From Pelatocladus maniniholoensis HA4357-MV3 (GTDB taxonomy: Bacteria > Cyanobacteriota > Cyanobacteriia > Cyanobacteriales > Nostocaceae): 64,000 bases of DNA. Positions within the stretch are counted from its first letter, which is position 1. Every line of letters begins with the position of its first letter. The notes beneath the pieces were generated by a model, which saw only the letters and a list, made by a program, of their open reading frames with translations, did no database searches and was not told the DNA's origin. Of this stretch, positions 1 through 64,000 are shown piece after piece. The stretch lies in assembly GCA_019359115.1 (NCBI GenBank), contig JAHHHW010000080.1:1-64000 (forward strand), written 5' to 3'. The position numbers were made by a program, and so were the translations under genes.

Positions 1-78
1 TTCCCCAAGAACGCTTTGTCGTTGATATTACTATGCCTTGGGGGACTGGTAGCTATCCTTTTTTTATACCTGTGTTGA
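1..78 (+). CDS. C-terminal end of a probable membrane protein (partial)
   Basis: A reading frame open from the window edge encodes about 25 residues ending in a hydrophobic stretch (LSLILLCLGGLVAILFLYLC), then TGA at 76-78. A strong plus-strand terminator starts at 77, which is what one expects at the end of a plus-strand gene. Another frame is open to about 135, but it would run through the terminator, so the hydrophobic frame is preferred. Only the tail is visible, so the family cannot be named. Confidence 0.4.
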   Translation, partial: FPKNALSLILLCLGGLVAILFLYLC

Positions 79-113
79 GTTCGCGTAGAATTTACGCGAA
101 CTCATTCTTTTTT
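77..113 (+). terminator. Rho-independent terminator between convergent genes
   Basis: A perfect 11-bp stem (77-87 with 93-103, GAGTTCGCGTA arm) with a 5-nt loop is followed by a T-rich tail at 105-113. It fits the plus-strand gene ending at 78. The stop codon of the minus-strand TIR gene (102-104) lies inside the right arm, so the two convergent genes share this structure. Confidence 0.75.
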
Positions 114-674
114 GTCCAAAGTCCAATGATTTAGTTTGATAAAAATCTCTCGACCCACCACTGTTGTTACTAAGCCTACACTTCCCCAACCCGCCCATTT
201 CAAAAATTCTCTCCTGTCTATTATTGGTGGGTATTTTTGAGATGATCCAGTTCCAGTTTGTGTGTTTGGTCTGTGTCCAGTAATTCCCCAAATCAACTGT
301 TCCATTGGATCAGGATGTTGCTGTCGAAAATCTACCCAAGTTAAACCTTGAAGAAATAAAGGTAGTTGTGGCTTTGTAGGAGCATTTGATAAAAGTACCG
401 GAATAACCGGACATTGCCTATTCACAAATGCTCTTAGAAACGCATCAACTTCTTGACTTTGCCAAGGGCCAAATCCTGATTTTCCTACAAAAACTGCTGC
501 GGATGCAATCTGGTTGATCTGCTGCTCTAATGCACGTTGCCAAGAAAAACCAGGGCGTAAATGCCAAATGTCCAGCCAAGGTTTAATTCCCTTGTCTTGT
601 AACTGCTGGGCAACTTGAATAACCGCAGGCTTATCCTTACTATTGTGGCAAAGAAACACATCAAACTGTTCCAC
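102..674 (-). CDS. TIR-domain protein with C-terminal twin-arginine-like membrane anchor
   Basis: The 190-residue product starts directly with a TIR domain (residues about 3-130): FDVFLCHNSKDK strand, WLDIW, and GPWQSQE, where Glu75 sits at the position of the catalytic Glu of NAD-cleaving TIR domains. After a Ser/Thr/Gly-rich linker comes RREFLK (154-159) and a short hydrophobic segment (160-174), resembling a twin-arginine signal or membrane anchor placed internally. In cyanobacteria the TIR-anchor arrangement is often followed by a formylglycine-generating-enzyme/sulfatase-modifying domain. Here the protein stops about 16 residues after the anchor, so it may be a shortened form. The role (signalling or defence NADase) is inferred from the family. 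No partner effector gene is visible. Confidence 0.85.
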   Translation of the reverse strand: MEQFDVFLCHNSKDKPAVIQVAQQLQDKGIKPWLDIWHLRPGFSWQRALEQQINQIASAAVFVGKSGFGPWQSQEVDAFLRAFVNRQCPVIPVLLSNAPTKPQLPLFLQGLTWVDFRQQHPDPMEQLIWGITGHRPNTQTGTGSSQKYPPIIDRREFLKWAGWGSVGLVTTVVGREIFIKLNHWTLDKKE

Positions 675-922
675 TTATCACTCTCCCACGTCTGCGACAA
701 TTGCCAAAGTCTTGAGAATGACAAAAGGCAGACTTACAGATACGGTTTTGAATACAATGCGATCGCGCATATATAACTAAGCAAATTTAATTAATTCTCT
801 ATGATGATTATAAAACTCTGGTAAAATGCCCCAACACAAGCAAAATCAAAGCACCGATGTTCTATAAAATTCTTGATTATATTCAGCGATCGCACCCTGG
901 ATTTATCAATCAAAATGTCAAA

Positions 923-1540
923 CTAATCAAAGTCTGCTGGTAAATCTGGGTTGCGGTAATGTTGAAAAAGTCGGGTGATTTGTGCTGATGTTACACGCCC
1001 AATCGATAATTCGGGAATTTCATTTTCCAGGAAAAAACCCACTGCTTCTGTCTCAATGCTGGGTGTGGGGGAACCGCCAATCAGTTCGCACAGAAAAAAT
1101 AGTTTGTAAATGTAATGGGGATAGGGTGGATGTCCTTGTCTATTTCTGTCGTAGACTGCTAGGAGTTTGACAGCGCGTGTCAGATATCCTGATTCTTCAA
1201 ATATTTCTTTGACGACTACTTCACTGGGTGAAAAACCAATATCAGCCCAGCCACCAGGTAATGTCCAACAACTGTCAACTCGTTCTTTTACCAGTAATAT
1301 ACAATCATCGCGAAATACTGCACCGCGCACATCTACTTTGGGAGTCGCATATCCGACATCACGATCAAAGAGATCCAAAATATAACTCAGTTCAGCGTTG
1401 GTGTGAGTTGCCAAAATTTCCGCCGCGATCGCCTGTATTGCTTGAAACCGTTCTAGATCATACGGATTTTCAGAAAAAGTTAGCCCAGTTTGAGCGATCG
1501 CTTGTAGTTTTTGCGCCCATTCTAACCATTTGGGTTCCAT
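923..1540 (-). CDS. NUDIX hydrolase with N-terminal helical domain
   Basis: This is a hydrolase of nucleoside diphosphates linked to another moiety (ADP-ribose- or CDP-choline-like substrates are plausible; the actual one is unknown). The N-terminal about 70 residues (WLEWAQKLQAIAQTGL) match the helical domain seen in one NUDIX subfamily. The NUDIX box is GGWADIGFSPSEVVVKE followed by IFEESGY. The metal-binding KExxEE core is intact, but the first Glu of the classical GX5E box is Phe, consistent with the GGWAD subfamily. The frame extends upstream to 1597, but those 19 codons lie in G-rich repeat-like DNA, so the ATG at 1540 (MEPKWLEW) is chosen. The length of 205 residues is normal. Confidence 0.88.
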   Translation of the reverse strand: MEPKWLEWAQKLQAIAQTGLTFSENPYDLERFQAIQAIAAEILATHTNAELSYILDLFDRDVGYATPKVDVRGAVFRDDCILLVKERVDSCWTLPGGWADIGFSPSEVVVKEIFEESGYLTRAVKLLAVYDRNRQGHPPYPHYIYKLFFLCELIGGSPTPSIETEAVGFFLENEIPELSIGRVTSAQITRLFQHYRNPDLPADFD

Positions 1541-1612
1541 ATTTTTTGGGGATTGGGGATTTTGAGAAGACGCAAAGACGCGGTGAGCAAGAGACAAGGG
1601 AGAAGTGTTAAT

Positions 1613-1663
1613 AATATCTCCGTGTCTCCGCGTCCCCGTGTCCCCGTGTCCCCTCTTCCCTTA
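1613..1663. repeat. STRR: degenerate CCCCGTGTCT-type tandem repeat
   Basis: Short tandem units of the form CCGTGTCTCCGCGTCCC alternate as CCCCGTGTCC several times, directly downstream of the pgk stop. The same repeat family appears inside the barrel-protein gene near 11760-11815. This is typical intergenic repeat DNA of filamentous cyanobacteria. No terminator with a clear T-run is visible for pgk. Confidence 0.7.
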
Positions 1664-1670
1664 TCTCTAA

Positions 1671-2873
1671 TTACGCTTCATCAAGTGCTGCAATTCCAGG
1701 TAATACCTTACCTTCTAGCAACTCTAAGCTAGCGCCACCACCAGTGGAAATATGGCTCATTTGATCGGCTAAACCGACTTTTTCGACTGCTGCTACAGAG
1801 TCGCCACCACCGATGATGGTGGTTGCACCGTTTTTGCTGATGTCAGCCAAAGTGTGGGCGATCGCTTCTGTACCAACGGCAAATTTATCAAATTCAAATA
1901 CGCCCATCGGCCCGTTCCAAACTACTGACTTACAATCAGCCAAAGCGTCTTGGAACAATTTCACAGAGTCAGGTCCAATATCCAAGCCCATCCAACCATC
2001 GGGGATGTTCTCAATACTAACGGTTTGAGAATTGGCATCAGCAGCAAATTTATCAGCGACTACCACATCTGTAGGTAACAATAAGCTAACGCCCTTTTCT
2101 TTCGCTTTCGCTTCCAAAGACTTGGCTAACTCTAGCTTGTCTTCTTCCACCAAAGATTTACCAACACTCAAGCCACGGGCTTTGTAGAAAGTGAAAATCA
2201 TTCCACCGCCGATGATTAGCTTGTCGCATTTTTCTAACAGTGTTTCAATGACACCAATTTTGCTGGAAACTTTGGAACCACCAATGATTGCAGCTAAAGG
2301 ACGTTGGGGATTTTCAATTGCACTTTGCAAGTATTGCAATTCCTTTTCAACCAAATATCCAGCCACAGAAGGACTCAAAAATTGTGTTACACCCTCAGTG
2401 GAAGCATGGGCGCGGTGTGCTGTACCAAAAGCGTCGTTAACATATAAATCAGCGTTAGCCGCTAATTTCTTCGCAAATTCGGGATCATTTTTTTCTTCTT
2501 CTTTGTAAAAACGAACATTTTCCAGCAACATTACTTGTCCGTTTTGTAAAGCCCCGACTTTGGCTGCAACATCATCACCGATGCAGTCATCAGTTTTAAC
2601 AACTTCTTGTCCTAACAACTCAGAAAGACGTTTAGCAACCGGAGTCAGACGCAATTTTTCATCTACACCCTTGGGACGCCCGAAATGGCTTGCTAGAATC
2701 ACCTTAGCTCCCTTCTGCACCAAATCTTGGATAGTTGGTAGAGCTGCGCGAATGCGAGTATCATCTGTGATCTTACCTGCATCATCTACAGGTACGTTAA
2801 AATCAACCCGTACAAACGCACGTTTTCCAGACAAGTCAGTTGCAGATAAATTTGCTAAAGTTTTCTTTGACAC
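1671..2873 (-). CDS. pgk: Phosphoglycerate kinase
   Basis: This enzyme interconverts 1,3-bisphosphoglycerate + ADP and 3-phosphoglycerate + ATP in glycolysis and the Calvin cycle, in the cytoplasm. The 400-residue product is full length. The N-terminal substrate-binding segment ([12 protein letters not shown], about residues 20-31), the basic motif ASHFGRPKG, the hinge [11 protein letters not shown] and the C-terminal nucleotide loop [13 protein letters not shown] are all present. The start is GTG (CAC at 2871-2873 on the plus strand), preceded by a good SD sequence (AGGAGG at 2881-2886). The gene stands alone: NUDIX lies downstream on the same strand and the stress-protein gene diverges upstream. 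Confidence 0.98.
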
Positions 2874-3092
2874 GTCACAAACCTCCTGATTGCCTTTTTG
2901 TTATGTTTTACATTTAGTAGACTCTATTCTGTGATTGTACAGGAGTACGTGGTGCAAAGAATTGTTAAGTGATTAGTTTCTTGTTAATTGTCTGCGGTGA
3001 CAATACCAAAACATATGGATAAATAGCCACTCTCATGCTCTACCAAAAGCAGGAAGCAGACAGTAAACTCTATCAAGCAACAGGTGAATGCA

Positions 3093-3503
3093 ATGTTCAA
3101 AAAAGTTCTGTTTCCAATTGATCAAAGTCGGGAAACTCAAGAAGCGATCAATGTCGTGATTGATGTTGTACAAAAGTACAGTAGCCGTTTAGTGCTTTTG
3201 AGTGTGGTGGAAGAACCAGATACAGATGCACCAAAAGAGGATGTCGTCATGTCCTCACCAGAAAATGTTGCCAAACTCCTAGAGACAGCTAAAACCGCAT
3301 TTTCCCAACAAGGAATTCCCACTGAAACAATTGAAAGACAGGGTAAACCCGCATTTGTCATTTGTGATGTAGCTGATGAGGTAGAAGCAAATTTAATCGT
3401 TATGGGCTGTCGGGGACTTGGTTTAACTGACGAAGGCGCTCATGAGAGTGTTACAAACCGTGTGATTAATTTGTCTCCTTGTCCGGTGTTGATTGTAACT
3501 TAA
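3093..3503 (+). CDS. Universal stress protein, UspA family
   Basis: A single-domain Usp fold of about 136 residues: the first strand FKKVLFPIDQS, a central VVEE strand, then the nucleotide-loop region VMGCRGLG with downstream SVTNRVINLSPCPVLIV. The classical ATP-binding G-2x-G-9x-G(S/T) pattern is nearly complete; the last Gly is replaced by Ser. A GTG at 3084 would add three residues, but family members begin with MFKKVLFP, so the ATG at 3093 is preferred. It is divergent from pgk with a 210-bp shared upstream region. The specific stress role is unknown. Confidence 0.9.
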   Translation: MFKKVLFPIDQSRETQEAINVVIDVVQKYSSRLVLLSVVEEPDTDAPKEDVVMSSPENVAKLLETAKTAFSQQGIPTETIERQGKPAFVICDVADEVEANLIVMGCRGLGLTDEGAHESVTNRVINLSPCPVLIVT

Positions 3504-3700
3504 GGGTGTGAGGGTGTAAGGGTGTAAGGGTGTAAGGGTGTAAGAGTATAGGGGTAGCCCTTTCAAGGTGGGTAAAAATCTTCACAAAAATACCGATTTT
3601 TGGTCTTTTCACCTTCGTGTCTTGGTGTCTTGGTGTTTCAAAAGTCGATTTTTTAACCACCCTTACACCCCATACCCTTATACCCCTACACCCTTATTAT
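3504..3700. repeat. Paired inverted STRR arrays (GGGTGTAA units)
   Basis: Downstream of the stress-protein gene is a tandem array of GGGTGTAA units (3504-3556). Near 3656-3700 the complementary CACCCTTA/CACCCCTA units occur. The two arrays are inverted relative to each other and could pair into one long hairpin in a transcript. They sit between convergent genes, the typical location for these repeats. Confidence 0.75.
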
Positions 3701-5938
3701 TTAATCAACCGTTACCCGAAAGCGAATCAAACCAGTCTGTCCACCAGGAATGTTAGCTGGCCCGACAACCACTGCACCTTTATTGTTGCTACCACCACAA
3801 ATATTGGCAAAATCTTGTAATGGTGCTAGAGGTGATAATACCTGTCCTTGGTTGCTAATTCCATTTACTGAGAGACTATTAGAAACATAGCTTGTACCTG
3901 CTGGAATTAGATCGCAGAACCTAGCATTTTGCAGTTGCTGAGTACCATCAGCCAAAAAATAAACTGTGTACTCGACTTGATCACCACTGTTTAAGGGTGG
4001 TTGGAGATTAATTTGACCAACAGGCGATCGCCCAGCTTGCTGTAATCTGTCGTCATCATTATTATTGGGGTCATTGATAAAAGTGTTGAAGCTGACACCA
4101 CTGATCGGCTGATTATTTTTAAAAGCATTGGTGATGCGCTTGACTATCCGCAGATTGGTTTCTCCAGATGCACCTACCTGACCAGGACGGAAACCAAAGT
4201 CAATGTTGAGATTTTCGGAGTTAGTGTCAGTTATATTAGCCGTTAAAGTCCTGCTGGTTGTGGCTGTGAAATCACTTGGTTGTGTCACCTCTACAGTGTA
4301 GTTACCCGGCTGCAAACCAGTAAACAAATAATTACCGTTGTTATCAGTACGAGTTGTACTCACAACTTGACCAGTACTATTGCGTAGAGTTAAGGTAACA
4401 TTAGATATTCCTGTATCACCATTATCAGCACTGCCGTTGCCATTTCGATCTGTGAACACAAAGTCCCCGATTGTACCACCAGGCGGTCGGCGCAAGCCAA
4501 AATCAACCGTATCTAACGACTGACCGGGATTCAATGTCACATCAGTTTGTCTACCACCACCAGTTGTGACATCTGGTAAGTTAGTAGGAGGAGTGACAGT
4601 TACTCTGTAAGGGCCTGCTGGCAAATTGCTAAAAGAATAATTACCGTTGGCATTGGTATTTGTTGTCTGGGTGGTATCGTCGGCAGTACCTAACTGTCCG
4701 TCAGGACCTGGTAGAGTTAGAGTGAGGGGAACATTGCCAACTCCTGGTTCGCCTGAATCTTGTTGACCGTTACCATTAGTATCATTAAAAACAGTGTCAC
4801 CAATACTACCTAGTGGTTGACGCAAGCCAAAATCAACGGTATCTAAAGACTGACCAGGATTTAGAGTCACATTAACTTGCCTACCACCACCAGTTGTGAC
4901 TTCTGAAAAGTTAGCAGGAGGAGTGACAGTTACTCTGTAAGGGCCTGGGGGCAAATTAGTGAAAGAATAATTACCATTGGCATTGGTATTTGTTGTCTGG
5001 GTGGTATCGTCAGCAGTACCTAGCTGTCCGTCGGGTCCTGGCAGAGTGAGGGTGAGGGGAACATTGCCAACTCCTGGTTCACCTAAATCTTGTTGACCGT
5101 TACCATTGGTATCATTAAAGACAGTATCACCAATGGAACCTGTTCCCGAAGGCGCACAGATAGTTATATCCGCAATACCTATAGTTTCATCTTGTTGAGG
5201 TGTTTGATTTTCGGCGTACGGTAAAGGCCCACTCTCGTAGACAATCCGAATTTGGGTGACAGGTTGAGCAAATGTCGCAAAAACATTACCTAAATTCCTA
5301 TCATTAGGTGAATTTCCTGGCCCCACACGCGGATCGGCTCCTCGCGCCACATTATTGCTAACTATTTGAGCAACTGCACCAGATCCAATGTTAGTCAGAG
5401 TAACTGGTACATTTTGACCTTGATTGGATGCAGTAACTGTAACCTGATCCTGATAAGGAAGTTCGTCTTGGCGATCGCGATCCACATCCAATAATGTCAG
5501 TGGAACAGGTAATGTCACTGGTTGAGCAAAAGTGATAGTCAGTGTTGAATTACCTTGTGGACTTTGTGTAGCATCTATTCCCCAGCGCAAATATGGACTA
5601 TTAATGCCACCATAGGGGCCAGCGACAACCCCGTAGGGAACCGGGCCAATAACTTGAGGTGGTTGATCTCGGATAAATCCTGCTGGGTTTTCCGTCATTT
5701 GAAAATTAGTACTAACGCCACCAATGTTGAAAGTTTGATTAAAGTTTGCGGTTTGAAAATTAGTTGTTCCCCAGTTGAGAGTTTCTTGTGTTGTACCAGC
5801 TGGACAACTTGCTTGTTGTGCAACAGCTTTTTCATTGGAAATACTTCCTTGCAGAGGAATTTGAGGAATAGCCAATAGCGCTGCTAGCAGCGTACCCCCA
5901 CAGGGATAAAAATTTAAATGTTTAAATAGAGTTTTCAT
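3701..5938 (-). CDS. Secreted SdrD/CNA-B-type repeat protein with DUF11-like C-terminus
   Basis: The 745-residue exported protein has a signal peptide (about residues 1-41, small-residue site near AVAQQ). A unique N-terminal beta-rich domain (about 43-265) is followed by three SdrD B-like repeats (about 266-374, 375-484, 486-583), each opening with a GxxVFxDxNGNGxxDxGE calcium-loop signature. A DUF11-like C-terminal region follows (590-745, containing VEYTVYFLADG). Repeats 1 and 2 are almost identical. There is no sortase or PEP-CTERM anchor, so it is probably secreted or held on the surface by partners. It is last in the envelope cluster, 123 bp after the OmpA gene. Function inferred: surface adhesin or matrix protein. 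Confidence 0.85.
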   Translation of the reverse strand: MKTLFKHLNFYPCGGTLLAALLAIPQIPLQGSISNEKAVAQQASCPAGTTQETLNWGTTNFQTANFNQTFNIGGVSTNFQMTENPAGFIRDQPPQVIGPVPYGVVAGPYGGINSPYLRWGIDATQSPQGNSTLTITFAQPVTLPVPLTLLDVDRDRQDELPYQDQVTVTASNQGQNVPVTLTNIGSGAVAQIVSNNVARGADPRVGPGNSPNDRNLGNVFATFAQPVTQIRIVYESGPLPYAENQTPQQDETIGIADITICAPSGTGSIGDTVFNDTNGNGQQDLGEPGVGNVPLTLTLPGPDGQLGTADDTTQTTNTNANGNYSFTNLPPGPYRVTVTPPANFSEVTTGGGRQVNVTLNPGQSLDTVDFGLRQPLGSIGDTVFNDTNGNGQQDSGEPGVGNVPLTLTLPGPDGQLGTADDTTQTTNTNANGNYSFSNLPAGPYRVTVTPPTNLPDVTTGGGRQTDVTLNPGQSLDTVDFGLRRPPGGTIGDFVFTDRNGNGSADNGDTGISNVTLTLRNSTGQVVSTTRTDNNGNYLFTGLQPGNYTVEVTQPSDFTATTSRTLTANITDTNSENLNIDFGFRPGQVGASGETNLRIVKRITNAFKNNQPISGVSFNTFINDPNNNDDDRLQQAGRSPVGQINLQPPLNSGDQVEYTVYFLADGTQQLQNARFCDLIPAGTSYVSNSLSVNGISNQGQVLSPLAPLQDFANICGGSNNKGAVVVGPANIPGGQTGLIRFRVTVD
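4480..5140. repeat. Two near-identical 330-bp intragenic repeats
   Basis: The DNA for SdrD-like repeats 1 and 2 is offset by exactly 330 bp (for example TGTTGTCTGG at 4661 and 4991) and is nearly identical in nucleotide sequence, including synonymous positions. This points to recent duplication or gene conversion rather than old divergence. Confidence 0.85.
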
Positions 5939-6061
5939 TTCTTAGTTCCTAAATATTCTATTTGAAAATAGGGATCGGGGATCGGGAATTTGGGAATGAG
6001 GAGTGTGGGAAGTGTGGGCAGAAAAATTACTTCCTTGTCCGAGATCCCCGATCCCCAATCC

Positions 6062-8257
6062 CTACCTTGGAGACTCAATTTGCAAGTCTTGTTCTTGTGG
6101 TTCGACGATGAGTTCAATACCTCGTACGTCTTTGTAGATGATTTCTGTACGGCGATCGCGTGCGTAATCTACGCGGCTATTACCTTCTGTTTTCCGTTGG
6201 GTTTCACCGAAAGAACGAATGGTCATCCGTTCTGGAGTAATACCCTTACGCAACAGGTAATTTCTCACAGCTAAGGCCCGACGTTTACCCAGTGCCAAGT
6301 TATACGCATTGCTGGCGCGAGGGTCAGTGTGACCTTCTAATTCGACAACGATGAAAGGATATTTTTGCAATACTACTGCTACCCGATCTAAGACAGCAGC
6401 ACTTTCTGCACTAATAAAGGATTTATCTAAGGCAAAGTGGACGTTATTTGGTGCTTGGATGCGGATAGTTTCTGGTGGTTCTGGTGGTGGTGGGGGTGGT
6501 GCTGGTGGTTCTGGTGGTGGTGGGGGTACTGGTCGAGAAGTACACTGTGGAGGCTGGTTTGGTATAGAACTGGGCTGCAAATTCGGTTTTGTGCCATCAG
6601 TGCCAATAATTGCTGCTAGGGCTGGTTCCGATGTCCCATATTGCGGATCGGTGGCGATCGCACTGACTACATCTCCTGTTTGCAAGTTCTCGACTGTGGC
6701 GCTAAAGTTACCACTCTGATCTACAGGTACAGTTGCCAATGGTTGACTTAATGCACCGTAACCCCGTTGATAATCACCTAAGCGGTAAATTGTTACTTGC
6801 GAACCGCGATCTGCTTTACCCTGCAAAGTAACATTGTTAGCTGTGGGCGGAAATGCCCTTTGCTTAAATTCGGGAGCATTAATCGCCCCATTCCCAGTTT
6901 CGAGGCGACGGTTAGGGGAATCACGGCGCGGGTTGGGGCCATCTCCCACTTGAAAGTCGCTCACATCCAGATTTTGCTCGGTATTCAGGTCAATACTCAA
7001 ACCTTCTAACGCCGCAAATTTATTATTTTGAATGATATTCTTAACACCAGGTTTTCTCTGACCAACATCATTTCTGGGAAAAGCCGACACCACGACCCCC
7101 GGTCCAGCTTGATAGTCAATTTCATTACCAACTACCTGGTGATTACTACCCATCAGGTAAATTGCTGACCTGCGTAAGCGTCTGCCGTTGTAAGTGATTT
7201 TGTTATTCTGAATTGTTACGCCACCTTGGGGTTTGAATAAATACACACCAGCCCCATCGTTTCCACAAATCAAATTACCTAAAATTTGCGACTTGTTTAC
7301 CAAACCTTCAAATCTCAAGGCATCAGGCATCCCGGCAATACCATTAGCAACGAGAATATTTTCTTGCACTACCGTATTTTCACCACGTACTGATGTAATT
7401 ACAGCACTGCCATCATGGTAATAAATTCGGTTACGCCGGATTGTTGTTCCTTGGGAGTTAAAAACATAAACCCCAAATGCTGAGGTTTGCTCTGGCATTT
7501 GCTCATTAGTTGTTAATCCCAGCCAGTTGTTTTCAATCACAACATTTTTGGGTGGCACGTCAGAGGCGCGGAAGGGAAAACTATCATTGGGCGGTTTTTG
7601 ACGGCTGATATCTGGAGGTGGGAAACGGTGAGCAATGACAATATCCCCTGGTGGTGTAGTGAGAGTTACTGGCTTGGGATCAGTGTCAAAAGCCAAATTT
7701 CCCAAAATCTGTTTGATCGGTTTACCCGTAAAACCGTAAATGCTCAAGCCGCGAATCGTCACACCATCAGCAACTACAGTCAATCCACGCAAAATCTCTT
7801 TATTTGCTGCGGGAGTGATTGCTACTACTGGAACAGGAATGGCAATTTCCGCCGTTGCTGAACCTTGTGAATCGTATCCTGGTTGAGTTGAGCCATCGAT
7901 AACTAATCCGGGAGTGGCTAAATCTGGTAGTTGTGTTTGTAACTCGATGGTAGTTGTAGCAGCAGGTAAATTAAACTCAATTCGAGAACCACCGCCTGTG
8001 GTTGGTGTAACCTGTGCTTTTTCGGCTGCACTGAGTTTTGCTGTTGGTAGTGTACCATTGACGATCGCGATCGCTTCCCGTAAAGTCACAGCATTATCAG
8101 GCGTAGGACTCCCATCTTGACTGCTATTTACCACCACTCGCACAGCAGGAGTGGGGGTTTGAGCAAAAGCAACTTCTGGAGGTAAAAGGTACACAGTTAA
8201 AGGTAAAAGGTAAATTATTCCTTTTGCCTTTTGCCTTCTTTCTTTCAACTTGGACAT
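6062..8257 (-). CDS. Exported beta-helix protein with C-terminal OmpA peptidoglycan-binding domain
   Basis: The 731-residue protein has a signal peptide (hydrophobic IIYLLPLTVYLLPP, cleavage near AFAQ) and a right-handed beta-helix region (about 40-420) with many IxxNxI / VIENNWLG-type rungs. A small beta-domain and a proline-rich linker (about 572-596) follow, then an OmpA_C domain (about 600-720). The OmpA domain has EGHTDPRASN, a conserved LxxGKRRALAVRNYL helix and RDRRTEI, with the Asp and Arg that bind diaminopimelate. It should reside in the periplasm or outer membrane, tethered to peptidoglycan. Codons for the hydrophobic core of the signal peptide lie in AAAGGTAAAAGG-type repeat DNA (about 8175-8240). 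The SD sequence AGGAG precedes the ATG. It is third in the four-gene cluster, 58 bp after the barrel gene. Confidence 0.88.
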   Translation of the reverse strand: MSKLKERRQKAKGIIYLLPLTVYLLPPEVAFAQTPTPAVRVVVNSSQDGSPTPDNAVTLREAIAIVNGTLPTAKLSAAEKAQVTPTTGGGSRIEFNLPAATTTIELQTQLPDLATPGLVIDGSTQPGYDSQGSATAEIAIPVPVVAITPAANKEILRGLTVVADGVTIRGLSIYGFTGKPIKQILGNLAFDTDPKPVTLTTPPGDIVIAHRFPPPDISRQKPPNDSFPFRASDVPPKNVVIENNWLGLTTNEQMPEQTSAFGVYVFNSQGTTIRRNRIYYHDGSAVITSVRGENTVVQENILVANGIAGMPDALRFEGLVNKSQILGNLICGNDGAGVYLFKPQGGVTIQNNKITYNGRRLRRSAIYLMGSNHQVVGNEIDYQAGPGVVVSAFPRNDVGQRKPGVKNIIQNNKFAALEGLSIDLNTEQNLDVSDFQVGDGPNPRRDSPNRRLETGNGAINAPEFKQRAFPPTANNVTLQGKADRGSQVTIYRLGDYQRGYGALSQPLATVPVDQSGNFSATVENLQTGDVVSAIATDPQYGTSEPALAAIIGTDGTKPNLQPSSIPNQPPQCTSRPVPPPPPEPPAPPPPPPEPPETIRIQAPNNVHFALDKSFISAESAAVLDRVAVVLQKYPFIVVELEGHTDPRASNAYNLALGKRRALAVRNYLLRKGITPERMTIRSFGETQRKTEGNSRVDYARDRRTEIIYKDVRGIELIVEPQEQDLQIESPR

Positions 8258-8315
8258 TACTCACTCCTATGGCACCACGTATGAAAACAATGAAGTAGGA
8301 TAGGATGAAATTTTT

Positions 8316-11300
8316 TCATCCTTTACCTTCAGCCTTCAGCCTTTCTTTTAGCGCCTGTTTCTGTTTCAAACGCTGAATCAATTTACTTTGGGATGTCTGT
8401 TTTCCAGGTTCGGTTTGCGCCGTTGGGATTTCCGACTCTTGTTCTTGCTTAGGTACTGGTTTTTGTAAACCAAAGCCGCCTAAAAGTTCGTTTAACTTCA
8501 GGCTGATATTCACATAGAAACCACCTTCGGAACGATAACCAGTAAAGTCGCGGTCATCCACACTGCCAAAGCTGTAACCGACACCCAAACGCAAATCAGG
8601 AGTGACGTAATATCCAGTTTCCACTGCAACACCGAATTCGTCGTAGTCAGTACCGCTATTAGAGTTTTGTCCAATCCATCGTCCTTCAACAGCTAAGTCG
8701 TTGCGATAACCGAGTCGATAAGCTGCCCGCAACTGTGCCAAGTTTGTACTACCGTCATATCTCTCATCGTCAAAGTAGGTGACGCCATTACGGAAAGCAT
8801 ATTTACCATAGAACTCCCAGCGCCAATTCGGGGCATAAATACCCTCTGCCGAAAGAATATGACCTGTGGCTGTACTACCTGTAAGTTGAGTTTCTGGAAT
8901 CGAATCAAAGTTTTGCCGCCACTCGTATTTCAATAGTCCGTTGAATTTGTCGTTGGTGGGGTCGCGGTATGCCAAACCGATTTTTAGATTAGCTGTGTCT
9001 CCCAGTTCTTGGAATCTAATCCCATCTGTATCGATACTATTGACGGTGCTAGGAAGGTAGATGTTGGCTTCTCCTGCTTGTTGGAAGCGGACTAAAGCTG
9101 TTAAAGCTGGAGAGATTTTTCCAGCTGCGGCGGCGGAAATTACCAGGTTATTGCCTTGATCTCCATCACGATATTCAAAATCGGCGCGGGCTTTGATATC
9201 AGGATTGTCGGTGTATTCAAACCCCAGGCTGTAGACGGAACCAGAAAACAGTCCCAAAGTCGAAGCAGTTTGCCCGACTGCGTAGTATTGCGGATATCGG
9301 TCTCCGGCTGCTGTACCATTAAAGATATTCTTGAATACGTATTGATAACCTAAATTGACTTTTAATCCGGGAGCAACCTTCCAACCGTGAGCAACGCCGA
9401 GAGCGCCTTGTCCCTGCAAGCCACCAAAGCCAGAGAGTACAGAATAACGACCCAGCAGGGAAGTATCATCTGATAATTTTTGATCCACAATCGTGTCTAG
9501 GGTGGTGAGGGAATTCCCTGGCAGTAATTCGCTGTCATCATAAAATTGGTGTGCCAATCGGAATGTCACTCCCTCAGCAGCTTTCCAGTCCAAACCTAAA
9601 GTAGTCCTGTTGGGATACAAGGGGTCAGAGTCACCCAAATTCAGTTCGTTTTGGGCTTGAAAAGTCAAGGTATCTGTCAATGGGAACTTCAAACGGGATA
9701 CAATCTGACTCGCATCACCATCTAAGTCATTACCAACACGGTCATCACGAGAACGGTTGACGTATTCCAAGCTGAGATCACTATTACCCAGCTTTTGCAG
9801 AATTCCGGCTCGGAAGGTTCTCAGTTCATTACTGACTCGTTCACCAGGACGGTTTTGTGGCTGTGGGTCGAATAAATCAAAGAAGCTAGTAATGGAAGTG
9901 GGTGCAGTACCATAATTTTCTTCGACGTCGTAGGCAAGTCTAAAGCTAGTCAGGTCACTCAGTTTGGTAAGTAAAGATGCTCCGTAGCGGGTTTGTCCAG
10001 GTGTAAAGCTAAAAGTAGCGTTGTTGGAGAAATTCGGCTCGACGGCGCGATAGTAAGCTTGACCGAAAAGATTTTCTGTGATGTTGCCAAAAGCCTCTAA
10101 GCGGTAAGCATTACCACTGGCTTCTTCCCCAGTAATCAGATTGTTATTCGAGTGGGCAAATTCTCCTACTATCTTGCCTGCATTTCCTAAAGATACTAAG
10201 AAATCTCCGCCGAACAGTTCAAAATCTTGGTCGCCTTGATCTTCCCGGAGATAACTAACAGCACCGAAAGTTTTGTTTGTGAAATCGTTGGAGAAGTTAT
10301 ATTGCAGTCGTCCACCCAGGAGGTTGGAGTCTTCACCGCCTTCATTTTGGTAGGTAACGACAATGCGTCTAGTGAGAGTTGAACCGAAGGGGTTGAGTTC
10401 TGTGGCAAATACCGGACGATTAAACCGCACTGTCCCGCGATCATAGTCAATCTCGTAATCTGCACCACGCACCATCTGTTTGCGTTCTATCACCGTACCA
10501 GGACGGTTAATTTCCTCTGCTTCTAGATAAACAATTTCACTGCCAGGAACTAACAGGCGCTTGGAAAGGAAGTAGTAGCCACCAGTACCATCAGGAACGA
10601 TGGTATCCCGTTGGAAGCCTTCAATATTGTTGGCGTATAAGCCTGTGATTTGCAGGTTGCCCAGGTTGTAGTTAGCTTTGAAACCGTGGAGTTGGCGAGA
10701 GGTAGCTGTATACAGTTGGGAGGCGCGAGCAAATTCATTGGTGGTGTAGTCGCCCCACATGAAGTAATCTGGTTCCGCTCCCACAATCGAGGGAGTACGT
10801 TCTAAACGAGCGTAGAAACTGTCAATCGAAGGGGTGGTGGGGGTAGCAGTGGAACTATCGCCGTAAACCGGATAGGGTTGTTCGCAGAACTGTGTACCAC
10901 CAAACAGGCGATTGTTACCTTCACAGTCTTGATTGATGGCGCGATCGCTATTGAATGCACCCGTAAATAACCAATCTCCGATTTTTCCTGTAGCAAAAGC
11001 AGCCCCATAAAAATCTACGGTTGTGCCTTTGTCTATCTCGTCCGGATTGAGAAATTCTTGCAAGCTTCCCCAATAGTTTGTTCCTCCTGGCCCAATCCGC
11101 AAATTCAGTACTCCTGTCACTAGGGAAGGACGAAGATAGGTACTGAATTCAACTTGAGTGTAGGCTTCTATGGGTACTTGGGCAAATTCCTCTAGCCAGG
11201 AATTATCTGTCTGTTGGGGAAAACTAGGATTTTTGATATCACCCAATTCTCTCGGAACATTGAGCGATTGTTTTTTGATCTTGTCGATCGCGGCTCGAAT

Positions 11301-11927
11301 CCGGACTTGTTGGGGTTTGATGTCTGATTGTAAGGTGGCGATGAATTCCCCATCAATCACACGCACCTGAAACCCGCCCTGGTCTTTGTCTTGGTCTGCA
11401 CCAACAAATTTCCCGGCACTAGTGGTTAAGGTCGCGATCGCATCTTTGCGGATAATCTCACCTTTTTCATCAATTATTCTTCCTTGCAGTTTAATTGTGG
11501 AACGTCCATCGGCTTGCACACGTGGATCGCCTACAGGTGCGATTTCCAGTGTGACTTTTGATTTGTCTGGAGTCGTCGCAGGAGTAGTTATTGGTGAATT
11601 ATCAGTTGGTGGTGGTGTTGTCTGTGGTGCTGGAGAAGTTGGTTGTTGTTGAAGTGGCGAATTGGGGTTTTGTTGAAATTCAGTTGTCGGCTCTTGCTGA
11701 AATACCGAGTTAGGATCACCGGAAGATGGAGAATTCTGGGCAATCAGGAGAGGGGAAGACGTGGATATTTGTTTCTCTGTGTCTTCACGTCCCCGTGTCG
11801 AAGTGTCTCCCTGTTTTCCAGAGACTACACTGGCAAAAACTGCGTTGGGAGAAACAAATAGTAAGGAAAGACCAAAAAGGTAAAAGAAAGAATTTTGATT
11901 TTGGCAAAGCTTTTTTATTTTTTTCAT
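8316..11927 (-). CDS. Giant outer-membrane beta-barrel protein with N-terminal Ig/invasin-like domain
   Basis: The 1203-residue protein has a signal peptide (1-32, ending NAVFA), a Gln/Pro/Thr-rich linker (about 50-120) and an Ig-like domain (about 124-220, VTLEIAPVGDPRVQADGRST, like bacterial Big_1). A very long series of amphipathic strands follows (about 255-1150) with alternating Tyr/Arg/Asp and turn signatures, as in large porin/TonB-receptor-like barrels. A charged Lys/Gln-rich helix ends the protein (about 1165-1203). No TonB box or plug domain is recognisable. Part of the linker is encoded by STRR DNA (about 11755-11825). The start codon overlaps the stop of the upstream DUF11 gene by 4 bp (ATGA), implying translational coupling. 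Role inferred: outer-membrane scaffold or translocator for the clustered exported proteins. Confidence 0.85.
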   Translation of the reverse strand: MKKIKKLCQNQNSFFYLFGLSLLFVSPNAVFASVVSGKQGDTSTRGREDTEKQISTSSPLLIAQNSPSSGDPNSVFQQEPTTEFQQNPNSPLQQQPTSPAPQTTPPPTDNSPITTPATTPDKSKVTLEIAPVGDPRVQADGRSTIKLQGRIIDEKGEIIRKDAIATLTTSAGKFVGADQDKDQGGFQVRVIDGEFIATLQSDIKPQQVRIRAAIDKIKKQSLNVPRELGDIKNPSFPQQTDNSWLEEFAQVPIEAYTQVEFSTYLRPSLVTGVLNLRIGPGGTNYWGSLQEFLNPDEIDKGTTVDFYGAAFATGKIGDWLFTGAFNSDRAINQDCEGNNRLFGGTQFCEQPYPVYGDSSTATPTTPSIDSFYARLERTPSIVGAEPDYFMWGDYTTNEFARASQLYTATSRQLHGFKANYNLGNLQITGLYANNIEGFQRDTIVPDGTGGYYFLSKRLLVPGSEIVYLEAEEINRPGTVIERKQMVRGADYEIDYDRGTVRFNRPVFATELNPFGSTLTRRIVVTYQNEGGEDSNLLGGRLQYNFSNDFTNKTFGAVSYLREDQGDQDFELFGGDFLVSLGNAGKIVGEFAHSNNNLITGEEASGNAYRLEAFGNITENLFGQAYYRAVEPNFSNNATFSFTPGQTRYGASLLTKLSDLTSFRLAYDVEENYGTAPTSITSFFDLFDPQPQNRPGERVSNELRTFRAGILQKLGNSDLSLEYVNRSRDDRVGNDLDGDASQIVSRLKFPLTDTLTFQAQNELNLGDSDPLYPNRTTLGLDWKAAEGVTFRLAHQFYDDSELLPGNSLTTLDTIVDQKLSDDTSLLGRYSVLSGFGGLQGQGALGVAHGWKVAPGLKVNLGYQYVFKNIFNGTAAGDRYPQYYAVGQTASTLGLFSGSVYSLGFEYTDNPDIKARADFEYRDGDQGNNLVISAAAAGKISPALTALVRFQQAGEANIYLPSTVNSIDTDGIRFQELGDTANLKIGLAYRDPTNDKFNGLLKYEWRQNFDSIPETQLTGSTATGHILSAEGIYAPNWRWEFYGKYAFRNGVTYFDDERYDGSTNLAQLRAAYRLGYRNDLAVEGRWIGQNSNSGTDYDEFGVAVETGYYVTPDLRLGVGYSFGSVDDRDFTGYRSEGGFYVNISLKLNELLGGFGLQKPVPKQEQESEIPTAQTEPGKQTSQSKLIQRLKQKQALKERLKAEGKG

Positions 11928-12862
11928 CGTTTCCCCCCTGAGAACGCAGGCGTAACCCCAAAATTGACTCTTGCCAAGCCACTGGGTGCTAGTTTGACCA
12001 AGCGAGACTGGCTGTTGCTTTCGATAAAGTATTTATTCGGTGCCAGTGCATACCCAGGTAAGCTAGTCAAATCTAGGGCTGCTGTCCGATAACCAGCAAT
12101 GACATTGGCTAAGGAGAATAAACCATTGGCATCGGTAACAATCCGGTTGCCATCATCCAGATAAATCACAGCATTCGGTATACCTGGCTCGTTCGGCTGC
12201 TGTTCACCGTCAAAGTTTTTATCGACAAATACACGTCCAATTAAGGTGCCACAGTCAGACAAGATACCTGGTCGAATTCGTAAAACATAACTGGCTTGAT
12301 TACTGGTAAGATTACCTGCTCTAGCTTGGGCTGTGTTTCTACCATCCCCCCGAATTGCATCTGGTGTAACCTCAGCAGCATAGTTGACTATCAAGCTTTG
12401 ATTGGGTTGGAGTCCTTCATTGGAGTTGATGGTTACTGTGCGACTAGAACCATTTGTTGCACTCAAGCTTACAGATCTATTTCCTATCGAACCCTTGAGC
12501 GATTTGGAAATAAAGCGCATTCCCAAGGGTAATCTATCTGTAATTGATATTTGGTTGGTTGCGGAGTTCCCAGTATTGCGAATCGTCAGAGTATAGATGA
12601 CTGTGTCACCCGGTTCGGCAGCTGCTCTGTCTGCTGTTTTGATGATTTCTAGCGCTGCTTGACTAGCGCTCAAAGTCACTTCATTGGAGTTAACAACCCT
12701 TCCTGTGGGACTATCAGGAAGATTATCCGCACTACCACGAGCAGTATTTGTGATGACGCTTGTTTGAGAAAAAGCTGGGAAAATCCCGAAAGTAAAAATA
12801 CTAAAAATGTAAAAAGGACAAAAGAGGCTCCAATGCCTCAACCCTGAAATTTTAGAAGTCAT
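11924..12862 (-). CDS. Secreted DUF11 / SdrD-like domain protein
   Basis: The 312-residue exported protein has a signal peptide (about 1-33, ending AFSQ), then a DUF11 Ig-like domain (about 85-190) with the hallmark AAEPGDTVIYTLTIRNTG and ITDRLPLGMRF. An SdrD/CarboxypepD-regulatory-like domain follows (about 205-300), with GRVFVDKNFDGEQQPNEPG and a YFIESNSQSRLVKL strand. It is first in the envelope cluster and overlaps the barrel gene by 4 bp. DUF11 proteins are extracellular structural proteins; the precise job is unknown. A 1.66-kb gene-free region precedes it and presumably holds the operon promoter. Confidence 0.85.
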   Translation of the reverse strand: MTSKISGLRHWSLFCPFYIFSIFTFGIFPAFSQTSVITNTARGSADNLPDSPTGRVVNSNEVTLSASQAALEIIKTADRAAAEPGDTVIYTLTIRNTGNSATNQISITDRLPLGMRFISKSLKGSIGNRSVSLSATNGSSRTVTINSNEGLQPNQSLIVNYAAEVTPDAIRGDGRNTAQARAGNLTSNQASYVLRIRPGILSDCGTLIGRVFVDKNFDGEQQPNEPGIPNAVIYLDDGNRIVTDANGLFSLANVIAGYRTAALDLTSLPGYALAPNKYFIESNSQSRLVKLAPSGLARVNFGVTPAFSGGKR

Positions 12863-14525
12863 TGGAAGGCATTAATTAATAACAGCAGTTTTTCCAATAT
12901 TTAGGGTTTTTAATCAAAAAAACCACAATTATTGTGATTTTCAAACAATCTCAACTACGTCTGTTAAATAGCTTACGTATAACAGCGTTGGAGAATAATT
13001 CAGTTAAACCACAAATTATTTTGAAGTCACTCAAGCTTGCTAGTGGCTAGGAACTTCTTCTCTATTGGCTTGCAAAATAAATCTTGCGAGTAGGATAGAA
13101 AGACAACAGACTGAATTGTTTATTTGATGATGGAATCGCAATTTCACCGCCCTTGAGTAAGATTATTTTTTTGTGATGGGAGTCTAATTATCCCAGATTT
13201 GTGACTGTAAATAACGCAGATGTTTAAATAAACTGACAAATACTGTTTGTAAACTGTATTGTCATGAGATAACACCACTGATAACCTTACTCTGATTAAA
13301 TAGCATAGCTATTACAGCACTATCGTTGCAGCGAAGATATGCCAGCAACGAAGGAATAAAGCAATAATTAGCTCTATTAAATAAAGCACAAACTTATTTT
13401 AAAGTTTTGTCTTTACAGCACTGAACTCTTACGAAGTCACAACTAGGGAGAACTTTCATTAAATTGATTGGCAAATACAGAGATCATGAATTAGGTGATG
13501 GGAGAATTCCGCTATCAACCTAATTGATGGTCACACAGTAACGATAGTTATTCAACCTGGCACTTAAGTTAATACGTTTCGGATGCAAAATCTCAAAAAC
13601 GCTGTTCTCAATCAGCCAAGCTAAATTTTATTTTTAAAATCGCACTTCAGTAATATTACCCACAAATGAATTATTAGCAATCAGGGTTATAAAAATTTCT
13701 TCAGTATTTTTTCTTATCTTTACAAAAGGAATCTTATGCGTATCCGAACATTTCCTGAGAAAATTGAATAAACGTTAAATAAAATACTGTGGTTTTAATG
13801 GATTTAATATTCAAAACAGACTATATATAAGTTACCAAATTCTTGATATATCTTTATTCAGAAAATGTTTAATCTAATTCTATAAATTTCATATCATAAT
13901 TTTTATTTACGCTTTGGTATTTTAATTTACAGTTACTTAATTTTCTATACAATGTGTAGTCCAGTTTTTTTCTCCGTATACAATGTAAGAAAAAGTAATA
14001 GTAATAATGCTCAATACTGAATTAGCCATAACTAAGTTAGGACAGACAATTGTGAAACTGTCCACTTATATATACAGACATTTTTATGTATTTCTCTTGC
14101 TAGAGAAATAAGATTATAAAAACTAATGCTTTTTGGCAATCCAAAATGATTAATAAATATTTACAAAAAAATATCTATAAAAGTTATTTTGTAAGGAAAC
14201 ACAAATTCACTAATGACAGGCTTGGTTTTTCGATTTCAAATTCAAAGCCTATTTATAGAATAAGTATTGAGTCAGAGTGTGATTATATCAAAAAATATTG
14301 TCATTCACGAAAACAACACTTATATTCTTATGAAGCGTCTTGTATCGACACTCCCCGGTGGTGCATACACGGGAATTTTTGTTTGCAATTAGATTTAGTA
14401 CAGGAAAAAAATAAAAAAATTTAGAAGCGCAGGCAAATTTTTGCAGGGTACACGAATGCACACCGACGACACTGTAGTTTATTTAAAACCACAAGTTCTG
14501 TACTTTATTCTTCTAGACAACTAAT
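12863..14525. other. Long AT-rich intergenic region
   Basis: This is 1.66 kb without a convincing gene, between the start of the envelope cluster and the end of the polyglutamine protein gene. It is strongly AT-rich. A 92-codon frame at 14146-14424 (plus) has very AT-biased codons, no SD sequence and no recognisable domain, and is regarded as chance. A weak hairpin (CCCGGTG / CACGGG) lies near 14355-14375, followed by a short T-run. The region should contain the promoter of the minus-strand envelope operon, but no canonical box can be assigned with confidence. Confidence 0.6.
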
Positions 14526-15179
14526 CTAATAGGTGTCGTCATATTCTGGTGCGTCAACTCGTCTTGCTTCGCTACGGGGTGGTAGGAATTCAGCTCGACG
14601 TACAGGAGCTAAAGGTGGTGTGGGGCCGTTGTAGGGATGAATCACCTGAACTGTACGAGGAGAACGTTGTTTAGGAGAGAATAAAGATAATACTCCAGCT
14701 ACGACAATACCACCACCAATGGTGAGGGACATACCTCCCACAGCCCAAACTATAGGTGAAGACCACCAGCGATTTTGAGATTGCTGTTGCTGCTGTTGCT
14801 GCTGTTGCTGCTGCAACTGTGCTGCGGCGTTTTGATTTTGTTGGAATTGCATCTGATAGTTGTAAGCAGCCTGCTGCATTTGAGCTTGCATCTGCTGAAC
14901 TTGGGCTTTGAGTTGGTCGTTTTCCCGCTTGAGTATGTCATTTTCCATCTTTACTCGTTCGATGGCGACACGTTCATCAGCATTCGGGCTTACGGGTGAA
15001 GGTTGGGGGAGTGCTGGGTAAGGTTGGTAGTAAGGTGTTTGTTGTTGCGGCACTAAATTTGGTATTTGAGGAATTGCAATGTTTGGCTGTTGCAGAGATC
15101 CTCCTGTCCCCTTTAGCAACAGGATAGCCGCTAGCCCAGCAACAGCAACGCCGCCGATAAATGCCATACTTTCACTCAT
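14526..15179 (-). CDS. Membrane protein with coiled coil and polyglutamine tract (unknown function)
   Basis: The 217-residue protein opens with a hydrophobic segment (about 5-23, AFIGGVAVAGLAAILLLKG). A Pro/Gln-rich stretch and a coiled coil (about 68-125, ERVKMENDILKRENDQLKAQ heptads) follow, then an uninterrupted run of 11 Gln encoded by mixed CAG/CAA codons. A second membrane segment (about 143-167) and a basic/proline-rich tail complete it. The topology suggests two membrane anchors with a coiled-coil loop. No family is recognised. An SD-like AAAGG precedes the ATG. It is flanked by long non-coding DNA on both sides and is probably monocistronic. Confidence 0.75.
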   Translation of the reverse strand: MSESMAFIGGVAVAGLAAILLLKGTGGSLQQPNIAIPQIPNLVPQQQTPYYQPYPALPQPSPVSPNADERVAIERVKMENDILKRENDQLKAQVQQMQAQMQQAAYNYQMQFQQNQNAAAQLQQQQQQQQQQQSQNRWWSSPIVWAVGGMSLTIGGGIVVAGVLSLFSPKQRSPRTVQVIHPYNGPTPPLAPVRRAEFLPPRSEARRVDAPEYDDTY

Positions 15180-15850
15180 CGCCTTTACCCCTATACAGCG
15201 ACGTCACCAAGGTTTTTTGGAATTTAGACACTCTCACACTCATAAGAATACGCGGTAGGTGGGAAACTCAGTTACTTTAGTTCGTTTTGCTCAAAAGAGC
15301 CTCGCTGAAAGCGGTTAAGTTAGCCTCGACAATGTTATTGGTTGGTACTATCCAAAGGACACTGACTTAACCCTTGGGAATCTGTTTAATCCTTTAGTTC
15401 TAGAGCAAGGGACTGGCTACGCATCCCCTGGTAGGTTTTTAACTCTTGCCAATAACGTAGTACAAGGGAGTACTTAGTCTGGTCAACTATGATCTCAGTC
15501 TTAGGCTGGAAACAAGCGTGTCTTTAGACCTGGGTCGTTGACATAAATGTACACTCTACTGAAATTTACATTACACTCGATACTAAACTACAAAATAATA
15601 CTCTATTTTTTAATGCCGCATATCTGCTTTATATATTCAAGACTATATTTGTCAAATTGTCTACCAAGCTTAGGGGCAAAACTTGATAAATAGAGACAGG
15701 AGAAAAAAGTCAAAAAAAGAAGAGAAAAGAGAAAAGTTTCTCTATGCGAGAGTTTTACTGGTTTATGACTGACGTTTCAGTATATCCATATACTTATTAT
15801 ATTTTTAACCAATTTCTCAGTAATATTTCTGTATCTGTCTCTAAGCTGAT
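15180..15850. other. Non-coding region with a candidate structured RNA block (about 15290-15545)
   Basis: The 670 bp between the coiled-coil gene and trpA carry no gene. Most is AT-rich, but 15290-15545 has clearly higher GC and several short inverted repeats: GCTC/GAGC around 15290, AGTAC/GTACT near 15460-15475, and AAGG/CCTT pairs. It contains no open frame of useful length. It lies upstream of the minus-strand coiled-coil gene, so it could be its long 5' leader, or a separate RNA gene. It does not match tmRNA, RNase P RNA or tRNA features known to me. 15700-15850 is A-rich, then AT-rich. Confidence 0.4.
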
Positions 15851-16651
15851 TTATGAACTAACGATCGCCTGCTTCAGACTTTGACAAAACGAGGCGATTT
15901 CATCTAATCCCTGTTGGGATGTACCTTCGCTAAGTCGTTTGACAAACGCACTACCAACAATAGCTGCATCTGCACCCCAATTTTTGACTTGTTGAGCCTG
16001 TTCTGGTTGGGAAATACCAAAACCAACACCTATGGGTTTATCTGTCACACTACGAATTTGTTGGAGCAAATCTGACACTCGCGATTCCATTTGCGATCGC
16101 ATTCCCGTGACACCTGTGACACTAACTAAATATATAAATCCTTGGGAGGCGTGGGCAATTGCTGCAATGCGTTCAGCAGAACTGGTGGGAGCTACTAGTA
16201 AAATTACATCAATGCCAATTTTTGCTGCTGGTTCGAGTAAATTAGCAGCTTCTTCTAAAGGTAAATCTGGGACGACTAAACCAGCTACGCCAGCAGTTGT
16301 GATTTGTTGGAGAAAATTTTCTATACCTCGGTTGAGAATAGGGTTGTAGTAAGTGAAGAGAATAATCGGCGATCGCAAACTAGGAGTAGTTGCTTTCACC
16401 ATTTCTAGTACTTTATCTAAAGTTATTCCCCGTTCTAAAGCACGGGTAGCTGCGGCTTGAATCACTGGACCATCCGCCAGAGGATCAGAGTAGGGAACAC
16501 CCAACTCAATGATGTCCGCACCACTGCGATCGAGAGTTTGCAAAGCAGCTGCGGTTGTTTCTAAATCTGGATCGCCAGCAGTAATAAATGGAATTAAGGC
16601 GCACTTGCGATTTTGTTTGAGGGTTTCAAAGCAGTCAGAAATTACTGTCAT
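15851..16651 (-). CDS. trpA: Tryptophan synthase alpha chain
   Basis: This subunit cleaves indole-3-glycerol phosphate to indole and glyceraldehyde-3-phosphate, passing indole to the TrpB subunit. The 266-residue TIM barrel has the catalytic Glu in [17 protein letters not shown] (about 45-61) with the second catalytic Asp in the same loop. The phosphate-binding [12 protein letters not shown] and the VSVTGVTG strand-loop are present. It is last of the ndhL-DUF3007-trpA set, separated from DUF3007 by a 93-bp repeat-rich spacer, a gene neighbourhood common in cyanobacteria. Confidence 0.98.
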
Positions 16652-16744
16652 TGCTCAAGAGTCATTAGTCATTGGTCATTAGTCATTGGTCATTTGTCCT
16701 CAAGTTAATGACCAATGACCAATGACTAATGACCAATGACAATT
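16652..16744. repeat. Inverted STRR (GTCATTAGTCATTGG units) between trpA and DUF3007 genes
   Basis: Tandem GTCATTAGTCATTGG units (16660-16695) are followed by their complement (CCAATGACTAATGAC, about 16705-16740), forming a long imperfect hairpin. Similar units occur at 52665-52690, 55840-55860 and 58222-58280. The hairpin could modulate transcription between the two cotranscribed genes. Confidence 0.8.
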
Positions 16745-17056
16745 TTACACCTGTGAATCCTTTTCTTGTTCGATCTCGGCTTGAATTTTTGCAAGTTCTT
16801 CGGGCGAGAGTTCGTCTAAGCGCTTTTGGAAATAAGCTTCTTCGTATTTATCGCGCTGTTGATGGTAGGTCATTTTGTGGTTAACAGCCCGGAAAATATA
16901 AGTCATCAACCAGCCTATTAACCCACCTACTAGCAAGACTTGACTCCAGATACCTGCTTCTAAATTATCTAGCCCTGCCAATTGCAGCACAAGATATGCC
17001 AAGCCACCTGCAAGAAAAACGCCAAAAACAATTCCTAAAGCGTCAAGACGTCGCAT
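16745..17056 (-). CDS. DUF3007 family membrane protein
   Basis: A cyanobacterial/plastid family of unknown biochemical role found beside ndhL. The roughly 103-residue product has two hydrophobic segments (about 5-25 and 35-58) and a charged C-terminal helix with LDELSPEELAKIQAEIEQ. A TTG at 17074 would add six residues, but the ATG at 17056 gives MRRLDALGIVFG, the conserved family N-terminus. It lies 23 bp after ndhL on the same strand, so cotranscription is likely. A link to NDH-1 is inferred from neighbourhood only. Confidence 0.85.
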   Translation of the reverse strand: MRRLDALGIVFGVFLAGGLAYLVLQLAGLDNLEAGIWSQVLLVGGLIGWLMTYIFRAVNHKMTYHQQRDKYEEAYFQKRLDELSPEELAKIQAEIEQEKDSQV

Positions 17057-17079
17057 AAGTATATGACCTACCAAGTTAA

Positions 17080-17307
17080 TTACGCTTCAACTTGTCGCCG
17101 TTTTGGTCGTAAATTTACAAATGGTGACAGAACTAACAAACCCGGAAAGAAGAAGAAGACTAGAAAATACATAAATGCGCGTTCCAGAGAGCTAACTACA
17201 TACCAACGCTGATTCAGATAGAACAGCACAGCTACGGGTATGACTAACAAATAAGCTCCGGCCAAAACCAAATAAAGCAAAGGTACTATAATTACTTCTT
17301 CAATCAT
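17080..17307 (-). CDS. ndhL: NAD(P)H-quinone oxidoreductase subunit L
   Basis: A small membrane subunit of the cyanobacterial NDH-1 complex, which supports cyclic electron flow, respiration and inorganic-carbon uptake. The 75-residue product has two transmembrane helices joined by FYLNQRWY, with [21 protein letters not shown] and the conserved basic end RPKRR. The ATG at 17307 ([11 protein letters not shown]) has an SD-like AGAGGAAAA upstream and is preferred over a frame start at 17346. It is first in the ndhL-DUF3007-trpA set. Confidence 0.95.
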
Positions 17308-17450
17308 TAGTTTTCCTCTTTTCGCAAAAATGGCCAAAGGGTGCATCTGCTTTCATCATAGTACTTCCTTGCACTCCTACTTGTGGGTTATATTGACTTT
17401 TGCTGCGCGATTAAAAATACGTCCTTTTCAAGCATTATTATTTTATTTGT

Positions 17451-18167
17451 TTATGAATGTGTCTTGTTGTGTCTTCGATAAATTTTATAAAATATGCGAT
17501 CGCAAAAATTCTTTAACTTAGACAAGAAGCGATAACTCTTGCGAACAATATCTAGGAAAAAGTAAGGAAGTCTGAGCCGCAATGGCGAGAATATGGGGCG
17601 ATATAACCAATAGTATGCTCTTTTGAGGTTGTTCCATTTGGAGCATTTTTCTTCATGAAGAAAATCTGAAATATCTACGACAAATCCCCTACCTTGATGC
17701 ATCATGACATTACGCCCATGTACATCATGAGGATATAGTCCCCGCCTACGTGCATAGTCTAGGGCCTGGTCAATGTCTTTTATAACTTGCTTGGGGATAC
17801 GCAGACCACGTTCAATACAGTCATAAAGGGTAACTCCATGTAATCGCTTCAAGATTAAAAAGCCTTCTTTAGCATATAGACATTCAGAGAAAGCGGGGTG
17901 AGAACCTAGACGACAATAGACTTCTACCTCTTCCTCAAAACCCGAACGTCCAGGGGCATAAATTTTTACCACCCAGTTTGGGTAGTCTGGATGGTAGATT
18001 ACTGCGGCGTAATTTCCTGCTCCCAGTTTTTGCCAAGGATGGGGAAGATAGCTGATTTTTACTGGGTCATGGGGATCTATGCTCTCAATCTGTAATTTGG
18101 GAATTAACTCTTGGTGAACAGTCTCTATCAGCTGATTTATGAGCGATCTATCCATACTGAGTCCCAT
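17451..18167 (-). CDS. Small protein-kinase-like protein
   Basis: The 238-residue protein has a degenerate kinase fold: a glycine-rich turn LGAGNYAAVIY (about 48-58), an ATP-site Lys in WVVKIYAPG, a catalytic-loop-like PHDVHGRNVMM (about 147-157, with Asp and Asn) and a metal-binding VDISDF instead of DFG. It resembles compact lipopolysaccharide-kinase or RIO-like folds rather than Pkn kinases. The C-terminal about 60 residues are rich in Arg, Lys, Tyr and Phe and could contact membrane or nucleic acid. Substrate unknown. A second Met five codons in (MDRSLINQ) is an alternative start. Confidence 0.7.
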   Translation of the reverse strand: MGLSMDRSLINQLIETVHQELIPKLQIESIDPHDPVKISYLPHPWQKLGAGNYAAVIYHPDYPNWVVKIYAPGRSGFEEEVEVYCRLGSHPAFSECLYAKEGFLILKRLHGVTLYDCIERGLRIPKQVIKDIDQALDYARRRGLYPHDVHGRNVMMHQGRGFVVDISDFLHEEKCSKWNNLKRAYYWLYRPIFSPLRLRLPYFFLDIVRKSYRFLSKLKNFCDRIFYKIYRRHNKTHS

Positions 18168-18555
18168 GAGAATATTTAAAATGTTAGATATTATACATTA
18201 ATGCTAAATTATTTCTTGTAAGTGAGTGTTTTCACTTAGTTGTCTGGAGATGAACAATGCTTCACGTCACATTAGACGTATTGGATCACTTATGCGGTAA
18301 AGACGTAGCGATCGCCCTAGATAATTTCTTAGTCTCGTAACCAACTAAATAAGTTTTCCACCGTCAAACTCAAATCTTTGGCAAATCCTGGTACTGGTAA
18401 TTGTATCTCTCGTTGATCATAAAAAGTTGTTGGTTGATCTGGCAGATATACAAACACCTCAAGATTTTCAGTTGTTATTGTACAAGTTCTGATCGCACAA
18501 AAAAGCAGAGACGTACCAATGGCACGTCTCTAAAGATAACTTACTATTCTATTGC
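18168..18555. other. Intergenic region upstream of the kinase-like gene
   Basis: 388 bp between the typA stop and the kinase-like gene. It contains the typA terminator (18498-18531) and otherwise AT-rich sequence with one GCGATCGCC site near 18307. A 67-codon plus-strand frame runs into typA antisense and is not credible. No other feature is seen. Confidence 0.6.
18498..18531 (-). terminator. Rho-independent terminator of typA
   Basis: An 8-bp stem, AGAGACGT (18507-18514) paired with ACGTCTCT (18524-18531), is followed on the minus strand by GC and a six-T run (about 18498-18505). It lies 25 bp beyond the typA stop. Confidence 0.85.
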
Positions 18556-20346
18556 CTACCTTTTAGCTAACTTCTTCGCCATCTTCCGCAGACGAATTGA
18601 TTGAGGTGTAACTTCCACCAATTCATCAGGACCGATGTATTCCAAAGCACGCTCTAAGCTCATTTCTACTGGTGCTTGCAACTGTACTAACTCGTCACCA
18701 CTAGCGGCGCGATGGTTGGTAAGCTGCTTGGTTTTGCAGACATTCAAATCTAAATCTTGGGGACGGTTGTGTTCACCAACAATCATACCCTTGTAGACTT
18801 TTGTACCAGGTATAATAAAGAATACACCTCTATCTTCAGCATTTCTCATGGCGTAGAAGGTAGAAACCCCTTCTTCAAAGGCAATCAGCACACCTTTATT
18901 ACGAGCTTCAATATCTCCACTGAGTTGGCGGTAATCTAAGAAACTGTGGTTCATAATCCCTTCCCCCCGTGTCATCCGCATGAATTCACCCCGGAATCCT
19001 ATTAAACCACGGGCGGGAATGACAAACTCTAGTTGAGTGCGTCCGTTACCACCGACTTGCATATCTTGCATTTCACCGCGACGTTGTCCGAGGCGTTCAA
19101 TACAGCTACCAACACCATCTTCAGGAACATCCAATACTAGAAGTTCGTAAGGTTCACAGGGTTGACCATTAACTTCGCGGTAAATTACCTGTGGCTGAGA
19201 CACTTGGAACTCGTAGCCTTCACGGCGCATGGTTTCGATTAAGATACCCAAATGTAATTCACCACGACCGGAAACCAAGAATTTGTCGGGAGAGTCGGTT
19301 TCTTCAACGCGGAGGGCGACGTTGGTTTCTAGTTCGCGGAAAAGGCGATCGCGTACTTGTCGAGATGTCACCAACTTACCTTCTTGACCAGCAAAAGGTG
19401 AATCATTCACCCAGAAGGTCATTTGTAATGTTGGTTCATCAACTTTGATCAATGGTAAAGCTTGGGGTTCGTTGGGATCAGTGATTGTTTCACCGATATT
19501 CGCATCAGCAAAACCAGCTACAGCCACAATATAACCAGCAGAGGCTTCTTCCATTTCGACTCGCTTCAAACCTTCAAAGCCCATCAATTTACTGATTTTA
19601 GCCTTGACAATGTTACCACTTTCTGTAACCAAAGCCGCTTGCTGTCCCATACGGATTACACCGTTGTGGATTCTACCAATGACAATTCGTCCCAAATATT
19701 CAGAATAATCAAGGGTAGTAACTTGTAATTGTAATGGTTTGTTGACATCCCCTACTGGTGGTGGAACATGACGCAAAATAGCATCAAATAAGGGTTGCAT
19801 GTCCTTGGGTTCGTCATCCAAGTCGTCTTTAGCGTAACCACTTAAACCAGAGGCGAACAAATAGGGAAAATCACATTGGTCTTCGTCTGCACCCAGTTCT
19901 AGGAACAGGTCTAAGACTTTATCGATTGCGCCGTAAGGATCTGCTTGTGGACGGTCAATTTTATTGACAACGACAATCGGGCGGAGTCCCTTTTCTAAAG
20001 CTTTCTTCAATACAAAGCGGGTTTGTGGCATTGGGCCTTCATTGGCATCTACAATCAGGATGCAACCGTCAACCATGCCAAGAACCCGTTCCACTTCGCC
20101 ACCAAAGTCAGCGTGTCCGGGAGTGTCAACAATATTAATCAGTGTTTCTTTGTATTTAACAGCCGTATTCTTTGAAAGAATAGTAATACCTCGTTCCCTT
20201 TCCAGAGCGTTCGAGTCCATGACACAATCCGGAACGTCTTCCCCTTCACGGAAAATGCCGGATTGTTTGAGAAGAGCATCAACGAGGGTTGTTTTGCCGT
20301 GATCTACGTGGGCGATAATAGCGACGTTACGGATTGGGAGCGTCAT
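18556..20346 (-). CDS. typA: Translational GTPase TypA/BipA
   Basis: A ribosome-binding GTPase of the EF-G superfamily involved in stress adaptation and ribosome assembly. The 596-residue product has G1 ([10 protein letters not shown]), G2 (RERGITI), G3 (DTPGH), G4 (NKID) and the TypA-specific C-terminal region ([27 protein letters not shown] and a Lys/Arg-rich end). Length is typical. It is monocistronic, with a good terminator downstream and 160 bp upstream to the glycosyltransferase gene. Confidence 0.97.
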
Positions 20347-20507
20347 AATAAGGGCGTTCCAGTACTTTAAAGGGGTTACAGTTTATATATAGTGGTGGAC
20401 TGCTTTAACAGAATTTGAGGGAAAATACAGATTCTGTAAATAAGCCTTAACAATTCTACAATTCTATCGTAATCTAAATTATTCCAAGGCAACGAAAAAG
20501 CTTCAAG

Positions 20508-21578
20508 CTAGTACCCTTGCACTAACTCATCGTACACCGCTAGCGTTTCTTGATGAACGCGGCCAATATTCAACCACTCTAGGTTTTGATGCGCCTTTGT
20601 TTTCCACTCTTGTAGCGTATCTGGATTACTTAGCAATTTCACCAATGCTGCTGCTAAGGAATTAGAATCTTTAGCTGGTACTAAAATACCAGCTTTTCCA
20701 TTATCCAATGCTTCAGGAATTCCGTCTACTTCAGTGGCAACAATAGCGCAACTAGCTTCACGGGCTTCTGACAGGACAAGACCGAAAGGTTCGCGGTGAG
20801 AAGCGAGGACAAATATATCACAAGCTAGTAGATAACGCTGGGGTTCTGGTTGAAAGCCTTCAAAATGGATACGCGAACTGACTACTGTTTTGTTTGCTTG
20901 TTCCTCAAATTCATGGCGATTAGGCCCGTTTCCAATCAAATATAAATTTGCTGCGGGATAATCTGAAGCTATTTGCTCAAAAGCTGCGATTAACTCGGCT
21001 ATACCTTTACGATAATACATTCCTGCCACAGTAGCGATCGCTGGATGTTGTAAAGGTAAAGCTTCATACTCCTGTAATGGACGATTGCGTGGACTTCCCA
21101 ACGTACCATTACACACTACCCGCAATTTATCTTTAGAGATCCCACGCCGCAGCATAGCCTCGGAAACTGCTTTACTAACAGCAATTACTCGATCAGCTAG
21201 ACCCATAAATATACTGCTGCGTTGAAATTCGTTATGTACAGTGGAAACTAAACCATATCTATTTTTACCTTTATTTCTCAGCAAAGCTGCTAGTATCACT
21301 CCTGTCATCATATGAGCATGAACGATATCTGGCTGAAATTCTTTGACAATTGCCTGATAACCAATAGCAGCTTTGATGAGATTTATTGGTTTACGTGTTT
21401 GATCTAAAAGATAGTGTTTAACACCATAACTTGCTAGTAAATTTTCGTATCCCCCACCACCAGAGATTACTGCTACCTCATGACCATCTTTTGCTTGTAA
21501 ACAAGCCAGATCAACAGCTACATTGACAATTCCGTTACCAATTTCCTGAACTTCATTTAATATATGTATAATTCGCAT
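20508..21578 (-). CDS. Glycosyltransferase family 4 (GT-B fold)
   Basis: The roughly 356-residue protein has an N-terminal Rossmann domain (IIHILNEVQEIGNGIVNVA, and HAHMMTGV where the catalytic-type His sits). The C-terminal donor-binding domain carries the family-4 EX7E motif in REPFGLVLSEARE, with ATEVDGIPEAL downstream. It transfers a sugar from a nucleotide donor to a glycan or lipid acceptor; substrates unknown. The longest frame starts at TTG 21584, but the ATG at 21578 (MRIIHILNE) is preferred. A family-2 glycosyltransferase lies 90 bp upstream on the same strand, suggesting one polysaccharide-related unit. Confidence 0.92.
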   Translation of the reverse strand: MRIIHILNEVQEIGNGIVNVAVDLACLQAKDGHEVAVISGGGGYENLLASYGVKHYLLDQTRKPINLIKAAIGYQAIVKEFQPDIVHAHMMTGVILAALLRNKGKNRYGLVSTVHNEFQRSSIFMGLADRVIAVSKAVSEAMLRRGISKDKLRVVCNGTLGSPRNRPLQEYEALPLQHPAIATVAGMYYRKGIAELIAAFEQIASDYPAANLYLIGNGPNRHEFEEQANKTVVSSRIHFEGFQPEPQRYLLACDIFVLASHREPFGLVLSEAREASCAIVATEVDGIPEALDNGKAGILVPAKDSNSLAAALVKLLSNPDTLQEWKTKAHQNLEWLNIGRVHQETLAVYDELVQGY

Positions 21579-21668
21579 AATCAATCATCTTTTTTTATAC
21601 AAGTAAGTTGGGACAGATAAAGCTAATTTAGTTGGGGTCGTCATTTGTAATTAGGTAGCGCCAAAAAA

Positions 21669-22637
21669 TCATAACTCAATCAATACGCATTTACGAATAT
21701 GATTGTTTTGGTAATAAAAACGACGTAATGCTACAGCCTGAAACAAAAGCTGCCAAGCTTTCCAAGAAAAAATAGAGGGAAAGATAATATTGAATAAATT
21801 ATGAAAGTTTTTTTGTTTAATAGCTACTATAAACCAATGTAATTTCAAATAATTTTTAATATCTTCAAAATGAGGAATATGAGAATGATGCATTTCATCA
21901 ACTAAAGCATAAATTTTTTCTTTAATTAAAATATTTGTATGTAAGCGCCGATAAGGAGAAAACTTGTGATTATAAGCACCAGACCAAATGGTGCGGTAAG
22001 CAAGGGATTGATTGAGAAAAATCGCGTCTCCAAACTTGACAACATTAATCCAACAATCAATATCATCACAATTAGCATCAAATTTAGAATCCCAACCTCC
22101 TGTTTGCAATAAAACATCACGACGGCAAGCTACTTGTACAGGTGTACCAAAAGGGAGAAGTTCTAGCAACATACCATAGTGAATATCAGCTTGGGGGACA
22201 TAAAAAGCTAGACCAGGCCCTACTTGCGGCGTGCGAGAGAGTTCAACTTCTTTTTCATTTACCTGAATAGCAATACAGGAACAAATAGCTGCTTGAGGTT
22301 GGAGTGCGATCGCCCTTGCCATTTCTTCTAGACAATTTACAGCTAAGTAGTCATCATCATCCAAAAACTTAATCCATTCACCGCTAGCTTTACCAATACC
22401 AGCATTCACTGTTACTGAATGACCAGAGTTTACCTCATTGCGATAATAGATCAGTTGTGAGTCTCCACTTTGTGACAACTTTTTGATTAAGCTATTGACA
22501 TACTCTTGCGTACCATCAGAAGAACAATCATCAGCTACAACTACTTCAGTGGCAATGGTCTGATTCAAAGCAGAGTTGATTGCTCTTTTGAGCAAGTCTA
22601 AGCGGTTGTAGGTCGTGATGACCACACTAAATTTCAT
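21669..22637 (-). CDS. Glycosyltransferase family 2 (GT-A fold)
   Basis: The roughly 322-residue protein has the GT-A signature: VVITTYNRLDLLKRAINSAL, then ADDCSSDGT (nucleotide binding) and the DXD-containing KFLDDDDYL (about residues 93-101). The acceptor domain includes DDIDCWINVVKFGD. The C-terminus is basic and aromatic. The ATG at 22637 (MKFSVVITT) is preferred to the GTG at 22646. It is probably cotranscribed with the downstream family-4 enzyme. Acceptor and donor are unknown. Confidence 0.92.
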   Translation of the reverse strand: MKFSVVITTYNRLDLLKRAINSALNQTIATEVVVADDCSSDGTQEYVNSLIKKLSQSGDSQLIYYRNEVNSGHSVTVNAGIGKASGEWIKFLDDDDYLAVNCLEEMARAIALQPQAAICSCIAIQVNEKEVELSRTPQVGPGLAFYVPQADIHYGMLLELLPFGTPVQVACRRDVLLQTGGWDSKFDANCDDIDCWINVVKFGDAIFLNQSLAYRTIWSGAYNHKFSPYRRLHTNILIKEKIYALVDEMHHSHIPHFEDIKNYLKLHWFIVAIKQKNFHNLFNIIFPSIFSWKAWQLLFQAVALRRFYYQNNHIRKCVLIEL

Positions 22638-22748
22638 AACACTCACACCTGTGGCAAGGTCATCTTAAATACATCTTCTATTTGACGACACAAGTCCCAC
22701 AAACGTCACCCTCTAACAAGATTTTAGATTTTGGATTGTTTCGATAAA

Positions 22749-22783
22749 AAGGGTGTAAGGGTATGGGGGTGTAAGGGTGTAGA
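22749..22783. repeat. Short GGGTGTAA STRR array
   Basis: About four imperfect GGGTGTAA / GGGTATGG units between the divergent glycosyltransferase and rplS genes. Same unit as at 3504-3556. Confidence 0.7.
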
Positions 22784-22895
22784 AAAAAATTTTTTCATGC
22801 ATTAGGACTGCCCTCGACTCTAAGGCGATTAAAATTTACTAGACTGAAAAGCAAAAGTAGATTTATTATGGATGATTGTGAGTTTTTGATTGACT

Positions 22896-23258
22896 ATGAA
22901 CGCTCAAGAGATCATCCGCTCGATCGAAGCGGAACAACTAAAATCCAATCTGCCCGATATATATGTCGGTGACACCGTGAAAGTCGGAGTCAAAATTAAA
23001 GAAGGAGAAAAATACCGCGTACAACCCTACGAAGGAGTTGTAATTGCCAAGCGCAACGGCGGAATTAATGAAACAATCACAGTCCGTCGTGTATTTCAAG
23101 GTGTTGGAGTCGAGCGAGTGTTTTTGATTCACTCTCCCCGTATCGACACCATTAAAGTCATACGTCGCGGTAGAGTGCGGCGTGCGAAGCTTTACTATCT
23201 ACGCAATCGTGTCGGCAAGGCTACCCGGATTAAGCAACGCTTTGACCGCCCTTTGTGA
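22896..23258 (+). CDS. rplS: 50S ribosomal protein L19
   Basis: A protein of the large subunit at the 30S-50S interface. The 120-residue product carries the family core [47 protein letters not shown] and KLYYLRNR. The longest frame begins with TTG at 22890, but the ATG at 22896 ([15 protein letters not shown]) matches the usual N-terminus. It lies upstream of trnW-secE, the standard cyanobacterial arrangement. Confidence 0.97.
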
Positions 23259-23295
23259 TAGATAAGTTAAGATATGGGAGAAAAATCAACTATCA

Positions 23296-23315
23296 AGCGG
23301 CATCAGCCGCTATTT
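23296..23315 (+). terminator. Hairpin downstream of rplS
   Basis: A perfect 6-bp stem AGCGGC/GCCGCT (23296-23301 with 23306-23311) and 4-nt loop, followed by ATTTG. The T-run is weak, so it may be only a partial terminator or a transcript-end hairpin. Confidence 0.4.
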
Positions 23316-23405
23316 GCCCCCCGATCAAAAAAAGTTAACAAAAAATGCCAAATTGCGTTAAACTAGTAAAAGTGAAACGCAATAGCTGAATCAAAAGCAG
23401 CACAT

Positions 23406-23478
23406 GCGCTCTTAGTTCAGTTGGTAGAACGCAGGTCTCCAAAACCTGATGTCGGGGGTTCAAGTCCTCCAGGGCGCG
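23406..23478 (+). tRNA. trnW: tRNA-Trp (anticodon CCA)
   Basis: A 73-nt cloverleaf: acceptor stem GCGCTCT with AGGGCGC and discriminator G, D-arm GTTC...GAAC, anticodon arm CAGGT-CTCCAAA-ACCTG with anticodon CCA, and T-arm GGGGGTTCAAGTCCTCC. CCA is not encoded. Location just before secE is conserved in cyanobacteria. Confidence 0.97.
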
Positions 23479-23673
23479 CTGTAACTGAGAAGAAATAAAC
23501 CCAAAAGAAATGCGATCGCCATTATAATAGCGGTGATAATATTTGATTTTGGGTATAATTAAATCTATACTTGTAGCCTCAAGCCTCAAGCTGTTTTAGT
23601 TTGAGTACAAGGTACAGTTATAAATAGAAAACTACCAGTTAATAGCTATCAGGCAATGGGGGAGTAAGCGACC

Positions 23674-23898
23674 GTGGCCAAGAAAAATGAAGCAGAAATG
23701 CCAGAAACTAGCAATGGTTTCAGCTTTGGCAACTTCTTTCAAGGAACTAAAGAAGAGTTTGAAAAAGTAGTTTGGCCCAGTCGGAAGCAACTAGTGAGTG
23801 AGTCAGCAGCAGTATTGTTAATGGTTTCACTCTCCGCAGCGATAATTTTTTTGGTCGATAAATTCTTTACTTGGGCAGCACAACAGGTATTCGGATGA
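23674..23898 (+). CDS. secE: Preprotein translocase subunit SecE
   Basis: The essential single-span subunit that clamps SecY in the Sec translocon of plasma and thylakoid membranes. The 74-residue product has the conserved amphipathic segment KEEFEKVVWPSRKQLVSE followed by one transmembrane helix (about 47-66). It starts with GTG at 23674, preceded by GGGGGAG about 10 nt upstream. Its stop overlaps the nusG start (ATGA). Confidence 0.95.
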   Translation: MAKKNEAEMPETSNGFSFGNFFQGTKEEFEKVVWPSRKQLVSESAAVLLMVSLSAAIIFLVDKFFTWAAQQVFG

Positions 23899-24533
23899 CT
23901 TCTGCAACAGACGAAGGTCACAATTTGGCTTTGCAGTCAGATGATAACTCAGAACCTGCGGTAAAACAGCAAGAAGCCCGCTGGTATGCAGTACAAGTAG
24001 CCTCTGGCTGTGAAAAGCGTGTTAAGACAAACCTAGAACAGCGCATCCAAACCTTTGATGTAGCTGAAAAAATTGTTCGGGTGGAGATCCCACATACACC
24101 AGCAGTGAAAATCCGCAAGGATGGTAGCCGTCAGCACACCGAGGAAAAAGTATTCCCTGGTTATGTACTGGTAAAAATGTTCATGGACGATGACACCTGG
24201 CAAGTGGTACGAAACACCTCCCACGTGATTAATTTTGTGGGAGCAGAACAAAGACGTGGTACCGGTAAAGGTCGTGGTCACGTTAAACCAATGCCATTAA
24301 GTCATACAGAAGTAGAAAGAATCTTCAAACAGACCACCGAACAAGAGCCAATTGTCAAAATTGACATGGCTACTGGTGATAAGATAGTCGTGCTTACTGG
24401 TCCGTTTAAAGATTTTGAAGGTGAGGTCATAGAGGTAAGTCCAGAACGGAGTAAACTCAAAGCCTTGCTGTCGATATTTGGACGAGATACACCAGTAGAA
24501 TTGGAATTTAATCAGGTTCAAAAACAGAGCTAA
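23895..24533 (+). CDS. nusG: Transcription termination/antitermination protein NusG
   Basis: Binds RNA polymerase and couples elongation to pausing, termination and the ribosome. The 212-residue product has an NGN domain (WYAVQVASGCEKRV, then VFPGYVLVKMFMDD) and a C-terminal KOW domain (GDKIVVLTGPFKDFEGEV). The ATG at 23895 overlaps the secE stop by 4 bp. A longer frame starting at TTG 23871 lies inside secE and is not used. The N-terminal acidic extension of about 30 residues is common in cyanobacteria. Confidence 0.97.
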   Translation: MTSATDEGHNLALQSDDNSEPAVKQQEARWYAVQVASGCEKRVKTNLEQRIQTFDVAEKIVRVEIPHTPAVKIRKDGSRQHTEEKVFPGYVLVKMFMDDDTWQVVRNTSHVINFVGAEQRRGTGKGRGHVKPMPLSHTEVERIFKQTTEQEPIVKIDMATGDKIVVLTGPFKDFEGEVIEVSPERSKLKALLSIFGRDTPVELEFNQVQKQS

Positions 24534-24539
24534 TTACAA

Positions 24540-24965
24540 ATGGCGAAAAAAGTAGTAGCGGTCATTAAATTGGCCCTGAATGCTGGGAAAGCCAACCCAG
24601 CACCGCCAGTTGGACCCGCCTTGGGTCAGCATGGCGTTAATATTATGATGTTCTGCAAAGAGTACAACGCCAAAACAGCAGATCAAGCTGGGACGGTGAT
24701 ACCAGTAGAAATTTCGGTATATGAAGACCGGAGTTTCACTTTTGTACTCAAGACTCCACCCGCATCGGTATTGATTACCAAAGCAGCAAAAATCGACAGA
24801 GGCTCTAGCGAACCCAACAAGAGAAAAGTTGGTTCAATTACACAAGAGCAGCTGCGGCAGATAGCTCAAACAAAAATGCCTGATCTCAACGCTAATGATG
24901 TTGAAGCAGCAATGAAGATCATTGCAGGCACTGCCAAAAATATGGGTGTGACAGTCACAGATTAG
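24540..24965 (+). CDS. rplK: 50S ribosomal protein L11
   Basis: The 141-residue protein of the GTPase-associated centre. It has the N-terminal [21 protein letters not shown] loop (first residues shown) that contacts 23S rRNA and elongation factors, and the C-terminal RNA-binding [18 protein letters not shown] and [10 protein letters not shown]. It starts 6 bp after nusG and is followed by rplA. Confidence 0.98.
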
Positions 24966-25070
24966 TCATTGGCTAAGAGTCAAAATACTCAAGACAAAAT
25001 CCAAAATCTAAAATCCAAAATTGTTTTGGGGGAGAGAATTAACCTCGTTAACGACCCCAGGAGAGAAAAA

Positions 25071-25784
25071 ATGACAAAAAGAGTATCGCGTCGTTTACAG
25101 GCGCTATTAGAAAAAGTAGAAGATAGGGAGTATGATCCCTTAGATGCTTTAAGTCTTTTAAAACAGACAGCAACAGCAAAATTTCCCGAAGCAGCAGAAG
25201 CACATATTCGCTTGGGGATTGACCCGAAGTATACCGATCAACAATTGCGGACAACGGTTGTACTGCCTAAAGGTACAGGACAAGAAGTCCGAGTTGCAGT
25301 AATAGCCAGAGGCGAAAAAGTAACAGAAGCAACCAACGCAGGAGCTGATCTCGTCGGTTCAGAAGAACTGATAGAAGAAATTCAAAAAGGAATGATGAAC
25401 TTTGACAAGCTAATCGCCACACCTGATGTCATGCCACAGGTAGCGAAGCTTGGTAAATTGCTTGGTCCACGCGGTTTGATGCCGTCGCCTAAAGGTGGTA
25501 CAGTAACATTTGACCTGGCAAGTGCGATCGCAGAATTCAAAGCAGGTAAATTAGAATTTCGTGCTGATCGTACAGGTATTGTCCATGTTATGTTTGGTAA
25601 GGCGTCATTCTCACCAGAAGATTTACTGGTAAACTTGAAGGCCTTGCAAGAAACAATTGACCGTAACCGTCCTTCAGGAGCCAAGGGTCGTTATTGGCGC
25701 ACAATGTACGTCTCTGCCACAATGGGACCATCGATTAAAGTCGATGTCACCGCCTTACGCGACCTAAAAGCTGAAGCAGTATAA
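25071..25784 (+). CDS. rplA: 50S ribosomal protein L1
   Basis: A protein of the mobile L1 stalk and, in many bacteria, a translational repressor of rplK-rplA. The 237-residue product has the [18 protein letters not shown]-terminus, the [10 protein letters not shown] strand, [15 protein letters not shown] and [11 protein letters not shown]. The longest frame starts at TTG 24969, but its first 34 codons lie in AAAATCCAAAATCTAAAATCC repeat DNA. The ATG at 25071 ([13 protein letters not shown]) follows an AGGAGAG sequence and gives the normal length. Confidence 0.97.
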
Positions 25785-25911
25785 ACGGTTATTGGGGATG
25801 AGCGATCAAGAATCGGGAAGAGAATTTTCCCAATAATTCTTCTCTCTAGTGCTTAAAATACACAAATTCCCGATCCCTGATACCCAATCCCCAATCTCCA
25901 ATTCCAATTAA

Positions 25912-26090
25912 ATAGCAAAGCCGGAGACAGCAGGTGCCGTTGGCTTAATATCCTGCCGAGGTTTAATCCAAATTGCTTGAAGTTCCATCCTTCTTTGGTG
26001 TGGTATTTCTGGCATAAGGAGAAGGGTAGTTTAAATCTACCTTTCAACTAAAACCCCGGCTTTTGCAGCTGGGGTTTATTGTTTTCGTTG
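25912..26090 (+). promoter_or_regulatory. Ribosomal protein L10 leader (autoregulatory RNA) of rplJ-rplL
   Basis: The 490-bp gap before rplJ contains the conserved L10-leader core (25921-25964) with AGACAGCAGGTGCC, then CTTAATATCCTGCCGAGG, which forms the kink-turn-like binding site for the L10(L12)4 complex. A strong terminator-like hairpin follows at 26051-26077. In this family, excess L10-L12 binds the leader and favours termination. Assignment rests on the recognisable core sequence and position upstream of rplJ. Confidence 0.85.
26051..26090 (+). terminator. Attenuator hairpin in the L10 leader
   Basis: A 10-bp stem, AAACCCCGGC (26051-26060) paired with GCTGGGGTTT (26068-26077), with a 7-nt loop, followed by a T-rich ATTGTTTTCGTT tail. 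It lies about 185 bp upstream of rplJ and is the natural termination point of the leader. Confidence 0.8.
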
Positions 26091-26275
26091 TTGGTTATGT
26101 AGATAGTGATTAGTGGGAAAAAGTTAAAAGTTAGAATAAATTATTTTATCTTTTTGCTTACTTTAACAATCAATTATTTACCACTAACTACTGTACGGAC
26201 GTACGAGCATTCGTCCCTACTAACTACTAACTATTAACCACTAACAACAAATCCTTTAAAGGAGGTGAAACAAAT

Positions 26276-26821
26276 ATGGGTAGAACCATAGAAAACAAAC
26301 AAGAGATTGTTGCTGAACTCAAAGAAAGTTTGAGTCAGTCGCAATTAGCACTTGTGATTGATTATCAAGGGCTAACAGTTGCCGAAATTACAGACCTGCG
26401 GCGACGACTGCGTCCTACAGGAGCAACATGTAAGGTAACAAAAAATACCCTGATGGGGATTGCCATTCAAGATGATGAAAAATGGCAACCTTTATCAGAA
26501 TTGCTCAAAGGTTCTTCTGCTTTTTTGTTGGTTCAAGAGGACTTCTCTGCTGCAATTAAGGCTTATCAAGACTTCCAAAAAGTCACCAAAAAGACAGAAA
26601 TGCGCGGCGGCGTTATGGAAGGTCGCCTGCTAAAAGAACCGGATGTTAAGGCGCTAGGCGATTTGCCATCCAAAGAGCAACTCATGGCACAAATTGCTGG
26701 AGCAATCAACGCTTTGGCTACCAAAGTTGCTGTTGGTATCAACGAGGTTCCCAGTTCGCTGGCTCGTGCTTTGCAGGCCTATGCCGATAAAGAAAAAGGT
26801 GGCGAAGAAGTTAGTGATTAG
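26276..26821 (+). CDS. rplJ: 50S ribosomal protein L10
   Basis: The base of the L7/L12 stalk. The 181-residue product has [38 protein letters not shown] and TKNTLMGIA, then a C-terminal helix that binds L12 dimers. A very strong SD sequence (AAAGGAGGTG) lies about 10 bp upstream. With rplL it is controlled by the L10 leader. Confidence 0.98.
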
Positions 26822-26877
26822 TTGTTAGTTATTTACTCCAACCACCAACAACAAATTTAAATTACAGGAGTTAATCA

Positions 26878-27273
26878 ATGTCTGTTGCAACTGATGAAAT
26901 TTTGGAAAAATTAAAATCCCTAAGTTTGCTGGAAGCAGCTGAGTTAGTTAAGCAAATTGAAGATGCTTTCGGTGTGAGTGCTGCTGCACCTGCTGGTGGC
27001 ATGATGATGATGGCTGCTCCCGGTGCTGGTGCTGCGGCTGCTGAACCCGTAGAAGAGAAGACTGAGTTTGACGTGATTCTCGAAGATGTTCCAGCCGATA
27101 AGAAGATTGCTATTCTTAAGGTTGTACGTGAATTGACTGGTTTGGGTCTCAAAGAAGCAAAAGACTTAGTAGAATCTGCACCTAAAGCAATTAAAGAAGG
27201 TATGGCCAAGGAAGCAGCTGAAGATGCTAAAAAACGCATCGAAGAAGCTGGCGGTAAAGTAAGTGTGAAGTAG
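26878..27273 (+). CDS. rplL: 50S ribosomal protein L7/L12
   Basis: A multicopy stalk protein that recruits translational GTPases. The 131-residue product has the N-terminal dimerisation helix ([20 protein letters not shown]), the flexible Ala/Gly/Met hinge (about 40-60) and the compact C-terminal domain ([32 protein letters not shown]). It is 56 bp after rplJ with SD AGGAG. A strong terminator follows. Confidence 0.98.
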
Positions 27274-27334
27274 TAATTACCAATTGGAATTTGGCATTAT
27301 CCTAATAAATTAATTGCGAATTCCAAATTTCAAG

Positions 27335-27359
27335 GGAGCCTAATACAGGCTCCTTTTTT
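27335..27359 (+). terminator. Rho-independent terminator of the rplJ-rplL unit
   Basis: Stem GGAGCC (27335-27340) with GGCTCC (27348-27353), 7-nt loop and six T at 27354-27359. The tail abuts the stop codon of the convergent kinase gene (27358). Confidence 0.9.
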
Positions 27360-29142
27360 AACACTTTTTAGCCTCACTAGGATTTACAAAATCATGTAAA
27401 TCGCCATCCCATATACTGATATAAATCAGACCACAATTTTGACGTACAATCTGACCTTTGAGGAAACCTACGCTAAAACGGAAATGATCCAAACGTCGCT
27501 GTAAAACTTGCAGTAGTCCCTGCTTAATTTCTTCAGTTAGCTTACCGCCTAACATTTCTTCAAAAGTTGTTTGTATTAGCTGAATATCTACAGATTGGGC
27601 AAAAGCGATCTCAGTTTGTCGAATTCTTCCAGAATTGCGGTCAAATAAGTAGCCAAGCTGAATTTGATTTGGCACTAAGATGTAACTGGCAGCACGAGTA
27701 TTACCCCAAACACCCCTTGAATCTTGATCTGGCTTACCAAGAACTGCTCTTACATTACTTCTTGGTGTACCTGTGGGGAATCCCGGAACTTTGCGTTTGT
27801 TGGTTGTTTTAGATGATTGATTACGAGGCGTGTTGTTTTCTGGTTTAGAAACCACAGGGGTATTAAGAGCATCTTCAGGTTCTGGTGGCGTAGGTGCAAC
27901 TGAGAAGGGAGAAGGTGAAGAAACAGGCTGCTTCGGCGATGATTGCGAAGCTACAGGTGTATTACTTTGTTTAACAGTAGAACCTGTGGGTTTTGGCGAA
28001 TCTGTAGGATTTGTGGTTTCAGATTTTGAAATGGGTGTAGGTCTTGATGTGGCTGAGTCTAAAGACTCTGGCTTGTGAGTAATACCAATAATCGCTACTG
28101 TACCAATTAAGCCTGCCACAACCAAGCTACCAATAATCCAAGTCGGCTTTTGCCAGTTTCTAGGAATTGAATAGGTAAGGGTAGCTAGAGCGCTGGAATC
28201 AGAAGACAATGACTGAGTTTGTACAGATGTAGATGTAATAGTAGTGATATCTGGGGAAAGCGTGGGTTGAGTGGTAGTCGTTGGGATAAAAGAGTTAGTA
28301 AGTAATTGCTGTGAATGAACAGCAGATTGCAAAGTATGTAGCATTTGGCTTGCAGTAGTATAGCGATCGCCTGCTTGAGGCTTAATAGCACGACTAATGA
28401 TCATTGCCAATTCGGGTGATATCCCAGCAGCATAATACTGCCAAAGTATTTCTCCTGTTCGTGGTTCAGTTTGTAACTGTCGGGGGTGTTTACCACTCAG
28501 TAGATAAATTGCTGTTAATCCTAAGCTATAAATGTCAGTGGCATAAACTGCGCGTCCTATGAATTGCTCACTAGGCATATATCCAGGCGTACCCATCACC
28601 AGCGATTGAGTTGTGTATCCCGGAGAATTCACCACTGTTCTTATTGTTTCCTTGACTGCACCAAAATCAATCAATACAGGCTTGTGATTAGATGAGTCGA
28701 GAATAATGTTATCTGGCTTGATATCACGATGGATAATGCCTTTGCTGTGAACATAGTCCAAAACTGACAGCAGACTCAACAAAATTTCTCTGACTGCTGT
28801 TTCACTAAGTGAACCTTGAGTTTTAATTATATTTGACAGGGTTTGACCTTGAATCCATTCTTGAACTAAGTAAAACTGCCCGTTCTCGTAAAAGTAAGCG
28901 TAGAGTTTAGGGATTTGGTCACTACCTTCCCCCAAAAACTCTAAGGTAGTCGCCTCCCGTTCAAAGCGTCGTTGAATTTTCTGATAAATATTTGGGTCAT
29001 TTGTGATCGGTTTTAGTTGCTTAATCACGCAACGACGACGAGAAGGCAGATAGGTATCTTCTGCCAAAAAGGTTTCGCTAAACCCACCAACAGCCAGCAC
29101 CTGGATCACTTGATAGCGATTGTTCAACAGCGTCGTTGTCAT
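27358..29142 (-). CDS. Membrane-anchored Ser/Thr protein kinase (Pkn type)
   Basis: The 594-residue protein begins with a kinase domain (about 9-270): glycine loop VLAVGGFSETF, Lys in CVIKQL, HRDIKPDNIIL catalytic loop, LIDFGAVKE metal site and GTPGYMPSEQ activation segment. One transmembrane helix (about 332-352, IIGSLVVAGLIGTVAIIGIT) follows, then a Ser/Thr/Pro-rich linker and a conserved C-terminal domain (about 455-590, starting FPTGTPRSNVRAVLGKP) also present in the neighbouring paralogue. The second Gly of the canonical GxGxxG is shifted or replaced by Ser (GGFSETF, versus GGFGETF in the paralogue). Targets are unknown. The C-terminal domain probably senses periplasmic or lumenal conditions. 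Confidence 0.93.
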   Translation of the reverse strand: MTTTLLNNRYQVIQVLAVGGFSETFLAEDTYLPSRRRCVIKQLKPITNDPNIYQKIQRRFEREATTLEFLGEGSDQIPKLYAYFYENGQFYLVQEWIQGQTLSNIIKTQGSLSETAVREILLSLLSVLDYVHSKGIIHRDIKPDNIILDSSNHKPVLIDFGAVKETIRTVVNSPGYTTQSLVMGTPGYMPSEQFIGRAVYATDIYSLGLTAIYLLSGKHPRQLQTEPRTGEILWQYYAAGISPELAMIISRAIKPQAGDRYTTASQMLHTLQSAVHSQQLLTNSFIPTTTTQPTLSPDITTITSTSVQTQSLSSDSSALATLTYSIPRNWQKPTWIIGSLVVAGLIGTVAIIGITHKPESLDSATSRPTPISKSETTNPTDSPKPTGSTVKQSNTPVASQSSPKQPVSSPSPFSVAPTPPEPEDALNTPVVSKPENNTPRNQSSKTTNKRKVPGFPTGTPRSNVRAVLGKPDQDSRGVWGNTRAASYILVPNQIQLGYLFDRNSGRIRQTEIAFAQSVDIQLIQTTFEEMLGGKLTEEIKQGLLQVLQRRLDHFRFSVGFLKGQIVRQNCGLIYISIWDGDLHDFVNPSEAKKC

Positions 29143-29387
29143 GCTCCTTTAAAAGCTTTTATTACTCCTCCGGCTCGCCCTCTTCAACTGTAGACTAAAT
29201 ACCTGGAGGTAAAGCTTCCTGACAAGGAAATAAAAAGTATAGAGAAGAAAATATATATTTATGTATTCTGTAAATTCTATAATTAGCTAGATTTATGGAT
29301 ATAAATTTTATGTAGTGATAATATCAATTCGATATTAATTAAATAAATTCAAGCAAATTAATTATTACAATCAAATTCTTGACTTTT

Positions 29388-29413
29388 AAAGCCCGCACAA
29401 GCGGGCTTTTTTT
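29388..29413 (+). terminator. Bidirectional hairpin between the two kinase genes
   Basis: A 9-bp stem, AAAGCCCGC with GCGGGCTTT, with a short loop. On the plus strand it is followed by seven T running to the kinase stop codon. The minus-strand side, where it would end the 29412-31244 gene, has only TTTAAAAG. The better T-run therefore faces antisense transcription, although it can serve both directions. Confidence 0.75.
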
Positions 29414-31244
29414 AATGCAAATCTGCATCCCAGACACCAATATAAATTTGACCTTCTGAATTGCGTTGAATCACACCTTCTACTCCCCCAGCACTAAAAG
29501 AGTATTGGTTAATTTGACGCTGATAGACTCTTTGCAGTGCTTGATTAATTTCACCAGAAGCACTTCCTCCCAGCATTCCTTGCAAAGTTGATTGCATCAC
29601 CTGGGGTGAAACAGATTGAGCAAAGGATACTTCTGTTTGCCGTAACGCTCCTGATTTTCGGTCAAATAAATAACCAAGATCGACCTGATTTGGATGTAAG
29701 CGATAAAGATAAGCGCGGGTATTCCATAAACCTCTAGAAACTTTCGCGGGTTTTCCTAGTGAGGATTTCACAGTCTTTTCCGAAGTCCCTGTGGGATAAG
29801 CAGGAACACTTAGACTATTAGTATTTGCAGTAGCAACTTTTGGTTCTTTTTCCTGCGCTGGGGGTGGTGTCGGTGTCTCAGGAGTAGGATTTTCAGCAGG
29901 TTGTTGCTGTTCTGGTGTCGGGACTGCTGCGGTTTGAGAATCTTCTGGGGGTGGTGCTGGTGTAACTGTGGATGGTTGTTGCTGCGGTGCAGATACAACT
30001 GGAGGTGTATTAGAAGTAGAAGCTTCTGGTTGCTGTGGAGAAGTGGGTATTAAAGGCGACTGGGAGGCAGTAGGTGTATCGGTGGGTTCAGTAGTGGGAA
30101 CTACGGAGGATGGTGTAGAAGTTGGATTTGTGGTATTGGGTGCTTGTGTAGTTTCTGGTAATGGAGTTGTATCAACAGTTGCTTCTAATTGTGGTTGGCG
30201 AGTCATATTCGCGATCGCAATCCCAGCAATCAAACCACCGAAAACCAAACTACCAAAAATCACCGCAGGTTTTTGCCAATTATTAGAACTGGAAGACGCC
30301 GGGATAAAAGCAGATTTTTGTGCAGAAGCGAAAGGCTGAGTTACTTGCGTATGTGCAACCGCAGGGGACAGGGCAACTGTGGATTGAGTTGTTGAATATG
30401 ATGGTTGTGGAGGAATTGTGTTTGCAGATTCCAAAGCATATAGCATTTTGCTAGCAGTCGAGTAGCGATCGCTTGCTTGGGGTTGAGTTGCTTGTTTGAG
30501 AATCATTGCTAATTCTGGCGATACCCCAGGGACAAAATCCTGCCAAATTACCTCCCCTGTTTGTTGGTTAGTCGGTAACTCGTGTGGCGGCTTACCTGTC
30601 AACAGATAAATTGCTGTTAAACCCAAGCTATAGATATCAGTACTATAGACTGGACGTCCTACGGCTTGTTCGCTAGGCATATAACCTGGTGTGCCAATCA
30701 CCAGAGATTGAGTAAGATAACCTGGTGTAGCGACAATGGAACGTATGGTTTCTTTGACTGCACCAAAATCGATCAATACAGGCTTATTATTGGTAATGCG
30801 AAGAATAATATTATCAGGCTTGATATCCCGATGAATTATGCCTTTACTATGGACATAATTTAAGACTGATAAAAGATTTAATAATATTTCTCTGACTGTA
30901 TTTTCACTGATTTGCCCTTGGGCTTCGACAAGGTTTGTCAGGGTTTGACCTTGAATCCATTCTTGGACAAGATAAAATTGTCCATGTTCAGAAAAGTAAG
31001 CGTAGAGTTGAGGTATTTGGTCACTGCTTTCACCCAACAACTCTAAGGTAGCTGCTTCCCGTTCAAATCGTTGTTGGATCATTTTGTAGGTTTGCGGGTC
31101 GTTTGTCACTGGTTTGAGTTGCTTAATCACGCAGCGACGTCGAGAAGGCATGTGGGTATCTTCTGCTAAAAATGTTTCGCCAAACCCACCAGCAGCAAGT
31201 ACTTGAATAACTTTATAGCGGTTATTTAACTGTGTTATAGTCAT
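29412..31244 (-). CDS. Membrane-anchored Ser/Thr protein kinase (Pkn type), paralogue
   Basis: The roughly 610-residue protein has the same architecture as the neighbour. The kinase domain (about 5-265) has VLAAGGFGETF, CVIKQL, HRDIKPDNIIL, LIDFGAVKE and GTPGYMPSEQ. A transmembrane helix (about 325-347), a longer Pro/Thr/Gln-rich linker (about 350-475) and the shared C-terminal domain (YPTGTSEKTVKSSLGKPAK onward) follow. The ATG at 31244 (MTITQLNNRYKV) matches the neighbour's start; the longer frame starts at TTG 31256. Tandem duplication is evident from co-linear domains. The 270-bp spacer contains a terminator, so each gene probably has its own promoter. Confidence 0.93.
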   Translation of the reverse strand: MTITQLNNRYKVIQVLAAGGFGETFLAEDTHMPSRRRCVIKQLKPVTNDPQTYKMIQQRFEREAATLELLGESSDQIPQLYAYFSEHGQFYLVQEWIQGQTLTNLVEAQGQISENTVREILLNLLSVLNYVHSKGIIHRDIKPDNIILRITNNKPVLIDFGAVKETIRSIVATPGYLTQSLVIGTPGYMPSEQAVGRPVYSTDIYSLGLTAIYLLTGKPPHELPTNQQTGEVIWQDFVPGVSPELAMILKQATQPQASDRYSTASKMLYALESANTIPPQPSYSTTQSTVALSPAVAHTQVTQPFASAQKSAFIPASSSSNNWQKPAVIFGSLVFGGLIAGIAIANMTRQPQLEATVDTTPLPETTQAPNTTNPTSTPSSVVPTTEPTDTPTASQSPLIPTSPQQPEASTSNTPPVVSAPQQQPSTVTPAPPPEDSQTAAVPTPEQQQPAENPTPETPTPPPAQEKEPKVATANTNSLSVPAYPTGTSEKTVKSSLGKPAKVSRGLWNTRAYLYRLHPNQVDLGYLFDRKSGALRQTEVSFAQSVSPQVMQSTLQGMLGGSASGEINQALQRVYQRQINQYSFSAGGVEGVIQRNSEGQIYIGVWDADLH

Positions 31245-31459
31245 GCTCCATTGCAAGTGAGCGTCTTTACAAATTTATCTTAGATGTAATAGACGTATCA
31301 CAGGCGGGGTATTATGCCAACAAAAATTTTGGCGTTGACTAAATTGCTGTTTTTATGGCGAATATTGATGTAGATTGATGAATGCTTATGGTTTTTGCGT
31401 AGACATTGATGGTGTTGTGATCAAAGAGAATTCCTTCGCAAATCAAGGAGATGAGTCGA

Positions 31460-31915
31460 GTGCAAATTCGCGAAGATGACCTAACAGGTAAAAAGATTGC
31501 TGACCTTCTGCGCGAACATCTCGAAAATATGCATGAGATTACCCCGCCCCAAAGTGTTCATGCTCTTGATTTAGAGGCACTGCGATCGCCTGATATTACT
31601 TTTTGGTCGGCTTGGGAGGGTTCGGAATTACTCGGATGCGGCGCCCTTAAAGAACTAGATTCAAGAAGTGGCGAAATCAAATCAATGCGTACCGCCAAGG
31701 CTCACCACCGTAAGGGTGTCGCCTCTAAAATTCTTGAACACATCATCAAAGAAGCCGAGCGGCGTGGTTACGATTGCTTGAATTTGGAAACAGGGTCTTT
31801 TGCTGAGTTCGCACCCGCACGAGCCTTATACACACGTTATGGATTCGAGTACCGAGGCCCCTTTGCTGACTACATTGATGACCCAAATAGCGTATTTATG
31901 ACGAAAAAGCTCTAG
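31460..31915 (+). CDS. GNAT family N-acetyltransferase
   Basis: The roughly 151-residue single GNAT domain has acetyl-CoA-binding segment AKAHHRKGVASKILEHII (RxxGxA-type loop, about 80-97), a preceding SMRT strand and the C-terminal ETGSFAEFAPARALYTRYGF typical of small-molecule or peptide acetyltransferases. An in-frame ATG at 31451 abuts the SD sequence AAGGAG, so translation more likely begins at the GTG at 31460 (MQIREDDLTG), which has normal spacing. It ends 8 bp before mntA, so the three genes GNAT-mntA-hepT look like one operon. Substrate unknown. Confidence 0.88.
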   Translation: MQIREDDLTGKKIADLLREHLENMHEITPPQSVHALDLEALRSPDITFWSAWEGSELLGCGALKELDSRSGEIKSMRTAKAHHRKGVASKILEHIIKEAERRGYDCLNLETGSFAEFAPARALYTRYGFEYRGPFADYIDDPNSVFMTKKL

Positions 31916-31923
31916 AATCGGAT

Positions 31924-32223
31924 ATGAACATGGGTTTAAAACAATTACTGCAAGAAAAACGAGAAGAGATCCTGAGCATTGCTGCTAAACATGGAGCTTA
32001 TAACCTGAGAGTTTTTGGCAGTGTGGCTAGAGGTGAGGAAACAGAAGCAAGTGATATTGATTTTTTAATTGATTACGATTTAGAGAAAATTTCGGCTTGG
32101 TTTCCTGGTGGGTTAATTTTAGATTTAGAAACTTTGTTAAATCGAAAAGTTGATGTAGTAACAACTCAATCTTTACATGATTTAATTCGGGATAAAGTTT
32201 TTCATGACGCTGTCCCTTTATGA
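31924..32223 (+). CDS. mntA: MNT-type nucleotidyltransferase antitoxin (MntA-like)
   Basis: The 99-residue minimal nucleotidyltransferase has an exact GSX10DXD motif: Gly32-Ser33, then Asp44 and Asp46 (FGSVARGEETEASDIDFLID), with a third acidic strand near RKVDVV. Family members neutralise the partner HEPN RNase by AMPylating its conserved Tyr. Its stop overlaps the hepT start by 4 bp (ATGA). A second ATG two codons in (MGLKQLL) is an alternative start. Confidence 0.9.
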   Translation: MNMGLKQLLQEKREEILSIAAKHGAYNLRVFGSVARGEETEASDIDFLIDYDLEKISAWFPGGLILDLETLLNRKVDVVTTQSLHDLIRDKVFHDAVPL

Positions 32224-32561
32224 AAGATAGTCGGATTTATTTGATTCACATTCGAGATTGTATCAGCAGAATTAAGCAATATACAGCCGATGGGAAAGAA
32301 GTATTTTTTCAGGATATTAAAACCCAAGATGCGGTTTTAAGGAATCTTCAGGTAATGTGTGAATCAGTACAAAAGTTACCTAGTGATTGGAAAAATGCAT
32401 ACTCTGAGATTGAATGGAGTAATATTGCTGGGTTTCGCAATAGATTAACTCATGAATATTTGAATGTAGACCTTGATATTGTTTGGAGTGTGATTGAAAA
32501 GTATTTAGCAGAGTTAGAAAGAACAATTGATGCAATGGCTCAGGAGTTTTGGAATGTTTAG
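32220..32561 (+). CDS. hepT: HEPN-domain RNase toxin (HepT-like)
   Basis: The 113-residue HEPN protein has an intact RX4HXY active-site motif (Arg73, His78, Tyr80 in RNRLTHEY) and a helical N-terminal dimer region (MKDSRIYLIHIRDCISRIKQ). HepT cleaves RNA, often tRNA, and Tyr80 is the expected AMPylation site for MntA. Translationally coupled to mntA by a 4-bp overlap. All key residues are intact, so the toxin-antitoxin pair appears functional. Confidence 0.9.
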   Translation: MKDSRIYLIHIRDCISRIKQYTADGKEVFFQDIKTQDAVLRNLQVMCESVQKLPSDWKNAYSEIEWSNIAGFRNRLTHEYLNVDLDIVWSVIEKYLAELERTIDAMAQEFWNV

Positions 32562-32965
32562 GCAACATTGAAAAAGTTGCCATACTACTATAGGAATCCT
32601 ATTTGATTTTTGAAAAAATTCCGTACATTTTGACCTGAAGTATGACCGCCTGCTTTCCCTATTGCCTATTGCCTATTGCCTACCTCTACGAGTAATTCAT
32701 AAATCAAATCGGGTTGCTATATATGACGACTTTTTGGGGTTCTTTTCTTGTTTGTTGTACCCAAGTGGTATAAACGAGCGTACATACAAAAAACCTTAAA
32801 TAAATTGCTGTTGGGTTAGTATCTCATCCAATTCTACCAACTCACGTCAGAGGGCTGGATAAAGGAGCGATCGCCTGCATCTAAATTTTATTAGCAAGAC
32901 ATATGAGCTGGCGATCGCTTTTAGTTCACCTTGTCCCTTGCAATTGGATTTTATTTTAGAAGTCC
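32562..32965. other. Intergenic region with GCCTATT repeats
   Basis: 400 bp between convergent hepT and mtnA. It holds a short array of GCCTATT units (about 32660-32685) and two GCGATCGC-like sites (about 32867 and 32913). No terminator with a clear T-run and no gene are visible. Confidence 0.6.
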
Positions 32966-34027
32966 CTAAGCTACTTTTCTGGCTTCTAGGTGTTTTAATT
33001 CACTGGGAGCAAACACACCATTCTCGGTAATGATGGCTGTAATTAATTCTGCTGGGGTGACATCAAAAGCGGGATTGTAGAATTCCACACCATCGGGTGT
33101 CAAAATAGTATCACCGATTTGATATATTTCCCCTGGGTCGCGTTCTTCAATCGGGATTTGACTACCATCAGTTAAGTCAAAATCAATTGTAGATAGGGGT
33201 GCGGCAACAAAGAAGGGAATATTATGCGCCTTGGATACTAGTGCTAAACTATACGTCCCGATTTTGTTGGCTGTATCTCCATTGGCAGCAATTCTGTCAG
33301 CACCCACAACTACAGCATGAATCAAGCCTTGTTTCATGCAGTGGGCAGCCATGCTATCAGTAATTACCGTAACTGGAATGCCTTCTTGTACACATTCCCA
33401 AGCCGTCAATTTTGCACCTTGCAATCTTGGTCTGGTTTCATCGGCAAATACTCGTGCCAAACGTCCTTCTCGCCAAGCAGAACGCACTACACCCAAGGCA
33501 GTACCGTAACCTGCGGTTGCTAATGCTCCAGCGTTACAGTGAGTGAGTAAGGTCAGTTGTCCTGGTTGAGTAGGTAAAGCTTTTAAGCCGTTGTCACCTA
33601 TGTCTTGGCAGGTTTGTAAATCTTCAGCATTGATATTTTGGGCTGTTTGGAAGAGAGTTTTTCTAATCTCATTCACTGTGCCAATAGTTTCATAGGCTAC
33701 TTTCATCATCCGGGAAATTGCCCAGAATAAATTTACTGCTGTGGGACGGGTAGAACGTAGCATTTGGGCAACATTTTCCAGGTGATTTAAAAACTCATCC
33801 CGATTGTCTGTGTGAATTTCTCTAGCACCAAGATAGATTCCATAAGCAGCAGCAACACCGATCGCAGGCGCACCCCGGACAATCATGGTTTTGATGGCAA
33901 CTGCCATATCTTCACTGCGACTAATTTCTACAAATGCATACTCATTTGGCAGACGAGTTTGATCAATCAGCGAAACCAAGTCGTTGTGCCAGATCACGGG
34001 ATACACTTGGTTAGTTTGAAACATCAT
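32966..34027 (-). CDS. mtnA: S-methyl-5-thioribose-1-phosphate isomerase
   Basis: Isomerises 5-methylthioribose-1-phosphate to the ribulose form in the methionine salvage pathway. The 353-residue product has [18 protein letters not shown] (phosphate binding), the catalytic Cys in [18 protein letters not shown], and the catalytic Asp in [20 protein letters not shown], features separating it from eIF2B relatives. It lies 118 bp downstream of dxs on the same strand, with a possible hairpin in the gap (AAGGGAAAAG / CTTTTCCCTT, about 34084-34118). Confidence 0.96.
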
Positions 34028-34145
34028 ATTCCTTGAAAATTAGTTGGGAACCACAAAAACAATAATATCGAGCCAAGAGAAAAGGGAAAAGAATTTAAAC
34101 CGTTTCCTTTTCCCTTACTTACTTGTGTATTTGTGGTTAATTCTA

Positions 34146-36053
34146 TTACACTACTGCGGATTTTGGTTGAGTAAAGTAAGCTTGTAAAACCTTTTCAGCA
34201 ATTTGTGGACTTGTTAAACCTAATTCTGCCTTTGATTGATTTGGTTCTGCATGATCTACTAATATATCTGGTACACCAATTCGCTTGATCGGCACAACAA
34301 TATCAGCATCTAACAGTGCTTCGGCGACTGCGGAACCAAAGCCACCCATTACACAACCCTCTTCCAAGGTGACAACACGTCCAATTGTTTGGGCGAGAGG
34401 GAAAATTAATTCTGTATCAAGAGGCTTGACAAAGCGGGCATTTACTACAGTTGCTTCTATGCCATGTTCGCTGAGAATTTCAGCTACTTGCATGGCTGGA
34501 TTTACCATTGTGCCATAGCCCAAGATGAGTAAATCATCTCCTTGACGGAGAATTTCGGCTTTACCGATTTCCAAAGCTTCCCAACCTTCTTCCATTAACG
34601 GCACACCATAGCCATTACCACGAGGAAAACGCATGGCGATCGGTCCAGTAGTATGATTAACGCCTGTAACGATCATGCGCTGAAGTTCGGCTTCATCTTT
34701 GGGTGCCATTAGTACCATGTTGGGAATGCAGCGTAGATAGGCAATATCGTACATCCCTTGGTGAGTAGGGCCATCAGCACCAACAATTCCTGCACGATCC
34801 AAACAGAAGAATACGGGTAAGTTTTGGATACAAACATCGTGGATGATTTGATCGAAGGCACGTTGCAAGAAGGTGGAATAAATAGCAGCAACAGGACGCA
34901 TACCTTCAGCAGCTAGCCCAGCAGCCAAGGTGACGGCATGTTGTTCAGCAATACCTACATCTATATATTGATTAGGTAGCTTGGCTTGTAATTTATCTAA
35001 GCCTGTTCCCGTGGCCATTGCAGCCGTAATCCCGATGATTTTTGGGTTTTGTTCGGCGAGTTTGACTAAAGTGTGGGCAAATACTTTTGAGTAAGCAGGG
35101 GGTTTAGGTTTACTAGAGGGGACAGCTTTACCAGTAGACAAGTTGAAGGGGTTTTGAGCATGATAACCAACTTGGTCTTTTTCGGCAATTTCATAACCTT
35201 TGCCCTTCGTTGTTGATACATGCACTAACACAGGCCCGACAATTTGATGCGCTTGTTGGAAAGTAGCAATCAATTCTTGTAAATTATGCCCATCTACTGG
35301 CCCCATATAGGTAAAGCCAAGTTCTTCAAAAACTGCACCCACCTTTGGTACCGCTAGGCGTTTCATCCCTTCTTTGATGCGTTCTAGTTCTGGGGACAGA
35401 GATTCACCGACAAAAGGAATTTGCTTAAATTGTTCCTCAAAACTATCTTTGAAAAATTGCACCGGGCCGCTAAGACGCATTTTGTTAAGGTAGCGGGGAA
35501 TTGCACCAACGTTGGGAGATATGGACATTTCGTTGTCATTGAGGACAACTAATAAATTAGTTTTAGGTAGGTGTCCAGCATGGTTGATGGCTTCCAATGC
35601 CATACCGCCAGTCAACGCCCCATCACCGATAATAGCAACAACTTTAAATTTTTCTCCTTTGGTATCTCGTGCTAAAGCCATACCCAAAGCTGCGGAAATA
35701 CTGGTAGAAGCGTGTCCAGCACCAAAATGATCGAACTTACTTTCACAGCGCTTGAGATAACCAGCAACTCCATCTTTTTGCCGTAGACTGTCGAAACGAC
35801 TGTAGCGTCCTGTAATCAGTTTGTGGGGATATGCTTGATGTCCGACATCCCAAATGACTTTATCGCAATCTAAGTCTAGTGTTTGATATAGACCCAAGGT
35901 TAACTCTACAACACCCAACCCTGGCCCTAGATGTCCTCCAGTTGCTGCTACGGTTTGCAGATGCTTATCCCGAATTTGACGGGCAATTTGTTGCAACTGG
36001 CGAATCGATAAACCGTGCAACTGATTGGGATGGGTAATTTCACTCAAATGCAT
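34146..36053 (-). CDS. dxs: 1-deoxy-D-xylulose-5-phosphate synthase
   Basis: A thiamine-diphosphate enzyme condensing pyruvate and glyceraldehyde-3-phosphate, the first step of the MEP isoprenoid pathway that feeds carotenoids, chlorophyll phytol and quinones. The 635-residue product has [14 protein letters not shown], the TPP motif [18 protein letters not shown]...LNDNEMSIS (about 150-182), the transketolase pyrimidine domain ([14 protein letters not shown]) and a C-terminal domain. Length is typical. Confidence 0.98.
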
Positions 36054-36263
36054 ACTTATAGCGGTTTCCTCTCTAGATCTTATATACTGATTTTCTCACG
36101 CTAGGGTGATGAGCAACTTTCAGCAAATTTTCTTAAAAATCTAATATTTTCAACATATTTCGTCATCGATGGGATTATAGCTTTGTTTTTGGCAAACAAA
36201 ATACCAATTATCCATGTTTATCCGTGTTTGATTTCTCAAACATAAAATATAATTTGCCAAAGC

Positions 36264-37220
36264 TTACCGAGAACCTTGCACACCACTAATTCGTAAAACA
36301 TCGCTAACAGTGGCACAGTAATTTGGTAAGCCAAAACTATCAGGATTCACGAACTTATAATAAGTAAAATGCCGATAGTTCATACAAAATCTATCCCAAG
36401 CAGCCATCCTAATGCGAAACAAGACTATTAATAGGTTAGCTAATGAGAAAGACAGGGGGATACGAAAGCGAATTTTTTTACCAAGATAAGCACACAGTTC
36501 TTCGATCGCTTGGTTTGCTGTTAATGGTGCTTGACCTAAAACTAATTGCCTACTTTCGTTTTCTTGAGGTGGATTGTCGATTAAATATCGTACGACTGTA
36601 GCAATGTCTCGTGCATGAATAAAGTGAAAGCTACCGTCTGCTTGCAAAAAACGAATGTAATCTATATATTTTGTAATTTCAGGAATACCGGGTGTTATAT
36701 GTGAATAGGGTTTATGATCGTCGCCGCCCAAAACTAATGTCGGGAAAACTTCAGTAATTTTAGGTGCGATCGCTAATTTGCTGATTTTCTGCAAGCAATC
36801 ATATTTAGAGCGGATATAATCTGTACCTAGTTCTCCTGCTTCCTTGAGTGGTTTGTTTTTGCTGTCTAAAACACTAGCTGTTGAAAAATAAATTACCTGT
36901 TCGCAGATCGCTGGATCTAAATAATTCAGTAATTCTAGAGTTTTGACGACATTAATATCAAAAGTCCCCGCCCCACCCCACGCTGTAGCGGTTAATACTG
37001 CGACATCTATTGTTTTCAACAACTCCGCAAAATGGCGAATGTCTTGCATATCACCTTGCAAAACATTGACATCAGGACGAACTTGTGTATCTACTTTTAA
37101 TTTCTCTGGGTTCCTCACCAGCAGAAATAGCTCGTGGTCTGTTTGTTGAATTAATGCTTCACTAAGATAGTGACCAATACAGCCACTTGCGCCGGTGACA
37201 AAAATTCGCTTTTTGGTCAT
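36264..37220 (-). CDS. NAD-dependent epimerase/dehydratase family protein (extended SDR)
   Basis: The 318-residue protein has the Rossmann nucleotide motif FVTGASGCIGHYL (about 6-18), a downstream acidic DMQD, and an SDR YxxxK active site in YIRSKYDCL (about 135-143) with an upstream STAS. The C-terminal part is basic with a hydrophobic stretch (FSLANLLIVLF). Extended SDRs act on nucleotide sugars or isoprenoid/sterol-type substrates; the specific one is not determinable. It is separated from dxs by 210 bp. Confidence 0.85.
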   Translation of the reverse strand: MTKKRIFVTGASGCIGHYLSEALIQQTDHELFLLVRNPEKLKVDTQVRPDVNVLQGDMQDIRHFAELLKTIDVAVLTATAWGGAGTFDINVVKTLELLNYLDPAICEQVIYFSTASVLDSKNKPLKEAGELGTDYIRSKYDCLQKISKLAIAPKITEVFPTLVLGGDDHKPYSHITPGIPEITKYIDYIRFLQADGSFHFIHARDIATVVRYLIDNPPQENESRQLVLGQAPLTANQAIEELCAYLGKKIRFRIPLSFSLANLLIVLFRIRMAAWDRFCMNYRHFTYYKFVNPDSFGLPNYCATVSDVLRISGVQGSR

Positions 37221-37302
37221 AAAAATTTGTTGTTTGTTGCTGGTTGTCTGTTGTTTGGATTTTACTGGAATAGTTGTTTATTAACGGAGATTTGTTTCCG
37301 AA

Positions 37303-37366
37303 TAACCAACACCTAACACCTAACACCTAACAACCAACAACCAACAACCAATACCTAACAACTAAC
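37303..37366. repeat. STRR (CAACACCTAACACC / CAACCAACAA units) overlapping the end of hemE
   Basis: Tandem AACACCTAACACCTAACA then CAACCAACAACCAACAACC units. The array runs into the hemE stop codon (37355-37357), so the last codons of hemE are at the repeat boundary. Confidence 0.75.
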
Positions 37367-38410
37367 CGCATTAAGTTGCTTGGCTGTTTCAAAGAAGAAG
37401 GCGACATTTTCTTCAGGGGTTTCGGGGAGAACTCCGTGGCCAAGGTTAAGAATGTGACCCCAGTTACCAGCTTTGCGAACCGTATCGATCACGCGATCGC
37501 GAATAAATTCCTTAGATCCAAACAACACACCAGGATCAAGATTACCTTGTACCTTCATGTGTTTGCCCAATCTGGCGCGTGCATCTGCCATGTCTACTGT
37601 CCAGTCTACAGTAATAATATCTGCACCGGATTTTGCCATTCTTTCTAGCAAACCTGCACTACCACTAACTAAAAGAATTAGGGGTGTATCTGGGTGAGTT
37701 TCCTTAACTTTTTGGAAAACTTTTTGCTGATAAGGTAAAGCAAAGGTGTCATAATCTTGGGGACTTAATTGTCCTGCCCAAGAATCAAACATTTGCACAA
37801 CTTGCGCGCCGCAGTCAATTTGATAGCGGACGTAAGTGGCGATCGCATCTGAAAGTTTGTCTAAAAACTGATGCAGGACGCTTGGATCAGAAAACGCCAT
37901 ATTTTTAATAATGGAATAGGTTTTAGAACCTTTTCCTTCTACGACGTAAGCTGCTAAAGTCCACGGCGCACCGACAAACCCCAACACCGTTGATTTATTG
38001 CCCACTTCTTGGCGCAGTGCTTGCAATATAGTTTTGATAAACGGCAGAGATTTTTCTGGTTCTAAGGGAAGCAGGTTGTCAACTTGTGCTTGGGTGCGGA
38101 TGGGAGATTGAATAATTGGCCCTTTACCTTCCGCAATATCCATCTCTATGCCCAAACCAGGCAATGGTGTAACGATATCAGAAAATAGAATTACACCATC
38201 TGGTTGAAAAGCCCGCCAGGGTTGCAAAGAAACTTCGATCGCAACTTCTGGAATTTCAGATCGTTCACGAAACGAAGGGTATTTCTCCCTTAAATCCCGA
38301 TAAGCTTTCATATATCGTCCCGCTTGTCGCATCATCCACACTGGCGGACGATCTACAACTTCACCACGAGCTGCTCTAAGGAGAAGAGGATCACTAGAGG
38401 AAATACCCAT
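37355..38410 (-). CDS. hemE: Uroporphyrinogen decarboxylase
   Basis: Decarboxylates uroporphyrinogen III to coproporphyrinogen III in heme and chlorophyll synthesis. The 351-residue product has the signature [14 protein letters not shown] (about 21-34), [29 protein letters not shown], and [15 protein letters not shown] near the end. The frame upstream starts with TTG at 38416; the ATG at 38410 ([16 protein letters not shown]) is preferred. Confidence 0.98.
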
Positions 38411-38635
38411 TAACAACTCATCCTAAACTCTTTATTTATGTCATTGTTTAGCTTATCATTCTGCTTTGTGGTTTTTCAGGCGAGTTGGGGATTGGGGATT
38501 GGGAAATAGGGGATCGGGGATTGGGGATTGATTCTTCTACCTGTTCCCTGTTCCCTGATTCCCAATATTTACATTTTTGCCTTATTCTTGTTTCAGTATT
38601 TGATTATTATCGTAAATATTTTTACTTAAAGACGG

Positions 38636-39388
38636 ATGCAAGCACAATCGAATATACCTTCTGGAGAAGCTTCTATCTCTAGTACTGGCAAAGGATTGAG
38701 GTTTTTAATACCGCGATCGCAGCGACGTAAGTTTTTTATCCAATTTACCGTGATGAGTTTTACCGGATGGATTGTAGGGGGAATTACTAGTATTGCCATA
38801 GAAAAATATCTTCTGCAAACACTCCCGGCTGCTGTACTCCAACAGCAACCTTCATGGTACGGATTGATAAAATTTCTGAGTAGTGTTATTTTTGCAATAA
38901 TTTTCGCCACCGATCAAGCACTTGTCTTGCGCCGATACTTATCTGCATGGTGGTTGTGGGTGCTTGCTACCAGCGTCGGTTGGTTGGTTGCTAATCATGT
39001 TTCTACAGCATGGATTAACTATATTTCATCTATCGCTGACTCTTTGAATAAAACTTTATCTTTTGAGGATGTAATATTTTTTGGAGGTTTATCAACCCTC
39101 TCCTATGTTTTATCTGGAATTTGGGTAGGATTTCTCCAGTGGCTAGTATTACGGTGGCATACAGCACGTGCTTGGTGGTGGAATTTTCTGCCTTCATTTT
39201 CGTATTTGTGCATCAGTATTTTCGTTTGGCTGCTTTCTTTTTTACAAGACCTAATTCCAGAAGTCAGCCGCGCTCAGATATTGTATTTAAGTGGACAAGC
39301 ATTGACGGCAATTATATTAGGAGTTATTCCAGCCATCGGCTTTTGCAGGTTGAAAATTTACTCACGCCGTATCCTTGCATCAAGGTAG
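38636..39388 (+). CDS. Polytopic membrane protein (unknown function)
   Basis: The 250-residue protein has about five to six hydrophobic segments (around 40-58, 78-96, 103-120, 145-168, 185-203, 217-235) and basic loops (RSQRRK, LKIYSRR). Repeated WW/WxW clusters are notable (SAWWLWVLATSVGW, ARAWWWNF). It belongs to no family I recognise. It starts at ATG 38636 after an AAAGACGG sequence. It is probably an inner-membrane protein. It is followed by an STRR spacer and an oligopeptidase gene on the same strand. Confidence 0.65.
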   Translation: MQAQSNIPSGEASISSTGKGLRFLIPRSQRRKFFIQFTVMSFTGWIVGGITSIAIEKYLLQTLPAAVLQQQPSWYGLIKFLSSVIFAIIFATDQALVLRRYLSAWWLWVLATSVGWLVANHVSTAWINYISSIADSLNKTLSFEDVIFFGGLSTLSYVLSGIWVGFLQWLVLRWHTARAWWWNFLPSFSYLCISIFVWLLSFLQDLIPEVSRAQILYLSGQALTAIILGVIPAIGFCRLKIYSRRILASR

Positions 39389-39429
39389 CTTCCATGAACT
39401 GTGTATACCAGGGTGAATAAAAATATGAT

Positions 39430-39480
39430 TCTTCTTACACTCCTACACCCTTACACTCCTATACCCATTTTCAAGATAGT
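39430..39480. repeat. STRR (CTTACACTCCTACACCC units)
   Basis: Tandem CTTACACTCCTACACC-like units upstream of the oligopeptidase gene, complementary to the GGGTGTAA arrays at 3504-3556 and 22749-22783. Confidence 0.65.
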
Positions 39481-39503
39481 TGCAGCAAACTCAGGTGATT
39501 AAT

Positions 39504-41573
39504 ATGAACAAAATTGACTCCTCACATACGACAGTTACTCCACCCGTCGCTGAAAAACAATCGCAGGTGTTAGAGTTACACGGCGACAAGCGGATTGATA
39601 ATTACTTTTGGATGCGCGATCGCGAAGATCCGAAAACGATCGCCTACCTGGAAGCAGAAAATGCTTACACTCAAGCCAAGATGCAGCACACGGAAACTTT
39701 CCAAACACAGCTATACGAAGAAATGCTGTCTCGAATTAAGGAAACAGATCTTTCCGTGCCTTATCGTAAAGATGAATATTATTATTATTCCCGCACAGAA
39801 GAAGGTAAAGCCTATCCAATTTATTGTCGCAAAAAAGGCAGTCTTGATACTTCTGAAGAAATACTACTAGATCAAAATCAACTAGCCAAAGATCATGAGT
39901 TTTTCAGTATTGGAGTACTACAAGTTAGCCCCAATCATCAAATTTTAGCTTATTCAGTAGATACGACTGGCTCTGAAAGATATACACTGTTTTTTTTGGA
40001 TTTAAATACTCGTCAAGTTTATCCTGAAAGTATCTCTGATACCTACTTTTCCTTCGCCTGGGCTAATGATAATCAGACGGTATTTTACACTAAATTAGAT
40101 GCTGCTAATCGTCCATATCAGTTATTTAGACATATATTAGCAACAGATGTTAATGAAGACATTCTGATCTATCATGAACCGGACGATACTTATTTTTTAG
40201 CAGTAGGCAAAACTCGTAGCCAAGCTTATATTTTGTTGAGCTTAGGGAGCCAAATCACCTCAGAAGTTCACTATTTAGATGCTAATCATCCTACGGGAAA
40301 ATTTCAGTTATTTCATCCTCGAACTACAGGAGTAGAATACGACATTGATCATCACAGTGATTATTTTTATATAGTCACAAATGAGCAAGCAATTAACTTT
40401 AAGTTAATGAAAACTCCTGTAAATGCACCCGGTAAAGAAAATTGGCAAACTATTATTCCTCATCGAGAAGATGTGATGTTATCAGGAATTAGTTTGTTTA
40501 CCAATCACTTGGTGATTTACGAACGTAAGGATGGATTACCAGTTGCGAGGGTACAAAACCTCACGAAGGGAAAAGAACATAATATTACTTTTCCCGAACC
40601 TACCTACTCATTTTTTGAAGGTAGTAATCCAGAATTTGACACTACAATTTTGCGGATACACTACACTTCTTTAATTACGCCGCCATCCGTATTTGATTAT
40701 GATATGGAAACAAATGAGCGGGAATTGAAAAAAGAAACAGAAGTTTTGGGAGACTACGACAGAACTCTATATAACAGTGAAAAATTGATGGCTTTGGCTC
40801 CTGATGGTACACAGATTCCCATATCTATTGTTTATAAAAAAGGAATCAAAAAAGATGGTAACAATCCTTTGTATCTGACGGGATATGGTGCTTACGGAGT
40901 AAATTCCCCAGCATATTTTTCTTCAACTCGACTATCTTTATTAGAGCGGGGAATTGTATTTGCGATCGCTCATATTCGTGGTGGTGCAGAAATGGGACGC
41001 AAATGGTATGAAGATGGCAAATTTTTGCACAAAAAGAACACCTTTACAGATTTTATTGCCTGTGCAGAATATCTCATTTCCCAAGGCTGGACAACAAGTA
41101 ATGCACTTGCTATTTCTGGTGGTAGCGCTGGCGGTTTATTGATGGGAGCAGTAGTCAATATGCGTCCTGATTTGTTTAAAGTTGTAGTTGCCGATGTACC
41201 TTTTGTAGATGTAGTCACAACCATACTTGATACTTCTTTACCTTTGTCAGCAATGGAATGGGAAGAATGGGGAAATCCCAACGATAAAGTCTATTACGAC
41301 TACATGAAATCATACTCGCCCTACGATAATGTCGAGGCGAAAACTTACCCAGATATGTTAATTACAGCAGGTTTGAACGATGCTCGTGTTAAGTATTGGG
41401 AACCTGCAAAATGGACAGCAAAACTACGAGAACTCAAAACAGATGACAACATTCTCCTGTTGAAAATTAATATGGGTGCAGGACACAGTGGCGCATCTGG
41501 ACGTTACGAAAGTCTTAAAGAACTGGCGTTTGAGTACGCTTTTGTCTTGGATAGATTGAGTGTAAGGGTGTAA
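39504..41573 (+). CDS. S9 family oligopeptidase (protease II / oligopeptidase B-like)
   Basis: The 689-residue prolyl-oligopeptidase-family serine peptidase has an N-terminal seven-bladed propeller (about 75-405; NYFWMRDREDP opening, DTTGSERYTLFFLDL) and a C-terminal alpha/beta-hydrolase domain. The nucleophile Ser is in SGGSAGGLLMG, followed by an Asp in TAGLNDARVKYWEPAKW and His in GAGHSGASGRYE. It cleaves short peptides, for oligopeptidase B after Lys/Arg, in the cytoplasm or periplasm. No signal peptide is visible. The TTG at 39480 is a longer start, but the ATG at 39504 (MNKIDSSH) is preferred. Confidence 0.95.
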   Translation: MNKIDSSHTTVTPPVAEKQSQVLELHGDKRIDNYFWMRDREDPKTIAYLEAENAYTQAKMQHTETFQTQLYEEMLSRIKETDLSVPYRKDEYYYYSRTEEGKAYPIYCRKKGSLDTSEEILLDQNQLAKDHEFFSIGVLQVSPNHQILAYSVDTTGSERYTLFFLDLNTRQVYPESISDTYFSFAWANDNQTVFYTKLDAANRPYQLFRHILATDVNEDILIYHEPDDTYFLAVGKTRSQAYILLSLGSQITSEVHYLDANHPTGKFQLFHPRTTGVEYDIDHHSDYFYIVTNEQAINFKLMKTPVNAPGKENWQTIIPHREDVMLSGISLFTNHLVIYERKDGLPVARVQNLTKGKEHNITFPEPTYSFFEGSNPEFDTTILRIHYTSLITPPSVFDYDMETNERELKKETEVLGDYDRTLYNSEKLMALAPDGTQIPISIVYKKGIKKDGNNPLYLTGYGAYGVNSPAYFSSTRLSLLERGIVFAIAHIRGGAEMGRKWYEDGKFLHKKNTFTDFIACAEYLISQGWTTSNALAISGGSAGGLLMGAVVNMRPDLFKVVVADVPFVDVVTTILDTSLPLSAMEWEEWGNPNDKVYYDYMKSYSPYDNVEAKTYPDMLITAGLNDARVKYWEPAKWTAKLRELKTDDNILLLKINMGAGHSGASGRYESLKELAFEYAFVLDRLSVRV

Positions 41574-41692
41574 GGGATCGGGGATCGGGAGAAGGGGAAC
41601 GAGGGAGCTTGGAGCTGGTAGAAGAATCAATCCCCTATTTCCCAATCCCCGATCCCCGATCCCCTATTTCCCAATCCCCAATCCCCGATCCC
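41571..41692. repeat. Inverted STRR (GGGATCGGGGATC / GATCCCCGATCCCC)
   Basis: GGGATCGGGGATCGGG units at 41574-41590 face the complementary CCCCGATCCCCGATCCCC units at about 41648-41690, forming a long potential hairpin between the convergent oligopeptidase and ABC-binding-protein genes. It may act as a terminator for both. Confidence 0.8.
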
Positions 41693-43006
41693 TTACTTCC
41701 CCCAAATCATATCCAAACGCTCTTGAGCAGTTTTGAGAGCTTTTTCAGGAGACTCACCCAACAAAGTAGCCTCGATCGCTCTCCCCAGATTATCAGAAAG
41801 ACGACTGTAACCAGCAATAATTGGTCGAGCGCGTGCTACAGACACTTGCTCTAAAAACATTTTTAACACTGGTTTTTGGCTGATAAATTCTTGAAAAGCT
41901 TGACTTTGAGCAGATTTAATGTTTACTGGTAAAAAACCTGTGCCAATACTCCACTCTGTTTGAAATTCTTCACTCAAGACGTATTCCAAAAACTTAAATG
42001 CAGCTTGCTCTCTTTCTGGCGTAGTTTTCATTACAAACATATTTCCCGTACCTGTGACTGTAGCTTGCTCAACTTTTCCAGGTATGGGAAATACATCAAA
42101 ATCAACATCAGATTTCATAATGTAAGTCCAAGGGCCAGTAATCTGCATCGCTACTTTACCAGCGATAAAATTATCTTCCTCATATCCTCGTTCTGGTGCA
42201 GATAATTTGGCTGAACCATCTTTAATTAAATCTTGCCAGAATTGCAAAGCTGCGATCGCTCCTTTGTTCATCAAATCTGGTTGATTATCTTTGACAATCT
42301 CTCCCCCCGCACCCAATAAAAACGGGAACCAGCTAAATACACTCCATTCTCCTTTTCCCAAGGGTAATAACATTCCGTATTGTTCGGGGCGATTGTCACT
42401 ATTACGATCTATAGTTAATTTTTTCGCAACTTGTCGTAACTCTTCCCAAGTCTTTGGTAGTTCAGTTATTCCCGCAGCTTTAAATAAATCTGGTCGATAA
42501 AAAATCCCCATATTGCTAGTATACAAAGGGATTGACCAAGTTTGACCATCTAAGCGCAATTCTTCAAATAAATTGGGGACAACTTGAGATTTTACAGGCG
42601 ATTTTTCTAGCCATTCATCTAAGGGTTGAATTGCTCCTAATTCTACGAACTGACCTGTCACTTGGGGGTAAAATGTCAGAATATCTGGAGGTACATTACC
42701 AACAACTGCTGTCAATACTTTTGGTAATCCTTCTGCATAGACAGATTCGACTTTGATAGTAGTATGAATCTGATTAAATTTGTTTACCAGCTTTTGAAAA
42801 ACATCACGATTTGTAGGGGGATTGATTGACTGCCATAATGTCAGATGAATGACTCCGTTGTCTTGAGGTGCTGGTTTCTCGCAGCTAGATAATACCAGAC
42901 ACAAACTCAGGATCAACCCCAAAACGAGAGCTTGCTTAGTGTAGCTGGTAAAGTAATGAAAAAGTTTTTTGATGTGCGATCGCCAAAGCAAAATGATAAT
43001 ATCCAT
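41693..43006 (-). CDS. ABC transporter sugar-binding lipoprotein (extracellular solute-binding family 1)
   Basis: The 437-residue protein has a long N-region, a hydrophobic core and a lipobox ending LVLSSC (Cys42), so it is probably a membrane-anchored lipoprotein. The mature part has the family-1 fold: ITLTLWQSINPP-like first strand, VPPDILTFYPQ, WSIPLYTSNMGIFYRPDLF, and MQITGPWTYIMKS. It should bind an oligosaccharide or polyol for an ABC importer. No permease or ATPase gene is adjacent, so the partner genes must lie elsewhere. The MITE at 43021 lies just upstream, possibly near its promoter. Confidence 0.92.
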   Translation of the reverse strand: MDIIILLWRSHIKKLFHYFTSYTKQALVLGLILSLCLVLSSCEKPAPQDNGVIHLTLWQSINPPTNRDVFQKLVNKFNQIHTTIKVESVYAEGLPKVLTAVVGNVPPDILTFYPQVTGQFVELGAIQPLDEWLEKSPVKSQVVPNLFEELRLDGQTWSIPLYTSNMGIFYRPDLFKAAGITELPKTWEELRQVAKKLTIDRNSDNRPEQYGMLLPLGKGEWSVFSWFPFLLGAGGEIVKDNQPDLMNKGAIAALQFWQDLIKDGSAKLSAPERGYEEDNFIAGKVAMQITGPWTYIMKSDVDFDVFPIPGKVEQATVTGTGNMFVMKTTPEREQAAFKFLEYVLSEEFQTEWSIGTGFLPVNIKSAQSQAFQEFISQKPVLKMFLEQVSVARARPIIAGYSRLSDNLGRAIEATLLGESPEKALKTAQERLDMIWGK

Positions 43007-43020
43007 GCCAAGTATTTAAG

Positions 43021-43190
43021 GGGAGCATCCCAATTTTTTCAAAATATCGTAAAGCAAAGGGTTTAAACTCTTTGCTAATAGCGCAAGTCGTCTCAAGACG
43101 ACTTCATAAAATCAAACAGTCTGCTGAAGCAGACTTGAACTATCAGACTGCGATTTCAATCGCAGGTGTTTTTTGAACTAGTTAGTATTA
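43021..43190. mobile_element. MITE-like element, copy A (three-hairpin type)
   Basis: Left end GGGAGCATCCCAATTTTTTC, then a GGGTTTAAACTC core and three perfect or near-perfect hairpins: AAGTCGTCT/AGACGACTT (about 43085-43104), AGTCTGCT/AGCAGACT (about 43118-43136) and CTGCGATT/AATCGCAG (about 43147-43166), ending GTTTTTTGAACT. The same order of motifs recurs at 49326-49582, where both ends are recognisable. No coding capacity, so non-autonomous. The right terminal inverted repeat is not preserved in this copy. Confidence 0.7.
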
Positions 43191-43205
43191 TTTGTGCGAG
43201 CTTAC

Positions 43206-43868
43206 TTAGCTAGATGAAGAAAATTTTTCTATAACACTCTTGGTAATACTAGTTTCAGCTCTTGTATAAACGTAAGTTTCTGGTTGAGTGACTTTTCGAG
43301 TTTTAAATAATTTTACCGCTCGATGCCAAAAATCTGTATCTTCGCCATAAGCAATATTTTCAAATCCCTGTAACTCCAAAAATACTTGTCTTTTTCCAAA
43401 AAATGTCGGGCCGAGAACACATTCACGCAAATTAATTGTTTTTCCTGGTTGAAAATAATCTGCAACAAAAATTTCTTCTTCTGTAAAAAATCCCCCTTCA
43501 ATCAAATCAACATCGGGATTAGCTTTCATAAATTCTAGCCTTGACTCTAAATGATTTGGTTTGTAGACATCATCGCTATCAATGAATGTTATATATTTGC
43601 CAAATGAGCTTTGAATTCCGATATTTTTAGAATATGCAAGTTTCCGATTTTGATGTTTAATATAACGAATCTGTCTAAATTTTTGTAGATAGATATTGAC
43701 TATATCAAAACTATTGTCTTGACTACCATCATCCACTATAATCAGTTCCCAATCTTTAAAGGTCTGAGCAATAACACTATTAATACAATTATTTAAGTAT
43801 TTTTCTCTGTTATAAGTACAAAGAATGACTGATATTTCAGGAGTGAAATCAAAAAGCACATTACTCAT
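43206..43868 (-). CDS. Glycosyltransferase family 2
   Basis: The 220-residue compact GT-A enzyme has VILCTYNREKYLNNCINSVI, VDDGSQDNSF and the DXD-type FIDSDDVYKPNHL (about 92-104), then GYGEDTDFWHRAV-like acceptor site (FENIAYGEDTDFWHR). No membrane segment, so a cytoplasmic or peripheral enzyme. Acceptor unknown. It is divergent from a GT1 gene and lies beside a MITE. Its codon use is more AT-rich than that of the housekeeping genes, as for its neighbours up to 51 kb. Confidence 0.88.
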   Translation of the reverse strand: MSNVLFDFTPEISVILCTYNREKYLNNCINSVIAQTFKDWELIIVDDGSQDNSFDIVNIYLQKFRQIRYIKHQNRKLAYSKNIGIQSSFGKYITFIDSDDVYKPNHLESRLEFMKANPDVDLIEGGFFTEEEIFVADYFQPGKTINLRECVLGPTFFGKRQVFLELQGFENIAYGEDTDFWHRAVKLFKTRKVTQPETYVYTRAETSITKSVIEKFSSSS

Positions 43869-43992
43869 TCTTAAGAAACTCTAACTATTTTTTACTTAGA
43901 AATATGCTATCAAATTTCTACTTTTTTAGGACTTATACCATTTCTTTATGAAGATGTATATAAATAAATGGTATAAGTGGAATAAACAAAAT

Positions 43993-44010
43993 AACCCGCG
44001 CAGGCGGGTT
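43993..44010. terminator. GC-rich hairpin in the divergent glycosyltransferase promoter region
   Basis: Stem AACCCGC / GCGGGTT (43993-43999 with 44004-44010), followed by TGGTTTGTGT, and a second small hairpin GCGATT/AATCGC about 25 bp on. It lies between divergent genes, so it may be a repeat remnant or a leader structure rather than a gene-end terminator. Confidence 0.4.
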
Positions 44011-44141
44011 TGGTTTGTGTAGCCGCGATTTATAATCGCCAGGGCTGAATAAAATTTTATTTTTAGATTTGATATCCAACCTACATGTTTTCTCACAATT
44101 CAGTTCGGACTGCTATATAAAGCTCAGTACTTCTATTTTGT

Positions 44142-45398
44142 ATGATTCATTTTGGCACTATTTGCCCTACTGCAACTGGACATCTTAATTCCATGACAGC
44201 TTTAGGGCGTGAACTAAAAAGGCGTGGTCATCGTGTTACTGTTTTGGGTATGCCTGATGCAGAACTTTATGCTCAAGCTGCGGGTTTAGAATTTCGCGCT
44301 ATATCAGGTTCTGAGTTTCCTGTAGGTACAACAGCCAAATTTTATGAGCGATTGGGAGAACTAAACGGGTTGGCTGCTTTGCGCTACACTACTAGCTTAT
44401 CTCAAAAAACAACTGCTTTATTTTTACAAGATGCACCACAAGTTATTAGAGAAGCTGGAATAGAAGCGTTAATAATTGATGAATGTCTATTTGGAGGAAG
44501 TACTGTAGCCGACTTTTCAAATATTCCCTTTGTTACAGCTTGTTCTGCACTAGTAAATGGTTTTGATAATTGTATTCCTCCAGTGTTTACAACTTGGAAA
44601 TATAACCCATCTTGGTGGGCGCAACTTCGTAACGCTGCTGGTTATAAATTAATGCTTAACTCTGCAAAATCTATCCATGAAATAATTTCAGAATGTCGTC
44701 GTCAATGGAAGTTACCTGCTTGCTCTAATATTAATGATTTTTACTCTGTCTCAAAGTTAGCAATAGTAAGTCAGCAACCCGCAGAGTTTGAATATCCAAG
44801 ACCTAAATTGACCAGGTTACTCCACTTCACAGGCCCCCACTTTGACCATACAGCTAGAAAACCTGTTGATTTTCCCTTTGAAAAATTGAATGATCAACCC
44901 CTAATTTATGCTTCAATGGGAACACTACAAAATCGCCTCAATCATATTTTTTACAAAATTGCAGAAGCATGTATGGGGTTAGATGTTCAACTGGTGATTT
45001 CTCTTGGTGGTGGATTAGAACCAGAAGCATTACCAAACTTACCAGGAAAACCTTTAGTTGTGAAATATGCACCACAGCTAGAACTGCTACAAAAAGCTAG
45101 TCTGACTATTACTCATGCAGGACTAAATACGACCTTGGAATCTTTATCTAATGGTGTACCTTTAGTTGCTATTCCTATCACTAATGACCAGCCAGGAGTA
45201 GCAGCACGTATTGCTTGGACTGGTGTAGGAAAATTTATTTATACTTCTAATTTGACTACTGCTAGATTGCGTCAAACTATTCAAGCAGTGTTGACGCAGA
45301 AATCTTATCAACAAAATGCTTTAAGATTACAAACTGCAATTAAACAAGCAGGAGGAGTGACTCGTGCTGTTGATATTATTGAACACGTAGTATCTTAA
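44142..45398 (+). CDS. Glycosyltransferase family 1 (UGT/MGT type, zeaxanthin glycosyltransferase-like)
   Basis: The 418-residue GT-B enzyme has N-terminal MIHFGTICPTATGHLNSM with the catalytic-type His in TGHLN (His14). The C-terminal donor site has IYASMGTLQNR, VVKYAPQLELLQKASLTITH (partial), HAGLNTTLESLSNGVPLVAIP and NDQPGVAARI, the UGT signature. Relatives glycosylate carotenoids (CrtX), macrolides or sterols; a hydrophobic aglycone is likely, but which one is inference. It sits in a small glycosylation-rich region with no other carotenoid gene. Confidence 0.88.
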   Translation: MIHFGTICPTATGHLNSMTALGRELKRRGHRVTVLGMPDAELYAQAAGLEFRAISGSEFPVGTTAKFYERLGELNGLAALRYTTSLSQKTTALFLQDAPQVIREAGIEALIIDECLFGGSTVADFSNIPFVTACSALVNGFDNCIPPVFTTWKYNPSWWAQLRNAAGYKLMLNSAKSIHEIISECRRQWKLPACSNINDFYSVSKLAIVSQQPAEFEYPRPKLTRLLHFTGPHFDHTARKPVDFPFEKLNDQPLIYASMGTLQNRLNHIFYKIAEACMGLDVQLVISLGGGLEPEALPNLPGKPLVVKYAPQLELLQKASLTITHAGLNTTLESLSNGVPLVAIPITNDQPGVAARIAWTGVGKFIYTSNLTTARLRQTIQAVLTQKSYQQNALRLQTAIKQAGGVTRAVDIIEHVVS

Positions 45399-45406
45399 TT
45401 TTAAAC

Positions 45407-45742
45407 TTAGGCAACAGCATATCCCGTATGTTGTCTGACATTAGGCGGGTGAAATCCCAAGACAATTTTATCTTTGGGAATACCTGCTGCTACTAGTTCA
45501 TAGGTAACACCATCTTCTGTGTCATCTCGTTGCACCCAAATTTTGCCATCAATAATGTCAATATGAACTAAGCAACCGTGAATTCGCTGGACACCATCCC
45601 AGCCTAGAGTTATTAGTAAATAACTGTCCGAATCACTATCAAAAACTGCTTTACATTTAATATCCCCGTAGGAATAAGGTATTTGTGTGTAGGGTACTAA
45701 TACCTCTTTGATAATGTGTCGATATTTATCTAAGATATCCAT
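45407..45742 (-). CDS. xisI: XisI family protein
   Basis: The 111-residue protein has normal family length: MDILDKYRHIIKEVLVPYTQ, a central VFDSDSDSYLLITLGWDG and the conserved end VLGFHPPNVRQHTGYAVA. XisI was named from the Anabaena fdxN excision element, where XisH and XisI are needed along with the recombinase XisF. Here no xisF-like gene is present, so this is one of the many stand-alone XisH/XisI pairs in cyanobacteria. It overlaps xisH by 13 bp. Confidence 0.93.
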   Translation of the reverse strand: MDILDKYRHIIKEVLVPYTQIPYSYGDIKCKAVFDSDSDSYLLITLGWDGVQRIHGCLVHIDIIDGKIWVQRDDTEDGVTYELVAAGIPKDKIVLGFHPPNVRQHTGYAVA

Positions 45743-46146
45743 TGAATAATCCTCTCAGTCTCTGGATTAAAAACGAGCAAATTGAGATTCTCAGTTTCTA
45801 TTAAAAGTGTACCAATTGGTTCAGAGAACAAAGCTGTAAATACACTATCGCGCACTGCTAAATATAATGTTCTTTCTGGCTCCAAGCGTTGGATAACAGC
45901 ACGATACATAATAAATCCTCCTATGGCTTCTTTAAGGTCTGCCATTTCTGAAGGACTGACAAAACTTTTAATTTCTACAGCTATTTTTTTCGTTCCTTGT
46001 TCTGCGGCTAAAAGTTGTTTGGCTCCTAAATCTACATACATATCTTTTTGACCCCACTTTAAATGTAAGGGATCATCTGTAATTATCCAGCCTTCTTGAA
46101 TTAAGGCATTCTTAACAGCATCATGATAAATATCTCTTGCAGGCAT
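45730..46146 (-). CDS. xisH: XisH family protein (restriction-endonuclease-like fold)
   Basis: The 138-residue protein has MPARDIYHDAVKNALIQEGW, MYVDLGAKQLLAAEQGTKKI and AVEIKSFVSPSEMADLKEAI. The Asp in VDLGAK and the EIK motif form a PD-(D/E)XK-like nuclease active site, so it may cut or bind DNA. It is first in the xisH-xisI pair (13-bp overlap). The gene is full length with intact putative catalytic residues. Biological role outside the fdxN element is not established. Confidence 0.93.
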   Translation of the reverse strand: MPARDIYHDAVKNALIQEGWIITDDPLHLKWGQKDMYVDLGAKQLLAAEQGTKKIAVEIKSFVSPSEMADLKEAIGGFIMYRAVIQRLEPERTLYLAVRDSVFTALFSEPIGTLLIETENLNLLVFNPETERIIQWIS

Positions 46147-46306
46147 ATATAAATATTTTAATTAAAATACTCTTGACTCGGATTATCAATTCTGATAAAT
46201 CTGGATTAATAATCAATAGTCAAAATTAATAAAAAGAATTAGTATTGTCAATAAAATTAAAAACATTTTCTTAAAATCATTGCTCACAAGGAAAAATATT
46301 TACACT

Positions 46307-47050
46307 ATGATTCAACAACCTGTTTTACCTTTTTTAAATCGTTATTGGCAAGATTCATTTAGCTTAAAACAACATCTCCAAGAATTTCTAGATATAGATG
46401 CAGAAATACTGGAGAGTAAGTTAGCAGCTGGTCAACAACAAATGGCTGATTTAGGTCATAAAGATTTTGATTGGGAACAAGCAACGGCTTTTTATCAAGA
46501 TAAAGTTAAAGAGCTTTATTTATTTGATTTAGGAGCATGGCATTTATCAATTCATGAACGTCTTGGTAATATGCTACGGCTAATTGCAGATCATGCTCAA
46601 GGTAAAGTGTTGGATTTTGGGGGTGGAATTGGTACTCATGCGATTGCTGCTGCTTGTTGTCCTCAAGTTACAGAAGTAATTTATTGTGATATTAATCCGA
46701 TAAATCTTGATTTTGTGCGTTATCGAACTACTCAATTGGGACTAAGTGACAAAATCCGCTTTTGTTCAGAAATACCTGCTAACGAAACTTTTACAACGAT
46801 TCTTTGCTTTGATGTTTTAGAACATTTACCAGACCCAAGTCAGCAGTTACTAAAGTTTCATCAAATTCTCACATCTGAGGGTAAGATGATTCTCAACTGG
46901 TTTTTCTCTAAAGGTTTCAATCAAGAACATCCTTTTCATTTAGATGATCCTCAGCTAGTAGATGCTTTTTTCCGTAATCTTCAGAGCAATTTTATTGAAA
47001 TTTTTCAACCTTATGACACATTTGCACGTTGCTATCGAAAATGGAATTAA
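46307..47050 (+). CDS. SAM-dependent methyltransferase
   Basis: The 247-residue class I methyltransferase has motif I VLDFGGGIGTHAIAAA (about 102-117), motif II YCDINPINLDFV and post-motif LCFDVLEHLPDPSQQL. The frame upstream starts at TTG 46280; the ATG at 46307 (MIQQPVLPFL) is preferred. Acceptor unknown. It is convergent, almost abutting (2 bp), with another methyltransferase gene on the other strand. Confidence 0.88.
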   Translation: MIQQPVLPFLNRYWQDSFSLKQHLQEFLDIDAEILESKLAAGQQQMADLGHKDFDWEQATAFYQDKVKELYLFDLGAWHLSIHERLGNMLRLIADHAQGKVLDFGGGIGTHAIAAACCPQVTEVIYCDINPINLDFVRYRTTQLGLSDKIRFCSEIPANETFTTILCFDVLEHLPDPSQQLLKFHQILTSEGKMILNWFFSKGFNQEHPFHLDDPQLVDAFFRNLQSNFIEIFQPYDTFARCYRKWN

Positions 47051-47052
47051 AT

Positions 47053-48159
47053 TTACTTTTCAGCTACTATACAAGTTGCGACGGGATAATCTGGATGAAA
47101 AGCATCTAGTTCTTCTGGGGTTAATTCTTCGACAGCAATTCCATGATAACTAGCTATGACAGTAATTGGATTGCCGTAAACATACAATTTCTGTTGGGAG
47201 AAATTTCTAAACATCCAAGCGAAAGCATCTGGTAAAGGTCGCCAATAATCAACCGGGGTCGCATGAACTCGAATCGAACTTGGAACCATTGCAAAACATT
47301 TTCCACCATCTTTTAGCCAAGTATAGATATTTTCAATAGCAATCCACGGTGCGTAACAATGCTCTAAAACATTGAAAATAATTACTGAATCTAAAGACTG
47401 TGGTTCGATCGCAGATACATCATGAACATCCCCGACTATATCTACCCCTGGACCTGATTCTAAATTGAGAATTCGATAGGAACTACCTGGATTCATTTGA
47501 TAAAAATCTTTATCTTTGGGAATACCACCTACTTCTAAAATATTGCCAATTACTTGTGCATGAACATCATCAATAAATTTACTGAGATAGTAGCGATCAA
47601 CAGGAGTACCTCTTGTTAACCCAAATGCTTGACAAATAGGAACTGTCTTTTTCAAATCTCCCCAATCAATAGAGCCTGTAGCAGGAGATAATAAACCTAG
47701 ATTTTCTAGCTTTTCAACTAATTTAGAAAAGTCTTCTATATTCTCAATTTTTTCCAGGTCATCTTCTAATTGTAGATGAGCAAATAATTGCGGGAGAACT
47801 TGGTAAGTTTCTTGACTTAATGAACCAAGTTCAAACTGCATATCTTTTTCGATAAAACTCCGAAATCCTTTGCCATAAATTGTAATTTGGCTATCTGCTA
47901 TAAATACTATGGCATTGGCAAGTAAATCTTTATATTTATCTATTTCTTCTATAACTTTATTGAGAGTTGGAGCTAATTTAATTTTTTGAAATATTTTATA
48001 GGCTTTTTCCAGAGAATGTTCGTGAACAAATATCTCCATTACAGTCAGCCATGATTTTGCTGGAACTATTTCCGCTTGTCTTTGACTCCAAGCAAAAATA
48101 GCATATAGCTTGCTGTCATGCTGTTGTAAATATCCGGTAGATACATATTGTTTAGCCAT
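47053..48159 (-). CDS. Methyltransferase-domain protein with N-terminal helical region
   Basis: The 368-residue protein has a class I methyltransferase domain in the C-terminal half (about 195-345): ILEVGGIP, SGPGVDIVGDVHD and VIIFNVLEHCYAPWIAIENI, ending with ATPVDYWRPLPDAF. The N-terminal about 190 residues are mostly helical with no recognised domain. Typical of enzymes that modify sugars or lipids, but the acceptor is not determinable. It is convergent with the 46307 methyltransferase gene. Confidence 0.8.
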   Translation of the reverse strand: MAKQYVSTGYLQQHDSKLYAIFAWSQRQAEIVPAKSWLTVMEIFVHEHSLEKAYKIFQKIKLAPTLNKVIEEIDKYKDLLANAIVFIADSQITIYGKGFRSFIEKDMQFELGSLSQETYQVLPQLFAHLQLEDDLEKIENIEDFSKLVEKLENLGLLSPATGSIDWGDLKKTVPICQAFGLTRGTPVDRYYLSKFIDDVHAQVIGNILEVGGIPKDKDFYQMNPGSSYRILNLESGPGVDIVGDVHDVSAIEPQSLDSVIIFNVLEHCYAPWIAIENIYTWLKDGGKCFAMVPSSIRVHATPVDYWRPLPDAFAWMFRNFSQQKLYVYGNPITVIASYHGIAVEELTPEELDAFHPDYPVATCIVAEK

Positions 48160-48240
48160 GCAATTAATTCCTCAAAAAATTTATCACTTGAGGACAACTT
48201 GGGTATTATAAGCTATTTCTGGATCGCTGTTGGCAATAGT

Positions 48241-49200
48241 TTAATTGACAATTTCTAATATTCCTTGATCTGCATCTAAAGTTACTTCCACACCGACGGG
48301 TAAAGCTGCATTTGGTGCTTCATGACCAAAGGGTAAATCAGAGACAACGGGAATTCCTAAATCACCCAAGCGATCGCGCAAAACTTCTTCCACACTAAAA
48401 CTAAAAACACCTGCTGGTGGTTCACATTTAGTAAAGCTACCCAAAGCAATACCACGAACTTTAGACAAAGCACCACTCATCCGCCATTGTGTCAGCATTC
48501 TATCGATACGGTAAGGCGCTTCTGTCACATCCTCAAAAGCCAGGATGACACCATCTAAATTCGGTTGAATGGGTGTACACATCAGATGAGTTGCTACAGT
48601 GAGATTTGCTGGTAAGAGGATACCATTAGCGACACCACCTCCCCAACCACAACCTTTTAAAGCATTAACAAAACGTCCTTCTACCCAATCAAATAAGCGT
48701 TGAATTGACCACTCTGGTTCATCAGCGATGGTGGTTAACAAAGGCGCATGTACACCTGAAATCCCGATTTTATAAAGACTCCAGAGTAAAGCAGTGATGT
48801 CGGAAAAGCCAATGATCCATTTGGGAGTGTGGGGAGTGTGGGAAGTGTAGGAAGAAAACGAAGCACTTTGTCCCCCTTGTCCCCCCTGTCCCACATCTTC
48901 CCAATTCCAATTTTCCAAAATCCGGGTACTACCAAAACCACCTCTGGCGCAGAGAATACCACGACATTCGGGATCTTGCCATGCTGATGCTAGGTGATGA
49001 CGACGGTTTTCGTCGTTACCAGCTAGATAGCCCCATCTGTCATCTATCTCTGGGATTATTTCTACTCGATAACCGCGCGATCGCCAAATTTCTACTCCCC
49101 GTTCAAATGTCGTCAGTTCTCGCAAAGCACCGCTAGGCGCTATGACTCGTAGTAAATCGCCAGGTTGGAGAGGTTGTGGAATAATGATTTGAGATTGCAT
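48241..49200 (-). CDS. ldcA: LD-carboxypeptidase (muramoyltetrapeptide carboxypeptidase, family S66)
   Basis: Trims the terminal D-Ala from tetrapeptides in peptidoglycan recycling. The 319-residue protein has the N-terminal LLRVIAPSGALREL, the nucleophile loop GFSDITALLWSLYK with catalytic Ser, a Glu-containing LAFEDVTEAPYRIDRML and the His-containing GHEAPNAALPVGV. About 20 extra residues (Gly/Gln/Ser/His/Thr/Pro-rich, around 108-128) are encoded by STRR DNA (48823-48897) inserted between conserved strands, without breaking the frame. Confidence 0.93.
   Translation of the reverse strand: MQSQIIIPQPLQPGDLLRVIAPSGALRELTTFERGVEIWRSRGYRVEIIPEIDDRWGYLAGNDENRRHHLASAWQDPECRGILCARGGFGSTRILENWNWEDVGQGGQGGQSASFSSYTSHTPHTPKWIIGFSDITALLWSLYKIGISGVHAPLLTTIADEPEWSIQRLFDWVEGRFVNALKGCGWGGGVANGILLPANLTVATHLMCTPIQPNLDGVILAFEDVTEAPYRIDRMLTQWRMSGALSKVRGIALGSFTKCEPPAGVFSFSVEEVLRDRLGDLGIPVVSDLPFGHEAPNAALPVGVEVTLDADQGILEIVN
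48823..48897. repeat. STRR inserted in frame inside ldcA
   Basis: GGGAGTGTGGGGAGTGTGGG units followed by CCCCCTTGTCCCCCCTGTCCC units, the same type as intergenic repeats elsewhere in the window (for example 5998-6020). The length keeps the reading frame and adds a low-complexity loop. Confidence 0.8.
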
Positions 49201-49325
49201 TGGTTTAGAGCAAAAATTAATGTTTATTGTTGGGGATTGGGGATTGGGGATTAGATTTTCATGTCTTGGTTGTGTGATTTATCATATGACCGTCTAGCTT
49301 GAAAATTTGTGTGGGAGTGTAGGGG

Positions 49326-49582
49326 GGAGAGTATCCCAATTTTTCAATATACAGCTAAGGGTTTAAACCAATACGATTCAGTTAAGCCCACAATTCTTTG
49401 TAGAGACGCGAAATTTCGCGTCTCTAACACCAATTTTCTGTACCAAAAATCCTTAACTGAACCGTATTGGGGTTTAAACCCTTAGTTAATAGCACAACTC
49501 GTCTTTATACGACTCAAATAAATTAAGTAGTCTGCTTCAGCGATTTCAATCTTAGGGTTTTTTGAACATTTAGGATGCTCCC
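49326..49582. mobile_element. MITE-like element, copy B (carries a nested MITE)
   Basis: Left end GAGAGTATCCCAATTTTTC and right end GGATGCTCCC (49573-49582), inverse of the left end of copy A (GGGAGCATCC). Same internal order as copy A: GGGTTTAAACCC core, CGTCTTTATACGACT hairpin, AGTCTGCTTCAG, CGATTTCAATC, then GTTTTTTGAAC. The nested element at 49368-49470 interrupts it. Confidence 0.7.
49368..49470. mobile_element. 103-bp MITE with 8-bp target duplication, nested in copy B
   Basis: Terminal inverted repeats CCAATACGATTCAGTTAAG (left) and CTTAACTGAACCGTATTGG (right), a central long palindrome (AGAGACGCGAAA / TTTCGCGTCTCT, about 49402-49426), and identical 8-bp flanks GGTTTAAA (49360-49367 and 49471-49478). 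Removing one flank and the element restores the core of copy A. A second copy lies at 60612-60716. No coding capacity. Confidence 0.85.
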
Positions 49583-49646
49583 GTGTAGGAGTATAGGAGG
49601 AGTCATATTTTCGTGCAAAGGTTGTGGGATTTTCCGGTGAGAGACT

Positions 49647-49950
49647 AGCTTGAAACGATAAACTTCTGGTTTCAAACAAGAAAATCCAAGCTTGAAACAG
49701 GAAACTTCGGGTTTCAAACAAGAAAATCCAAGCTTGAAACAGGAAACTTCGGGTTTCAAACAAGAAAATCCAAGCTTGAAACGAGAAACTTCGGGTTTCA
49801 AACAAAAAACTCCGAGCTTGAAACAGGAAACTTCTGGTTTCAAACAAAAAACTCCGAGCTTGAAACGAGAAACTTCAGGTTTCAAACAAGAAAATCCGAG
49901 CTTGAAACAGGAAACTTCTGGTTTCAAACAGGAAAATCCAAGCTTGAACC
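49647..49950. repeat. 42-bp minisatellite (7 units plus a partial)
   Basis: Seven tandem units with an exact 42-bp period (AGCTTGAAA at 49647, 49689, 49731, 49773, 49815, 49857, 49899), then a partial one at 49941. Each unit contains an inverted pair, GCTTGAAAC and GTTTCAAAC, so each can form a hairpin. Because 42 is divisible by 3 and the unit is stop-free, several frames on both strands stay open, but none has a good start context or upstream coding sequence, so no gene is called. Units differ by a few substitutions (CAGG/CGAG, CGGG/CTGG, AAGAAAATCCA/AAAAAACTCCG). Confidence 0.9.
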
Positions 49951-50070
49951 AATAAGGATATAAAAAAATCGACCATCCATGTAGACACACAAAAGCCAAT
50001 CCCCGATCCCCTTCCCCTTTGTCTCCCCACACTCCCTTGTCCTCGATCCCCGAACCCCAATTTCCCTAAA

Positions 50071-51198
50071 ATGCTTCCAAATATTTCTACAATTCCTCTA
50101 CGCCAAATGGCTTCTGGCGATGTTTTATCACTACAAGTATATAAATTTGTTGGTGCTTATCCAGGCAAAAAAGTTTACATTCAATCTAATTTACACGGTG
50201 CAGAAATCGCTGGTAATGCAGTAATTTATCAGTTAATTGAGTTTTTACTGACGCTCAATGATACTGATTTAGTGGGAGAAATTTGCTTAGTTCCTGTCTG
50301 TAATCCAATGGGAACGAATACTCGTGTGCATCATTTTTCTCCCGGTAGATACTGTGTTTATGAGGCTAAGGATTGGAACCGTATCTTCTGGGATTATGAA
50401 AAAGAAGCTGATGATTTAGCGGTGTTTGCTAAATCTCAACTTCATGTAAAATGGGAGGTCGTCAAACAAAATTATCTTGCCTTAATTCAGCAAAGATTCA
50501 CAGAACTTTTAGAAAAAATTAATTCTCCTAGTGGTGTACCCTATACTGAGATTTTTCGCTACAAACTACAATCTCTGAGTTTAGATGCTAATTACTTAAT
50601 TGATTTACATAGTTCTACCAATCAAGGTTTAAATTACCTTTATTACTTCCCAAATCGAGAAGATAGTGCAAAATATTTTTTGCTCAATTTAGGGGTCGTG
50701 CTTGATCAATATGACGGTGATGCTTTTGATGAAGCATTTATTAAACCTTGGTTAGCATTAGAAAAAACTTTTCAACAACTAGGAAGAGATATCAAGTTTG
50801 ATGTGGAGGCCTGGACACTGGAATTAGGTATGGGTATGCAAATGAATCCTGATTCTGTGGCTAAGGGAATTTTAGGAATCAAAAACTATTTAGCCTCTAA
50901 AGGAGTGCTAAAAATCACTGACTTTCCTTTAGCAAATAGTGAAAATCACGAAATGACTTTTAAAGCCAGAAGTCAGATTCAGAAATATTATGCTTCAGCA
51001 GGTGGAATGATTCAATCGAGAGTTGAATTAGGAAGTGAAATTAAAGCTGGACAGAAACTTTATCAAATTCTGAGTTTCAATAAAGCAGGTAAGCTACCTC
51101 AAGTAATTGATATTTATTCTGAGCAAAATGGACTAGTGTATGATGTGGCAACAAATCAAGCTGTGAATGAAGGGGAGTTTGTACTGGGAATAATTTAG
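50071..51198 (+). CDS. Succinylglutamate desuccinylase / aspartoacylase family protein
   Basis: The 375-residue M14-type zinc hydrolase has NLHGAEIAGNAVIYQL (HxxE zinc ligands, about 39-54), a third ligand in LIDLHSS, and a C-terminal beta-domain (VDIYSEQNGLVYDVATNQAV). Family members remove acyl groups from amino acids or peptides; the substrate here is unknown. It starts at ATG 50071 beyond the repeat region. A strong terminator follows (51236-51269). Confidence 0.88.
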   Translation: MLPNISTIPLRQMASGDVLSLQVYKFVGAYPGKKVYIQSNLHGAEIAGNAVIYQLIEFLLTLNDTDLVGEICLVPVCNPMGTNTRVHHFSPGRYCVYEAKDWNRIFWDYEKEADDLAVFAKSQLHVKWEVVKQNYLALIQQRFTELLEKINSPSGVPYTEIFRYKLQSLSLDANYLIDLHSSTNQGLNYLYYFPNREDSAKYFLLNLGVVLDQYDGDAFDEAFIKPWLALEKTFQQLGRDIKFDVEAWTLELGMGMQMNPDSVAKGILGIKNYLASKGVLKITDFPLANSENHEMTFKARSQIQKYYASAGGMIQSRVELGSEIKAGQKLYQILSFNKAGKLPQVIDIYSEQNGLVYDVATNQAVNEGEFVLGII

Positions 51199-51235
51199 AA
51201 CTGCAATAGCATTCCTAAATTATTCGTGGACAAAA

Positions 51236-51275
51236 AGATCCCCGACAACTTTTGCGAAGTCGGGGATCTAATTTT
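51236..51275 (+). terminator. Rho-independent terminator of the aspartoacylase-family gene
   Basis: An 11-bp perfect stem, AGATCCCCGAC (51236-51246) with GTCGGGGATCT (51259-51269), 12-nt loop, then AATTTTTA. Confidence 0.85.
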
Positions 51276-51574
51276 TACACGTATTACTATATTTGGACAT
51301 AATTCAACAAATATACACAAATATATATACTCATAAATAAATATCTACTTTATAGGTAATTAGAACTAGGGTATTATTTAATTTGGCTTTGTTAGTGAAT
51401 CTTAACATTGACTGGGCTATAAGTTTTGATATTTGGTGTGTGAAATTTATTTGGTAGTTAAATATATTTAGTAGTGGATTAAACTAAAGCAAAGGCAATA
51501 GCTAAAAACTTCAGGGTGATTCTATGTTTCTTTTGTCTCTACACACCAAATTACTAATTACAAACGTAGAGTAA
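51276..51574. other. AT-rich upstream region of era
   Basis: About 300 bp, very AT-rich, with no reading frame or clear structure. It should contain the era promoter, but no box is assignable with confidence. Confidence 0.5.
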
Positions 51575-52543
51575 ATGGAGTCACAAGTGACTAGTAATAA
51601 TAATGACATCTTCTCTTTTGCAAGGGAAGTAATGATTCCACAGGCTCCTCCTGGTTTCAAATCAGGTTTTATCGGTATTGTCGGTCGTCCTAATGTCGGT
51701 AAATCTACGTTGATGAATCAATTGGTAGGACAAAAAATAGCCATCACTTCACCAGTAGCCCAAACTACACGCAATCGATTGCGGGGCATTTTAACCACAA
51801 AAGAGGCACAATTAATTTTTGTGGACACACCAGGAATTCATAAACCTCATCATCAATTGGGTGAAGTGCTGGTGCAGAATGCCAAAATAGCGATTGAATC
51901 TGTGGATGTAGTGCTGTTTGTGGTTGATGCTACGACAAATTGTGGTGCAGGCGATCGCTACATTGCTGATTTGCTGAGTCGCAGCAGTACACCCGTAATT
52001 TTGGGTTTAAACAAAATCGATCAACAAACAGCAGATTCTCTGGATATAGATGAAAGTTACACGCAATTGGCAAATGCTTATCAATGGCAAACAGTAAAAT
52101 TTTCTGCCAAAGCAGGTATAGGATTGGGCAAACTACAGCAATTACTGATTCACAATATAGAACCAGGCCCTTACTACTATCCTCCTGATTTAGTAACCGA
52201 TCAACCAGAACGCTTTATTATGGGCGAGTTGATTCGAGAACAAATTTTGTTGTTAACGCGTGAAGAAATTCCTCATTCTGTGGCGATATCTATAGATAAA
52301 GTCGAAGAAACAACAACTATTACCCGCGTACTCGCCACAATTCATGTCGAACGTGATTCTCAAAAAGGAATTCTCATTGGTAAAGGTGGATCGATGTTGA
52401 AAGCTGTTGGTAGCGCCGCCAGAGAACAAATTCAAAAGTTAATTGCAGGCAAAGTTTATTTAGAATTATTTGTGAAAGTGCAACCAAAATGGCGTCAGTC
52501 TCGTATCCGTTTGGCTGAGTTGGGATATCGCGTGGAAGAATAA
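51575..52543 (+). CDS. era: GTPase Era (16S rRNA maturation)
   Basis: Assists 30S assembly and 16S rRNA 3'-end processing. The 322-residue product has G1 (GIVGRPNVGKST, about 36-47), G2 region (TTRNRLRGI), G3 (DTPGIHKP), G4 (LNKIDQ) and a C-terminal KH domain (KGILIGKGGSMLKAVGSAAR). The N-terminal about 28 residues extend beyond the E. coli protein, common in cyanobacteria. Independent unit followed by a repeat region. Confidence 0.97.
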   Translation: MESQVTSNNNDIFSFAREVMIPQAPPGFKSGFIGIVGRPNVGKSTLMNQLVGQKIAITSPVAQTTRNRLRGILTTKEAQLIFVDTPGIHKPHHQLGEVLVQNAKIAIESVDVVLFVVDATTNCGAGDRYIADLLSRSSTPVILGLNKIDQQTADSLDIDESYTQLANAYQWQTVKFSAKAGIGLGKLQQLLIHNIEPGPYYYPPDLVTDQPERFIMGELIREQILLLTREEIPHSVAISIDKVEETTTITRVLATIHVERDSQKGILIGKGGSMLKAVGSAAREQIQKLIAGKVYLELFVKVQPKWRQSRIRLAELGYRVEE

Positions 52544-52552
52544 AGTTATTAA

Positions 52553-52680
52553 GAAGTAAAAAGTAAAAAGTAAAAAGTAAAAAGATAATCCCCATAAATA
52601 AATTTAGGGGCTTGTGACCATTATTCTTTTTCTTAGGAAGTGACTTTTGCCTTGTTCGGTCATTTGTCATTGGTCAATCG
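52553..52680. repeat. Dispersed repeat: AAGTAAA array plus hairpin, copy 1
   Basis: Five AAGTAAAA units (52554-52582) precede AATCCCCATAAATAAATTT/AGGGGCTT, which forms a hairpin (CCCC...TAAAT/ATTTAGGGG), then a pyrimidine tract and TTTTGCCTTG. The same order appears at 63697-63790. TTGTCATTGGTCAATCGTC units follow. Intergenic, between era and a response regulator. Confidence 0.75.
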
Positions 52681-52690
52681 TCATTAGTAA

Positions 52691-53386
52691 ATGGCAAATT
52701 CAAAATTGATAAAAATGTCTATTGATAATTCTATTAATCTGTCTCCAGATGCTGCACCATTGCGGATTTTAATAGTTGAAGATGATCCGATGATGCAATT
52801 GGGTTTAGAACAGTCACTGATGGCGCATCCCCAATTGGAAATTGTCGGACAAGCTGAAGATGGTTATTTGGGTGTACAAACAGCGCTGAAACTTAAACCA
52901 GATGTGGTGGTGATGGATATTGGCTTACCCCGTTTAGATGGGATTGCGGCGACACAACAAATTAAAGCTGCATTACCCAACACTCACGTGGTGATGCTAA
53001 CGTCTCACAAAACAGAAACAGAAATTATTGCTGCTTTATCTAGTGGTGCTGATGCATATTGTATTAAAGGAGCAAGTGTAGAGCGACTTTTAAGTGCGAT
53101 CGCAGCTGCTGTTGAAGGTGCAACTTACCTTGATCCTCAAATTGCTAGACAAGTCATCGAAAATCTCAAACCACCTTCCCCTAAAGGAAATATTGCTAAC
53201 CTTTCTGAACGCGAATTAGAAGTATTGAAACTGATAGTAGAAGGTTGTAGTAACCCAGAAATTGCCGAAAAACTCTACCTCAGTCCCAATACAGTGAAAA
53301 CCCATGTCCGGGGAATTATGAATAAATTATCAGTTGACGATCGCGTAAAAGCAGCAGTTGTAGCCTTGCGTTCTGGATTAGTTTGA
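52691..53386 (+). CDS. NarL/LuxR-type response regulator
   Basis: The 231-residue two-domain regulator has an N-terminal receiver (about 25-145) with acidic EDD pocket (IVEDDPMM), phosphoacceptor Asp in VVMDIGLPRLDG, Thr in MLTSHK and Lys in YCIKGAS. The C-terminal LuxR helix-turn-helix (about 168-225) has LSERELEVLKLIVEGCSNPEIA and SPNTVKTHVRGIMNKL. It is a transcription factor. No histidine kinase is adjacent. An internal Met (MSIDNSINL, residue 12) is an alternative start. Confidence 0.95.
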   Translation: MANSKLIKMSIDNSINLSPDAAPLRILIVEDDPMMQLGLEQSLMAHPQLEIVGQAEDGYLGVQTALKLKPDVVVMDIGLPRLDGIAATQQIKAALPNTHVVMLTSHKTETEIIAALSSGADAYCIKGASVERLLSAIAAAVEGATYLDPQIARQVIENLKPPSPKGNIANLSERELEVLKLIVEGCSNPEIAEKLYLSPNTVKTHVRGIMNKLSVDDRVKAAVVALRSGLV

Positions 53387-53505
53387 ATAAGTTATCAGTT
53401 AGCTAGAGACGCGATTATACTCTTACGAGCGTCTACACGTCTGTTGATATTAGTTAGTAGTTAGTAGTTGTTTTTACCACTAACCACTAACCAACAACAA
53501 ACAAA

Positions 53506-53970
53506 TTAATGATGTATTTCCAAATTGAGAATGTAGCATCCCAGTTGAACTTTTCCTGCCCATAACTCATACTCTAGCCGTAAATGTTCCGGCAATGGGT
53601 GTCCATTCAGAACTAGACTACGAGTAAAATTACGTAGACGAATTGGTTTATGAGGTTGTAGGGACTCAGTCGGCAACCAGTAGCGAGTAATCCCATATAC
53701 ACCTCGTTCCCAAAAATGCCGATAGCTCAACTGAGCATTTCCTTGCATAGTCATGGTTACTCGGTAGGGAGAAATCTCTAGCCATAACACTCTCGGACTA
53801 CTGGGATTCAGTGCTTCTTTACTGTTAGTGACAGTCGGTGCTGTCAATAGTAAATGAAAGCGATCGCGATCTTTTTGATACAACGTTGCGGCAGTTTCAA
53901 CAACAGACCAAAATGGCAGATCTGTAGAAATCAGTGATAAGCACACGGGCTTGCGGTGATGTGTCAGCAT
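53506..53970 (-). CDS. Conserved cyanobacterial hypothetical protein
   Basis: The 154-residue protein is not assigned to a family. It is a soluble, beta-rich, Trp/Arg/Leu-rich sequence (YRHFWERGVYGITRYWLP, LRLEYELWAGKVQLGCYILN). No signal peptide or membrane segment. The ORF has normal codon use, with a divergent neighbour upstream (aroA). Likely a real gene by codon use and length, function unknown. Confidence 0.65.
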   Translation of the reverse strand: MLTHHRKPVCLSLISTDLPFWSVVETAATLYQKDRDRFHLLLTAPTVTNSKEALNPSSPRVLWLEISPYRVTMTMQGNAQLSYRHFWERGVYGITRYWLPTESLQPHKPIRLRNFTRSLVLNGHPLPEHLRLEYELWAGKVQLGCYILNLEIHH

Positions 53971-54501
53971 GGGAGCGATAGAGGCTAAAAGCTAAGGAGT
54001 AAAACGAAATCAATAATCAGGGGATCGGCAATTAATGGTAAGCAACTGAATGTTCTTTAGCTAGGCTTTGATAGGCTGGACAAATCGGGCTTAAAACAAG
54101 TAAGATACCAATCTATAAAGCCTTCATCAGGCTTTTTCTAAATTTAGCTTCAGCAATGATAGTTTACGTAGTTGCAATGTGCTGTAATCAAAGTAAACAC
54201 ACTTGTGCTTGAGCTGTTTTCAGCTCAGGGAAACTTGCTGGTTACATTATAAGGAAGTGAGAGTAGTTGTAGAAGCGCAAAGCGTGACTTCCTGAAGTAT
54301 TCAAATGCTACTATCCATAAACACGTAAACTATTACTGTTTTGTCGAATTACTGACAAGTGAACAGTTAACAGTGGACAGTGGACAGTTAACAGTGAACA
54401 GTTACTAGTTGACAACTGATAACTGATCAGTGATCACTGATCACTGTTAATACTTTTGCTATTGATCAACTTCCTATACAGTCACAAGCCAGTTTATCCT
54501 A
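53971..54501. other. Repeat-rich divergent region upstream of aroA with possible small RNA
   Basis: 530 bp between divergent genes. 54000-54140 contains GCTTTGATAGGCTGG and AATCGGGCTT segments and ends in a plus-strand terminator (54117-54137), although no gene precedes it. GAGCTGTTTTCAGCTC near 54211 is another hairpin. 54355-54450 is a dense STRR of ACAGTTAACAGTGGACAGT and TGATAACTGATCAGTGATCA units. The aroA start follows. Confidence 0.55.
54117..54137 (+). terminator. Orphan plus-strand terminator upstream of aroA
   Basis: Stem AAAGCC (54117-54122) with GGCTTT (54130-54135), 7-nt loop and T-run to 54137. It is not preceded by a gene on this strand, suggesting a small RNA or an aroA leader attenuator. 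Confidence 0.55.
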
Positions 54502-55854
54502 ATGTCACCTTCTGTTATAACCGTAGAAACTAAAGAAAACGTTTCGCAAAACTTAGTCATTCAGCCACCTGCTTCTGGATTATCTTTACAAGGTCGGATT
54601 CAAATTCCAGGAGATAAATCTATTTCTCATCGTGCTTTGATGTTGGGTGCGATCGCTCAAGGTCAAACCCAAATCAAAGGCTTACTTTTGGGTGAAGATC
54701 CTTGTAGCACCGCTAGCTGTTTCCAAGCGATGGGGGCTGAAATTTCCGAGTTGAATAGTGAATTAGTAACAGTTACAGGTATTAGTCTGGGAAATTTGCA
54801 AGAACCAGCAGATGTGTTGAATGCTGGTAATTCCGGTACAACAATGCGATTAATGTTGGGATTATTAGCATCCCATCCAGGACGCTTTTTTACTGTTACA
54901 GGTGATAGTTCTTTGCGATCGCGTCCTATGTCGCGTGTAGTGAAGCCACTCCAACAAATGGGGGCGCAAATTTGGGGACGTCAAGGTACTTCTTTAGCAC
55001 CCTTGGCAATTTCTGGACAGGCTCTCAAACCTATTCACTACCATTCTCCCATTGCTTCTGCTCAAGTCAAATCCTGTATTTTGCTAGCAGGTTTGTTAAC
55101 AGAAGGACAAACCACCGTCACAGAACCAGCCCTTTCCCGTGACCATAGTGAAAGAATGCTGAGGACGTTTGGGGCAAAATTAGATATTGACCCCCAAACT
55201 AATAGTGTCACAATTACAGGCCCTGCTCAACTGGTTGGACAAACAGTAGTTGTCCCTGGTGATATCAGTTCCGCCGCCTTTTGGTTAGTAGCTGGGGCGA
55301 TCGTACCAAATTCAGATTTAGTGATTGAGAATGTCGGCGTTAATTCCACCCGTACAGGCATTTTAGAAGCTTTAGCCATGATGGGGGCAGACATTCAACT
55401 GTTGAATGAACGGGAAGTTGCTGGCGAACCAGTCGCGGATTTGCGGGTGCGCTCCGGTCGCCTACAAAGCTGTACGATCGCAGGGGAGATTATACCCAGA
55501 CTGATTGATGAAATTCCAATTTTGGCAGTAGCAGCAGTATTTGCCGCAGGTACGACTGTAATTAAAGATGCTGCCGAATTACGGGTGAAAGAGAGCGATC
55601 GCATTGCTGTGATGGCACAGCAACTAAATAAAATGGGAGCAAAAGTTACCGAACTACCTGACGGAATGGAAATCACAGGTGGTACTCCCCTAGTCGCTAC
55701 AGATTTAGATAGTTATACAGATCATCGGATAGCCATGAGTTTGGCGATCGCTGCTTTAGTTGCCACTGGTAAAACTACCATCCACCGCGCAGAAGCAGCA
55801 AGTGTCTCTTATCCAAATTTTATTTCCACACTACAAAGTGTCATTAGTCATTAG
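54502..55854 (+). CDS. aroA: 3-phosphoshikimate 1-carboxyvinyltransferase (EPSP synthase)
   Basis: Transfers the enolpyruvyl group from PEP to shikimate-3-phosphate, the sixth step of the shikimate pathway. The 450-residue product has [19 protein letters not shown] (about 38-56), the PEP-site [30 protein letters not shown] and the C-terminal [13 protein letters not shown] and [15 protein letters not shown]. The N-terminus is somewhat longer than in E. coli. It is plus-strand and ends at an STRR; an orphan terminator lies 365 bp upstream. Confidence 0.98.
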
Positions 55855-56059
55855 TCATTGGGGATTCTCCAGAGGAGAATCCCCAATCCCCAAATATATA
55901 GACAGCCTGCAAGAAAAATTCTACAATTAGTAAGATTGTAGTAAATTAACTCATTGTATTATTAGCATAAACATGGTAGAGATTGTCCTGTAATTAACTT
56001 CGCTTGCGAAATCACTTACATAATAGAAGAGAGTATTTTAGTAGAGGACAACAAGCAAA

Positions 56060-56182
56060 ATGGATGTAAAGGTAATATTAATCGCACTGACAGCAATTTT
56101 TACTGTATCATGCTTGTTCTTTGGAACTAAAAACGGTTTCTACGATTCTGACAACTACCATGGCAATGGCTCTGCACATTGA
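56060..56182 (+). CDS. ndhP: Small single-span membrane protein, probable NDH-1 subunit P
   Basis: A 40-codon gene overlooked by length cut-offs. The product opens MDVKVILIALTAIF, a single transmembrane helix (about 4-22), then a conserved GFYDSDNYHGNGSAH end (26-40). Size, single helix and the tail resemble NdhP, a small cyanobacterial NDH-1 subunit; the name is from memory of that family and needs an alignment. A GAGG sequence lies about 11 bp upstream. It stands alone in the aroA-MBL gap. Confidence 0.6.
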   Translation: MDVKVILIALTAIFTVSCLFFGTKNGFYDSDNYHGNGSAH

Positions 56183-56541
56183 TAGAAATACAGTTAAAGG
56201 AATCGGCCCCTAATCTGTCTGATCAGAACTTTTGATGACTCAAATTTTTTGAAATCAGTAAACAGTTATCAGGCTATGGTGCGGAACTTATAAGTACCAC
56301 CAACGCTCTCCACTCCACGCTTTTGTGGTAAATTTAACCCACATCATAAGACTAATAACTGATAACTGATAACTGTTAAATAGGTTCTGTGAAGACTTCC
56401 TCCCCAATAGCAAATCCGCTTTCCAAGGGCGTAGGGGCGCAAGTTAGTAAATTAGCCCCTCTATAAAGTGATAAATATCCTTATAACAGTTCTTGGCTTG
56501 TCGGAAATATTCATCAAAATAAGTTCAATGGGGAGGAAAGC
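56183..56541. other. Intergenic region upstream of the MBL gene
   Basis: 360 bp after the small gene. It contains tandem TAATAACTGATAACTGATAA repeat DNA (about 56345-56380) and AT-rich sequence. No gene or clear terminator is seen. The MBL gene's SD sequence (GGGGAGGAAA) lies at its right edge. Confidence 0.5.
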
Positions 56542-58221
56542 ATGAGCGATCGCAACTCAGCATCCTCTCGTATTGATCCAGGGGAAACAGCCAGTGAATT
56601 GGAATGTATACCCTATGGTGTCAACCATACCGAAGAAGGTGTGTGTCTCTTGGTACGGATGGGACCACACCGCTTTTTACTGGACTGCGGTTTAGCAGAT
56701 ATTTCGCCAATACTCAAAGGGGTGACAAAGTCAGCACGTCGAGGTAGTTCACCTCTACCTGCTGACTTTGTTTTTGTCAGTCATGCTCACCCAGATCACG
56801 CCAGAGGTTTGCTGACGCTACATCAGGCTTTTCCTTTGTTACCGATCTACGCCAGTGAAGTCACTAGTAAGTTACTGCCGTTAAATTGGCTTGATCAAGA
56901 AGGTCAACAACTGTCACAATTTTGCCAGGCTTTACCTTTGCGATCGCCACTGGAACTCAAAGATGGTCTGGTGGTGGAACTATTTCCTGCTGGACATTTA
57001 CCAGGGGCTGTAGCAATTTTATTTACCTACGTTACCCCACAGCGTACTTACAAATTACTTTATACTGGTGACTTTTTTTTGTCTAACTCACGCTTAGTGG
57101 AGGGTTTGCGCTTAGAAGAATTGCGGGGTTTAGAGTTAGATGTGCTAATTATTGAAGGAACTTATGGTACTTCTCGCCACCCTCACCGTCGCAACCAAGA
57201 AAATCAACTTGCAGAAAGAATTAATCGTGCGATCGCTGACCGCTATTCTGTACTCATGCCCACACCTGCTTTAGGATTGGGTCAAGAACTATTAATGCTT
57301 TTACGCAGCCATCATCATTTTACAGGTCGTGACCTTGATATTTGGGTTAACGGTGCTGTTGCTAGTGGCTGCGATACTTACTTAGAATTATTGTCCCACT
57401 TCCCGCCCTCAGTACAGAATTTTGCCCGTCATCAACCATTATTTTGGGATGAACGGATACGCCCTCGTGTCCGGCGTTTGCAGCCAGAAAAACGTGCAAC
57501 TGTTGGTAAGTATCCCTGTATTATCGTCACTGACTCTACAACTGACCTGAGTCATTATATGCAACCTGATACGGGACCCTGGCTCATTCTGTTACCAGAA
57601 AAAACTGATATAAATATTAATCATGAGCATTTTCCAGGAATAGTTACTATTGAAAACTATTTACTTGCCCAGCACAGTGATGGTCCTGGTACAACCCAAT
57701 TAATTCATAATTTGCGACCACAGCATGTGATCTTTTTTCATGCTACTCCTACCTACTTGGCAGATTTGACTAGCTTGGAGGAGTTGCAAAATCGCTATCA
57801 TGTACATTCTCCGGCAGTAGGTACAATAGTAGAACTACTGATTGGCGAAACCTTTTTGCAACCAGCAGCACCGGAAACAAATTATGAAGGCGAACTGACG
57901 GAGTTAGAGACGGTTGTAACGATTGCGCTTCCTGATGTGATTACAGCCGACCCCCGTTGGCAACAATTTGCTGATACAGGTTTAATCGAAGCTCGTTGGC
58001 AAGGAGAAGAACTGGTATTACGCGGATTATCGCAACGAGAACTTCTCAATCAAAGTAGCGATCGCTATGTTTGGTCTGATGTTGACTGCTGTGGAACCTG
58101 CCGACATCAAAGGGGACAACGGTGCTGGAATCCCGCGTCCCCTTTGTATAATTTCAAAGTAACTCTTGATGGTTACTGTCCGGCTTTTGAGCGTCCAAAT
58201 GATAGTCACAATAGTCCTTAG
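56542..58221 (+). CDS. Metallo-beta-lactamase-fold protein with C-terminal four-cysteine cluster
   Basis: The 559-residue protein has the MBL core (about 20-235): LLDCGLAD, HAHPDHARG (His81, His83, Asp85, His86), a second His in PAGHLPGAVAILF, and YTGDFF. IEGTYG continues the pattern of RNA-processing beta-CASP relatives, but the rest departs from classical RNase J. Near the C-terminus DCCGTCRHQRGQRCW and LDGYCPAFE carry at least four Cys (about 515-550), a likely zinc or iron-sulfur site. Good SD (GGGGAGGAAA). Substrate unknown; nucleic acid or a small metabolite are both possible. Confidence 0.85.
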   Translation: MSDRNSASSRIDPGETASELECIPYGVNHTEEGVCLLVRMGPHRFLLDCGLADISPILKGVTKSARRGSSPLPADFVFVSHAHPDHARGLLTLHQAFPLLPIYASEVTSKLLPLNWLDQEGQQLSQFCQALPLRSPLELKDGLVVELFPAGHLPGAVAILFTYVTPQRTYKLLYTGDFFLSNSRLVEGLRLEELRGLELDVLIIEGTYGTSRHPHRRNQENQLAERINRAIADRYSVLMPTPALGLGQELLMLLRSHHHFTGRDLDIWVNGAVASGCDTYLELLSHFPPSVQNFARHQPLFWDERIRPRVRRLQPEKRATVGKYPCIIVTDSTTDLSHYMQPDTGPWLILLPEKTDININHEHFPGIVTIENYLLAQHSDGPGTTQLIHNLRPQHVIFFHATPTYLADLTSLEELQNRYHVHSPAVGTIVELLIGETFLQPAAPETNYEGELTELETVVTIALPDVITADPRWQQFADTGLIEARWQGEELVLRGLSQRELLNQSSDRYVWSDVDCCGTCRHQRGQRCWNPASPLYNFKVTLDGYCPAFERPNDSHNSP

Positions 58222-58280
58222 TCATTTGTTTTTTGTCGAAAGCGAATGACAAATGACAAATGACCAATAACTAATAACTA
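58222..58280. repeat. STRR (GTCATTTG / CAAATGAC inverted units)
   Basis: GTCATTTG near the MBL gene end and GACAAATGACAAATGACCAA units downstream form an inverted pair between the convergent MBL and DUF6679 genes, possibly serving as a shared terminator. Confidence 0.7.
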
Positions 58281-58281
58281 C

Positions 58282-58593
58282 TTAGTCTGGATTAGAATCT
58301 GTGTACCGATTGCGGATACGTTCTACCTCTGGACAGTCTTCAGTTAATAGAGGTTCAACATTGCCACGTGGCACGGAAGCTAATTTTTGGTTTATGGCAC
58401 CAATACTTTCGAGACGAATCATCTCCTCCCAAGAGCAAACTTCATCTTCCTCTTCTGTCTCATAGCGTAGGGTCACTAAATCTCCCTCTATGTCGATGAT
58501 GCGGGCGCGTTCAATCCAGCGTTGCTGGTCCCGCAAGAACACACATACCTCCCGTCCATCGCAACACAGTTGATAAATCTTGCGGTGTAGCAT
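58282..58593 (-). CDS. DUF6679 family protein
   Basis: The 103-residue soluble protein has a compact beta-rich N-terminal half (KIYQLCCDGREVCVFLRDQQ, then ARIIDIEGDLVTLRYETEEE) followed by a conserved CSWEEMIRLESIG helix. It resembles a small cyanobacterial family annotated DUF6679. Role unknown. ATG at 58593 with no clear SD. Convergent with the MBL gene. Confidence 0.75.
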   Translation of the reverse strand: MLHRKIYQLCCDGREVCVFLRDQQRWIERARIIDIEGDLVTLRYETEEEDEVCSWEEMIRLESIGAINQKLASVPRGNVEPLLTEDCPEVERIRNRYTDSNPD

Positions 58594-59122
58594 CTACTGC
58601 TTCTGCCTTTTTTCTAGTTAAATCTGTTAACATGTGGGTTTTATTCCCCAATTAATAGCAATCTTTCTGGGTTGATGAAATTAACCCTCAAAAATGCTCT
58701 GTGTGATCCAAACTCAAGATTTGTTTATGGTTATCAGCCAATAAGAATTTTGGATCATTAATTAAAGTTGGCTTGTATTAAATTCACCAACTCACCCTCA
58801 CCTATTAGGGCCATTCAGGGAATGTTAACTTCATAGAAGTTACATAATTCAGGAGTTAACCTGAACAGGTTGATAGTATTTGCTGGTAATTCCTTAGTAC
58901 CATTATGTAATAAAAGATACTCAAAAACAAGCTTAGGTTGCGGTTGTTGAAGTTGCCTACTTGTATTCATTGGTATTGCTGGGAAGTCTAGGGACTCGGC
59001 TTTACTTTTACCCCTACGTAATTGATCTTAGCTTATTCTCTAGTAACCTTCATGCTTTTAAACAACTAATGCTGAAAAAATCATGCATCTTCTTAGTCAA
59101 TCGTTACTCAATGCTTAGTTTT
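58594..59122. other. Intergenic region, no gene seen
   Basis: 530 bp between two minus-strand small genes. Moderately AT-rich. The only sizeable frame (68 codons at 58961-59167, plus) reads through antisense to the next gene and is low complexity, so it is rejected. No repeats or terminator are convincing. Confidence 0.5.
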
Positions 59123-59338
59123 TTAATTTTTTTTATTGTATTTAGGACATTCCATGACCAAATTTGAAGAAGCCTCTCGCTTAATTCGACCTGCATGAAC
59201 AGCATCTAGTAATGTTGACAGAGCAGCTAAATCTTCTGGTTTATAGCTTTTCGTCGCCAGCATTTGATGAAGAAGACCCTCGGATTCAACACTCAGATAT
59301 CCTGTTTGAAAGGCAGATTTAATAAGGGCGCGGATCAT
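59123..59338 (-). CDS. Small conserved hypothetical protein
   Basis: The 71-residue helical protein: IRALIKSAFQTGYLSVESEG, then PEDLAALSTLLDAVHAGRIK, ending in a Lys/Asn-rich tail. No signal or membrane helix. Similar small helical proteins occur in heterocystous cyanobacteria, but I cannot name the family. Likely real by codon composition; confidence moderate because of size. Confidence 0.6.
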   Translation of the reverse strand: MIRALIKSAFQTGYLSVESEGLLHQMLATKSYKPEDLAALSTLLDAVHAGRIKREASSNLVMECPKYNKKN

Positions 59339-59693
59339 TGTGATTAGGTCATAATATGGCGATTATTTCTTCTACTGTGGAATATATTCATCTTTGTTGA
59401 GTTGATAGAGATCAGCAAGTAAGAGTGATTAGAGTTTAGATTTAAGGTGATTAAAATCACAGTATTATTCAAGTACTGAGTGTTTTTCATTTTTTATACT
59501 TTGAAGATGTAAGCACGACCTCAATACAATTTAAATTTATGTTAGTTGAAATCATAATCTATGCCTATAAAGCAAGGAATTCCAAAATAATACATTCTGA
59601 TTAACGATACAATAAAAACTGTAAAATTACGTAAAAAAAATTAGTTTTTATTAAAAACTTTACATATACTTAATCAGCGAAATTCATAGAGTG
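59339..59693. other. AT-rich intergenic region, no gene seen
   Basis: 355 bp of strongly AT-rich DNA between the small gene and the Nif3-like gene. No repeats, terminator or frame of note. Confidence 0.5.
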
Positions 59694-60497
59694 CTAGCAC
59701 ATAAATAAACGAAAATCCTCATCTTGTTGACTTAACTCTACCCAATCGAGATTTAAAGCACGGAATTTATGCACCAGGCGATCGCAAGCAGGACGTTCGG
59801 TGGCATAATGACCAGCATCAACTAAAACTAAACCGCGATCGCGACTTTCTTGAAACTGATGAAACTTACAATCAGAAGTTAGATAGACTTGAGCGCCAGT
59901 TTTGGCTACCGCCGAAATCAAACTAGCCCCCGAACCTCCCAAAACGGCTACTCTGTCAATTTTTTGCTGTAAATCTGCCGTGGGAGAGAAAATTACAGAG
60001 GGAGGATGTAGTCTATCTTTAATTGTTGTTAGTAAATCCTGCAACACTAAAGCAGGTTGGAGAACACCTACACGTCCGTATCCCAAACCTGCTTGCGTGG
60101 GTACTATGGGAGAAACTTGTTGAAGTTCCAAAATTTGAGCCAAAACATCAGCAGTACCATCTTGAACTTGATCAAAATTAGTGTGAGCAGTGTAAATTCC
60201 AATATTGTGGCTAAAAGCTAACCGCACCATTTCCGCAATTGGGTTTCCACTACACAAAGACTTAGGCGGACTAAAAATCAGGGGATGGTGGGCAAAAATT
60301 AGATTTACAGGGATACCAGCTTTTTGATAAGCGATCGCTTCGTGCATTACCGCCAAAGTTGGTGTTAGACAAATCAGAATCCTTGCTTGTTCCTTTAAAA
60401 TACCCGGTTCAATCTGCCAACCACAATTATCCCAGCTTTCTTGCCAAGCTGGATTTGCCCATTCTTCAAACCAAGCGATTAAATCAGCAATTTTCAT
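59694..60497 (-). CDS. Nif3-like dinuclear metal center protein
   Basis: The 267-residue protein opens MKIADLIAWFEEWANPAWQE, with the family WDNCGWQ, metal ligands in FAHHPLIFSPP (His-His), an AHTNFD and a C-terminal VDAGHYATERPACD. Nif3-family proteins form hexamers with two metal ions per subunit; the E. coli member is sometimes annotated GTP cyclohydrolase I type 2, but the physiological reaction is not settled. Conserved length. Followed by YjbQ-like and EF-G-like genes on the same strand (far apart). Confidence 0.93.
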   Translation of the reverse strand: MKIADLIAWFEEWANPAWQESWDNCGWQIEPGILKEQARILICLTPTLAVMHEAIAYQKAGIPVNLIFAHHPLIFSPPKSLCSGNPIAEMVRLAFSHNIGIYTAHTNFDQVQDGTADVLAQILELQQVSPIVPTQAGLGYGRVGVLQPALVLQDLLTTIKDRLHPPSVIFSPTADLQQKIDRVAVLGGSGASLISAVAKTGAQVYLTSDCKFHQFQESRDRGLVLVDAGHYATERPACDRLVHKFRALNLDWVELSQQDEDFRLFMC

Positions 60498-60611
60498 TTT
60501 CTTGTTTGTTGATCAATAGCCAATGGTCATTAGCGCTCTTTCATCACTCTGGATAGAGAAAAACAACTATTTGTCTCCCCATACTTCCCACATTCCCTTG
60601 TCTTTTCAACC

Positions 60612-60716
60612 CCAATACGGTTCGGTTAAAGATTTTTCGTCATAATTTTGTCATGTAGAGACGCGAAATTTCGCGTCTCTACACAAGGTTTTTGGTCTTA
60701 TCCGGAACCGTATTAC
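60612..60716. mobile_element. 103-bp MITE, second copy
   Basis: CCAATACGGTTCGGTTAAA at the left, CCGGAACCGTATTA at the right, and the same internal palindrome (AGAGACGCGAAA / TTTCGCGTCTCT, about 60656-60681) as the element at 49368-49470. Sits between convergent-strand gene ends. A target duplication cannot be assigned with certainty here. Confidence 0.75.
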
Positions 60717-60729
60717 CCTCAACCCCCAA

Positions 60730-61143
60730 CTACCCAGAAATATGAACAACCAATTCTCTATGATGACTATGCTGGCGATGTTCCCAAACGTAAATTCCTT
60801 GCCAAGTTCCCAAAACTAAGTGACCTCTGTTAATAGGGATGGTTTCTGATGTGTGGGTGAGGGCGGTACGTATATGTGCTGGCATATCATCCGGTCCTTC
60901 AGTATCGTGAATATACTGGGCTGATTCTGGGACAATTTTGGCCATAAAATTTGTCAAATCTCTGAGTACATCTGGATCGGCGTTTTCTTGAATCAGCAAA
61001 CTAGCAGAAGTGTGACGCAAAAATAAAGTGCAAAGTCCCGTTTCAACTCCTGACTCTGCAACTATTGCTTCAATTTTGGCAGTGATGTTGTGCAAAAATT
61101 TACCTGTAGTGGAAATCCTAAGCAGCTTTTGATAGTGAGTCAT
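60730..61143 (-). CDS. YjbQ / UPF0047 family protein
   Basis: The 137-residue single-domain protein has the family signature HTSASLLIQENADPDVLRDL (about 43-62), HDTEGPDDMPAHIRTALT and IYVWEHRQHSHHREL. E. coli YjbQ has weak thiamine-phosphate synthase activity, but the real role is unsettled; conserved His residues suggest metal binding. Starts at ATG 61143. Confidence 0.93.
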   Translation of the reverse strand: MTHYQKLLRISTTGKFLHNITAKIEAIVAESGVETGLCTLFLRHTSASLLIQENADPDVLRDLTNFMAKIVPESAQYIHDTEGPDDMPAHIRTALTHTSETIPINRGHLVLGTWQGIYVWEHRQHSHHRELVVHISG

Positions 61144-61257
61144 TCGATTTTAGCCCACATTCCGCAGGTGCGATCGCAAATTATTGTATTTTTGAAGCAT
61201 GACAGCTTCACCATTAGATATAAGAGTACAAGATATTGACCACTGCGGCATAGTCGC

Positions 61258-61289
61258 AAAAATAGCCCTGTACTTTTGGAGTACAGGGC
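61258..61289 (-). terminator. Rho-independent terminator of the EF-G-like gene
   Basis: Stem GCCCTGTAC (61265-61273) with GTACAGGGC (61281-61289), 7-nt loop. On the minus strand it is followed by TATTTTT. It lies about 38 bp beyond the gene's stop. Confidence 0.85.
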
Positions 61290-61326
61290 GTGAATTTTAG
61301 ACTCATTCAAAATCTAAAATCCGAAA

Positions 61327-63375
61327 CTATTTACCATTACCATTACCTCCATTACTACCATTAGTAGTTAAAATGCGTTCAGCAAGTTTATCAGGAACTT
61401 CTTGGAGATGGTCGAATTCCCAATGGAACGAACCGACGCCGAGAGTTTGCGATCGCAATTCAACGATAAAATTATGCATCTCGGCTTGTGGTAAGTAGGC
61501 TGTAACACTATCCCAACCTTGCCAGTCATGGATAGCTTCGTAACCTAATATTTGTCCACGTCTACCAGTTACCAACTGCATTACTTTGGAGGTGAATTCG
61601 GTAGGAGCTGTCACTTGCACTCGCAGAATTGGTTCTAGGAGAGTGGGCTGACACTGAGTAATTCCGGTTTGCATTGCTACACGGGCAGCTTGCTTAAATG
61701 CTTGTTCGGAACTGTCAACACTGTGATAAGAACCGTTAGTTAAAGTTACCGCCACATCTACAACCGGGAAACCTAAAGGCCCATGTGCTAAAAATTCCCG
61801 CACACCCATTTCTACACCGGGAATATACTGTTTGGGAACTACGCCACCAACAATGGTTTCCTTGAAGTTAAAGCCTTCGCCCCGTGATAGAGGTTGGATG
61901 TCGAGATAAACATCACCAAACTGACCGTGACCACCACTTTGGTGTTTGTAGCGTCCATGAACCGATGAAGCTGGTTTGCGGATGGTTTCTTTATAAGGTA
62001 TTTGCGGTAAGTGGGTGGTCATCGGTAGATTATACTTGCGGCGCAGGCGATCTAGTGCCACTTGTAAATGAATCTCGCCTTGACCCCAAAGGATAACTTC
62101 GTGGGTATCGCCGTGTTGTTCCCAAGCCAGTGATGGGTCTTCTTCTAATAATTTGGTGACAGCGCCACTCAGTTTAACTTCATCGTTGCGTTTTTCGGGA
62201 ATAATGGCGAGGGCATAAACTGGTTCAAGTTTTCCAGTTTTGGGTAATTCTTTGGCAGTAGCGCTAGATAATGTATCTCCTGTCTTGATACCTTCCATCC
62301 GGCTTAAAGCTACAATTTCTCCAGCCCCAACTTGATTAATTTGGTGTAGCTGTTGTCCTATCAAATGATAAATACCACCAGCACGAACACCATTGAGGAC
62401 AATACCATCGGTGAGTTTACCTTGCCAAACCCGAACTAAGGAAAGTTTACCACCTTGGGGAGTGTAATAAGTTTTTAAGACTTGGGCAATAGTAGCATCA
62501 TTTTTTTTGCTGCTACTTAAGCGACGTTCGGCTGTAGTTTCTGGTTCTGGTGCTTCCCGCACTAAAGCTTCTAGTAGGGGTCTGACTCCATAATCTTGTT
62601 CGGCGACACCAAAGAACACTGGAACTACCAAATCTGCCCCTAATTCCATTTTTAAGTCTTTGAGAATTTCCTCTTGGGGCGGTTCAATGTCTTCTAAAAG
62701 TTCTTCTAGTAAGTGGTCGTCAAAATTTGCTAAAGCTTCGAGCATTTCTGCTCGTGCGATATGTTCTTCTTCTTTTAATTCTTCAGGAAAAGGAACAGGA
62801 TCAGCAGGTGCGCCGGAATGATAGTGATATGCTTGTTCGGTAACTAAGTCAATAAAACCAATTAGCTGTTCTCCCCGCATAATTGGGTATTGATGGGCAA
62901 CTAGGGGACGACTAGAAACAGCTTTGAGGGCGTGCAGTGTTTCCAAAACATGAATATTCGCCCGATCCATTTTGTTAACAAAGACTAGGTGGGGAATTTC
63001 CCAGTCATCCAAGAATTTAAATAGAGGTGCAAGAGTGAGAACGCGCTCGTTGATTGGTTCGCAAACTACAATTGCTGCATCGACTCCTATGAGAGCGTTA
63101 TAAGTTTCTTGAGCAAATTCTACACTGCCGGGACAGTCAATAAAGGTGAAGCGGATATCATTATATTCAGTGTTAGCAGTGCTGACTTCTACGCTCATTT
63201 GGCGATCGCGTGCTTCTTGAGAGCTATCGCCGACTGTGTTACTATCCTTAACGCTGCCTTTGCGGGAAATAGCGCCTGTTACAAATAACAAGCTTTCGAG
63301 TAAGGTAGTTTTTCCACTCAAATAAGGGCCGACAATTGCGACATTTCGCGAACCCGATTTTACTTTTTCGTTCAT
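61327..63375 (-). CDS. Elongation factor G-like GTPase (EF-G paralogue)
   Basis: The 682-residue translational GTPase has a G1 loop GPYLSGKTTL, a DCPG at the G3 position instead of DTPG, and NKMD at G4. Domains II-V follow (KLSGAVTKLLEEDPSL, VHGRYKHQSGGHGQFGDV, KQYIPGVEMGVREFLAHG, domain IV/V end). The Asp-Cys-Pro-Gly G3 and about 10-15-residue shorter length separate it from canonical FusA. Many cyanobacteria carry such a second EF-G. The C-terminal Gly/Asn tail (SNGGNGNGK) is unusual. Role (possibly ribosome recycling or stress translation) is inferred. Confidence 0.93.
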   Translation of the reverse strand: MNEKVKSGSRNVAIVGPYLSGKTTLLESLLFVTGAISRKGSVKDSNTVGDSSQEARDRQMSVEVSTANTEYNDIRFTFIDCPGSVEFAQETYNALIGVDAAIVVCEPINERVLTLAPLFKFLDDWEIPHLVFVNKMDRANIHVLETLHALKAVSSRPLVAHQYPIMRGEQLIGFIDLVTEQAYHYHSGAPADPVPFPEELKEEEHIARAEMLEALANFDDHLLEELLEDIEPPQEEILKDLKMELGADLVVPVFFGVAEQDYGVRPLLEALVREAPEPETTAERRLSSSKKNDATIAQVLKTYYTPQGGKLSLVRVWQGKLTDGIVLNGVRAGGIYHLIGQQLHQINQVGAGEIVALSRMEGIKTGDTLSSATAKELPKTGKLEPVYALAIIPEKRNDEVKLSGAVTKLLEEDPSLAWEQHGDTHEVILWGQGEIHLQVALDRLRRKYNLPMTTHLPQIPYKETIRKPASSVHGRYKHQSGGHGQFGDVYLDIQPLSRGEGFNFKETIVGGVVPKQYIPGVEMGVREFLAHGPLGFPVVDVAVTLTNGSYHSVDSSEQAFKQAARVAMQTGITQCQPTLLEPILRVQVTAPTEFTSKVMQLVTGRRGQILGYEAIHDWQGWDSVTAYLPQAEMHNFIVELRSQTLGVGSFHWEFDHLQEVPDKLAERILTTNGSNGGNGNGK

Positions 63376-63652
63376 AAAAACTCCTTTGCGGCCTATGTTT
63401 CTAACCGCCTAATAGTTGAGTTATGAAGAGTTCAAAACCGTTATTTAGAAAATTATCCCGTCTTTAATTTGACATTAACTCGCCTTTAACCGAGCGGCAA
63501 AGAATCGTATTTTGTTGTAAGATTTTGGTCATTAATAATTACAATCTATAAATTTTTTTATATAAACTTGTACTTTAGTAAAAATATTGCCATCCTTACC
63601 AAATCTTTGTTAATAGAACGTAACTAAATGTAGTTGCAAGATAGTAAAGTAT

Positions 63653-64000
63653 ATGCAGGCATTAGTCTATAAATATCGCCTTCGGACATTCTTAAAAAGT
63701 AAAAAGATAAAAGTTAAAAGTAAAAAGAAAATCCCCATAAATAAATTTAGGGGCTTCAAACCCAATATTTTCTTTTTCTTTCTTTTGCCTTTTTTGGTGA
63801 GTTTGATATTTTTACCTTGTTCTTTACTGGCACAGAATGCTCCCAGCAAGGCTACAGACTATTTAAATCAGGGATTGCAAGCTGTGCAAACAGGGAGAAT
63901 ACAAGATGCGATCGCAGCTTTTCAACAAGCTACCCGATTAGATCCCAGCCTCGCTCCAGCGCATTACAATTTGGGTTTAGCACTACGACAAGCTGGACAT
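63653..64000 (+). CDS. Secreted TPR-repeat protein (partial, runs off the window)
   Basis: The frame open from ATG 63653 to the window end encodes about 116 residues. A Lys-rich N-terminus of about 35 residues is encoded by AAGTAAAA-type repeat DNA (63697-63760). Next is a hydrophobic signal segment (about 40-58, FLLPFLVSLIFLPCSLLAQ), then a TPR repeat beginning ATDYLNQGLQAVQTGRIQDA and a second starting HYNLGLALRQAGH. The true start may be later than 63653, because the repeat-coded extension is unlikely to be ancestral. Exported TPR proteins scaffold complexes; partners are unknown. Confidence 0.7.
   Translation, partial: MQALVYKYRLRTFLKSKKIKVKSKKKIPINKFRGFKPNIFFFFLLPFLVSLIFLPCSLLAQNAPSKATDYLNQGLQAVQTGRIQDAIAAFQQATRLDPSLAPAHYNLGLALRQAGH
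63697..63790. repeat. Dispersed repeat: AAGTAAA array plus hairpin, copy 2
   Basis: AAAGTAAAAAG units, then AATCCCCATAAATAAATTT/AGGGGCTTCA hairpin, a pyrimidine-rich stretch and TTTTGCC, in the same order as 52553-52640. Here the repeat lies inside the reading frame of the TPR protein and supplies its N-terminus. Confidence 0.75.

Follow-up and report, generated by a model that had tools for sequence, protein, structure and literature searches.

At this locus one MITE interrupts another, which raises the question of which element arrived first and which transposases moved the two. The reading that we favour, with a probability of about 0.93, is that two unrelated non-autonomous MITEs moved in succession, an ISKra4-type element first and then an IS4-type element mobilized in trans, with a 10-bp stagger. 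A nested MITE pair drawn from two known transposase families is an ordinary type of event, here well resolved. The window, by which we mean the whole 64-kb stretch of DNA that was analysed (41% G+C), comes from contig C80 of a 6.7-Mb draft assembly of 167 contigs (G000), and the nest has a between-gene position, with an LD-carboxypeptidase gene on one side and an AstE/AspA-type gene on the other. The relevant features are as follows.

43021-43178, plus strand: copy A, an outer-family element that has lost its right end and in which the 10-bp site GGGTTTAAAC is uninterrupted
48241-49200, minus strand: LD-carboxypeptidase gene, transcribed away from the nest
49317-49324, no strand: left copy of the outer target duplication, GTGTAGGG (duplications in this family are 8 or 9 bp)
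49325-49582, no strand: outer MITE with ISKra4-type ends (GGGAGAGTATCCC..GGATGCTCCC), split by the inner element; its core matches copy A and the family in the genome
49359-49368, no strand: left copy of the inner target duplication, GGGTTTAAAC, 10 bp, within the outer palindrome CTAAGGGTTTAAACCCTTAG
49369-49469, no strand: inner MITE, 101 bp, IS4-type ends, non-coding; siblings at C167:82666 and C38:14383
49369-49386, plus strand: terminal repeat at the left of the inner MITE, CAATACGATTCAGTTAAG, with a 1-base difference from the IS4 end CAATACGGTTCAGTTAAG
49401-49426, no strand: central palindrome of the inner MITE, 26 bp, perfect, TAGAGACGCGAAATTTCGCGTCTCTA
49452-49469, minus strand: terminal repeat at the right of the inner MITE, CAATACGGTTCAGTTAAG, exactly as at the ends of full-length IS4 elements
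49470-49479, no strand: right copy of the inner target duplication, GGGTTTAAAC, 10 bp
49583-49590, no strand: right copy of the outer target duplication, GTGTAGGA, 7/8 matches to the left copy
50071-51198, plus strand: AstE/AspA-type gene
60612-60714, minus strand: second inner-family MITE of the window, diverged (81% over 103 bp)

The original prediction, that another repeat is split by a short element bearing terminal inverted repeats and a palindrome at its centre, describes the locus well. Both elements are short and non-coding, carry terminal inverted repeats, occur in multiple copies and have target duplications, and both share their ends with an element of autonomous type: the inner MITE with IS4 elements in related genomes, the outer MITE with an insertion sequence (IS) on contig C18 whose gene is damaged. 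With the insert and one copy of its duplication subtracted, the outer MITE is 147 bp long. It had been placed at 49326-49582, which needs only a shift of its start to 49325, and its imperfect duplication (GTGTAGGG/GTGTAGGA, 7/8) had gone unreported; the match of its core to copy A at 43021 holds, at 79% over 68 bp and 80% over 50 bp. The outer element is the older one, because the inner element splits it, with 10 bp of outer sequence duplicated in the process. Decay of the outer copy, whose left end reads GGGAGAGTATCCC against the family's GGGAGCATCCC, and the near-identity of the inner element to its siblings agree with this order, which is also the one first proposed. Adjoining the nest, at 49647-49948, is a tandem array of a 42-bp unit in 7.2 copies (AGCTTGAAACAGGAAACTTCGGGTTTCAAACAAGAAAATCCA), and related repeats of the GTTTCAAAC type come after outer copies elsewhere (L043, L048).

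The length of the inner element (CAATACGATTCAGTTAAG...CTTAACTGAACCGTATTG, 101 bp) and that of its target duplication have to be determined together. Since the target site is palindromic, the reading is ambiguous at the window site alone, and other copies were used to settle it. The original prediction correctly saw GGTTTAAA on both flanks and took it for an 8-bp duplication around a 103-bp element, and within the window this can be defended: a 103-bp unit is indeed bounded by GGTTTAAA, and its terminal C and G could be counted as inverted-repeat bases. Across 305 distinct candidate end pairs from all fetched loci, aligned on CAATAC..GTATTG, exact duplications of 10 bp occur 81 times and of 9 bp once, but those of 8 bp, like all others of 6-8 and 11-14 bp, never do. 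CAATAC is moreover the terminus of full-length IS4 elements, which have 10-bp repeats, and a duplication of 8 bp is thus very improbable. The inner-family target duplication is 10 bp, in the window GGGTTTAAAC, and it takes in the outermost C and G, leaving an element of 101 bp. Many of the 305 pairs are accidental pairings of ends, so 81/305 does not measure how often copies are intact, and the 224 pairs that lack an exact 10-bp duplication comprise many such pairings, with decayed true copies among them. Earlier subsets gave 51/151 and 71/238. The 81 exact cases, 59 of them MITE-sized and 22 IS-sized, also supply the further copies with duplicated flanks on which the original prediction depended.

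Both families are abundant in this genome. For the pattern of the inner ends (≤2 mismatches) there are 163 matches against 9 for a reversed control, and the outer end pattern, in the same test, 276 against 5; these figures count ends, not whole copies, and chance is excluded as the source of either pattern. A BLAST search of the genome with the inner element gave 58 matches at E<=0.001 among those listed (40 of 216 first-look candidates were scored), some of which are one place read on both strands. Compared with the window copy, the sibling at C167:82666 has a single changed base in 101 bp, and an exact 10-bp duplication of its own, TGTTTTAATT, surrounds it; the one at C38:14383, broken at its right end, agrees at all but 1 of the first 97 bases. 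From the congener G002, 37 paired-end copies of the inner family were fetched. The nest junction WAAGGGTTTAAACCAATACG had 0 matches in genome_contigs, a collection that may omit this genome, and the exact nest was therefore not seen elsewhere there. Nesting within one superfamily also occurs: in L075 and L076 (G000:C110 and C113) a CAATACTGCT-ended MITE lies within a CAATACGGTT-ended one, with an exact 10-bp duplication, AGATCGATTT, in L076.

An autonomous transposase with the same ends as the inner MITE had been anticipated, and such an element is present in related genomes: the inner MITE has its 18-bp ends in common with insertion sequences of the IS4 family (subgroup IS4), whose duplications are 10 bp and not the proposed 8 bp. 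Profile searches with PF13808 and PF01609 of this genome and its congeners led to L220, a 1473-bp IS in the congener G001 that has CAATACTTTTCGGTTAAG ends and whose transposase is an IS4-family protein. Used as a query, this transposase has a match at E<=1e-40 in 47 of the 145 genomes of the family. Paired CAATAC-type ends were present at 17 of 29 loci fetched from this family-level search, 12 of the 17 having exact 10-bp duplications (counted by hand). A scan of 63 loci in named genomes found both ends, by pattern match, in 24, which are 1452-1581 bp long; 15 of these have exact 10-bp repeats and 9 lack an exact duplication. Both ends are exactly CAATACGGTTCAGTTAAG in 12 of the 63, and an IS of this kind in Nostoc sp. 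LEGE 06077 is 1488 bp long with CAGTATAAGC on each side. The partner L253 is 1802 bp long, above the reported size range, with an extra end copy inside, and the element in G001:C137 (transposase gene at 275-1498) and L340 is without a matching duplication. The transposase scores 202.9 bits against NF033592 IS4 (cut-off 115). In L220 and L257, PF13006 Nterm_IS4, PF01609 and NF033592 all score above cut-off in one reading frame, and the Y-2-R-3-E-6-K motif, YHQRWEVENTIDELK, is present in both of these proteins, the two that were tested; some other homologues contain stops.

In the accessible part of De Palmenaer et al. 2008 (PMC2266710), subgroup IS4 is defined by ends of the form -AATR--------WTW----, a length of 1400-1650 bp, a duplication of 10-13 bp and the YREK motif. 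The full-length partners belong to this subgroup: their ends fit the pattern, their duplications are 10 bp, their lengths 1452-1581 bp, and they have YREK. The inner element of the window differs in having no transposase and in having just its terminal 18-19 bases in common with the full-length elements that were compared, to which its interior has no significant match; an origin by simple internal deletion of an IS4 element is therefore not shown. Judged by these ends, IS4 elements of subgroup IS4 are the likely parents of the inner MITE.

A transposase search of this assembly found no intact IS4 transposase of the inner type, giving no more than a fragment of 76 residues on C53 (75%) and one distant match, on C62 (24%), and the same search of G002, an N-gapped assembly, gave only distant matches, the best at 32% identity. 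At C13:5254 of this genome there is a truncated left end that is 93% identical over 122 bp to an IS end in G001. Isolated 18-bp IS4 ends, at L078, L192 and others (G000:C131:52636, C84:30079), adjoin non-MITE sequence such as GGCTGAAAG; their sub-terminal bases resemble full-length IS4 elements, and they are possibly relics of a lost parent. Lone inner ends fetched from this genome and three congeners included no full-length element and were mostly truncated MITEs or isolated ends. As to other candidates, ISAs1 was rejected as inner parent when PF13808 had no match in this genome; the first PF01609 search of it returned 15 matches, at none of whose loci are there paired CAATACG ends; and an IS4-type element of a congener, whose ends are CATTGGTCACAAGTTAAG and whose duplications are 9 bp, was discounted as a relative.

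The outer family has ends GGGAGCATCCCAATTTTT and GGGAGCATCCCAAAT and four internal hairpins. Among 38 distinct end pairs, exact duplications of 8 bp were found in 19 and of 9 bp in 7, with neither in the rest. An IS of 1784 bp at C18:10365-12148 of this genome has the same ends as the outer MITE and TATTGATT on each side, and its transposase scores 253 bits against NF033572 ISKra4 (cut-off 205), over a match that holds 1 TGA and 1 TAG. The portion of Guerillot et al. 2014 (PMC3942029) available to us reports a programmed frameshift in some ISMich2-lineage elements of the superfamily, and part of the apparent damage to this transposase could therefore be natural. A congener copy, G002:C15 (L281), has outer-type ends and ACAAAAAG flanks around an interior that is mostly N. 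The likeness to the ISKra4 family (NF033572; PMC3942029, as far as that source was accessible) consists in ends that are those of the damaged IS in the same genome, an assignment at family level that spans the ISKra4, ISMich2 and ISAzba1 lineages; the outer-family duplications measure 8 or 9 bp, and the outer MITE differs in being non-coding, about 147-173 bp long and filled with hairpins. The ISKra4-type IS on C18 is, by these shared ends, the likely parent of the outer MITE.

Some outer copies have been rearranged further. Two of them, L058 and L285 (G000:C81 and C66), have the same insert of ~105 bp (GGGTCTTCCAC..GACAATGCAA, with 4-bp flanks) in the same inter-hairpin spacer, which may reflect independent insertions or the transposition of a composite. 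At L047, L052 and L055 the outer-family hairpin cluster is without one or both ISKra4-type ends, at L055 because of an insert on contig C44 described below; the cluster may be a module in its own right, or may have lost its ends.

Succession by transposition would have proceeded in three steps. A MITE with ISKra4-type ends (GGGAGCATCCC) would have inserted between the two genes, giving an 8-bp duplication. An IS4-type transposase would then have moved the 101-bp MITE, with its 18-bp ends of subgroup IS4, in trans. A 10-bp staggered cut in the older element, at its first palindrome, would have left GGGTTTAAAC on both sides after repair. Both sets of ends, both duplication lengths, the IS4 and ISKra4 elements with the same ends and the near-identical inner siblings are readable in the sequence itself. 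The IS4 and ISKra4 transposases were likely the movers, and probably acted by cut-and-paste. With both families and the central palindrome present in many copies, recombination between dispersed repeats could in principle have assembled such a nest with no transposition at all. A precise element, an exact 10-bp duplication that follows the family rule and an uninterrupted counterpart at copy A are nevertheless the signature of insertion, making assembly by recombination highly unlikely.

The insertion site is a 20-bp perfect palindrome of the outer element, CTAAGGGTTTAAACCCTTAG, which invites the idea that palindromes are preferred targets, drawing insertions through hairpins or cruciforms and turning palindrome-rich MITEs into landing pads. 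Inverted repeats with arms of >=9 bp hold 4 of the 81 sites, where flanking positions predict 0.62 (Monte Carlo p 0.001), but the other 77 lie outside such palindromes, and with shorter arms there is no longer a significant excess (4 against 2.45 expected for arms >=6, p 0.23; 10 against 6.99 for arms >=5, p 0.15). The arm threshold was moreover picked after the data had been seen, the sites are a non-random sample, and intergenic space is common to palindromes and MITEs. Individual loci do point the same way: an outer copy at G000:C44:11750-11979 (L079 2751-2980) has a different insert within the same GGTTTAAACC palindrome, and two inner-family copies of G002 lie in outer-like sequence recognised by eye, L160 in a hairpin and L173 at an end. 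From the three tests, palindrome preference is a possible, weakly supported lead and is not established, and we consider it rather improbable that the insertion-site palindrome was a preferred target. The broader proposal, that hairpins in ISKra4-type MITEs attract IS4-type and other MITEs and that nests would accumulate by target choice and not by chance, we regard as slightly less probable again. The insert at C44:11750 is roughly 110 bp long (TACCAATTC..GAAATGG) and has TTTAA on both sides.

Successive transposition, whatever drew the second element to its site, assigns two large cyanobacterial MITE families to the IS4 and ISKra4 transposase families, with target lengths of 10 bp and of 8 or 9 bp. 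These lengths are a dependable rule for annotating both families and for ordering insertions. The inner copies, of low divergence in a genome in which no intact parent was found, offer a small test case of MITEs that outlive or borrow a transposase. Nezha and other MITEs of Anabaena and Nostoc (Zhou et al. 2008; Wolk et al. 2010), so far as the accessible descriptions go, are likewise short, palindromic cyanobacterial MITEs, a likeness by description only. In a literature search whose scope stopped short of the key work on insertion sequences and small repeats in Anabaena, neither family was named in any paper found, and we make no claim that they are unpublished.

The central palindrome of the inner MITE has relatives outside its own family. 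A closely related module, GTAGAGACGCG..CGCGTCTCTAC, occurs at 34 places in this genome. In the part of PMC3733652 open to us, GTAG-15 dimers are reported inside longer palindromes in A. variabilis, and the window palindrome resembles these GTAG-tagged REP palindromes, compared by description only, in starting with GTAG. The mark of a GTAG-REP is an unpaired GTAG at one end of the hairpin. The window palindrome has GTAG on one side and CTAA on the other, with TAG pairing; at the 34 places of the related module GTAG is fully paired with CTAC. A link to the GTAG-REP families may exist and is a lead only. IS4-type MITEs carry the GTAGAGACGCG..CGCGTCTCTAC palindrome at their centre, an element with TACCATTTCAC ends contains it as well (in L152, within a MITE), and the loop of the palindrome sometimes holds a TAGCAAGATCCC..AGGGTA insert.
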